Program-made: the position numbers and the translations under genes
Origin: Actinomycetes bacterium
GTDB taxonomy: Bacteria > Actinomycetota > Acidimicrobiia > Acidimicrobiales > Bog-793
Assembly: GCA_021838945.1 (NCBI GenBank)
Contig: JAKCCH010000026.1
Location: 1 to 34,433, forward strand
Reading direction: 5' to 3'
DNA: 34,433 bases
Part shown: in pieces, positions 1-34,433 of the stretch
Position numbering within the stretch: position 1 is the first letter of the stretch
Layout: each line of letters starts with the position of its first letter
The notes under the pieces: generated by a model
What the model was told of the DNA's origin: nothing
The model's input: the letters and a program-made list of their open reading frames with translations, nothing else
The model's database searches: none

Positions 1-61
1 ACGCCTACAGAGACGAGGTCAGAGAGCCGTCTGTCTGAGGCTGGCTTCCTCCACCCGGAGC

Positions 62-74
62 GGGGCACGGCCCC
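62..74 (-). terminator. Small GC hairpin after the aromatic operon
   Basis: GGGGC-ACG-GCCCC forms a perfect 5-bp stem about 40 bp beyond the stop of the MetE-like gene. There is no T-tract on either strand, so it is only a weak terminator candidate. The rest of 1-112 shows no gene. Confidence 0.25.
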
Positions 75-112
75 AAACTACACCATTGCCACTTAACTGA
101 ACGGTATTGGGG

Positions 113-1225
113 CTAGCCCCAGACCTCGGCCGCCGTCTCGACGACGAGGCGGAGCTTGGCCTTCTCGTCCTCGACGGTGAGCTCGTTCCCCTCCACCGTC
201 GAGGAGAAGCCGCACTGCGGAGACAGGCAGATCTGCTCGAGGGGCACGAACGTGCTCGCCTCTTCGATCCGGCGCTTCAGGTCGTCCTTCGACTCGAGCC
301 GCGGCGACTTCGTCGTGACGAGCCCGAGCACCACCATCTTCCCCGGCGGGACGAAGCGGAGCGGCTCGAAGCTCCCTGAGCGGGCGTCGTCGTACTCGAG
401 GAAGAAACCGTCGACGTCGAGCTCGGAGAACAGCGCCTCGGCCACGAAGTCCCAACCGCCCTCGGCCGCCCAGTGGGAACGGAAGTTCCCCCGGCAGGAG
501 TGGGTCGTGACGAACATCCCCTCGGGCCGACCGGAGAGGGCGGCGTTCAGCTGGCTGATGTAGCGCTCGTGCTGATGATCGGGATCACCGCCGATCTCCT
601 TCACGAAGGCCCGCTGCTCGGGGTCGTTCAGGTAGGCCAGGCTCGTGTCGTCGAGCTGCAGATAGGTGCAGCCGAGCTCGCCGAGACGCCGGACCTCCTC
701 GGCGTAGGCGGTCGACAGGTCGTCCCAGAACTCCTCCAGGTCCGGGTAGACCGATGAATCGATGGCTGCCCGGCCGCCCCGGTAATGGACCATCGAGGGC
801 GAGGGGATCGTCAGCTTCGGCGTGGCCGTCTTGACCGTCGACTTGAGGTACGAGAAGGCGTCGCCGAAGATGGTCCTGTCGAGCCTGATCTTGCCGGCGA
901 CCCGGAGCGCCGCAGGGGTGAACGAGATCTCCCCGTCCGCGTTCCTGAACCGCACCGTGATGTGCTCGCTCGAGGACGTGACGCCGCCGAGCTGGTAGAT
1001 GAAGTCCATGTGCCAGGAAGCGCGGCGGAACTCCCCGTCGGTCGCCGACTGGAGACCGATCTCCTCCTGCATGGCGACGGCTTCGGCGATCGCCTCGTCC
1101 TCCACCCCCTTCAGCTCCTCGGCCGGCAGGCGACCCCCTGCGTGCTCGGCACGCGCGTCGAGCAGCCTCTTTGGGCGCAGGAGGCTCCCGACGTGGTCGG
1201 CACGGTACGGCGGAGTGGTGCGCAT
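113..1225 (-). CDS. MetE-like cobalamin-independent methionine synthase family protein (zinc methyltransferase)
   Basis: This 370-aa protein matches the C-terminal catalytic half of MetE, the size of the YxjG/YxjH-type short paralogues. The N-terminus has the family motif DHVGSLLRP (residues 10-18). All four expected zinc ligands are visible: His242 and Cys244 in THSCRGN, Glu277 in FFLEYDD, and Cys338 in LSPQCGF. In the family the zinc activates a thiol, usually homocysteine, to accept a methyl or alkyl group. The start is ATG after a good AAGGAAG ribosome site. It is the last gene of the pobA/importer operon, 14 bp after pobA. A role in methyl recycling during methoxy-aromatic use is an inference; epoxyalkane:coenzyme M transferases share this fold, so the substrate is open. 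Confidence 0.85.
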   Translation of the reverse strand: MRTTPPYRADHVGSLLRPKRLLDARAEHAGGRLPAEELKGVEDEAIAEAVAMQEEIGLQSATDGEFRRASWHMDFIYQLGGVTSSSEHITVRFRNADGEISFTPAALRVAGKIRLDRTIFGDAFSYLKSTVKTATPKLTIPSPSMVHYRGGRAAIDSSVYPDLEEFWDDLSTAYAEEVRRLGELGCTYLQLDDTSLAYLNDPEQRAFVKEIGGDPDHQHERYISQLNAALSGRPEGMFVTTHSCRGNFRSHWAAEGGWDFVAEALFSELDVDGFFLEYDDARSGSFEPLRFVPPGKMVVLGLVTTKSPRLESKDDLKRRIEEASTFVPLEQICLSPQCGFSSTVEGNELTVEDEKAKLRLVVETAAEVWG

Positions 1226-1239
1226 CGTCTCTTCCTTTC

Positions 1240-2412
1240 TCAGTAACCGATCGGCAGGCCTGCGTAATTCTCCGCCAGCCCGGCAGCGCCGGCGACGCTC
1301 GAGGTGACCCAGCCGAGCTGGGACCGCTGCAGCTCTGCCTCGAAGGGATCGCCGCTCGTGTGCAGCATGGTCGTCATCCACCACGAGAAGTGGGTGCAAC
1401 GCCAGACACGGCGCAGCGCACGCTCGGAGTACTCGTCGGCGAGCAGGGTGTCCCCCTTCGTGAAGGCGACGAGCGCTTCGGAGAGGAGCGCCACGTCGGC
1501 GATCGCCAGGTTGAGCCCCTTCGCGCCCGTCGGGGGGACGATGTGCGCGGCATCGCCGGCGAGGAACAGCCGGTGATGCCGCATCGGTGCCATGACGAAG
1601 CTGCGCATCGGCAGCACGCTCTTCTCGGTGATCGGTCCCGCCTCGAGGTGCCAGCCTCCCTCGCCGTCGCCGAGCCGGCGTGCGAGCACCTCCCAGATCT
1701 GGTCGTCGGACCATTCCTCCACCTTCGCCTGCGGACCGACCTGGAGGTAGAGGCGGCTCACCGACTCCGAGCGCATCGAGTGCAGTGCGAAGCCTTCAGG
1801 ACTCCACGAGTAGATGAGCTCGTCTGTTGAGGGTGCGACGTTGGCGAGCACCCCGAGCCAGGAGTAGGGATAGTGCTTCTCCCAGGTCTGGCAAGCCGAA
1901 GACGGGATCGACTCCCGGCTCGGGCCGAACGAACCGTCGCAACCGGCGATGAGATCGGCTTCGATGCGGGTCTCCCGGCCGGCCGGGTCCGTGAAGACGA
2001 CCGAAGGGCTGTCCGACTCGATCCCCTCGAGGCGCGTGCCCGTAGCCTCGTAGAACAAGAGCTGGCCGTCCTCGTCCCTCGCCCGCCCGAAGTCTCTCGT
2101 CAGCTCGGTCTGGCCGTAGATGTAGACCATCTTTCCGACGAGGTCGACGAAGTCGATGTGGTGGCGCTCTCCTGGCCAGTGCAGGTAGATCCCCCGGTGA
2201 GCGAAGCCCTCGGCATGGAGGCGCCGGCCGAGCCCGACCTCGTCGAGGAGGTCCACCGTCGAGGCCTCGAGCAGGCCCGCCCGTATGCGCGCCTCGACGT
2301 AGGCGCGGCTGCGGCACTCGACGACGACGGACTCGACTCCTTCGCGCGCCAAGAGGTGGGAGAGCATGAGCCCTGCCGGCCCGGCCCCGATGATCGCTAC
2401 CTGGGTCCGCAC
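1240..2412 (-). CDS. pobA: 4-hydroxybenzoate 3-monooxygenase
   Basis: FAD-dependent aromatic hydroxylase of 390 aa (the Pseudomonas enzyme has 394). It uses NAD(P)H and O2 to turn 4-hydroxybenzoate into protocatechuate in the cytoplasm. Visible motifs are the Rossmann GAGPAG (9-14), the DG motif GCDGS (157-161) and the GD motif LAGDAAHIVPPTGAKG (284-299). Active-site residues known from the Pseudomonas enzyme align at the same numbers: Tyr201, Ser212, Arg214 and Tyr222, with Tyr383 for Tyr385. The GTG start directly precedes the Rossmann strand and follows GAAGGACAGG. It lies 11 bp after livM in the same operon, which ties the importer to aromatic-acid use. Function is close to certain from the residue match. 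Confidence 0.95.
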   Translation of the reverse strand: MRTQVAIIGAGPAGLMLSHLLAREGVESVVVECRSRAYVEARIRAGLLEASTVDLLDEVGLGRRLHAEGFAHRGIYLHWPGERHHIDFVDLVGKMVYIYGQTELTRDFGRARDEDGQLLFYEATGTRLEGIESDSPSVVFTDPAGRETRIEADLIAGCDGSFGPSRESIPSSACQTWEKHYPYSWLGVLANVAPSTDELIYSWSPEGFALHSMRSESVSRLYLQVGPQAKVEEWSDDQIWEVLARRLGDGEGGWHLEAGPITEKSVLPMRSFVMAPMRHHRLFLAGDAAHIVPPTGAKGLNLAIADVALLSEALVAFTKGDTLLADEYSERALRRVWRCTHFSWWMTTMLHTSGDPFEAELQRSQLGWVTSSVAGAAGLAENYAGLPIGY

Positions 2413-2423
2413 CCCTGTCCTTC

Positions 2424-3560
2424 TCAGCGACCGGAGGGAGTCGGGCCGGAGGGAGTCGGTGCCGTGGGGTGGCGCTTTGCCCGCCGCGCCGGCCCGAAAA
2501 GGAGCCGAGCAAGCCCGCGCCGCTCGGTCACGCCCGGTTCCGCGTGGACGTAGTAGCCGACAGGGAAGAGGTGGATCGGCACCTTCGAGACGAGGGTCCC
2601 CCAGAGCCCCCTGCGCGCCCAGATCGCGATGGCCATGGCGACAGCTCCGAGGATGATGAGGTACCAGGCGTTGTACTGGGCGAGCGTCTGTTGCAGGACG
2701 ATGAATACGATCGAGCCGACGATCGGGCCCTCGATCGTGCCGAGGCCGCCGATCAGGACGGCGAAGATCATGTAGGCCGTCCACTGCACGTTGAAGACGT
2801 TGCCCGGCTGGACGTTCAGCTGGCTGATGGCGATCATCGCACCGGCCCCCGCACAGCCGCCGGCGGCGAGCATGTAGACCATGCGTTTCGCACCGGTGAC
2901 GCGCGAACCGATGCTGCGCGCCCCCACCTCGTTGTCACGCACTGCCGTGAGCACAAGCCCGAGACGGCTCCGCAACAAGAGGTACACCGCGACGATCGCG
3001 AGCACGGCCACGGCGAGGGCTGCCCAGTAGGTGTAGGCGCCGAGCAGGGTCGCCCCGATGTTGCCGAGCCCCGGGAGGGGCGCGCCCGTGCCCCCTCCGA
3101 GCGAGGGGTAACGCAGCACGAGGAGGTAGGCGACGACAGCCAGCACCCACGTGGCGACGGCGAAGTACGCACCGGCCAGCCGGAGGACGAGGAAGGACAC
3201 TGGATAGGCGAGCACGACCGAGACGCCGACGGCGATGAAGATCGCCACGAACGGCTCGATCCCGTGCTGAGCGGCGATGAGGACGGCGTAGGCACCCACC
3301 CCGATGTATGCCTGCTGGCCGACCGAGACGAGCCCTGCGTAGCCCGCCAGCGCGTTCCACATCGTGGCGATCGTCACGAGGATGAAGAAGTTGACGAGGG
3401 TGCTCGTGAGCGACTGGTAGACGACGTACGGCATCACCGCGAGGAGGACCACGAGGACGATGCCGAGCACGCCGGCCCAGGAGGCCGGCCTGCGGGAGCG
3501 GCTCACGACGAAGACCGGCTCGGCTGCGACCCGCTCTGGCCTGAGAGCGAGGTCGCTCAT
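2424..3560 (-). CDS. livM: Branched-chain-type ABC transporter permease, LivM family
   Basis: Inner-membrane permease of 378 aa from the hydrophobic amino-acid uptake (HAAT) family. It has many transmembrane helices and the LivM landmarks NALAGYAGLVSVGQQAYIGV (about 69-88), RSRLGLVLTAVRDNE and AVLIGGLGTIEGP. An extra N-terminal segment of about 30 polar residues precedes the first helix, and a basic Pro/Thr-rich tail follows the last. It pairs with LivH and overlaps it by 4 bp (ATGA), so the two are translationally coupled. Although the family name refers to leucine, HAAT systems also carry urea, amides and aromatic acids. Because pobA follows 11 bp later, an aromatic substrate is inferred. 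Confidence 0.9.
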   Translation of the reverse strand: MSDLALRPERVAAEPVFVVSRSRRPASWAGVLGIVLVVLLAVMPYVVYQSLTSTLVNFFILVTIATMWNALAGYAGLVSVGQQAYIGVGAYAVLIAAQHGIEPFVAIFIAVGVSVVLAYPVSFLVLRLAGAYFAVATWVLAVVAYLLVLRYPSLGGGTGAPLPGLGNIGATLLGAYTYWAALAVAVLAIVAVYLLLRSRLGLVLTAVRDNEVGARSIGSRVTGAKRMVYMLAAGGCAGAGAMIAISQLNVQPGNVFNVQWTAYMIFAVLIGGLGTIEGPIVGSIVFIVLQQTLAQYNAWYLIILGAVAMAIAIWARRGLWGTLVSKVPIHLFPVGYYVHAEPGVTERRGLARLLFGPARRAKRHPTAPTPSGPTPSGR

Positions 3561-4426
3561 GTGACGGCTCGTTTCGGGAAGAACCCGCGCGGCCTGACGG
3601 CCAGCACGAACAGGAAGACGAGATGGGGAAGCATCGAGCCGAGGTTCGGGTCGACCTGGGACCCGAGGGTCGTGGCGACCCCGAGGACGAGGCCGCCGGC
3701 CAAGGTGCCCCAGAGGGATCCGAGCCCGCCGATGACGACCGCCTCGAAGCCGTAGAGCAGGTACGTCGGGCCGGCTGTCGGGCTGACCTGGGTGTACGCG
3801 CCGAGCGCGAGGCCGGCGAAGGCGACCGTGCCGAAGGCGAGAGCGGCGGCGACGGCGAAGAGGTGCCGGTAGTTCGCCCCGACGAGCTCGGCCGCCTCCC
3901 TGTCGTCAGCCACGGCGCGGACGAGCCGGCCCGTCCGCGTCCTCACGAGGAAGAGCTGGAGCGCCACGAGCACGACGATCGCCACCCCGAGGATGACGAG
4001 ATCGAGATACGGCACGGAGATCTGGCTCGAGACCTGCCAGGAGCTCGAGACGAGCGAGCCCACGTTGAGTGAGTAGCTGTTGGCCGTGAAGACCTCCAGC
4101 AGGACGTTCTCGAGCACGATCGACAGGCCGAACGTGACGAGGAGCGTCGTGATCGCCCCCGAGTCGAGGCTCGGCTGGAGCAGGTAGCGCTGCACCAGAT
4201 AGCCACCGATCATGAAGGCGGGCACGACGAGGACGAAGATCCAGAGCGCGGGGATGTGCGAGGCGGGGATGAGGACGACGGCGAGGTAGACGCCCGCCAC
4301 CGCCACGTCTCCGTGCGCCAGGTTGATCACGTCCATCACGCCGAACATGAGCGAGAGACCGCAGGCGAACAGAGCGAAGAGGCCTCCGAGGAGGATCCCC
4401 TGGATGATGTCGTTCAGGATGGTCAC
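3557..4426 (-). CDS. livH: Branched-chain-type ABC transporter permease, LivH family
   Basis: Second permease subunit, 289 aa, nearly all hydrophobic. LivH landmarks are GLSLMFGVMDVINLAHGD near the N-terminus (about 23-40), the cytoplasmic coupling loop RTGRLVRAVADDREAAELVG, and GFEAVVIGGLGSLWGT. It starts at GTG, overlapping the livF stop as GTGA, behind a GGGGGAGG ribosome site. It forms the membrane channel with LivM and receives energy from LivF and LivG. No inactivating change is visible. Confidence 0.9.
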   Translation of the reverse strand: MTILNDIIQGILLGGLFALFACGLSLMFGVMDVINLAHGDVAVAGVYLAVVLIPASHIPALWIFVLVVPAFMIGGYLVQRYLLQPSLDSGAITTLLVTFGLSIVLENVLLEVFTANSYSLNVGSLVSSSWQVSSQISVPYLDLVILGVAIVVLVALQLFLVRTRTGRLVRAVADDREAAELVGANYRHLFAVAAALAFGTVAFAGLALGAYTQVSPTAGPTYLLYGFEAVVIGGLGSLWGTLAGGLVLGVATTLGSQVDPNLGSMLPHLVFLFVLAVRPRGFFPKRAVT

Positions 4427-5157
4427 TGGGCCTCCCCCACACTGGCGGCCGCCCGCCCGGTCCCGAAGTAGGCGGCCTCGATCTCGGACATGGAGAGCTC
4501 GCTGGGTCTCCCGGAGAGTCTCTGGCGTCCCTCGAGCAGGCAGTGGACGCGGGCCGCGACCGAAAGGGCCTGCGCGACGTCCTGCTCGACGAGGAGGACG
4601 CCGAGACCGGCGGAGACGAGCTCGGGGAGCACGGCATAGATGCGACCGAGAGCGATCGGAGAGAGGCCGAGCGAGAGCTCGTCAAGGAGGAGGAGGCGCG
4701 GGTTCGACATGAGCGCCCGCCCGATCGCGACCGCCTGCTGCTCGCCGCCGGAGAGCTGCCACGCCTGCTGGCGGCGGCGCTCGCCGATCCATGGGAACAG
4801 CTCGACGACTTTGTCGACCGTCCACGGGCCGCGCCGGCGCGAGTAGGCGCCGGCGATGAGGTTGTCCTCCACACTGAGCGAGCCGAACATGTGCCGTCCC
4901 TCGGGCACGAGGGCGATGCCGGCAGCCACCCGGGCGTGAACCGGGAGCCCGGTCACGTCCCTGCCGTCGAAGTGGATCGTGCCCCGCGAGGGGGTGTGCA
5001 GGCCGGCGATCGTGCGGAGGAGAGTCGACTTACCGGCTCCGTTCGCGCCGATCATGGCAACGATCTCGCCTGCCGTCACGGTGAGGTCGACGGACCGGAC
5101 GGCCTCGAGCTGGCCGTGGTGGACCGACAGGTCGCTGACTTCGAGGAGGGCGCTCAT
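4423..5157 (-). CDS. livF: Branched-chain-type ABC transporter ATPase, LivF family
   Basis: ATP-binding subunit of 244 aa. Walker A is GANGAGKST (about 37-45), the signature is LSGGEQQAVAIGRAL, and Walker B is LLLLDELSLGLSP with the catalytic Glu after Asp. The stretch LVPEGRHMFGSLSVEDNL is diagnostic of LivF. The reading frame stays open upstream, but the ATG chosen here overlaps the livG stop as ATGA and gives the standard N-terminus. Together with the degenerate LivG it should form an ATPase heterodimer. The intact signature here may compensate for the altered one in LivG. Confidence 0.9.
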   Translation of the reverse strand: MSALLEVSDLSVHHGQLEAVRSVDLTVTAGEIVAMIGANGAGKSTLLRTIAGLHTPSRGTIHFDGRDVTGLPVHARVAAGIALVPEGRHMFGSLSVEDNLIAGAYSRRRGPWTVDKVVELFPWIGERRRQQAWQLSGGEQQAVAIGRALMSNPRLLLLDELSLGLSPIALGRIYAVLPELVSAGLGVLLVEQDVAQALSVAARVHCLLEGRQRLSGRPSELSMSEIEAAYFGTGRAAASVGEAQ

Positions 5158-6053
5158 CGCCTCGCCGCGGCCGCCTGGCCCGCTTGGCCGATGTCGCCGA
5201 TCTCCTCGTTCTCGCCCGGCCTGCCCCGCCCTCCGACGTGCCCGGAGAGCTCCATCTCGCTCCCGAGGTAGATCTCCTTCACCCTCGGATCGGCCATCAC
5301 CGAAGCCGGGGCGCCGTCGGCGAGGACGTGGCCACGGTCCAGGCAGACGAGCCGGTCGACGGTCGCAAGAAGGGTCCGTACGACGTGCTCGACCCACACG
5401 ATGGCGAGCTCGCCTTCGCCGGTGCTGGCGGCATCGACGATGCCGATGAGCTCGTCCACCTCCGGGTCCGTCAGGCCGGCCGCCACCTCGTCGAGAAGGA
5501 GGAGGACCGGCCGGGTGGCGAGGGCGCGGGCGAGCTCGAGCCTCTTGCGCTGCAGGAGACCGAGTGCTCCGGCGGGCTGGTTCGCGAGGCGGGCGAGTCC
5601 GGTCTCCTCCAGGATGGCGAACGCGTGCCCGTGCGCCGCCCTCTTCTCGAGTCCGGCGCCGGCCTGGGCGGCGAGCAGCACGTTCTCGAAGACGGTCATC
5701 TTCTCGAAGGGCCGCGGCACCTGGTACGTCCGCCCGATCCCGAGCCGGCAGCGCTTGGCGGCGTCGAGCTTTCCGATCGGGTGGCCGTCGAAGCTCACCT
5801 GGCCGGCGTCTGGCTCGAGGTCACCCGAGATGAGGCCGAAGAGGCTCGTCTTGCCGGCGCCGTTCGGCCCGATCACCCCGAGCCTCTCGCCCCGTGCGAC
5901 GGACAGGCTCAGGTCGTCGGCTACGGCGACGCGGCCGAAGCGCTTGGTGATACCCGACAGCTCGAGGATCGGGCTCTTCCCGGACACGGCCTGAGCGCCG
6001 CCGACCGAGCCGACGGAATTGTCGGTGGTGCGGTCGGCGCCCAGGTTCTGCAT
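5154..6053 (-). CDS. livG: Branched-chain-type ABC transporter ATPase, LivG family, with altered signature motif
   Basis: ATP-binding subunit of 299 aa with Walker A GPNGAGKTS, the LivG landmark RTYQVPRPFEKMTVFENVL, and Walker B LLLLDEVAAGL. The ABC signature is unusual: where LSYGQ or LSGGQ is expected the protein has LGLLQRKRLELARAL, so the Ser and Gly that contact ATP are missing. It carries about 28 extra residues before the first strand and a polar Gly/Arg/Glu-rich tail of about 35 residues. The start ATG follows AGGAAG and lies 6 bp after the stop of the substrate-binding protein gene. It is probably functional, given the intact Walker motifs and operon context. Confidence 0.88.
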   Translation of the reverse strand: MQNLGADRTTDNSVGSVGGAQAVSGKSPILELSGITKRFGRVAVADDLSLSVARGERLGVIGPNGAGKTSLFGLISGDLEPDAGQVSFDGHPIGKLDAAKRCRLGIGRTYQVPRPFEKMTVFENVLLAAQAGAGLEKRAAHGHAFAILEETGLARLANQPAGALGLLQRKRLELARALATRPVLLLLDEVAAGLTDPEVDELIGIVDAASTGEGELAIVWVEHVVRTLLATVDRLVCLDRGHVLADGAPASVMADPRVKEIYLGSEMELSGHVGGRGRPGENEEIGDIGQAGQAAAARR

Positions 6054-6059
6054 CGCTTC

Positions 6060-7451
6060 CTAGGCGTTCGTCGGATCGAGCGTGGCGTTCACCGGGATGT
6101 TCTTGTTGAGGCTGTTGTCGACGACGTACATCGCGTAGTGGAAGTCGGTGAACTTGCCGGAGCGGCCCGGCTTCCACTGAACCCCGACCGGCTCGATGAT
6201 CCCGACGCCCGGCGCCGGCCCCTTGCCGAAGTTGATCGGGCCGCAGATGCCCTCGTAGTCGACCTTGAACAGCTTGTCGGCCACGTCCTGACGGTCGTGC
6301 GGATCGCTCGCGAGCGAGAAGACCTCTTTCGCGACCTCGAAGAGCGAGTAGGTCGAGCCGATCGCCTGGGTCCACTGCTGCCCCGTCGCCGACTGGTAGT
6401 CCTCGGTCAAGCTCGACGCCGATTGGCCGTCGAGGGAGGACTTGTAGGGCACGAACGGGCTCCACCAGGAGTCGGTGGCGATGTTGTTCACGAGCGAGCC
6501 GAGCGCGACGACGTCCGGCGGGAACAGCAGCACCTTTGCGACCGTCGCCAGCTTGGGCTTGTAGCCCTCCTGGGAAGCCTGCTTCCAGAACGTGTTGAAG
6601 TCCGGTGGGAGCGGGCAGTTCATGTAGATCTCGCAGTTCTTCTGCTTGAAGAGCGAGATCATCGACGTGTAGTCGGTCGTGCCGTCGGTGTACGCGCCGC
6701 CGTCGACCGGGGTGTAGTGGATGCTCCTGATGATCCCCGGCCAGGCCGCCCTGAAGGCATTGCCGTCGGCATCGTTCGGGAACATCTCGGCCACGACGCC
6801 GTCATTGCTGATGCGCCTCCACATCGGGATGAAGCAGCCGGCGAATTCGGGCACGCCAAAGAAGAACATGGAGTTGTACTTGAACGTCGTCGTCGGCTTG
6901 AGCGGGTCGCCCCCGAGGCCCGCGTACCACGACTCCCAGGGCACGACCGTTGCGATGCAGGGCACGCCTTCGGACTCGCAGGCACCGGCGACCGGGTTCG
7001 TCGTCTCGGGAGCCGAGCTCGTGACGACCATGTCGACGTGCTGGTTGAGGATCAGCTGCTTGGCAACCTCCGAGGCCCGGTTCGGGTCGGACTGGCTGTC
7101 CACCTCGATGATCTTCACCTTGTAGGTCTTGTTGCCGATTCTGAAGCCGTTCTTGTACGCGCTCGTCTGCCGGATCTTGCCGAGCACGAAGTTGTCCGGG
7201 GTGGCGAACTCGGCAAGTGCCCCGGTCTGCGGGCTCACGTAGCCGATGACGATCTCCTTCGTGTTCGCCCCGCCCGCTCCTTTGAGACCGCTCGACCCGC
7301 AGGCGGCGAGCAGGCCGCCTCCTGCGACGGCGAACGCGCCCGCGCCGGTCGCCTTCAGGAAGTCCCGGCGGGACAGGGCACTCCGGGCCTCTGCAGCCAG
7401 TCCAGCCGGCTTGTCGGTCAGCCCTGTCGAAGACTCATCCTTGGTACTCAC
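6060..7451 (-). CDS. ABC transporter substrate-binding protein, Tat-exported lipoprotein
   Basis: A periplasmic-binding-fold type I protein of 463 aa that captures substrate outside the membrane for LivGFHM. The N-terminus is a twin-arginine signal, SRRDFLKATGAGAFAVAGGG, ending in the lipobox LLAAC-G, so it should be exported folded and lipid-anchored. The mature part begins KEIVIGYVSPQTGALAEF, the usual first strand of HAAT binding proteins, and includes KIIEVDSQSDPNRASEVAKQ. The GTG start follows GGGGAGGGGGAACA; a longer in-frame start 22 codons upstream lacks such a site and would put the twin arginines too deep. It is the first gene of the importer-pobA-metE operon. The substrate cannot be read from the sequence; an aromatic acid is inferred from pobA and pca neighbours. 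Confidence 0.9.
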   Translation of the reverse strand: MSTKDESSTGLTDKPAGLAAEARSALSRRDFLKATGAGAFAVAGGGLLAACGSSGLKGAGGANTKEIVIGYVSPQTGALAEFATPDNFVLGKIRQTSAYKNGFRIGNKTYKVKIIEVDSQSDPNRASEVAKQLILNQHVDMVVTSSAPETTNPVAGACESEGVPCIATVVPWESWYAGLGGDPLKPTTTFKYNSMFFFGVPEFAGCFIPMWRRISNDGVVAEMFPNDADGNAFRAAWPGIIRSIHYTPVDGGAYTDGTTDYTSMISLFKQKNCEIYMNCPLPPDFNTFWKQASQEGYKPKLATVAKVLLFPPDVVALGSLVNNIATDSWWSPFVPYKSSLDGQSASSLTEDYQSATGQQWTQAIGSTYSLFEVAKEVFSLASDPHDRQDVADKLFKVDYEGICGPINFGKGPAPGVGIIEPVGVQWKPGRSGKFTDFHYAMYVVDNSLNKNIPVNATLDPTNA

Positions 7452-7587
7452 TGTTCCCCCTCCCCTGTGCCGGGGCCGGTCCTTTGACGGAGATCCTGAA
7501 CTGCAACATGTTCGCATAGCGCACTACCATTCAACTGTCGAACACTCTACAAGAAGAGTCTGACGCAGAAAAGGCTGCCGTGCCGCG
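7452..7587 (-). promoter_or_regulatory. Upstream region of the importer-pobA operon
   Basis: This 136-bp gap between pcaL and the binding-protein gene is more AT-rich than its flanks and should hold the operon promoter. It contains two TGTTCG motifs in opposite orientation (7509-7514 forward, 7539-7544 reverse) and an AACATGTT palindrome (7505-7512). The same TGTTCG hexamer recurs twice between pcaI and pcaJ. A 17-mer at 7540-7556 matches 34248-34264 at 14 positions. No regulator gene lies next to it. An IclR-type regulator would be usual for pca/pob genes, but that is inference. Confidence 0.45.
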
Positions 7588-8778
7588 CTAGGGGTGCTCG
7601 AGCGAGGCGGCGACTTCGTTGAGGCGGGAGAAGGCGGCGTTCGCCGCCGGCACGCCGGCGTAGACGGCCGCGTGGATCAAAGCCTCACCGATCTCTTCGG
7701 CGTCGAGCCGGTCCGCGCCCTCGGACTGGAGTGCTGCCCGGGCGTGCAGCGCGAACTCCTCGAGCCGCCCGAGACCGGCCAGCAGCGCCAGGGTCACGAG
7801 CCGCCGGGTGCGGACATCGAGGCTCGCCCGAGACCAGACGCCTCCCCATGCCGCCTCGGTGATGAAGCGCTGGAAGGAGCTGAAGGCGCCGGGAGCCTCC
7901 GCCCGCGCGACGGCCGCGGCCACGTAGTCCCTGCCGAGCACCGCCGCCCGTGTCTCGAGGCCGCGCTCGTAGCCGAAGCCGGCGAGATGGGCGAGGACGG
8001 CGCCGGTGAATTCCTCGCTCCGCTCGACGTTGGCCAGGTGCGATGCCCCGGCAAGGACCGCGAGCCCGGCGCCGGGGATGTCACCCGCAAGCTCGAGCGC
8101 CGTCGCGGGAGTGCTGACGGGATCCGCCCTGCCCGCCACGACGAGCGTGGGCTTGTCGATGCGCCCGAGCAGGTCGCGCCCCTGCCACGCCGCGATGGCC
8201 TCGCAACAGGAGGCATAGCCCTCGTCCGAACAGGACGAGACCATGGCGGTGAAGGCCACCGCGACGTCGGGGCGCTCACCGAGGAAGCGGCTCGTGAACC
8301 AACGGCCGAGGAGGGTGCCGCTGAGCGAGGCGGTCCCTTCGGCGCGCACCTTGGCGGCGCGTTCCTCCCAGGCGGAGGCGGGCGGGAGCTCGGCAGCGGT
8401 GCAGGCGAGGACGAGACGGTCGAGCCGGTCCGGATGGTGGGCCGCCAACCAGATCCCGACCATGCCACCGAGCGAGAGGCCGAGGAAGCTAGCGCTCTCC
8501 ACACCGAGGTGGTCGAGGAGGGCGACCACGTCCTGCCCCATCCGAGCGATCGAGTACGCCCCGGCCGGGGCGTCGGAGGCGCCATGGCCCCGCTGGTCGT
8601 ACCGGAGCACCGTGAAGTGACCGGTGAGTGCCACCATCTGCGGATCCCACATCGACATGTCCGTCCCGAGCGAGTTCGAGAGGACGAGCCACGGTCCGGT
8701 CCGGGAGCTGCCCGACCCGTCGAGGCGGTACGCGAGCTCGCCGCCGCCCTCGACGGGAACCCGCCCGACGACGCTCAT
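7588..8778 (-). CDS. pcaL: PcaL: fused 3-oxoadipate enol-lactonase and 4-carboxymuconolactone decarboxylase
   Basis: Fusion of two consecutive enzymes of the protocatechuate branch, 396 aa. Residues 1-260 are an alpha/beta hydrolase (PcaD) with nucleophile Ser102 in GLSLGG, Asp219 in GRADP and His247 in GASHLAN. Residues from about 275 on are the carboxymuconolactone decarboxylase domain (PcaC), with RTRRLVTLALLAGLGRLEEF and a helix containing EEIGEALIHAAVYAGVPAAN. The C-terminal domain decarboxylates 4-carboxymuconolactone and the N-terminal domain opens the enol-lactone to 3-oxoadipate. This domain order is the one known from Rhodococcus and Streptomyces. It follows pcaI after 39 bp with a GGGAAG ribosome site. 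Confidence 0.95.
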   Translation of the reverse strand: MSVVGRVPVEGGGELAYRLDGSGSSRTGPWLVLSNSLGTDMSMWDPQMVALTGHFTVLRYDQRGHGASDAPAGAYSIARMGQDVVALLDHLGVESASFLGLSLGGMVGIWLAAHHPDRLDRLVLACTAAELPPASAWEERAAKVRAEGTASLSGTLLGRWFTSRFLGERPDVAVAFTAMVSSCSDEGYASCCEAIAAWQGRDLLGRIDKPTLVVAGRADPVSTPATALELAGDIPGAGLAVLAGASHLANVERSEEFTGAVLAHLAGFGYERGLETRAAVLGRDYVAAAVARAEAPGAFSSFQRFITEAAWGGVWSRASLDVRTRRLVTLALLAGLGRLEEFALHARAALQSEGADRLDAEEIGEALIHAAVYAGVPAANAAFSRLNEVAASLEHP

Positions 8779-8817
8779 CGCGACTTCCCGGTCACACCCG
8801 TCCCGTCCCGGCTGTCA

Positions 8818-9648
8818 TCAGGTCTCCCGCACCGCACGAACGGGCGCACGGTACACGTTCTCGTCGAGATAGGCGGCGAAACCCTCCCTCTCCCGACTGA
8901 TCCCATCCCACTCCTCATAGAAGGCGTTGTCGCGGTCGTAGTAGCCGAGCGCGTAGGAAGGCGCCGCGCCCTTCGGCACCACGCACACCGCATCGACCAC
9001 CCAGGACGGGAGCACGATCCCGCCCACGCCGAGGGTGAGCTCGTCGACGACCTCCTCCACGGTCACGACCGCATGCCGGGCGGCCAGCACGGCCTCCTTC
9101 TGCACGCCGGTGATGCCCCAGAGACCGACGTTGTTGTCACGGTCTGCCTGCTGAGCATGGATCACGGCGACATCGGGGTTGACTGCCCGCACGGCTGCGA
9201 GCTGCTCACCGGTGAAGGGACAGGTGACTGTCGAGATGGTGCCCGAGTGCTGGGCGAGGCTCGTGCCGGCATAGCCGCGGAGCACCGCGAAGGGGAGGCC
9301 GGACGCCCCGGCCACGTACCGGTTCGTGAGACCGGCGTGGCTGTGCTCGTCGATCTCGAGGGGGACGGGCCAGCCGTTCTCGATCGCGTCCCGGAACCGG
9401 TGCAGCGATCCCACGCCGGGATTGCCGCCCCAGGAGAAGACGAGCTTGGACGCGCAACCGGCCCCGATCATCTGGTCGAAGAGGACGTCCGGCGTCAGGC
9501 GGACCAGGGTGAGGTCCCGGCGGCCCTGCCGGATGATCTCCTGGCCGGCGGCAAAGGGGATGAGGTGGGTGAAACCCTCGAGCGCCACGCAGTCACCGTC
9601 GGAGACGTAGCGCTCGATAGCGTCCTCGAGCGACATGAGCTCAGCCAT
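8818..9648 (-). CDS. pcaI: 3-oxoadipate CoA-transferase subunit A
   Basis: Alpha subunit (276 aa) of a family I CoA-transferase that moves CoA from succinyl-CoA to 3-oxoadipate. The N-terminal part has the family pattern VALEGFTHLIPFAAGQEII, followed by LVRLTPDVLFDQMIGAGCA and FSWGGNPGVGSLHRFRDA. The catalytic Glu lies in the other subunit, as expected. The ATG follows GAGAAGG at a good distance. Its partner pcaJ is on the opposite strand, starting 111 bp away, instead of following in the same operon. Related actinobacterial transferases (IpdAB in steroid-ring breakdown) look similar, but pcaL and pobA next door support PcaI. Confidence 0.88.
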   Translation of the reverse strand: MAELMSLEDAIERYVSDGDCVALEGFTHLIPFAAGQEIIRQGRRDLTLVRLTPDVLFDQMIGAGCASKLVFSWGGNPGVGSLHRFRDAIENGWPVPLEIDEHSHAGLTNRYVAGASGLPFAVLRGYAGTSLAQHSGTISTVTCPFTGEQLAAVRAVNPDVAVIHAQQADRDNNVGLWGITGVQKEAVLAARHAVVTVEEVVDELTLGVGGIVLPSWVVDAVCVVPKGAAPSYALGYYDRDNAFYEEWDGISREREGFAAYLDENVYRAPVRAVRET

Positions 9649-9759
9649 GGCAGCCTTCTCGCAACGCCACTTTCACCTTGACAGACGATACACCGCTCCC
9701 CCATGCTTGTTCGCAACCCGCATGTTTGTTCGTATGACGGACATGAAGGACCCAAGAGC
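9649..9759. promoter_or_regulatory. Divergent pcaI/pcaJ control region with a direct repeat
   Basis: The 111-bp gap between the divergent subunit genes holds a near-perfect direct repeat, CATGCTTGTTCG at 9702-9713 and CATGTTTGTTCG at 9721-9732, with a 19-bp period (about two helical turns). TTGACA at 9678-9683 could be a plus-strand -35 box, but no good -10 follows at 17 bp. The repeat is a plausible operator shared by both promoters; its half-site TGTTCG also occurs upstream of the importer operon. Confidence 0.5.
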
Positions 9760-10566
9760 ATGAGGTCGGTTGAGATGGGGCGCAGCGTCGGGGAGCTTGC
9801 CGAGGAGGCAGACCGGGCCGTCGCGTACACAGCGGACGAGATGATGTCCGTGGCGGCTTCACGCGTGCTCACCGACGGGGCGGTCTGTTTCGTCGGGATC
9901 GGGCTTCCCTCGACAGCCGCCAACCTCGCCAAGCGCACACACGCTCCGGGCCTCGTCCTCATCTACGAGTCGGGGACCATCGGCGCCAAACCGGTCCACC
10001 TGCCGCTCTCGATCGGGGACGGCGAGCTCGCCGAGACGGCCGACGCCGTCGTCTCGGTGCCGGAGATCTTCAACTACTGGCTGCAGGGGGGCCGGATCGA
10101 CATCGGCTTTCTGAGCGCGGCGCAGATCGACCGTTTCGCCAACCTGAACTCGACGGTGATCGGGTCCTACGACGAGCCGAAGGTCCGACTGCCCGGTGCC
10201 GGCGGTGCACCCGAGATCGCAGCCTCCTGCCGGGAGACCGTCATCGTCATGCGCCAGAGCAGGCGGAGCTTCGTCCCCGAGGTCGATTTCGTGACCTCGG
10301 TCGGACATGGCTCCGGTGCCGGCGACCGCGACCGCCTCGGGCTGACAGGCAGGGGACCGAGCCTCGTCATCACCGATCTCGGTCTCCTCGCTCCCCACCC
10401 CGGGACGCTCGAGCTCGAGCTCACCCACGTCCACCCGGGGGTTGAGGTGGAAGACGTGCGTGTCGCAACCGGCTGGGACCTCAAGGTCGCCGAGGATCTC
10501 TCTCGGACGGTGCCACCGTCGGCCGACGAGCTGGCTGTGCTCAGGCAGCTGAGAACCGCCGGCTGA
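9760..10566 (+). CDS. pcaJ: 3-oxoadipate CoA-transferase subunit B
   Basis: Beta subunit of 268 aa that carries the catalytic site. The motif LVLIYESGTIGAKP places the likely catalytic glutamate at Glu70. Other family stretches are CFVGIGLPSTAANLAKRTHA, SIGDGELAETADAVVSVPEI and RLPGAGGAPEIAASC. The start chosen is the ATG 10 bp after GAAGGA. An upstream ATG at 9703 would add 19 residues that do not look like the family and would run through the direct-repeat operator; ATG 9775 is also possible. It is transcribed away from pcaI. A secreted repeat protein gene begins 9 bp after its stop. Confidence 0.92.
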   Translation: MRSVEMGRSVGELAEEADRAVAYTADEMMSVAASRVLTDGAVCFVGIGLPSTAANLAKRTHAPGLVLIYESGTIGAKPVHLPLSIGDGELAETADAVVSVPEIFNYWLQGGRIDIGFLSAAQIDRFANLNSTVIGSYDEPKVRLPGAGGAPEIAASCRETVIVMRQSRRSFVPEVDFVTSVGHGSGAGDRDRLGLTGRGPSLVITDLGLLAPHPGTLELELTHVHPGVEVEDVRVATGWDLKVAEDLSRTVPPSADELAVLRQLRTAG

Positions 10567-10575
10567 GGTTCGCCG

Positions 10576-12312
10576 GTGGGTGCGATCAGGCGAGTCGGGA
10601 CCACCCTCGCGGCGTTGGCCTCTCTCCAGCTCTGCATGGCGCAGCTCGCCGGTCCGGCTGGAGCCGGGTCCGCCTCGTCGCCATCGCATCTCGCAGCGAC
10701 CGGCTCGGGCTCCGTCGGAGGCTGGGGACATGCAGAGGAGCTCCCCGGCACGGCGACGTCGAACGCGACCGGGCTTGCGGCGGTGTCCTCGGTCTCGTGC
10801 ACGTCCGCGGGTGACTGCGCCGCGGGTGGCTACGTCGACGACCGGCTGAACCGCCTCCAGGCTTTCGTCGCGAACGAGGTGAAGGGAGTCTGGGGTAGCG
10901 CCGAAGAGGTCCCCGGTTCGGGGGCCCTCAACGCCGGCGGCACTGCCGCCGTCAACTCCGTCTCCTGCAGGTTCGCTCGCAGCTGCGCCGCCGGGGGGTA
11001 CTACACCGACCGCGCGGGCGGCCTCGAGGCCTTCGTCGTCGACGACGTCAAGGGAGCATGGCAAGGCGCCGAGGAGGTTCCGGGCACCTCGGCGCTCAAC
11101 GCCGGCGGCGGTGCCGAGGTCAACTCGCTCTCGTGCCCCTCCATCGGCAACTGCTCGGCGGGCGGCTTCTACACCGACGCCGCCGGCGCCGTCCAGGCCT
11201 TTCTCGCCGACGAGGTCGACGGGAGCTGGAGAACAGCCGAGGAGGTGCCGGGCACCGCCACGCTGAACGCCGGCGGGAGCGCCACGGTCACCTCGGTCTC
11301 GTGTACGTCTGCCGGCGACTGCGCCGCGGTCGGCAGCTACGAGGACTCCTCTGGCCACTACCAGGCCTTCGTCGTCACCGAGGTCAAGGGCACCTGGGGC
11401 ATCGCCACGGAGCTCCCCGGAGTGGCCTCGCTCAACGCGGGCGGCAACGCGGACGCCTACGACGTTTCCTGCGCCTCCGCAGGCAACTGCTCAGCCGGCG
11501 GGTACTACACGGACGGTGCGGGCGGCCTCCAGGCCTTCGTCGATGAGGAGATCGGCGGCACGTGGGGCACCGCCGAGGAGCTTCCGGGCACGGCGACGCT
11601 CAACGCGGGCGCGAGCGCGGCGGTCGACTCGCTCGCTTGCACCTCCTCCGGCAACTGCGTGGCCGGCGGCTACTACGCGGACAGCTCGGGCAACCTGCAG
11701 GCATTCGTCGTCGACGAGGTCGACGGCACCTGGCAGGAGGCCGTCGAGGTGCCGCGCACGGCAAAGCTGAACGCAGGCGGTTACGCCTTCGTCAGCTCGG
11801 TGTCCTGCAGCTCTGCAGGCAACTGCGTGGCGGGCGGCGGTTACTGGTCGAGCTTCCTCGTCCAGCAGGCCTTCGTCGTCAACGAGGTGAACGGCACCTG
11901 GCACAACGCGAAGGAGGTCCCGCGCAGCGGCAAGCTCAACGCCGGAGGGAACGCAGAGGTCGATTCCGTGTCCTGCAACCCCGCCGGCTACTGCGTGGGA
12001 GGCGGCGACTACACCGACATCTCCTTCGACTACCAGGCCTTCGTCGCCGGCTACGCGCCAACACCGGCAGTCACGCGAGTGCTCCCGATGACGGGTCCGG
12101 CGTCCGGTGGGACGATGGTCACGATCATCGGCAGAGACCTCGTGGCGCCGGAGGCGGTCCGCTTCGGGCCGGAGAAGGCGCGGATCCGAAAGGTCGTCTC
12201 GGCCACGAGGATCGTGGTCGTCTCGCCGAAGGGCTCGGGCACGGTGGACGTCACGGTGACCACAGGCGGAGGGACCTCGGCGCAGGCGGCTGCCGACCGC
12301 TTCAGCTACTGA
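10576..12312 (+). CDS. Secreted protein with eight 56-residue Cys-pair repeats and a C-terminal IPT/TIG domain
   Basis: This 578-aa exported protein has a signal peptide (about 1-31) and then eight head-to-tail repeats of exactly 56 residues from residue 52 (52-107, 108-163 and so on; the last stops at 493). Each unit has the pattern AEE-VPG, LNAGG, SVSC-x5-C, AGGYYTD, QAFV and EV-GTW. The two Cys are in every copy and probably form a disulfide. Residues 496-578 are an IPT/TIG immunoglobulin-like domain (PMTGPASGGTMVTIIGRDL). The strand-rich, Trp-ending units suggest a beta-propeller of eight blades, which is an inference. The GTG start, 9 bp after pcaJ with TGAGG in front, implies co-transcription, but I see no functional link. 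Enzyme activity is not apparent. Confidence 0.85.
   Translation: MGAIRRVGTTLAALASLQLCMAQLAGPAGAGSASSPSHLAATGSGSVGGWGHAEELPGTATSNATGLAAVSSVSCTSAGDCAAGGYVDDRLNRLQAFVANEVKGVWGSAEEVPGSGALNAGGTAAVNSVSCRFARSCAAGGYYTDRAGGLEAFVVDDVKGAWQGAEEVPGTSALNAGGGAEVNSLSCPSIGNCSAGGFYTDAAGAVQAFLADEVDGSWRTAEEVPGTATLNAGGSATVTSVSCTSAGDCAAVGSYEDSSGHYQAFVVTEVKGTWGIATELPGVASLNAGGNADAYDVSCASAGNCSAGGYYTDGAGGLQAFVDEEIGGTWGTAEELPGTATLNAGASAAVDSLACTSSGNCVAGGYYADSSGNLQAFVVDEVDGTWQEAVEVPRTAKLNAGGYAFVSSVSCSSAGNCVAGGGYWSSFLVQQAFVVNEVNGTWHNAKEVPRSGKLNAGGNAEVDSVSCNPAGYCVGGGDYTDISFDYQAFVAGYAPTPAVTRVLPMTGPASGGTMVTIIGRDLVAPEAVRFGPEKARIRKVVSATRIVVVSPKGSGTVDVTVTTGGGTSAQAAADRFSY
10729..12054 (+). repeat. Eight in-frame 168-bp coding repeats
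   Basis: The 56-codon units of the secreted repeat protein, eight copies (the last truncated to 50 codons). All seven unit boundaries keep the same length with no insertion or deletion, while sequences have diverged at many positions. This suggests old duplication with strong structural constraint on unit length. Confidence 0.85.
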
Positions 12313-12323
12313 GCAGCGCTCGC

Positions 12324-12346
12324 CGGCGCCTCACCTCGAGGCGCCG
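12324..12346 (+). terminator. Strong hairpin after the repeat protein gene
   Basis: CGGCGCCTC-ACCTC-GAGGCGCCG is a perfect 9-bp stem with a 5-nt loop, starting 12 bp after the stop codon. It lacks a T-run, which is common for high-GC actinobacteria. It probably ends the pcaJ-repeat protein transcript. Confidence 0.6.
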
Positions 12347-12384
12347 CCACAACCGCCGGGGCCCTGGACTGCGATGATGTGGGC

Positions 12385-13074
12385 ATGGGCATCTGGAGGG
12401 ACAGGGTCGTACCACGAGCGGCCGACTTCGCCCTCGACAACCGTGAGATCCGCCGCTTCCGGGAGGAGGTGGTGGCAGGGACGTCGGGTGAGGTCGTCGA
12501 GGTCGGGTTCGGCTCCGGACTGAACCTTGCGCTGTACCCCCCGGCGGTGACGAAGGTCTTGGCCGTCGAGCCCTCGGCGGTCGCCACCCGCCTCGCCGCC
12601 AAGCGGATCGGCTCTGCCCGGGTCCCGGTCGAAGTGGTCGGGCTCGACGCTCAGCAGCTCCCATTGGAGACGGCGTCGGCCGATGCCGCCGTGTCGACCT
12701 TCACGCTGTGCACGATCCCCGACCCGCGCCGGGCACTCGAGGAGCTGCTCAGGGTGCTCAGGCCCGGCGGCACCTTTCACTTCCTGGAGCACGGACTCTC
12801 TCCCGTCCCGGCGGTGGCCCGCTGGCAGCGCCGGCTGAACCCGCTCCAGCGCCGGCTGGCAGCCGGCTGCCACCTCGACCGGCAGATCGATCGGATCGTG
12901 GAAGAGGCGGGATTCGTTCTCGACGAGGTGCGCAACGACGAGATGACCGGCCCACTCCCCCTCCGCCCCTTCGGGTACCTCTACATCGGCACCGCCACCA
13001 AGCCCGGCGGCGCCGGACGGTCGATCGAGCGCCGCGCGTCGCATCCCGAGACCGCCACCAGCAGCCCCTCCTGA
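12385..13074 (+). CDS. Class I SAM-dependent methyltransferase
   Basis: A 229-aa enzyme with the Rossmann methyltransferase core: motif I VVEVGFGSGLNLALYP (about 37-52), the acidic end of strand 2 in VLAVEPS, TLCTIPDPRRALEELLRVL, and motif LRPGGTFHFLEHG. It most resembles the Methyltransf_11/UbiE-like group of small-molecule or lipid methyltransferases; the substrate cannot be told. A GTG two codons upstream (12379) is an alternative start, and neither has a clear ribosome site. It stands alone between a terminator and the copper/persulfide-type operator. Confidence 0.85.
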   Translation: MGIWRDRVVPRAADFALDNREIRRFREEVVAGTSGEVVEVGFGSGLNLALYPPAVTKVLAVEPSAVATRLAAKRIGSARVPVEVVGLDAQQLPLETASADAAVSTFTLCTIPDPRRALEELLRVLRPGGTFHFLEHGLSPVPAVARWQRRLNPLQRRLAAGCHLDRQIDRIVEEAGFVLDEVRNDEMTGPLPLRPFGYLYIGTATKPGGAGRSIERRASHPETATSSPS

Positions 13075-13152
13075 CTCCGGCAGCCTCGGGACCTCCGGCC
13101 CCTCCGCCTCCTCCGGGAATCCCGCAGGGCCCCGCGTGGTTGCTAATCTGCA

Positions 13153-13170
13153 GATACCCCTGGGGGTATC
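13153..13170. promoter_or_regulatory. CsoR/CstR-type palindromic operator
   Basis: GATACCCC-TG-GGGGTATC is a perfect 8-bp inverted repeat around a 2-bp centre, 18 bp before the DUF2892 start. G/C-tracts flanked by ATA/TAT are the hallmark of CsoR-family operators (copper CsoR, persulfide CstR). The right arm overlaps a -10-like TATCAT (13167-13172), so bound repressor would block transcription. The downstream thiol-related genes favour a persulfide or copper/thiol signal. No csoR/cstR gene is in the window. Confidence 0.7.
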
Positions 13171-13188
13171 ATACTCGGAGGTGATCTG

Positions 13189-13413
13189 ATGAGATTGGTC
13201 CAGTTCATGGAGAGCAGCGCCGGCCGCCTCGCTCGAGGGATCGCAGGTCTCGTGCTCGTCGGGCTCGGCGCCTGGCTCGGTGTTGCCGTCGCCGGCGGCT
13301 GGTGGACGTTGGCAGCCGTCGGTCTCGTGCCGCTGGCAGCGGGCGCCTTCGACTTCTGCCTGCTCGCACCGCTCTTCGGGGAGCGGCTCCGCCACGTGCC
13401 CCACGGCGCCTGA
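13189..13413 (+). CDS. Small DUF2892-like inner-membrane protein
   Basis: A 74-aa protein with two hydrophobic segments (about 15-36 and 38-60) and conserved Gly/Ala packing, ending in a short basic tail. It matches the DUF2892 membrane module, which in YgaP-type proteins is fused to a rhodanese sulfurtransferase. The start has an almost ideal ribosome site, GGAGGTGAT, and follows the CsoR/CstR-like operator. A glutaredoxin-like gene comes 24 bp after its stop, so both are probably one operon responding to thiol, sulfide or metal stress. Its biochemical role is unknown. Confidence 0.8.
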   Translation: MRLVQFMESSAGRLARGIAGLVLVGLGAWLGVAVAGGWWTLAAVGLVPLAAGAFDFCLLAPLFGERLRHVPHGA

Positions 13414-13437
13414 CAGCCGGATCGCGAAGGAGCAGCG

Positions 13438-13704
13438 ATGAGCTCTCAGCCGACGGCGACCCGCCACCGGGTCCTCGTGTTCACGACTCCCACCTGCCCG
13501 TGGTGCCAACGCGCCAAGGGCTACCTGCGCAGCCGTGGCGTGCCGTTCAAGGAGGTCGACGTCTCCCGGGACCCGAGGGCCGCCGACGACCTCGTACGGC
13601 GCACCGGGAGGATCGGCGTGCCCGTGATCGAGATCGACGGGAGACCGGTGGTCGGTTTTGACCAGGCTCAGATCGACCGCCTGCTGGGGTTGAGACGAGC
13701 CTGA
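13438..13704 (+). CDS. Glutaredoxin-like protein with CPWC active site
   Basis: An 88-aa thioredoxin-fold protein. The active site is CPWC in FTTPTCPWCQRAKGYL (about 15-30). GVPVIEIDGRPVVGFD carries the cis-Pro and the GF turn. It resembles the YruB/NrdH-type small glutaredoxins, which reduce disulfides or glutathione/mycothiol mixed disulfides using thioredoxin reductase or low-molecular-weight thiols. The start ATG follows GAAGGAG. It is the second gene behind the CsoR/CstR-like operator, pairing a thiol oxidoreductase with a DUF2892 membrane protein. The electron donor is not determinable here. Confidence 0.88.
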   Translation: MSSQPTATRHRVLVFTTPTCPWCQRAKGYLRSRGVPFKEVDVSRDPRAADDLVRRTGRIGVPVIEIDGRPVVGFDQAQIDRLLGLRRA

Positions 13705-13763
13705 CCGCAAGAGCGACAAGACAACAGGAAAGACGAAAGTCAGCAAGAGAAGAGGAGACAGAC

Positions 13764-14051
13764 ATGGCCGAGAGCGTTCATCCGCTCGGAGCGCGGGTGC
13801 TCATCCGGGTGCTCGAGGACGAGAGCGTCACGTCGAGCGGGCTCGTGATCCCGGACACCGCCAAGGAGAAGCCGCAGCGCGGCATCGTGGTCGCCATCGG
13901 TGACGACGAGGAGCTCATCAAGGTGACGCCGGGAGACACCGTGCTCTACCCGCGCTACTCCGGCACCGAGCTCCGGGTCGGCGGTGAGGATCACCTTGTG
14001 ATCGACGCCACCGATCTGGTCGCCGTCATCCGCGACGCCAATGCGGCGTAG
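13764..14051 (+). CDS. groES: Co-chaperonin GroES (Hsp10)
   Basis: A 95-aa Hsp10 protein that caps the GroEL cage during protein folding. It has the N-terminal PLGARVLIRVLEDE strand, the mobile loop SSGLVIPDTAKEKPQRG whose LVI tripeptide contacts GroEL, and the C-terminal LVIDATDLVAVI strand. In the usual KVTPGDTVLYPRYSGTE segment only details differ from housekeeping GroES. The ATG follows AGAGGAG. No groEL lies next to it, so this is probably a separate or second copy. No CIRCE-like inverted repeat is visible in the 59 bp upstream. It may share a transcript with the glutaredoxin gene 59 bp before it. Confidence 0.88.
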   Translation: MAESVHPLGARVLIRVLEDESVTSSGLVIPDTAKEKPQRGIVVAIGDDEELIKVTPGDTVLYPRYSGTELRVGGEDHLVIDATDLVAVIRDANAA

Positions 14052-14079
14052 CCGCCCGGAGCTCAGCCCTGCGGCAGGG
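14043..14079. terminator. Two hairpins between convergent groES and the DinB-like gene
   Basis: GCGGC-GTA-GCCGC (14043-14055) overlaps the groES stop, and CCCTG-CGG-CAGGG (14067-14079) overlaps the end of the convergent gene. With only 11 bp between the two stops, the pair may act as a bidirectional terminator. No T-tract is present. Confidence 0.35.
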
Positions 14080-14344
14080 AGGCCGCCGTCTTCGCCAACT
14101 GCCTCCAGTGAGTCCGCTCGTGACGAGCGAGGCGGCTCGCATACCGATGGACGGTCAGCGCGAGCGGGCTGCCGCCACCGAGCACCGTGGCGCTTCGCGT
14201 CCAGCCATCCGGCGAGAGCCGAGCCAGCACCTCGAGCAACCGCCGGCGTTGTGTCATGAACGCCTCGAGCGACGAGGCGAACTGCGAAGGGGTCTCGCCC
14301 AGGAAGGCGAGCACCTGATCGGTCGCGATCAGCTCACGTGGCAT
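14063..14344 (-). CDS. Short DinB-like protein (C-terminal half only)
   Basis: A 93-aa protein that resembles the second half of a DinB/DinB_2 four-helix domain: FASSLEAFMTQRRRLLEVLA, LSPDGWTRSATVLGGGS, and the final helix LTVHRYASRLARHERTHWRQ, with a His where the family often binds a metal. DinB proteins are usually 150-170 aa, so the N-terminal half seems absent. The 99 bp upstream cannot hold it. It could be a truncated remnant or a minimal member. It faces a full DinB/DUF664 gene divergently. Confidence 0.6.
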   Translation of the reverse strand: MPRELIATDQVLAFLGETPSQFASSLEAFMTQRRRLLEVLARLSPDGWTRSATVLGGGSPLALTVHRYASRLARHERTHWRQLAKTAASLPQG

Positions 14345-14443
14345 GGGGCGTGCGTTCCTGTTCCTCTGCTCGCGCACCACGGTATCGCCCGCTCGTCGGC
14401 CCCGCCTTGGTGGACATGAGCCGCCGGCTGCGAGAATGTCGCC

Positions 14444-15021
14444 ATGGCGACCACGAGGCGAGCCGACATGTTCACCGCCGACGGCAAGCCGTCTGACGAC
14501 GACCCGCGGGAGCACGGACCACACCTCGGCGACGAGCGCACGACCTTGGTCGAGGCACTGCGCCGCCAGCGCCTCACGTTGGAGCTGAAGTGTGCCGGCC
14601 TCGACGCCGACGCCATGGCGCGGCGAGCCGTCGAGCCGTCGACGATGTCGCTCCTCGGGATCGTGCGGCATCTCGCAGAAGGTGAGCGTGCGACGTTCCG
14701 GGTGCTCATGGCCGGACAGGACGTGCCCCGGCTGTTCTGTTCGGAGACGAACCGTGACGGCGATTTCGACGACGCCCTTCCCGATCCCCGCGTCGTGGCC
14801 GAGGCATGGGACGCCTGGCGTGCGGAGGTGGTCTTCGCCGAGCAGGTCGTCGCCGATGCCGAGAGCCTCGACGTCACCGCCGACGACCCCCACAACCACC
14901 ATGGCAGTGGTGGAGGTGGCATCTCTCTCCGCGAGGTGCTGGTGGGACAGATCGAGGAGTATGCCCGGCACATGGGCCACGTCGACCTGTTGCGTGAGCG
15001 GATCGACGGACGCCTCGGTCA

Positions 15022-15025
<4 letters not shown>
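14444..15025 (+). CDS. DinB family protein (DUF664)
   Basis: A 193-aa protein of the DinB/DUF664 type, a four-helix bundle related to mycothiol-dependent metalloenzymes. Family stretches are LRRQRLTLELKCAGLDADAM (about 38-57), EPSTMSLLGIVRHLAEGER with a candidate metal His, and VLVGQIEEYARHMGHVDLLR with two further His residues. These match the three-His metal site known in the superfamily. The stop overlaps the start of the threonine synthase gene (ATGA), so the two are probably translated together, though a pathway link is not obvious. An ATG at 14468 would drop eight residues. Confidence 0.85.
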
Positions 15026-16251
<1,226 letters not shown>

Positions 16252-16289
16252 CCCCGCTCCCCCTCTCGCGGCAGCTATAGCCTGCGACG

Positions 16290-16403
16290 ATGAGCCCCAC
16301 CGGCGACGAGATCGCCCGTGCCCACGTCCGCGCCTGGGAGCTCCTCGTTCAATCGGTGCCGGCGCGTGGGTACAACGGGAAGGAGGTGCTCTCGGCGTCG
16401 TGA
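16290..16403 (+). pseudogene. Out-of-frame N-terminal piece of the GNAT gene
   Basis: ATG 16290 opens a 37-codon frame beginning MSPTGDEIARAHVRAWELLV, which looks like the normal start of the GNAT protein encoded just downstream. It then loses the family sequence and stops at TGA 16401-16403. In the frame of the main GNAT gene, sense resumes at WVQREGGALGVVTG from 16367. One missing base (or two extra) near CCGGCGCGTGGG, about 16359-16370, would join them. Confidence 0.6.
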
Positions 16404-17059
16404 CCGGCGCCAGGCTCGGCGGCTTCAACGGAGTGTGGGGGGTGGCACGCGACGTGGAACCCGGCGCCCTTGGCCGCCTGCTCGATGAGGTGCGTCGAGC
16501 AGGTGTGCCGCACTGCATGCAGCTGCGACCTGGATGGCCCCTCGAGGTGGACGAGATCGCCAGGGAGCGCGGACTCGCCCGCGTGCCTGGAGAGCCGCTC
16601 ATGGTCCTCGAGGACGACCGACTGGTTGCTCGGGCGCTCGAGGTGGAAGGTCTCACCTTGCGCCAGCTCGCGCCGGACGAGGGCGGGCTGCACGCTCGTG
16701 TCGCCGCCGGTGGACAGGTCGTCCGGGAGGAGGCTGCTTATCGGGCTGTGATCAGTCCTGAGGTGCTCCGGGCTCCGGAGATTCGCTGCTACGTCGGTGA
16801 GGTGAGCGGTGAACCCGTCAGCACCGCCCTCAGCGTGACGACAGGTGAGTGCGTCGGCGTGTTCAGCGTCGCGACGCTCCCCGATCACCGTGGGCGCGGC
16901 TGCGGCTCGGCGGTGACGGCGCTCGCCATCCGCGACGGCTTGGAGCGCGGCGCCGGATGGGCATGGCTCTCGGCGAGCGAGGTGGGCTATCCCGTGTACC
17001 GACGCATGGGCTTCGTGACTCTGGAACGACTCGACTTCTGGGAGCCGTCGAGGAACTGA
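16400..17059 (+). CDS. GNAT family N-acetyltransferase (5' end frameshifted)
   Basis: A GCN5-related acetyltransferase that would transfer an acetyl group from acetyl-CoA to an amine. The CoA-binding motif is FSVATLPDHRGRGCGSAVTA (R-G-R-G-C-G loop), followed by AWLSASEVGYPVYRRMGFVT, a typical C-terminal strand and helix. The first part (VTGARLGGFNGVWGVARDVE) is a second, degenerate GNAT-like half. Using GTG 16400 the product has 219 aa, but the natural N-terminus probably lies at ATG 16290 in another frame, so the gene is either broken or mis-sequenced. The GTG overlaps the upstream stop as GTGA, which could allow reinitiation. The substrate is unknown. Confidence 0.75.
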   Translation: MTGARLGGFNGVWGVARDVEPGALGRLLDEVRRAGVPHCMQLRPGWPLEVDEIARERGLARVPGEPLMVLEDDRLVARALEVEGLTLRQLAPDEGGLHARVAAGGQVVREEAAYRAVISPEVLRAPEIRCYVGEVSGEPVSTALSVTTGECVGVFSVATLPDHRGRGCGSAVTALAIRDGLERGAGWAWLSASEVGYPVYRRMGFVTLERLDFWEPSRN

Positions 17060-17123
17060 GCCTTCTCACGGGTCCCGAGCGTTCGTTTCGTAGACTCGCG
17101 ACACGGAGACGCTCGCTTTCCTC

Positions 17124-19820
17124 ATGTCGGACATCGAGGGCTCGACCGCCCTGCTGAGCCGCGTCGGCGAGTCCCGCTATGCGCGTCTGCTCGACTTCTA
17201 CAGGGACGCCACGAGGTCAGCAACGGCCCGGCACGGCGGAGAAGAGATCGACACACAGGGCGACTCGTTCTTCGTGATCTTCCCTTCGCCCCGCGGCGCG
17301 GTGGCCGCGACCCTCGAGATGCAGCGGGCTTTCCTGGCTGAGCACACCGACGGCGGGATCAGAGTGCGTATGGGGCTTCATGCCGGCGAGGCGGAGCGCA
17401 CGACGAGCGGTCTCGTCGGGCTCGAAATCCATCGGGCAGCGCGGATCGCGGCCACCGCGCACGGAGGCCAAGTCCTCCTGTCCGAGAGCATGGCCGTGCT
17501 CGTACGGGATGCGCTGCCGGAAGCCACGAGCCTCACGGATCTCGGACATCATCGGCTGAAGGACCTCGGCCGACCTGAGCACATCTTCCAGCTCGACGGG
17601 TCGGGACTGCCGAGCGACTTCCCACCTCTCCGGTCTCTCGAGAACCCTGCCCTCCCGAACAACCTGCCTCAACAGCTCACGACCTTCATCGGGCGCGCAC
17701 GCGAGCTTGCCGACGTTCGAGACCTCATCGCTGCGAAACGCCTCGTCACCCTGACAGGTCCCGGCGGTTCCGGGAAGACGAGACTCGCATTGCAAGTGGC
17801 GGCGGACATGCTCGACGGGACGGGAGACGGGGTCTGGCTCGTCGAACTGGCCGATCTCGACGACGAGGTCGCCCTGCCGACCGCTATCGCCACTGCGCTC
17901 GGCCTGTCACTCGATGACGACCCTTCGCTCGACAGGCTCGCCTCAGCCCTTGCGCCGCAGCGGGCACTGGTCATCCTCGACAGCTGCGAGCACCTCGTCG
18001 GTGGGTGCGCGAAGGTCGCCGACACGCTCTTGAGCCGTGCGCCGGACGTGCACCTCGTCACGACCAGCCGGGAACCCCTCGGGGTCGCCGGGGAGACCAT
18101 CTACCGGGTGCCGTCGCTGACCGTTCCGAACGAGGAGGATCAGGATTCCGATCCGCGTGAGTCCGATGCCGTCGCGCTCCTGCTCGACCGTGCCCGCTCG
18201 CAAGGAGTGTCCGTCGACCTCGACCAGACGAATGCCTCGCTGCTCGCCTCCATCTGCCGGAGGCTGGACGGGATGCCCCTCGCGATCGAGCTTGCCACCG
18301 CCCGGCTCCCGTCTCTGTCGCTCGAGACGCTCGAGGCACGTCTCGATCAGCGCTTCCGACTCCTCACCGGAGGGAGCCGTAACGCGCCGGAGCGCCAGCG
18401 GACGCTGAGGGCGACCGTCAGGTGGTCGTTCTCAGCGCTCACAGCCTCCGAGCGTACGTTGCTCGGTCGGCTGTCGATCTTCGTCGCCGGATTCGACCTC
18501 GATGCCGCCGAGGACGTGTGCGGCTTCGGTGCGCTCGAGGGACTCGAGGTCGCGGATCTCATTGGCTCCCTCGTCGACAAGAGCCTTGTCACCACGGAGC
18601 GACGCGGGAGGAGCCTCCGTTACCGATTGCTCGAGACCATCCGTGAGTACGCCGCCGAGGAGCTGGTCGAGTGTGGGGAGCCCGAAGTTGAGCGAACCGC
18701 ACGTCTGCACGCCGACCACTTCCTTGCCTTCATGGAGGAGCTCGGTGACCGTTTCAGCGGCGGGGATCAAGCCATGTGGCTGCAGCGCCTCGAGCTCGAC
18801 GAGCCCAACGTCGCGCGCGCCATGGAATTCGCAGCAACACAGCCGGATGGCGTCGAGAGCCTGCTGCGATTCGGCAAGGCCTCGCCTCGAGTGTGGACGA
18901 ACCTGCGGCCGCGCTCGCGCCAGCTCGTGTGGTCGGCGATCGAGAGCCCGCTCGCCGAGGAGCACCTTCATCTCCAGACCTACGCCATGGCCTCGGCCTG
19001 CTTGAACGCCTCGAGCCTCGAGGAGGAGCGCGCTCTCATGTTCAGCGAGAAGGCAGTTGATCTCGCGAGGACGTTCGACGACGAGGAGTTGCTGCTGGAC
19101 GCCCTCTTCTGTCGAGCCACCGCCTGTTGGTGGGCCGGCCGTCCGCACGACGGATTGGCGCCCGGCCGCGAGGGTGTGGAGCGCGCGAGAAGGCTCGGCG
19201 ACCCCGAAACGCGGGCAGCCAGCCTCCTCTTCTACCTCCTCTGCGCAGACACCGTCGATCCGTCGGTGACGGACGACTTGTTCGATGAAGCGATCAACGC
19301 CGCCGTCGAAGCAGGCGATCGCGACCTGCAGGGTACGCTGCACAACAACGCTGGGAACCGCAAGCTCGTGCAAGGCGATCTCGCCGCCGCCCGCCTGCAC
19401 CTCGAAGCCGCGATCGAGATCAACGAGGAGCTCCCACCGCGCCGTTTGCACCATCCCCTGGTGAACCTGGGCTGGGTGTTGTGGCAGCAGCATGAGCTCG
19501 AACAAGCTCGCTCGTTCTTCGACGAGGCTCTACGCGTCGCGCGACGACGCGGAGACCTCTTCGGCGTCTCGTACGCCCTCCTCGGCATCGCCTGCATCCT
19601 CACCGAGGACGAGCGCTGGGACGAGGGCGCCGAGATCCTCGGTGCCGCTCGGGGGACCCGGGACACGGCCGGGGGACAATGGGGAACTCCGGAGGCAGGC
19701 TATGAGGAAGAGTGTCTCGAGAAGCTCCGTGCCGCTGTCGGCGACGACGCATTCGAGGCGAGCTTCATGAGCGGCAGGTCGAACTTCGAGACACTCGCGA
19801 CCGAGCTGAGCAGGCGCTAG
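17124..19820 (+). CDS. Class III nucleotide cyclase domain fused to a STAND NTPase and TPR-like repeats
   Basis: An 898-aa multidomain signalling protein. Residues 1-155 are a class III adenylate/guanylate cyclase domain; both metal-binding Asp are present (Asp3 in SDIEGST, Asp47 in TQGDSFF), as is LVGLEIHRAARIAATAHGGQ. Residues 185-470 form an NB-ARC/STAND ATPase with Walker A GPGGSGKT (212-219), Walker B ALVILDSCEH and VTTSREPLG. The winged-helix part contains LVDKSLVTTE, and the C-terminal third is TPR-like helices. No LuxR helix-turn-helix follows, unlike many relatives. The only canonical start cuts off the first cyclase strand: the codons just before it read TLAFL, but no ATG, GTG or TTG follows the in-frame TAG at 17091. 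Its stop shares CTAG with the convergent MFS gene. Confidence 0.88.
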   Translation: MSDIEGSTALLSRVGESRYARLLDFYRDATRSATARHGGEEIDTQGDSFFVIFPSPRGAVAATLEMQRAFLAEHTDGGIRVRMGLHAGEAERTTSGLVGLEIHRAARIAATAHGGQVLLSESMAVLVRDALPEATSLTDLGHHRLKDLGRPEHIFQLDGSGLPSDFPPLRSLENPALPNNLPQQLTTFIGRARELADVRDLIAAKRLVTLTGPGGSGKTRLALQVAADMLDGTGDGVWLVELADLDDEVALPTAIATALGLSLDDDPSLDRLASALAPQRALVILDSCEHLVGGCAKVADTLLSRAPDVHLVTTSREPLGVAGETIYRVPSLTVPNEEDQDSDPRESDAVALLLDRARSQGVSVDLDQTNASLLASICRRLDGMPLAIELATARLPSLSLETLEARLDQRFRLLTGGSRNAPERQRTLRATVRWSFSALTASERTLLGRLSIFVAGFDLDAAEDVCGFGALEGLEVADLIGSLVDKSLVTTERRGRSLRYRLLETIREYAAEELVECGEPEVERTARLHADHFLAFMEELGDRFSGGDQAMWLQRLELDEPNVARAMEFAATQPDGVESLLRFGKASPRVWTNLRPRSRQLVWSAIESPLAEEHLHLQTYAMASACLNASSLEEERALMFSEKAVDLARTFDDEELLLDALFCRATACWWAGRPHDGLAPGREGVERARRLGDPETRAASLLFYLLCADTVDPSVTDDLFDEAINAAVEAGDRDLQGTLHNNAGNRKLVQGDLAAARLHLEAAIEINEELPPRRLHHPLVNLGWVLWQQHELEQARSFFDEALRVARRRGDLFGVSYALLGIACILTEDERWDEGAEILGAARGTRDTAGGQWGTPEAGYEEECLEKLRAAVGDDAFEASFMSGRSNFETLATELSRR

Positions 19821-21046
19821 GGCGCCGCCCGACTGGTCGTGTTGGTATTCGTGGTTGATCCCCCGGGATTCTGACGGGTCAGGTGCCGCGGGAAGGCGGC
19901 CGCGAGGGGTGCGGTGGCAGCGGTCACAGCTGCGATCACCCAGAGAGGTGCTGTCAGGTCCCTGTTGCTCACCGTCTCGCCGATGGCGAGCACGAGCAGG
20001 GCGCCGATCCCGTTGGCGAGGCCGAGTGCCATGCCCGATCCCATGGAGCGGTTCTCGGGGAAGATGTCCTGGCCGATGAGGATGGTCGACGACGTGGCAA
20101 GGAACAGCGCGATCCCGAGCGGCCCCGCCGTCACCCACATCCAGGCGCCGTGCACGTAGATGATCGGGACGATGAGCACGGCGGTGGCGACCGACGAGGC
20201 GACGAGGACGCTGAGCCGGCCGACCTGGTCGGCGAGGTGCCCGCCGTACAGGTTGCCGATCACGCCGACGACGAGCATGACGGTGATGATCGACGCGCCA
20301 GACACGAGCGACCCACCACGCAGGTGCCAGAGGATGGGGATGAAGGTGGCAAGGGCGTAGGTGGCGAGAGCCCGGATGGACTGGTAGGTGATCAGCACCG
20401 CCATCGGCCGGGTGTGCAGGCGCCACTGGACACGGTGGCGAGGACCGGCCTGAGCGGGCAGCCGGGGAGCAACGTGGGCGAGCAGCGGGACCGTCGCGAG
20501 GCCGGGCAGACCGACCAGCCACAGGTAGTCGAGCCCGAGATGGGCGACCACGAGGCTGGCGGCGGTGGGCCAGACGCCCCGGCCCAGCTCGCCTCCGACG
20601 AGGAAGGCAGAGGTGAGGAACCCGTGCCGTCCCCGCACCAGGCTGCGCACCCCGGCGAGCGCCGGAGGATGGAACATGGCGTTGCCGAGGCCGACCAGGA
20701 GCAGCAGCAGCACGAGCAGCCAGTTGCTGTGCGCCACACCGAACAGGCCGCCGCCGAGCGAGCTCACCGTCAGGCCGGTGACGACGAGAGCCAGGCCGCC
20801 GACGCGGTCGGCCAACCATCCGACCACCGGCTGGATCGCCTGCCCGATGGTGAGGGCGGCGATGAGCACGCCGGCCATCCGAACTGGATCGTGCAATGAC
20901 ACCAGCACCGCCGGGAGCACGCCCGGCAGGTAGTTGGCGGCTCCGTCGTTCAGCAGGTGGGCCCACGACAAGCCGAGCAGGCGCCGCGTGACCGGCGCGG
21001 GAAGGTCCGCTGGCGCAACGACAGCTGCTGAAGTGCCCGCGGCCAC
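19817..21046 (-). CDS. MFS transporter, fosmidomycin-resistance (Fsr)-like
   Basis: A 409-aa, 12-helix major facilitator protein. The N-terminal LSWAHLLNDGAANYLPGVLP, then QAIQPVVGWLADR and GLGNAMFHPPALAGVRSL, are characteristic of the Fsr/YfnB-type exporters, which extrude small drugs by proton antiport. The second half has NLYGGHLADQVGR as its motif A. The start is GTG with no visible ribosome site, 43 bp after the RCC1 gene in the same direction, so it may depend on coupling to it. The stop TAG shares CTAG with the convergent cyclase-STAND gene. The substrate is unknown. Confidence 0.88.
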   Translation of the reverse strand: MAAGTSAAVVAPADLPAPVTRRLLGLSWAHLLNDGAANYLPGVLPAVLVSLHDPVRMAGVLIAALTIGQAIQPVVGWLADRVGGLALVVTGLTVSSLGGGLFGVAHSNWLLVLLLLLVGLGNAMFHPPALAGVRSLVRGRHGFLTSAFLVGGELGRGVWPTAASLVVAHLGLDYLWLVGLPGLATVPLLAHVAPRLPAQAGPRHRVQWRLHTRPMAVLITYQSIRALATYALATFIPILWHLRGGSLVSGASIITVMLVVGVIGNLYGGHLADQVGRLSVLVASSVATAVLIVPIIYVHGAWMWVTAGPLGIALFLATSSTILIGQDIFPENRSMGSGMALGLANGIGALLVLAIGETVSNRDLTAPLWVIAAVTAATAPLAAAFPRHLTRQNPGGSTTNTNTTSRAAP

Positions 21047-21089
21047 GGTGGCACCGTACCGTCCGGGACTGGAGATCGGCCCTCCGACT

Positions 21090-22343
21090 TCAGCTCACGA
21101 GCTTCAGCCCCGCCACGTTGGTCGCGGTAGCCGAGATCCGCTGGAACGAGGCGGCGATGCGCTCCGGCCGGAGCACGAGGGAGGTCGTTCCGTTGCCGAG
21201 TTGCCCGTAATCGTTGCCGCCCCACGACCACAGCCTCCCGGAGACGGCGAGCGCGTAGCTGGAGTCCCCACCCGAGGCGACGGCCTCGATGCGGACACCG
21301 CTCGGGAAGTTGACGCGCACCGGCCGTGAGCGACTCAGCGTGGAGCCGATGCCCAGCTGTCCGCGCGACCCGTCGCCCCAGGCCCAGACGGACCCGTCGG
21401 TGAGGAGCGCGAGCGTCTGCCCGTTGTCCGGCTTGCTCCCGCCCTGGAACACCTGGCGGACAGGCGCGGGTAGCGGCACTCGTACCGGGACGTCACTGTT
21501 CGTCCGCAGGCCGTCGCCCAGCTGGCCGCCCCGGTTGAAGCCCCAGTCGAAGTACGAGCCGTTCGCCATGAGCGCCCCGGAGCCCTGCCACGACGACACG
21601 AGCGCCGTCACTCGGCCGCCTGGAAGCCCGACCACCGGGCTCGGGCGGGCACTCACGACGGTGGAGCCGTCCCCGAGCTCGCCGTCCTTGCCGAGACCAC
21701 AGGCGTAGACCCGGTGGTGTGCATAGAACAGGCTGTGGTCACCAGCGCCCGACGCGAGGGTGACTCCGTAGATCGGGAGCTTGGTCGGCACCAGCACCTG
21801 GGATCTGGGCAGGCAGATGGTGTGAGCGACGTTGAAGCCCCAACCCCAGGCGTGCCCGGTCGCATCGATGACGAGAGCGGAGTTGTACGGCATCGGGTTG
21901 GCGAGGCGGACGATCCGGACGCCGGAGGGGAACACCACCTGGTGGGGCACCGCGGCGAAGGCGGCGGTCGAGCCATCGCCCAGCTGGCCGGTGGAACCGG
22001 CACCCCATGCCCACACCCCGCCCGAGGCCGTGAGCGCATAGGTGTCGGAGTTGGACGTGGCGATCTGGACGACCGTGCCCGGGATCCCTCGCACGGGAGA
22101 GGGGCGTTTGTGCTCGAGGGTCGTGAGTTTCGGGCCGAATCCGTCTCCGACCACGCCGATGCTGTACACCCCCGTCTGCTGCGCCTGTTGCGTGTGTCGC
22201 CCGTGTTGCGCGGTCCTCGCCGGATCCGCGACCGGGTGCGCGAGACCTGAGGAGCTGCAGGCTGAGGCGGCAACAGCGATCGTGATGAGTGAGGTGACCC
22301 TCGAGGTCGTGGATCGTCCTCGGGGCATCAGGCGGCTGCGCAT
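21090..22343 (-). CDS. Secreted RCC1-repeat beta-propeller protein
   Basis: A 417-aa exported protein. The N-terminus has basic residues and a hydrophobic stretch ending SACSSS (Cys29), a possible but weak lipobox. The rest is RCC1-type repeats: six clear units such as GGVWAWGAGSTGQLGDGST, DGSVWAWGDGSRGQLGIGST and GRLWSWGGNDYGQLGNGTT, plus a degenerate first unit (YSIGVVGDGFGP), giving the usual seven blades. RCC1 propellers bind proteins or ligands; bacterial secreted ones are poorly known. ATG 22343 follows AAGGAAG; an internal ATG five codons on lacks a ribosome site. It is divergent from an ECF sigma gene across 163 bp, so it is a likely regulon member. Confidence 0.85.
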   Translation of the reverse strand: MRSRLMPRGRSTTSRVTSLITIAVAASACSSSGLAHPVADPARTAQHGRHTQQAQQTGVYSIGVVGDGFGPKLTTLEHKRPSPVRGIPGTVVQIATSNSDTYALTASGGVWAWGAGSTGQLGDGSTAAFAAVPHQVVFPSGVRIVRLANPMPYNSALVIDATGHAWGWGFNVAHTICLPRSQVLVPTKLPIYGVTLASGAGDHSLFYAHHRVYACGLGKDGELGDGSTVVSARPSPVVGLPGGRVTALVSSWQGSGALMANGSYFDWGFNRGGQLGDGLRTNSDVPVRVPLPAPVRQVFQGGSKPDNGQTLALLTDGSVWAWGDGSRGQLGIGSTLSRSRPVRVNFPSGVRIEAVASGGDSSYALAVSGRLWSWGGNDYGQLGNGTTSLVLRPERIAASFQRISATATNVAGLKLVS

Positions 22344-22506
22344 TCGGCGTTCTTCCTTCGTCGACTTCGGGCTGGGAGAGCGTAGGTCGTCCGCATCCTT
22401 GATCGGCGGTCGCGGGTGGCTCGCGCCCGGAACGTCACGAAACGTGATAACGCAGGTCTCGAAGATCTTCGGAACCTTTCGGAGGCCTCGTGACTGTGTA
22501 CCGGTA
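22344..22506. promoter_or_regulatory. Divergent region between the RCC1 gene and the ECF sigma gene
   Basis: It contains two GGAAC motifs (22429-22433 and 22471-22475), the -35 core of many ECF promoters, both pointing toward the sigma gene. Matching CGTC-like -10 boxes at 16-17 bp are not convincing. A small inverted repeat TCACG-AAA-CGTGA lies at 22435-22447. Autoregulation by the sigma factor is likely for the family but is not shown by the sequence. Confidence 0.35.
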
Positions 22507-23037
22507 GTGGACGCCACGAGATCCCTGCCTGCAGAGGAGAGGCCCAGCGGTGAGCGGGGCCTCCCGCTGCCGGCCTCGGACGAGCTCGAACGGCTCGGCG
22601 CCCTCGCCCTGCTGCTCTGCGGTGAGCTGGCGGAGGCGGAGGACGCCGCCGCAGAGGCAGTCGAACGTGTGCTTCGCCACCAGCTCTCGTCGCAGATCGA
22701 AGACGTGGGTCCATACCTGAGACGGACGCTCGTGAACGTCGTAGCGCGTCGCGGACGCCGGAGGAGCCTCGAGCGGAGGGTGCTGCAACACCTGTGGTCG
22801 AGGGAAGCGACCCGGAGTGTCGACGACGCAGCGAGCGACCGGAGTGACCTGCGCCGCGCGCTTGATGCGCTACCGCTCGAGCAGCGGGCGGTGGTGGTGC
22901 TTCGCTACTTCGACGACCGAACCGAGTCCGACGTCGCCGAGATCCTCGGCGTGCCGATCGGAACCGTCAAGTCCCGCAACGCCCGCGCCCTTGCGGCGTT
23001 GCGCCGGTTGCTCGCGGGAGGAGAAAACGATGGCTGA
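22507..23037 (+). CDS. ECF-type RNA polymerase sigma factor (SigE-family-like)
   Basis: A 176-aa sigma-70 factor with only regions 2 and 4. Region 2 is LGALALLLCGELAEAEDAAA through YLRRTLVNVVARRGRRRSLE, matching the SigE-type actinobacterial ECF group. Region 4 is LDALPLEQRAVVVLRYFDDR, then the helix-turn-helix ESDVAEILGVPIGTVKSRNA. The start is uncertain: the only in-frame candidate near the domain is GTG 22507, without a ribosome site, which leaves about 25 extra N-terminal residues. It overlaps the following Asp-box membrane protein gene by 8 bp, the typical sigma/anti-sigma arrangement. Confidence 0.87.
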   Translation: MDATRSLPAEERPSGERGLPLPASDELERLGALALLLCGELAEAEDAAAEAVERVLRHQLSSQIEDVGPYLRRTLVNVVARRGRRRSLERRVLQHLWSREATRSVDDAASDRSDLRRALDALPLEQRAVVVLRYFDDRTESDVAEILGVPIGTVKSRNARALAALRRLLAGGENDG

Positions 23038-24421
23038 CGAGGGCAACAGCACTTCGCTCTTGGAGCGGCGCCTGAGCACCCTGATGCAGGAGGAGGTGGA
23101 AGGCCGGATCTCGGTCGAGCGGATCGAGCGGCAGATCGGAGCGCGACGGGCTCGAAGCGCGCCCCTCGAGTCACGGCCTCACGCGACCCGCCGTGCCGTC
23201 ACTGTGGGAACGGCTTTGGCGGTCGTCACCGCGGCGTTGATTCTCGTCGCCGTCGTGGTGGCGCCGCATGGCGCTCGCCCCCACGCGAGGACCACCAGCA
23301 GCACCAGCACACCGACGCCGACGACCTCTGTGACAACGCCGCCCGCCGCCGTTACCTCCTTCATGCCCGGTCTCGTCCAGGCCGCCGCCCTCGACTTCCC
23401 GAGCCAGTCCCACGGCGTCGTCTTCATCCAGCAGTGCAGCTCGTGCGAAGCCAGCTCGGGAAGGTTCACGAGCTGGGTCGCTGTCACCCACGACGGCGGG
23501 AGCTCCTGGACGGTCCGGCACGTCGACATTCCGCTCACGATCGGGGGAGGGTTCCGCGTCACGTTCTCGGGCGCCAACAACGGCTGGACCGACAACGGCT
23601 ACGTCACCCACGACGGCGGGACGACGTGGCACAAGGCGCAGGTTGCAGCTCAGTGGCCGGTGAGCAGCCTCATCGTCAGCAAGGGGTCCGTTTGGGCCAT
23701 CTCGTCCGGCTGCTCATCCTTCGGAGGTTGCGGGACGGTCGTGCTCAGCGGGTCAGCCTCGGGAAGCACGCTCTCGCCCGTCGCGACCCAGCCGCTCAGC
23801 GGTTACGAGCCTGGCACCATCCTCTCCGCCGGACCGGAGTCGGCCTACATACAGGCCGCCGGCCCACACGGGACGGTCCTCGTCGGCACCGCCGACGGCG
23901 GACGGAGTTGGTACGACCTCGCCCAGCCCTGCCCTGCAGGCACAGCGGCACCGAGCCTCATCGCGCCGGCCGGACCGCTCTCTCTCTGGCAGCTGTGCCA
24001 GGCGGGACGGAGCGTGACGACCCCGACCGGCACCGTCGTCAAGCTCGCCCGCGGGCCGCACCCGACGATCTACCTCGCTCGGTCGAGCGACGGTGGGCGC
24101 CACTGGGCGGACAAGAAGGTGGCGGTTCCGAGTGGGCAGGTGACAGCGCAGCCCTCGAGGAGCGCTTGGGTCTGGACGGGTCCGAGCCTCTGGCGCACCG
24201 ACAACGGAGGAGCCTCCTGGAAGAGGGTCTTCTCGAACGGAACCCTCACCCTGCCGTCGTCCGGCAACGCCACCCTGGACGCGGTCTCGATCGAGAGCGA
24301 GACGAGCGCCGTGGTGGCCGAGACGGTCTCGTCGAAGGCAGGCACCTACGCCGTCGTCGGCCGCACCACCGACGCCGGAGCGAGCTGGCAGACGATCACG
24401 ATCTCGCTTCCGAACCACTAG
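23030..24421 (+). CDS. Membrane-anchored Asp-box (BNR) repeat protein, likely anti-sigma or sensor partner
   Basis: A 463-aa type II-like membrane protein. Residues 1-50 are a charged cytoplasmic helix (LLERRLSTLMQEEVEGRISV), 56-78 one transmembrane helix, and 85-105 a Ser/Thr/Pro linker. The outer domain carries six Asp-box motifs: THDGGSSW, THDGGTTW, TADGGRSW, SSDGGRHW, TDNGGASW and TTDAGASW, so a six-bladed propeller of the sialidase/Vps10 type is likely. The sialidase catalytic Arg triad is not evident. The ATG follows GGGAGGAG and overlaps the sigma gene. A short cytoplasmic segment that binds the sigma factor, controlled by an external propeller, is the inferred role; no zinc-binding anti-sigma motif (HxxxCxxC) is present. 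Confidence 0.82.
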   Translation: MADEGNSTSLLERRLSTLMQEEVEGRISVERIERQIGARRARSAPLESRPHATRRAVTVGTALAVVTAALILVAVVVAPHGARPHARTTSSTSTPTPTTSVTTPPAAVTSFMPGLVQAAALDFPSQSHGVVFIQQCSSCEASSGRFTSWVAVTHDGGSSWTVRHVDIPLTIGGGFRVTFSGANNGWTDNGYVTHDGGTTWHKAQVAAQWPVSSLIVSKGSVWAISSGCSSFGGCGTVVLSGSASGSTLSPVATQPLSGYEPGTILSAGPESAYIQAAGPHGTVLVGTADGGRSWYDLAQPCPAGTAAPSLIAPAGPLSLWQLCQAGRSVTTPTGTVVKLARGPHPTIYLARSSDGGRHWADKKVAVPSGQVTAQPSRSAWVWTGPSLWRTDNGGASWKRVFSNGTLTLPSSGNATLDAVSIESETSAVVAETVSSKAGTYAVVGRTTDAGASWQTITISLPNH

Positions 24422-24452
24422 TCCGCCACCGCATGCACGACGGCCACCGCCC

Positions 24453-25340
24453 TCAGAATTGCCAGGGGTACGGCGACCAGTCCGGAGGGCGTTTCTCGAG
24501 GAAGGCGTCCCTCCCCTCCTGCGCCTCCGCGGTGCCATAGGCGAGGCGGGTCGCCTCGCCTGCGAAGAGCTGCTGGCCGACGAGCCCGTCGTCGACGAGG
24601 TTGAAGGCGAACTTCAGCATCCGCTGGGCGGTCGGGCTCTTCGCGTTGATCTCTCTCGCCCACTCGAGCGCGGTCCGCTCCAGGTCGGCGTGGGGGACGA
24701 CGGCGTTGACGGCACCCATCTGCCACATCTCCTCGGCCGTGTAGGTGCGGCCGAGGAAGAAGATCTCGCGCGCTCGCTTCTGCCCCACCTGCCGGGCGAG
24801 GTAAGCCGACCCGAAACCCCCGTCGAAGCTCGCCACATCGGCGTCGGTCTGCTTGAAGCACGCGTGCTCGGCGCTCGCGATCGTGAGGTCGCAGACGACG
24901 TGCAGGCTGTGGCCACCGCCCGCCGCCCAACCGGGCACGACGCAGATCACGACCTTCGGCATGAAGCGGATCAGGCGCTGGGCTTCGAGTATGTGCAACC
25001 GGCCGACCGGCGGGGCGTCCCGGTCGTCCTCGGCGTAGCGGTACCCGTCCGCACCCCGGATGCGCTGATCGCCGCCGGAGCAGAAGGCCCACCCGCCGTC
25101 CTTCGGCGACGGCCCGTTGCCGGTGAGGAGCACGCAGCCGACGTCAGGCGACTGGCGGGCGTGGTCGAGCACCCGGCAGAGCTCGTCGACTGTGTGGGGA
25201 CGGAATGCGTTTCTCACCTCGGGGCGGTCGAAGGCGATCCGGACGGTGCCCTGGTCGACGGCGCGGTGGTAGGTGACGTCGGTGAGCTCGAAGCCGGTCA
25301 CGGGTTGCCAGGCGTCGGAGTCGAAGAGCTCGGAGACCAT
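24453..25340 (-). CDS. menB: 1,4-dihydroxy-2-naphthoyl-CoA synthase
   Basis: A 295-aa crotonase-fold enzyme that closes the second ring of menaquinone from o-succinylbenzoyl-CoA. Diagnostic stretches are FDRPEVRNAFRPHTVDEL, FCSGGDQRIRG, the oxyanion-hole segment VVPGWAAGGGHSLHVVCDL, SFDGGFGSAYLARQVGQKRA and the C-terminal RPPDWSPYPWQF, which in MenB reaches into the neighbouring subunit. The ATG start has no clear ribosome site. Other men genes are not in the window. It lies 20 bp after the DHA2 exporter gene on the same strand, without an obvious link. Confidence 0.93.
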   Translation of the reverse strand: MVSELFDSDAWQPVTGFELTDVTYHRAVDQGTVRIAFDRPEVRNAFRPHTVDELCRVLDHARQSPDVGCVLLTGNGPSPKDGGWAFCSGGDQRIRGADGYRYAEDDRDAPPVGRLHILEAQRLIRFMPKVVICVVPGWAAGGGHSLHVVCDLTIASAEHACFKQTDADVASFDGGFGSAYLARQVGQKRAREIFFLGRTYTAEEMWQMGAVNAVVPHADLERTALEWAREINAKSPTAQRMLKFAFNLVDDGLVGQQLFAGEATRLAYGTAEAQEGRDAFLEKRPPDWSPYPWQF

Positions 25341-25360
25341 CGCCCGAGCCTATGACGCTC

Positions 25361-26830
25361 TCAGGCCGCCGGAGCCGGCTCCGCGACCCCCTCGTCCGCT
25401 CGTGAGCGCCTTCTGGCGAGCTCCTGGCGGCTGACCATCGTCGGCGCCGCGTCGGCGTCGCTGACGCTGAACGCGACGAGTGCTCCCACGGCCGCCACGC
25501 AGGCGGCCACCAAGAAACCCAGGTGGTAGGCCGCCACCGTGGGGCTGTTGATGAAGTCCACGCGCCGGCTCGGCCCCGCCGCGATCACAGTCGTCACAAG
25601 TGCCACCCCTACCGCCCCACCAAGCTGGCGGGAGGCGTTGAATATGGCGGAAGCGCCCCCGTTTCGATGGGGTGCGATCGTCGCGAACGAGGCCGCCTGC
25701 GACGGCAGGAACACATGCGACATGGCGTAGCCGAGCGCCAGCATCTCGAGCCGGATCAGCCACTCGTTCGTCGCAGGAGTCACGAGCGTGAGGAGCACCA
25801 CCACGACGGCGACGCCGGTCAGCCCGGCCGCCAGGATCCGGCGCGGGCCGATCCGCCAGTACAGGACCCGGGACACCACCTGCGCCCCCGCCATGACGCC
25901 GAGCGCCTCGGGGAAGATCGTGAGGCCGGCACGAAGGGCCGACATGCCGAGCGCCTCCTGGAAGAAGAGCGACGTGAGGTACAGCGTCCCGAGGAACGCG
26001 ACCGATCCGATCACGATCACCGTCGTTGCGGACGTGAACAGGCGGTCGCGGAAGAGCGAGAGGTCGACGAGGGGGTGCTCCCTCCGCAGCTCATAGGCGA
26101 CAAAGCCGGCGAGGAGCACGGCTCCCGTCGCCACCGTCGCGAGCACATCGGCGCTCCCCCACCCCTTGAGCGGCCCTTCGGACAGCCCGTACATGAGGGC
26201 ACCGAGGCCGAGGCCCGAGATGAGGAACCCTCCGACGTCGAGGCGCTTCGTCCCGCCCTGCTTGTGGTCGGCGAGGAACAGCAGCCCGAACACCAGCGCG
26301 GCGGCTCCGATCGGGAGGTTCACGAAGAAGACCCACCGCCAGGAGACGTCCGTCGTGAACAGGCCTCCGAGGACCGGGCCGAGTGCCGGCGCCGACGCCG
26401 TAGGGATCACGAGGATGCTTGACGCCCGGACCCGCTCAGCAGGCGGGAAGACCCGGAAGAGCATCGCGAGCCCGACCGGGGTCATGAGGCCGCCGCCGAT
26501 GCCTTGGAGGATCCGGAACAGCACCAGCTCCCCGAAACTCGTCGACAACCCGCAGAGGGCCGACGCCACGACGAACAGCGCGATCGCGCCGAGCAGCGTG
26601 CGGCGCCCGCCGAGCCGGTCGCCGAGCCAGCCGGAGATCGGGATGAACACGCCGAGGCTCACGAGGTAGCCGATCGAGACGGCGTCGATCCCGTCGGTAC
26701 TGACCCGAAACGTCCGCGCGAGCGTCGGAAGCGTCACGTTCACGATCGTCGAGTCCATGATCGCCATGAACATCGCGGCGACGTAGACGACGGCGACGGC
26801 AAGTTTCTGGTTCATCTCCCGGCTGCGCAT
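25361..26830 (-). CDS. MFS multidrug exporter, DHA2 (EmrB/QacA) family
   Basis: A 489-aa transporter with 14 predicted helices. The first helix has AIMDSTIVNVTLPTLAR with the buried Asp of the DHA2 group. Motif A is GWLGDRLGGRRTLLGA and the antiporter motif C is PALGPVLGGLF. DHA2 pumps exchange drugs for protons. ATG 26830 and ATG 26815 (MNQKLAVAVV) are both possible starts; neither has a well-placed ribosome site. It is divergent from a secreted protein gene across 149 bp and is followed closely by menB. The substrate is unknown. Confidence 0.9.
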   Translation of the reverse strand: MRSREMNQKLAVAVVYVAAMFMAIMDSTIVNVTLPTLARTFRVSTDGIDAVSIGYLVSLGVFIPISGWLGDRLGGRRTLLGAIALFVVASALCGLSTSFGELVLFRILQGIGGGLMTPVGLAMLFRVFPPAERVRASSILVIPTASAPALGPVLGGLFTTDVSWRWVFFVNLPIGAAALVFGLLFLADHKQGGTKRLDVGGFLISGLGLGALMYGLSEGPLKGWGSADVLATVATGAVLLAGFVAYELRREHPLVDLSLFRDRLFTSATTVIVIGSVAFLGTLYLTSLFFQEALGMSALRAGLTIFPEALGVMAGAQVVSRVLYWRIGPRRILAAGLTGVAVVVVLLTLVTPATNEWLIRLEMLALGYAMSHVFLPSQAASFATIAPHRNGGASAIFNASRQLGGAVGVALVTTVIAAGPSRRVDFINSPTVAAYHLGFLVAACVAAVGALVAFSVSDADAAPTMVSRQELARRRSRADEGVAEPAPAA

Positions 26831-26979
26831 GCCGAAGGGTCAACGCCCTCCGGCGGCTCGGGATTCCATCAGCCGCCCGACGGAGTAACACGCAGGCACC
26901 CTCGGACCATTGAAAGAGGCAGACGGTCCTTGTCGGCACCCACCGGTGGCGGCAAAGTGACCGAAAAGGAGCGACATCC
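26831..26979. other. Divergent intergenic region, DHA2 exporter / secreted protein
   Basis: It holds an inverted repeat GGCGGCT-12 nt-AGCCGCC (26852-26877) and a perfect 10-bp palindrome CCACCGGTGG (26940-26949). Both promoters should lie here, but no convincing -35/-10 pair is seen. Confidence 0.35.
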
Positions 26980-27753
26980 ATGCTTGCACGACTTCTGTCC
27001 GCCAAGGCAGCCATCCTCGTCGGGTCCCTCGTGGTGGCTACCGGCGCGGCGGCGGCGGCCTCTGGCTCTTTCCCTGGTACCAGCTCGAGCCATGGCAGCC
27101 TCATGGCAGCCTCCTCGACGGGCCACCCCGCGGTGACGATCGGAGCCAACGCCTTCGGCCTGTGCACCGCCTACACCTCGGTGTCGAAGAATTTCACCGA
27201 CACCTCGAACCCGGCGCTGACGCACTCGTCTGCCTTCCAGGCGCTGCAGGCCGCCGCCGCAGCGGCACAGGGCGAGTCCGTGCAGAGCTACTGCGCGGCC
27301 GTCACGACGACGACGACCTCCGCCGCGTCGAACCTTTCGACCTCTTCGGCCGGGAAGTCGGGCAGCGGTGGCCCCAGCATCGGCGCCAACGCCTTCGGCC
27401 TTTGCACCGCCTATGCGGCAGTGTCGAAGGACTTCACCGACATGTCGAACCCGGCGCTGACCAGCTCGATGGCGTTCAAGGCTCTCGCCACGGCCGCGGG
27501 CGGTGCGAGCGGCGTGCAGGCGTACTGCGCAGCGGTGAAGCGTCCGTCGTCGACCAACGCCGGGGGCGGCGCCAAGGGCGACCAGGGAGGAAGCGGCTCG
27601 CAGTCTGGCAGCCACCCTCAGGGCAAGCCGGCCGACCCCGGATCACAGGGCTCGTCCCACTCTGCCGGCCACGGCAAGCCGAGCGACCCGGGCTCGCAGG
27701 GGTCCTCCCACTCGAGCGGCCACGGGCAAAGCAGCGGCCACGGAAGGGCCTGA
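26980..27753 (+). CDS. Secreted protein with a duplicated NAFGLCTAY domain and a Ser/Gly/His-rich tail
   Basis: A 257-aa exported protein. The signal peptide covers about residues 1-27. Two copies of a 53-55 residue domain follow (54-108 and 134-186), sharing IGANAFGLCTAY, SVSK-FTD-SNPALT, AF-AL and Q-YCAAV. Each copy has two Cys that could form a disulfide. The copies are joined by a Thr/Ser linker. The last 65 residues are low complexity, with repeats of DPGSQGSSHS-GHGKPS. The ATG follows AAAAGGAG. I do not recognise a characterised function; similar NAFGLCTAY-type domains occur in hypothetical actinobacterial secreted proteins. Its 3' end lies inside a 25-bp tandem repeat. Confidence 0.8.
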   Translation: MLARLLSAKAAILVGSLVVATGAAAAASGSFPGTSSSHGSLMAASSTGHPAVTIGANAFGLCTAYTSVSKNFTDTSNPALTHSSAFQALQAAAAAAQGESVQSYCAAVTTTTTSAASNLSTSSAGKSGSGGPSIGANAFGLCTAYAAVSKDFTDMSNPALTSSMAFKALATAAGGASGVQAYCAAVKRPSSTNAGGGAKGDQGGSGSQSGSHPQGKPADPGSQGSSHSAGHGKPSDPGSQGSSHSSGHGQSSGHGRA

Positions 27754-27809
27754 CAGTAGAGCCCACGAAAGGGCCTGACAGTAGCGGCCACGGAAGGGCC
27801 TGACAGTAG
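27735..27809 (+). repeat. Three tandem 25-bp repeats across the stop codon
   Basis: Units at 27735-27759, 27760-27784 and 27785-27809. Units 1 and 3 are identical and begin CGGCCACGGAAGGGCCTGAC; unit 2 differs at a few bases near its start. Unit 1 contains the last codons and TGA stop of the secreted protein; each unit carries the same TGACAGTAG. GGGC/GCCC pairs between units allow weak hairpins. Confidence 0.85.
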
Positions 27810-27911
27810 AGCCGAGCCGGCGCCGACTTGAGGCGCCGAGGCACGATCTTGCATGGATGGGCATGACATAGCCCGGATACCACTGATACACCCCTTTGTC
27901 ATACTGCATCC

Positions 27912-29063
27912 ATGAGTTTGGCGGCGCTGCGGGAGGTCATCGACGACCTGGTCGGACACGCTGCCGCCTACTTCGACGGCGAGTCGGTCGTAGCCGTGCA
28001 CCGCGAGCTTGCCCGCCTCGACGCTTTCGCGACGAGGATCACCGCAGGTCTCGACGCCTCGGGCGAATGGGCTCTCGCGGGCGCGCGGAACTGCGCCTCG
28101 TATGTCGCCACCGACACCCGGCTGCCGATGCGGGAGGCGCGTCGGCGGGTACGCCTCGGGCGGAACCTCAGGGCGCTGCCCTGCACCGCCGAGGCCTTCG
28201 AGTCGGGCGAGATCTCGGCCGCCCACGCGCAGGCGCTCTGCTCGGTGCGCAGCGACCGGACGGAGAAGCACTTCGAGCGCGACGAGGCGATGCTGGTCGG
28301 GTACGCGCGGGATCTTCGTTTCGAGGAGTTCATGCGGGTCCTCGCCTACTGGGAGCAGCACGCCGACCCGGACGGGACCGACAAGAAGGCAGAGGACCGG
28401 CGGGCGCGGCGCGACGTCCGTCTGGATGCGAGCTACAGCGGCATGTACTTCGGCAGGATGACCCTCGATCCGATCTCCGGCTCGATCGTGAAGGCGGAGC
28501 TCGACCGGCTCGAGCGCCAGCTGTTCGAGGCCGACTGGACCGAGGCGTCGGATCGCCTCGGGCGCGACCCTCAGAGCTTCGAGCTCTCACGTAGCCCCGA
28601 GCAGCGGCGGGCCGATGCTCTCGTCGAGATGGCCACCCGGTCCGCCGCGTCGCCTACGGACGGCCGGCGCCCGGCGCCGCTCTTCAGCGTGCTCGTCGAC
28701 CTCGACACCCTCTCGGGACGCGTGCTCGAGCTCGCGAACGGCGTCGTGCTCGCGCCGGGCGACCTCGCGTGCTGGCTCACGAGGGCCGACATCGAGCGTG
28801 CCGTCTTCATGCCCGGCAAGCGGGTCGAGGTGAGCAAGCAGAGCCGCCTGTTCACCGGGGCAACGAGGCGAGCCATCGAGCTGCGGGACCGGCGCTGCAC
28901 CCATCCCTACTGCGACGAGACGCTCGAGCGGTGCCAGGCCGACCACATCGTCCCCTACAGCGAGGGTGGCCCTACGACCCAGGAGAACGGCCGGCTCCTC
29001 TGCGGCTTCCACAACCGCCTTCGCAACAAGAAGCCGCCTCCGCCCGACGATCCGGATGGCTGA
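27912..29063 (+). CDS. DUF222 and HNH endonuclease domain protein
   Basis: A 383-aa protein of the actinobacterial DUF222-HNH group (related to mycobacterial 13E12 repeat proteins). Residues 10-260 form the helical DUF222 part, including [20 protein letters not shown] and [14 protein letters not shown]. The C-terminus is a complete HNH nuclease motif: CTHPYC, then [20 protein letters not shown] and [11 protein letters not shown], with the catalytic His in DH and zinc-binding Cys residues. The family is multi-copy and often linked to mobile DNA, but its role is unknown, and no repeats or integrase are seen here. ATG 27912 has no ribosome site, so leaderless translation is possible. Confidence 0.88.
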
Positions 29064-29065
29064 TC

Positions 29066-29080
29066 CTCGGGCCGCCCGAG
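29066..29080 (+). terminator. Hairpin directly after the HNH gene
   Basis: CTCGGG-CCG-CCCGAG is a perfect 6-bp stem starting 2 bp after the stop codon. A somewhat T-rich stretch (TCTATTCTGTT) follows about 12 bp later. Confidence 0.5.
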
Positions 29081-29131
29081 TCGCTCCGAGGGTCTATTCT
29101 GTTAGGCCACCGAGGTCGGCGGCAGCATCGG

Positions 29132-29806
29132 ATTGTTCTAACTCGCCCGGTCGCAGGACAGCGCGCCGACCGCGAGCTGCTCAACACCCAGCCCGACTTC
29201 GAGGTGGTCGCCACGGCATCGGACGGGGCGGAGACGGTGCGGGTCTGTGACGAGCTTCACCCTGACGTCGTGCTCATGGACGTCCGCATGCCTGGGATGG
29301 ACGGGATCGAGGCGACCCGGCAGTTGGCGGGTGCGGGCTCGAGGGCGGCCTCTCGCTCGGGCTCGGATGGGCCGCGGGTGCTCATCCTCACCACGTTCGA
29401 TCTCGACGAGTACGTGTACGACGCGCTGTGCGCGGGGGCTAGTGGTTTCTTGCTGAAGGACGGAACCGCGGAGCGGCTGTTCGACGCGGTGCGGGTGATC
29501 GCGGCTGGTGGCGCGCTGCTAGCTCCGGGCGTCACCCGCCGGCTGATCAGCGAGTTCGCGTCGCAGCGACAGTCGCGGCCCGCGGGTTCCGCGACCGTCG
29601 GCTCGTTGACCCCGCGCGAGACCGAGGTGCTGCGCCTCGTCGCCGAGGGGCTGTCCAACGTGGAGATCGCCGGACGCCTCGTGATCACCGAGGAGACGGT
29701 GAAGACGCACGTCAGCCGTCTGCTGAGCAAGCTCGGGCTGCGGGACCGCACCCAGGCGGTGATCGCCGCCTACGAGTCCGGGCTGGTGGTGCCGCACCGG
29801 AGCTGA
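29132..29806 (+). pseudogene. NarL/LuxR-type response regulator lacking its N-terminus
   Basis: The body is a clear two-component response regulator. The phosphoacceptor Asp lies in [14 protein letters not shown], then come [25 protein letters not shown], and a C-terminal LuxR helix-turn-helix [20 protein letters not shown] with [18 protein letters not shown]. The receiver start is damaged: where family members have strand 1 plus an acidic Asp-Asp pair, this frame reads [20 protein letters not shown], so the Mg-binding pair is gone. No ATG or GTG with a ribosome site precedes it; the first usable in-frame start is GTG 29204, inside the domain (about 200 aa). No histidine kinase is adjacent. 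It is probably a decaying gene, though the DNA-binding part could still be made. Confidence 0.62.
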
Positions 29807-29809
29807 ACC

Positions 29810-29843
29810 TCCGGCCCTGACCGCACCGGCGCAGCGGGCCGGA
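29810..29843. terminator. Bidirectional hairpin between convergent genes
   Basis: TCCGGCCC and GGGCCGGA form a perfect 8-bp stem around an 18-nt loop, between the stops of the response regulator (29806) and the convergent PEP-mutase-like gene (29853). It probably terminates both transcripts. Confidence 0.5.
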
Positions 29844-29852
29844 ACCGCGCTC

Positions 29853-30695
29853 CTACTCGAAGGCCTCGGCGATCTCGCCTCGATGTGCGAGGACGCCGTC
29901 CCAGTATCCGTACGTGCCCGACTCGCGCAGCTCGGTCGCAGCGCTGACCAGCTGCGCATAGGCGGCAAAGGCGAACGCCCCGCCGACCGAGATGCGAGCC
30001 ACTCCGAGCTCGGCGAGCTCCGGGATGGTCGGCACCCCCGGTAGGACCAGCACGTTCACCGGTCGGTCCACCGACGCGATCACCGAGGCGATGTCGTCCG
30101 GCGCACGGAGGCCGGGAGCGAACAGCACGTCTGCGCCGGCTTCCTGGAACGCCTGGAGCCGGGCGATCGTGTCCGACAGGTCCTGACGCCCACGGATGTG
30201 GTTCTCCGCCCGGGCCGTGAGCACCAACCGCGGCCCTGTGCCGCCGCCGTGAGCAACTTCGACTGCTGCGGCGACCCGCTCGGCAGCGAGGGCGCGGTCG
30301 TAGACACCCGCCCCCTCCGAGCCCGACCAGTCCTCGATCGAGCAACCGGCCAGCCCGGTCTCCGCTGCTCGGCGGACCGTGTCGGCCACGGCCTCTGGCT
30401 CCCGGGCGTATCCGTTCTCGAGGTCGGCCGCGACGGGGACGCTGACAGCGGCCGACAGCGCCGCGCAGTGGGCGAGCACCTCGTCGGCCGACACCAAACC
30501 GTCGGGCCGGCCGAGCGAGGCGGCGAAGCCGCTCGACGTAGTCGCGATCGCCTCGAAGCCCAGGCTCGCCAGCAACTTCGCGGATCCGATGTCCCAGGCG
30601 TTCGGCTGGAGCAGCGGACGCCCCTTGACGTGAAGCGCCAAGAAACGCTCCGCCATCCCTCCCGCCGACTCGCCCTCTCCTCCTGTCGTGTTCAC
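29853..30695 (-). CDS. Isocitrate lyase / phosphoenolpyruvate mutase superfamily protein
   Basis: A 280-aa TIM-barrel enzyme. Family stretches are LLQPNAWDIGSAKLLASLGF (28-47), ATTSSGFAASLGRPDG, the metal-binding VAADLENGYA, and AGCSIEDWSG, followed by LTARAENHIRG. This matches the short PEPM/ICL-like group that cleaves or forms C-C bonds next to a carboxylate (for example 2-methylisocitrate lyase or oxaloacetate decarboxylase types). The Cys of true isocitrate lyases (KKCGH) is absent, so the precise reaction is open. The GTG start has AAGG 8 bp before it; ATG 30656, which follows GGGAGGG without spacing, is an alternative. Confidence 0.82.
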   Translation of the reverse strand: MNTTGGEGESAGGMAERFLALHVKGRPLLQPNAWDIGSAKLLASLGFEAIATTSSGFAASLGRPDGLVSADEVLAHCAALSAAVSVPVAADLENGYAREPEAVADTVRRAAETGLAGCSIEDWSGSEGAGVYDRALAAERVAAAVEVAHGGGTGPRLVLTARAENHIRGRQDLSDTIARLQAFQEAGADVLFAPGLRAPDDIASVIASVDRPVNVLVLPGVPTIPELAELGVARISVGGAFAFAAYAQLVSAATELRESGTYGYWDGVLAHRGEIAEAFE

Positions 30696-30818
30696 AACGA
30701 GAACCTTGGCTCACGGGCGCCGCTATAGCCAGTCCCTGCCGAGTTGATGAGAGAGCCGGTGTCTCGATCTACCCGAACGATGACTCTGGCGGAGGGTGCC
30801 GTACGACGGAGGCTCAGC

Positions 30819-31223
30819 TCACCACCAGCCCGGAGAGTACGTCATGTGGATGTCGTCGATGAACATGTAGAGCGCGAGCAGGCACCCTGCGGCGTTCACC
30901 ACCAAACCCGCCACCGCGGCGCCGTGGCCTCCCCGCCGGAGCGCAGTGGCCCCGAACACCACGCCTGCCACCGGTGCAGCCAGCACGACCAGAAGGGAGC
31001 CGACCTCGGCGAACCAGCCCGCAACGCTGCGAGCCATCAAGAGCACCTCTCCTTCACGTATGCCGAGGGGTCCCTTGAGCAACGAGAAGAGAAGGGTGTC
31101 GACCAAGAGCCAGATGACCAGACCGATCGGTACCATCGCCCATGACCGCCGAGTTGGCCCGGCGGCGCCGGAGCCTGGCGGCAGCCGGCGCGGTCGCTCG
31201 ACCGGTGTCTCGGTAAGAGTCAT
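30819..31223 (-). CDS. Small membrane protein, unknown function
   Basis: A 134-aa protein with a basic Pro/Arg-rich N-terminus (about 27 residues) and three transmembrane segments: roughly 28-50, 68-95 and 103-122. It ends DDIHMTYSPGWW on the far side. The middle part resembles DUF4190-like small membrane proteins, but I do not assign it. The start is well supported by AGGAGGT. It is divergent from the 101-aa protein gene over 180 bp, in which a long hairpin lies. Confidence 0.72.
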   Translation of the reverse strand: MTLTETPVERPRRLPPGSGAAGPTRRSWAMVPIGLVIWLLVDTLLFSLLKGPLGIREGEVLLMARSVAGWFAEVGSLLVVLAAPVAGVVFGATALRRGGHGAAVAGLVVNAAGCLLALYMFIDDIHMTYSPGWW

Positions 31224-31340
31224 TGGGACCTCCTGTCAGGTCGGTTCGGCTTCCCCCTCCTCAGCCCTTCGGACTTCGACCGTGTCCGGATCATCCCATC
31301 CACCTCACGACCAGCCTGAGCGCTGCAGGCTTCCCGTACT

Positions 31341-31372
31341 AGAGGCAAAGGTCCCGCGGAGACCTCGCCTCT
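31341..31372. other. Imperfect hairpin upstream of the 101-aa protein gene
   Basis: AGAGGC-aa-AGGTC-7 nt-GACCT-c-GCCTCT gives 11 base pairs with one small internal loop, ending 31 bp before the start codon at 31404. It would lie in the 5' leader of that gene or act as an operator for the divergent pair. No known riboswitch pattern is recognised. Confidence 0.45.
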
Positions 31373-31403
31373 GCAACGGACTTCGCTCGGAAGGAGAGCA
31401 ACG

Positions 31404-31709
31404 ATGCCCGCAACGCTCAAGGTGACCCACAAAGCGATCGGGGCCGAGGTCCGCCGTGGGACCTACGACGTCGTGCTGGACGGCGAGCGTGTCGGGTCGG
31501 TCGAGATGAACGGCACCTTCGCGGCGCCGATCGAACCGGGAGGCCACACCCTGCAGGTCCGCAGCGGACGGAGCTCCAGCCGCACCAAGACGTTCGACGC
31601 CACCGACGGGGAGACCGTCACCTTCCGGTGCACCGGGAAGAGCATCCTGCCGATCTTCCTCCTGTCCTTCGCCGTTCCCAGCCTGGCCCTCTCCCTCTCT
31701 CGCGAGTAG
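31404..31709 (+). CDS. Small protein with a beta-sandwich-like domain and a C-terminal membrane segment
   Basis: A 101-aa protein. Residues 3-78 alternate strands in a PEGA/immunoglobulin-like way: GTYDVVLDGERVGSVEMNGT, PIEPGGHTLQVRSGRSSS, DATDGETVTFRCTG. Similar small actinobacterial proteins of unknown role share the VVLDG-x-VG and PPG/PGGHTLQ pattern. Residues 80-98 form one hydrophobic segment, so it is tail-anchored or membrane-associated; there is no signal peptide. The start follows GGAAGGAG. No pathway assignment is possible. Confidence 0.72.
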   Translation: MPATLKVTHKAIGAEVRRGTYDVVLDGERVGSVEMNGTFAAPIEPGGHTLQVRSGRSSSRTKTFDATDGETVTFRCTGKSILPIFLLSFAVPSLALSLSRE

Positions 31710-31844
31710 TGCGTCGACTCGCAGCCCTACCTAGGTGGCAGCGCCTTGCGGTGAGGATGTTCGAGACTGCTGCGCAGCTGGTCCCAGCCGCGACGGGCGC
31801 GCGTAGGCTCGACGCCGGACGAGCCGAGCCGGAGGTGTGGACGG

Positions 31845-32756
31845 GTGCTCAAGGCGTTGCCGAGGCTGGGGCTACACGGCGCCAAGGCAAGAGCACTCGG
31901 AGCGGTCCTCCTCCTCGGAGGTGGCGCAGCTCTTGGGACCGCCGTCTTGACAGGCTCGGCGCAGCACGGCCACCGTCCATCTCGCTACGACCTGACGGCT
32001 GCCGGAGACGGTTGCCGGCAGGGGAACCCCTTGGCCAACGTGTACCACCCGTATCGGCTGAAGGTGCGAAAGGCGTGTCTCACGGTCGTCGGCACCGTGG
32101 CCTACATCCGGAGGGAGGACGACGGCGACGTCCACGTCGACCTCAAGCTTCTGCCGAGCGAGAACCACCTCTTGAACGCCTACAACGACTCTCAGCAGTA
32201 CGGGCAGCTCGTCACGGAGCTCGTTCCGGCGGACCAGCCCGGTTGCACGCCGGGACAGGCGCCGCGGCCCGCCCACGGTAGCTACGACTACGGGATCTGC
32301 ACCGGGGCCGACATCCACGTCCCTCCTCTTGGCACCCTTGTCAAGGAGACGGGCCCCTACGTCCTCGATGCTGACCACGGCTGGATGGAGATCCACCCCA
32401 TCTGGCGGATCATCATCTTGCGCCTCCCGGTGCCGACCACGACGGCTCCTCCGCCAGCGACGGCTCCTCCGCCACCGGCGGCGCCGCCGAGACCGGAGCC
32501 GCCGACCACCACGCTCGGCGGCGCTTGGTGCAAGGCCTATTCCGTCAGTGCCAACGATGGATATCGAGGGGACTTCGACATCCATGTGTTGTCGGATGAG
32601 CCCTACACCTCGGCAGTAGCGCACTCTCCGACGGACAGGTACGGCTACGAGACGAACGCTCAGGGCTCAGCAGTGATCTATCTCTGGGATCAGACCGCCG
32701 GCGAGGCGGTCACGGTTGTCGTCGGTCCAGCCACCTGCAACACACGGGACCCTTGA
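31845..32756 (+). CDS. Secreted or N-terminally anchored OB-like domain protein with a Pro-rich linker
   Basis: A 303-aa exported protein. A hydrophobic signal or anchor is at about 16-37. Residues 70-195 read as an OB-like strand-rich domain (CLTVVGTVAYIRREDDGDVH, LVTELVPADQPG, GPYVLDADHGWMEIHPIWRI), a pattern found in uncharacterised bacterial and archaeal secreted proteins. A Pro/Thr/Ala linker (about 198-223) leads to a C-terminal beta domain of about 75 residues bounded by Cys (WCKAYSVSANDGYRGDFDIH to GPATC). GTG 31845 follows GGAGGT at a good distance. Function is unknown; binding of an extracellular ligand is plausible but only an inference. Confidence 0.75.
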   Translation: MLKALPRLGLHGAKARALGAVLLLGGGAALGTAVLTGSAQHGHRPSRYDLTAAGDGCRQGNPLANVYHPYRLKVRKACLTVVGTVAYIRREDDGDVHVDLKLLPSENHLLNAYNDSQQYGQLVTELVPADQPGCTPGQAPRPAHGSYDYGICTGADIHVPPLGTLVKETGPYVLDADHGWMEIHPIWRIIILRLPVPTTTAPPPATAPPPPAAPPRPEPPTTTLGGAWCKAYSVSANDGYRGDFDIHVLSDEPYTSAVAHSPTDRYGYETNAQGSAVIYLWDQTAGEAVTVVVGPATCNTRDP

Positions 32757-32785
32757 GCCCAGCGCCGAAGGCGGCGAAACAGGGC

Positions 32786-32798
32786 CGGCGTGGCGCCG
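32786..32798 (+). terminator. Weak GC hairpin after the OB-like protein gene
   Basis: CGGCG-TGG-CGCCG, a 5-bp stem 30 bp after the stop; a second 4-bp stem (CGCC-GAA-GGCG, 32763-32773) precedes it. No T-tract. Confidence 0.3.
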
Positions 32799-32876
32799 AT
32801 GCGTCACAAGATAGTTCTTCCGGTGTAGACTAGAATATCTCGTGAGCGAGAGGAACACGAGCGGAGGCGAGAGACC

Positions 32877-33542
32877 GTGGTCGACGAGATGCAACAGCAG
32901 GCACGAGCACTCGGTGACCCGACGCGCCATCGCCTGTTTCGCTACATCGCCGAGGCTGCCGAGCCAGTCGGCGTCGCCGAGCTCACCGCGTTCGTGAGCC
33001 TCAACCACAATGCCGTGCGTCAGCACCTGGCCGTGCTCAAAGAAGCTGGGCTGGTCGTCGAGGCCGTCGAGGAGCGCTCCCGGCCGGGGCGGCCGCGCTT
33101 GCTGTACCGCCTGCACCCCGAGACGGCAGGCCAATGGGGCACAGCCAGCGCGTACGCCTGGTTGGCAAGCCTTCTGACCGACGCCATCCGCCGCAAGCAG
33201 GACCCACGCCAGGTGGGGCGCCAGGACGGGCACCGGCGCGCAGCCGAGCTGGCCGGCACCGGAGACCACGTCGAGCTGCTCGAGACCGAGATGGCACGCC
33301 GCGGTTTTCGCCCGAAGCGCGTGGAACACGGACAGCGGGTCGACTTCGTCCTCGGCCGCTGTCCGTTCGAAGACGTCGCCGACTCGGACCCCGGCACCGT
33401 GTGCCAGTTGCACCTCGGCCTGACCGAGGGCCTGGCCGAAGGGCTCGGCGGCATCCGCGTCGAGCGGCTCGTGGCCAAGAACCCTCACCGGGCCGGCTGC
33501 CGTCTGGTGGTGAGGCGCGAACTGGAGTCGGCAAGCGCCTGA
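32877..33542 (+). CDS. HTH transcriptional regulator, ArsR/SufR-like with three conserved-type cysteines
   Basis: A 221-aa DNA-binding protein. Residues 5-80 form a winged helix: ALGDPTRHRLFRYIAEAAEP, recognition helix LNHNAVRQHLAVLKEAGLV, and the wing ERSRPGRPRLLYRL. The C-terminal domain has Cys162 (GRCPFED), Cys176 (GTVCQLH) and Cys208 (RAGCRL). This is the layout of SufR-like repressors, where Cys bind an iron-sulfur cluster, but spacing differs from the SufR pattern, so cluster binding is a guess. GTG 32877 follows GGAGG. The leader has a -10-like TAGAAT (32831-32836). No suf genes are adjacent, and the target is unknown. Confidence 0.82.
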   Translation: MVDEMQQQARALGDPTRHRLFRYIAEAAEPVGVAELTAFVSLNHNAVRQHLAVLKEAGLVVEAVEERSRPGRPRLLYRLHPETAGQWGTASAYAWLASLLTDAIRRKQDPRQVGRQDGHRRAAELAGTGDHVELLETEMARRGFRPKRVEHGQRVDFVLGRCPFEDVADSDPGTVCQLHLGLTEGLAEGLGGIRVERLVAKNPHRAGCRLVVRRELESASA

Positions 33543-33553
33543 ACGAACAGCGA

Positions 33554-33570
33554 CCCGGGACCTCACCGGG
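33554..33570. terminator. Hairpin between convergent regulators
   Basis: CCCGG-GACCTCA-CCGGG, a 5-bp stem between the stop of the HTH regulator (33542) and that of the TetR gene (33576). A modest candidate for a shared terminator. Confidence 0.35.
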
Positions 33571-33575
33571 CGCGT

Positions 33576-34187
33576 CTACGCCGTCGTCGCTAGAGCGGTG
33601 CGGCAGAAGGCGAGGCCCAGCCGGAGCGCCTCGTCCCGGTCCATGCCGGGTTCGCCGGTCACGACCCGAATCGACAGGCCATCGAGCAGCGAGGTGCAGA
33701 CCGTGACGAAGTCGTCGATCGCTTCGACGACGAAGATCTGCTGTTCGCAGCCGGCAAGGACGATCGCTCGGAGGTCACGCTCCCACGCCTCGTCCATCTC
33801 CGCCTGTGCCCGCCGGGCATCCTCGTCGGCTCCGGTGAGATCCCAGAGCGCAGTCCAGAGCGTCCAACGCGGATCGCCGCGCCCCGTCGGCAGGTAGAGC
33901 TCGAGAAAGGCGACGAGGGCGGACCTCGGATCTGCCGAGCTTCCCACGATCCGGGAGCGCTCGAGCGTGAGGTCGGCCTCGCTCGCCCGGAGGGCCTCGA
34001 GGAGCAGCCGCTCCTTCGTCCCGAAGTAGTAGAGGAGATGGCCGGGGCTCATGCCGGCCCACTTGCCGATCTGTGCGACGGACAGGTTCGAGGGGCCCTG
34101 CTCAGCGATCGCCGTGATGGCGGCGTCGACGGCTCGCTTGCGTGCACGGCGCCCCTTCTCCCGAAGTCGTGGCCCGGGTTCGGTGAT
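33576..34187 (-). CDS. TetR family transcriptional regulator, apparent ATC start
   Basis: With this start the protein is 203 aa, the normal TetR length. The DNA-binding domain is complete: RKRAVDAAITAIAEQGPSNL, then SVAQIGKWAGMSPGHLLYYF and GTKERLLLEAL. The C-terminal part (ALVAFLELYL, RWTLWTALWDL, DDFVTVCTSLLDGL) is the usual ligand and dimer domain. No ATG, GTG or TTG exists in frame between the TAG near 34247 and the ATG at 34052, which lies inside the recognition helix and would destroy the domain. ATC 34187-34185 has a perfect AGGAGG 8 nt upstream, so it is either a rare ATC start or a mutated ATG/GTG. It is divergent from an amidohydrolase gene, its likely target. Confidence 0.75.
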   Translation of the reverse strand: MTEPGPRLREKGRRARKRAVDAAITAIAEQGPSNLSVAQIGKWAGMSPGHLLYYFGTKERLLLEALRASEADLTLERSRIVGSSADPRSALVAFLELYLPTGRGDPRWTLWTALWDLTGADEDARRAQAEMDEAWERDLRAIVLAGCEQQIFVVEAIDDFVTVCTSLLDGLSIRVVTGEPGMDRDEALRLGLAFCRTALATTA

Positions 34188-34232
34188 GCCCTCGTCCTCC
34201 TCTGACCCTCCGGGCCTCGGTGCGGCGCGATC

Positions 34233-34261
34233 TTGACTGTGATTCTAGAACATAGTACAAG
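34233..34261 (+). promoter_or_regulatory. Promoter of the amidohydrolase gene with an embedded palindrome
   Basis: TTGACT (34233-34238) and TACAAG (34256-34261) are spaced by 17 bp, a good sigma-70-type arrangement. The expected transcription start falls at or just before ATG 34269, so the mRNA may be leaderless or nearly so. The spacer contains the palindrome TTCTAGAA (34243-34250), a candidate operator for the divergent TetR protein. Confidence 0.6.
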
Positions 34262-34268
34262 AAGGTGT

Positions 34269-34433
34269 ATGGCTCCCGTGGACCTGGCGATCGTCAACGG
34301 CCGGCTCTGGACCGGCGAGGCTGCCAGAGGGGACTGCTCCGCCGTTGCGGTGCGAGGCGACAGGATCGTGGCGGTCGGCTCGGATGCCGACATCAGATCG
34401 CTCGTTTCGCCCTCGACGGAGGTGATCGACGCG
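34269..34433 (+). CDS. Amidohydrolase family protein, N-terminal part (cut by window end)
   Basis: The first 55 codons are present. VDLAIVNGRLWTGEAARGDC, AVAVRGDRIVAVGSDADIRS and PSTEVIDA match the N-terminal beta-sandwich strands of amidohydrolase_3/YtcJ-like metal-dependent hydrolases. The metal-binding HxH motif normally follows after about 15 more residues and lies beyond the window. AGAAGG precedes the ATG closely. The divergent TetR gene probably regulates it. The substrate cannot be told. Confidence 0.8.
   Translation, partial: MAPVDLAIVNGRLWTGEAARGDCSAVAVRGDRIVAVGSDADIRSLVSPSTEVIDA

Follow-up and report, generated by a model that had tools for sequence, protein, structure and literature searches.

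The window analysed here, a stretch of 34,433 nucleotides, is a whole contig (C7) of one genome (G000; 3.04 Mb in 178 contigs, ~81% complete). On its plus strand a gene for an ECF sigma factor of 176 amino acids (22507..23037) runs into a gene for a one-pass membrane protein of 463 amino acids (23030..24421), with an overlap of exactly 8 bp (ATGGCTGA); on the minus strand lies the divergent gene of an RCC1-repeat protein (21090..22343), separated from the sigma gene by a 163-bp intergenic region. A candidate promoter box, GGAACC-N12-CGTGACT (22471..22495, plus strand), is located in this region 11 nt 5' of the sigma start codon. Two further secreted proteins are encoded on the plus strand of the window: one (10576-12312) comprises about eight repeats of ~50 residues (..SCTSAGDCAAGG.. 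QAFVVDEVKGTW) and an IPT/TIG domain at its C terminus (E=2.6e-11), and the other (26980-27753), which gave no match in a Pfam search, carries the unit 'IGANAFGLCTAY..VSK.FTD.SNPALT' twice and a Ser/Gly/His-rich tail.

Profile searches placed the sigma factor in the ECF superfamily (TIGR02937, 52.3 bits; cut-off 42.9), with a clear region 4 (Pfam PF08281, 57.5 bits, E=1.1e-15) and a weak region 2 (18.6 bits against a cut-off of 24). The best NCBIfam model was that of the SigE family (TIGR02983), whose curated cut-off of 141.55 lies above the score obtained (111.2 bits), so that the protein is SigE-family-like rather than a member. Orthologues occur in two genomes of the same family, G005 and G022 (59-60% identity), and upstream of all three genes the promoter box, including its spacing, is conserved to the base, 10-11 nt 5' of the sigma start. 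Read as GGAAC-N16-GACT, the box contains the -35 element typical of ECF promoters, and ECF operons are commonly autoregulated; the box is likely an autoregulated promoter of the sigma gene, and the sigma mRNA starting from it would be nearly leaderless. A genome scan allowing one mismatch returned a single exact match each in G005 and G022 and two in G000, the additional one (C145:5143-5167) adjoining unrelated genes and not being common to the other genomes; as a regulon search, this left only the sigma operon shared across genomes. No GGAAC-type box was found upstream of six more distant sigma/Asp-box pairs, and no copy of the GGAACC-N12-CGTGACT box faced the RCC1 gene even when three mismatches were allowed.

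The overlapping membrane protein begins with a tail of 58 residues (23030..23203, plus strand; 11 basic and 9 acidic residues), taken as cytoplasmic, followed by a single hydrophobic helix starting at about residue 52-59 and then by a Thr/Pro/Ser linker and a beta domain that carries six Asp-boxes. The 8-bp overlap, the single helix, the six external Asp-boxes and the lack of a zinc anti-sigma domain, all described in the first-pass annotation, were seen in the sequence. An AlphaFold model (mean pLDDT 74), built with 13 related sequences, gave a membrane helix at residues 52-76 and, beyond a disordered linker, an all-beta domain at residues 115-457; for the tail, it bore out the helical character assigned earlier to an anti-sigma-like segment but predicted two helices (7-25 and 29-42, at low to moderate confidence) rather than one. 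The zinc-binding HxxxCxxC motif of class I (ZAS) anti-sigma factors is absent because residues 1-60 contain no Cys, and no Pfam zinc anti-sigma family matched. Likewise, Pfam and NCBIfam searches recognised no anti-sigma domain in the protein, and N-terminal or external domains of the RsgI or RsiV type gave no match up to E=1. Residues 31-103 weakly matched the N-terminal part of the CU044_5270 family model (NF038083), at 24.6 bits and thus well outside the family, whose cut-off is 100. We know of no tested function for this family, and the literature searched made no mention of it.

The external domain shows the repeated S/T-x-D-x-G-x-x-W motifs that mark the blades of Asp-box beta-propellers, at residues 153, 193, 287, 352, 390 and 446; the Pfam model PF02012 scored 26.9 bits, just below its cut-off of 27. 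Profile searches against the PDB returned GH74 xyloglucanases (E=2e-24), Ycf48, DAIP, sortilin and sialidases, and Foldseek searches with the model likewise returned Asp-box propellers (E down to 2e-9); the number of blades is unsettled because the TM-scores were only 0.2-0.5.

The sigma/Asp-box arrangement recurs. In a profile scan across the order (397 genomes), 44 genomes gave Asp-box matches, and a sigma gene lay directly upstream in 11 of the 29 Asp-box loci examined with a sigma profile. Altogether 17 pairs were collected, mostly from the same order: the window pair and a second one on contig C115 of the same genome, the orthologous pairs of G005 and G022, eleven others (G006, G002, G017, G028, G071, G147, G279, G285, G154, G289 and G088) and two from elsewhere in the phylum (G590 and G501). 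In G005 and G022, the membrane proteins are 45-47% identical to that of the window and the 8-bp overlap is the same, with different flanking genes; most pairs overlap by 4 or 8 bp. A named-genome scan with the window membrane protein alone gave no match, an alignment query found nothing beyond the G022 and G005 contigs, and no relative was present among the viral contigs and plasmids searched. Several neighbouring genes were noted in the course of this survey. A pro-kumamolisin-type peptidase gene (PF09286; locus L041, G000:C115, 3871-5454) follows the second pair, and at three loci (L105 on G000:C127, L011 in G023 and L013 in G018) a one-helix Asp-box protein that lacks a sigma gene is encoded right beside a serine/threonine kinase gene, perhaps a further receptor partnership for this propeller.

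Next to a sigma gene, every Asp-box protein (17/17) has a tail of 32-95 residues before a plain membrane helix and no lipobox; of the 17 relatives that have no sigma gene beside them, 12 carry a lipobox (Fisher p=2e-5, uncorrected for relatedness; adjacency taken as within ~1.5 kb, and starts picked by eye or for being close to the sigma stop codon). In our view, this association of tail and sigma gene is the strongest indication that the tail would serve the sigma factor. Conservation of the tail sequence across the pairs is low. Furthermore, distances between sigma factors correlated with those between propellers over 16 pairs (Mantel r=0.59, p=2e-4) and with those between tails (r=0.54), a correlated divergence that partly reflects species relatedness and is expected from co-evolution and shared descent alike. 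The earlier view of the sigma factor and the membrane protein as a unit is thereby strengthened, the pair recurring at 17 loci, mostly with overlapping genes, and the tail going with the sigma gene.

The RCC1 protein is a clear member of its family (PF00415, 158.7 bits, cut-off 21.7; PF25390, 182.3 bits). The first-pass annotation described it as a secreted, seven-bladed product of the divergent gene; the orientation held and seven repeats were counted by eye, but the best start, also read by eye, is the ATG at 22343 with a GAAGGAAG-like ribosome-binding site rather than 22517, and the signal sequence (..AVAASAC) may be a lipobox, so that the protein could be lipid-anchored instead of secreted. 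As for its proposed role as a third component, conservation of the three-gene layout in related genomes had been named as a check, and the lack of a conserved neighbourhood as a refutation. The layout is not conserved, because G005 and G022 have no RCC1 orthologue at the thresholds used, the orthologues of 53-63% identity (in G003, G017 and G019) stand among other genes with no sigma gene adjacent, and no promoter box points towards RCC1. The divergent neighbour of the G005 and G022 pairs is an unrelated protein of 105 amino acids, and the sigma-like gene nearest to the G003 copy is ~4 kb away. Neighbourhood comparison thus led us to reject a three-gene sigma/Asp-box/RCC1 system, and the RCC1 gene is probably a chance neighbour outside the unit.

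We consider it probable that the two plus-strand genes constitute a sigma/anti-sigma unit in which the sigma factor would be bound, freed by a signal from the sensor and then set to transcribe its own operon, the RCC1 gene standing beside it by chance. The overlapping genes, the recurrence of the pair and the tail-helix-propeller layout are legible in the sequences; the membrane protein is best read as a non-zinc single-pass anti-sigma factor with the Asp-box propeller as its sensor, and its binding to the sigma factor, its ligand and the regulon are what we infer. In such a unit, the two-helix tail of ~50 residues would bind the sigma factor and keep it at the membrane; regulated proteolysis would be triggered when the propeller binds a ligand (glycan, peptide or protein) or when the exposed linker is cleaved; and the sigma factor so freed would transcribe, from the GGAACC-N12-CGTGACT promoter, its own operon at least. 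Site-2 proteases (M50), found in nearly all bacteria, are also present here.

The main alternative, which we regard as rather unlikely, is that the Asp-box protein acts at the surface as a receptor, or binds or cuts glycans, and shares only its expression with the sigma factor, without any regulatory effect on it. GH74 xyloglucanases and sialidases among the profile matches would fit such a role, as would the many Asp-box relatives that are lipoproteins without a sigma gene; against it stand the absence of a lipoprotein signal and the presence of a cytoplasmic tail in all 17 sigma-adjacent proteins, and the persistence of the pair while flanking genes change. The gene overlap and the co-divergence fit either sign of control, and the membrane protein could also be a positive partner, with a tail that recruits the sigma factor, makes it more stable or, once released, acts as a co-activator; since membrane-bound partners of ECF sigma factors are mostly inhibitors (PMC8999054, PMC8103513), we hold this to be improbable. 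Still less probable is a three-part surface system with the secreted RCC1 propeller as ligand or main target of the pair: the divergent genes and their shared 163-bp intergenic region speak for it in this one genome, against which stand the missing layout at both orthologous pairs, the RCC1 orthologues lying apart from sigma genes in three genomes and the lack of a box towards RCC1.

Among the other ECF sigma genes of G000, some precede genes for anti-sigma-like proteins of the zinc type (C131, C106, C138, C30 and C85; Cys/His pattern judged by eye), and others precede genes for one-helix proteins with tails similar to that of the window protein (C133, C20 and C130). At the last of these (L045, 1727-3259, minus strand), the one-helix protein carries a serpin domain on the outside (PF00079, E=5e-65), and its gene overlaps the end of the ECF sigma gene; it is possibly a protease-sensing anti-sigma factor. 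The tails of several sigma-paired proteins of this genome, the serpin protein included, weakly match the N-terminal part of NF038083, which suggests a shared tail with exchangeable sensors. A further protein (L053, G000:C78, 111-2270, minus strand) combines a Kelch propeller with one helix and a tail resembling CU044_5270, with no adjacent sigma gene noticed. We tentatively propose, at somewhat less than even odds, that a short non-zinc anti-sigma tail serves in this actinobacterial order as a common plug for different external sensors (Asp-box propeller, serpin and others), each with its own ECF sigma factor, and that Asp-box lipoproteins have repeatedly become receptors by replacement of the lipoprotein signal with the tail. 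If true, these proteins would form an unnamed class of modular anti-sigma factors, one of them perhaps sensing proteases through its serpin domain.

Should the sigma/anti-sigma reading of the window pair be right, Asp-box propellers would be added to the few external sensor domains listed for anti-sigma factors, in a recurring pair open to laboratory testing, and a cytoplasmic tail together with an overlapping sigma gene would predict which of this group's many unannotated propeller proteins are receptors and which are plain surface lipoproteins. Ycf48, DAIP, GH74 xyloglucanase, sortilin and sialidase share the Asp-box repeats and the beta-propeller fold according to the profile and Foldseek matches. 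To our knowledge, none of them has a sigma-linked cytoplasmic tail. The CU044_5270 family resembles the window protein and several sigma-paired G000 proteins over the tail and membrane helix, but the match is weak, the window protein is far under the cut-off and its external part is unrelated. The literature search, which did not cover the main ECF classification (NAR, gkaa1229), so that an earlier group number is possible, returned no paper containing both 'anti-sigma factor' and 'Asp-box'.

Among characterised systems, BldN/RsbN of Streptomyces likewise involves a membrane-anchored actinobacterial anti-sigma factor of a non-zinc class (class III; PMC8103513). It differs in that we know of no external propeller in RsbN. 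In SigI/RsgI of Clostridium thermocellum, a one-pass anti-sigma factor combines a short N-terminal cytoplasmic domain with a variable external sensor, either carbohydrate-binding or enzyme-derived, and the system likewise occurs as several paralogous pairs in one genome; SigI, however, belongs to another sigma family, the N-terminal domain of RsgI is of its own kind, a periplasmic domain of RsgI cleaves itself, and the RsgI sensors listed include no Asp-box propeller (PMC12203970). The SigV/RsiV lysozyme receptor of Bacillus subtilis shares the combination of an ECF sigma factor with a membrane-bound anti-sigma factor, in which binding of a protein ligand to the external domain leads to proteolysis; this domain is of the DUF4163/DUF3298 type rather than a propeller, and its ligand is known (PMC5014341). 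By analogy, the membrane protein is best read as functioning like RsgI (PMC12203970) and RsiV (PMC5014341), while belonging by sequence to the family of neither.

Follow-up and report, generated by a model that had tools for sequence, protein, structure and literature searches.

Where does translation of a repressor gene begin when its reading frame offers none of the usual start codons ahead of the DNA-binding domain? The question is raised by a gene near the edge of the window, by which we mean the whole 34,433-nucleotide stretch of DNA that was analysed, one entire contig of an acidimicrobial draft genome (3.04 Mb, 178 contigs, 80.9% complete). The frame lies on the minus strand, opens at 34244 after a TAG at 34247-34245, and runs for 222 codons to a stop at 33578-33576. 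ATG, GTG and TTG are absent from its first 64 codons, 45 of which follow from a particular ATC triplet on. An initial annotation had described a TetR N-terminus without any of these codons before the recognition helix, together with an ATC at 34187-34185 placed 8 nt from an AGGAGG; both statements held when the sequence was re-read, with every coordinate right and the first canonical codon falling at 34052. The features of the locus are collected in Table 1.

Table 1. Features of the tetR locus and its divergent neighbour (window coordinates)
Feature	Position	Strand	Basis or remark
TetR/BetI-type repressor CDS, read from ATC	33576..34187	-	203 codons + stop; open frame, Pfam domains, homologues at most 47% identical
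First in-frame canonical codon, ATG = residue 46	34050..34052	-	at recognition helix; no Shine-Dalgarno of at least 4 bases before it
Out-of-frame GTG, start required by the indel explanation	34145..34147	-	sequence
Proposed start codon, ATC	34185..34187	-	within two codons of the commonest homologue start
AGGAGG Shine-Dalgarno	34196..34201	-	spacer ACGAGGGC, 8 nt to ATC
Operator-like site CTTGACTGTGATTCTAG	34232..34248	+	matrix rank 1, 16.1 bits; other strand rank 2
Second operator-like site CTTGTACTATGTTCTAG	34245..34261	-	rank 3, 7.9 bits; overlaps the first by CTAG
Divergent amidohydrolase-like gene, cut by contig end	34269..34433	+	ATG at 34269; PF22039, E 1.5e-6

The frame encodes protein well ahead of its first canonical codon. 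Counted from the ATC, residues 20-65 match PF00440 (TetR_N; E 3.6e-11, 43.1 bits against a cut-off of 24) and residues 87-199 match PF13977 (TetR_C_6, the BetI-type C-terminal domain; E 6.5e-17, 62.2 bits against a cut-off of 27), so that a helix-turn-helix and a BetI-like ligand-binding domain are both present and place the protein in the TetR family with a BetI-type C-terminal domain. Homologue alignments begin at residues 1-22 of the repressor; these alignments, together with the TetR_N match, show that the sequence upstream of the ATG at 34052 is coding. That ATG is nonetheless the choice of any gene caller limited to ATG, GTG and TTG, and if it alone were used the product would be a 158-residue protein with an incomplete helix-turn-helix. 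We take the codon, from the TetR fold, to mark the start of the recognition helix, a position that makes it an implausible start for a DNA-binding protein. The first TetR_N helices would be lost, the codon has no Shine-Dalgarno sequence, and residues conserved among homologues (A23, A28, E29 and G31) lie upstream of it, all of which leaves exclusive use of the internal ATG as the least probable explanation considered here, very nearly negligible. With gene callers of this kind the repressor would accordingly begin only at residue 46, and its helix-turn-helix would be destroyed.

How much weight should be placed on the missing start codon itself? Within the genes called in the source genome, ATG, GTG and TTG together make up 5.8% of codons, a frequency at which a run of 64 codons without any of them has p of about 0.02 and a run of 45 codons p of about 0.07. 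Taken alone, then, the absence of a canonical start is unusual, not extraordinary. The Shine-Dalgarno sequence is a separate matter. Across 282,803 bp sampled from this genome AGGAGG stands 5-10 nt ahead of 28 of 7615 ATC triplets (0.37%), and from this background the single in-frame ATC of the expected start zone would be so equipped by chance about once in 270. Among all near-cognate codons (ATC, ATT, ATA and CTG) ahead of the first canonical one, the ATC at 34187 is the only one with a Shine-Dalgarno sequence of at least 5 bases. The locus thus combines the two attributes by which a non-canonical start may be recognised: no in-frame ATG, GTG or TTG gives the whole protein, and a near-cognate codon with a strong Shine-Dalgarno sequence occupies the homologous start. 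Folding of the leader RNA was unremarkable (z 0.89), scans of 34100-34433 for a sigma-70 consensus promoter and for a terminator were both empty, and an exact-pattern search of the genome for the 16S 3' end gave no match.

A wider sample of the genome, 576,984 bases including the window and containing 412 genes with their 5' end inside, was examined for similar cases. A coding score of at least 10 ahead of the first canonical start was found in three of the 412, a count that rests on calls from a custom codon-score script, for which part of this sample also served as training data, with approximate gene boundaries, some rows that are overlapping frames on opposite strands, and lower scores that are noise. 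The TetR gene alone among these three high-scoring genes has a six-base Shine-Dalgarno sequence before a near-cognate codon, so in the part of the genome sampled, genes do not generally start at AUC. The idea that ATC starts might be common in the source genome is unsupported by these 412 genes. The other two of the three lie elsewhere in the sample. At L186 (10076-10597) a C-terminal MR/MLE fragment without a start lies directly after a TauE gene and is probably a gene remnant; at L208 (3100-4158) a GGDEF gene has about 49 coding-like codons upstream of its first ATG, with the domain lying wholly after that ATG.

The position of the ATC can be judged against homologues. An alignment scan confirmed 556 loci, and 80 from Streptomyces (39-47% identity) were kept and their starts read in every case; 23 further homologue loci are left out of this count. 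With the ATC numbered q1, 79 of the 80 have ATG, GTG or TTG between q-10 and q16, and in 40 the start falls at q3, two codons past the ATC position. Positions were reckoned from where the tblastn match starts (often residues 9-16), ignoring gaps, and so carry an error of a few residues. Homologue starts are therefore placed where the ATC is. The possibility that relatives start further upstream, which had been named as grounds for abandoning the ATC, was examined on the same 80 homologues, and their starts lie at the equivalent place and not, as a rule, upstream. The one exception among the 80, a homologue from Streptomyces diastatochromogenes (L109), is without an in-frame canonical start in the region 2950-3060: its C-rich stretch differs in length from that of L108, which puts its GTG out of register with the TetR frame, a displacement that is a sequencing error or a mutation.

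L109 exemplifies a frame-displaced start, and a comparable origin may be imagined for the present gene, with translation beginning at the out-of-frame GTG at 34147-34145, or elsewhere, and entering the TetR frame through an indel or a programmed frameshift. A partial Shine-Dalgarno-like sequence, GGAGAAGGGG, does lie upstream of this GTG. However, the explanation requires an indel or a slip just after the GTG, in a stretch devoid of homopolymers, it yields an N-terminus shorter than that of most homologues, and it offers no reason for the perfect AGGAGG at 34201. We regard it as highly improbable, only marginally less so than use of the internal ATG.

A simpler concern is that an ordinary gene, truly starting with ATG, has been recorded with ATC through a base error or a mixture of strains in the assembly. 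The draft is fragmented into 178 contigs and the ATC lies 246 nt from a contig end; it is one base away from ATG, and homologues are canonical at that position. The displacement of L109 relative to L108 shows that such artefacts or mutations do occur in the records. Close orthologues were sought at several depths. Best matches reached at most 34% identity in 98 relatives and in 397 genomes of the order, and at most 35% in 395 genomes of the class; the best homologue in the phylum search was 44% identical, and the closest overall, from the Streptomyces alignment set, 47%. There was no second genome of the same genus among the relatives searched. A protein search of a collection of genome contigs returned 205 pattern matches with no relative confirmed, and one of viral contigs returned 21 with none confirmed. 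Because the ATC is unshared and no homologue is closer than 47%, a base error or a recent mutation retains some probability. Against an error, the 381 bases around the site recur in the genome only as short weak matches, of which the best covers 38 bases at 84% in a paralogue, and so show no sign of repeat collapse; it is also rare a priori for an error to strike just the third base of a single start codon. On balance a faulty base call or strain mixture seems unlikely, though it is the strongest of the competing explanations.

Further information comes from the 81-bp intergenic region that separates the tetR ATC from the ATG of the divergent gene. The latter matches PF22039, an imidazolonepropionase-like composite domain, and has a 51% paralogue in the same genome as well as relatives in the family. 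A matrix of operator sites was built from 62 sites in all 24 of the 24 closest Streptomyces loci, and both strands of the window (68,834 positions) were scanned with it; the three best matches in the window all fall within the 81-bp region. The matrix itself contains Streptomyces sites only, but the motif was chosen by eye from those loci after the window's intergenic sequence had been seen, and since it was picked with that sequence already in view this support for an operator is not blind. In the Streptomyces loci (L061-L084) the conserved motif CTTGAA[CT]GnC[AG]TTC[AT]A[AG] occurs at about 2820-2920, upstream of the tetR match at 3001. In 18 of these 24 loci two copies are spaced by 20 bp, versus 13 bp in the window. 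The same motif is found at L037 between tetR and a divergent gene for a cytosine/purine permease.

These operator-like sites bear on another reading of the unshared codon, namely that an ATG mutated recently to ATC and that the gene is now decaying or only leaking. The ATC was found in the source genome alone, in none of the 80 homologues, as a recent change would predict. All 203 codons are nonetheless intact, both domains score above their Pfam cut-offs, and the operator-like sites have been kept. An intact frame and retained sites argue against a dead gene, and to judge from its sequence tetR looks intact. A recent mutation is somewhat less likely still than a base error, and the idea shades into the reading preferred here, since an AUC behind a full Shine-Dalgarno sequence would be expected to leak.

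That preferred reading is that a full-length TetR repressor is translated from a real, functional AUC start at 34187, weak and sensitive to IF3, and we consider it probable, though by no means secure. The complete AGGAGG 8 nt upstream would hold the 30S subunit while initiator tRNA pairs imperfectly with AUC; initiation would be weak, and IF3 would depress it further, as it may do for infC of the same lineage. Few repressor molecules would be made from such a start, and their number would be kept low. Repressor would then bind the two overlapping palindromic candidate sites in the 81-bp region and from there could control both divergent promoters. Initiation at AUC, control by IF3, a low level of product, binding to DNA and response to a ligand are what we infer for this gene, and the low expression in particular would follow by analogy with the precedents of infC and sigR. 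A more speculative extension, which we put forward tentatively and hold to be rather unlikely, is that AUC initiation in this uncultivated lineage reaches beyond infC to a TetR gene that has taken up AUC behind a full Shine-Dalgarno sequence, with the level of IF3 setting the number of repressor molecules and hence the activity of the divergent catabolic-type gene. If true, the repressor would act locally as a sensor of start-codon fidelity or of translation capacity.

The non-canonical start of infC is known to be autoregulatory, and other such starts have precedents in pcnB (AUU) and in infC of Myxococcus (AUC). To see what this lineage does, infC was matched in 56 of 60 genomes and read at 30 loci (L141-L169 and L060), namely the source genome itself and 29 relatives of the order. 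The codon at the start position is ATC in 20 of the 30 and ATA in the other 10. In 22 of these loci the interval from the upstream stop to the protein match is free of in-frame ATG, GTG and TTG; the remaining 8, the source genome included, carry an in-frame canonical codon farther upstream. In the source genome this is a GTG twelve codons upstream, and the start context is the one common to family members that lack any canonical codon. The behaviour of infC suggests that the lineage does initiate at AUC. The proposal of ATC as the tetR start stands in part: it is favoured by the position of homologue starts, by the complete Shine-Dalgarno sequence and by the ATC and ATA of infC, and weakened by an ATC that not one of the 80 homologues shares, 79 of them using ATG, GTG or TTG at that place.

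How does the tetR gene compare with systems already known? Among its own homologues, the Streptomyces PF13977 genes (L037 and L061-L084) resemble it in sequence (at most 47% identity), in the operator motif and, where it was read (L037), in the divergent arrangement; they differ in their canonical start codons, and L037 differs in having the permease as divergent partner in place of an amidohydrolase-like gene. In infC, as in tetR, AUC replaces a canonical start, and in the source genome both genes open with ATC ACC. The two differ in that the ATC or ATA of infC is conserved across the order, whereas that of tetR has been met in a single genome, and in that infC is autoregulatory while a link between IF3 and the tetR ATC is conjectural. 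Searches of an open-access library on TetR genes starting at ATC, on non-canonical starts with IF3 or infC, on all-codon initiation and on proteogenomics with ATC listed no AUC-started TetR gene. AUC and AUU are treated in PMC10158994. According to PMC5472188, few bacterial genes with non-canonical starts have been described experimentally, the infC of Streptomyces starts with ATC, and non-canonical starts of the infC and sigR kind are repressed by IF3.

The closest tested parallel to the tetR start is sigR of Streptomyces, which begins with GTC behind the Shine-Dalgarno sequence AGGAGGTG and is repressed by IF3; changing the GTC to ATG, GTG or TTG leads to overproduction of the regulator (PMC5472188). 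Both genes encode actinobacterial transcription regulators, both have a non-canonical start with a complete AGGAGG-type Shine-Dalgarno sequence, and for both there is a plausible reason for scarcity. The differences are that the sigR start is GTC rather than ATC, that it is conserved across Streptomyces and has been tested in vivo, and that sigR encodes a sigma factor, belongs to an operon and also yields an isoform from an upstream ATG. If the AUC start is real, the genes with a level that depends on start-codon fidelity would include, besides infC and sigR, a local transcription repressor.
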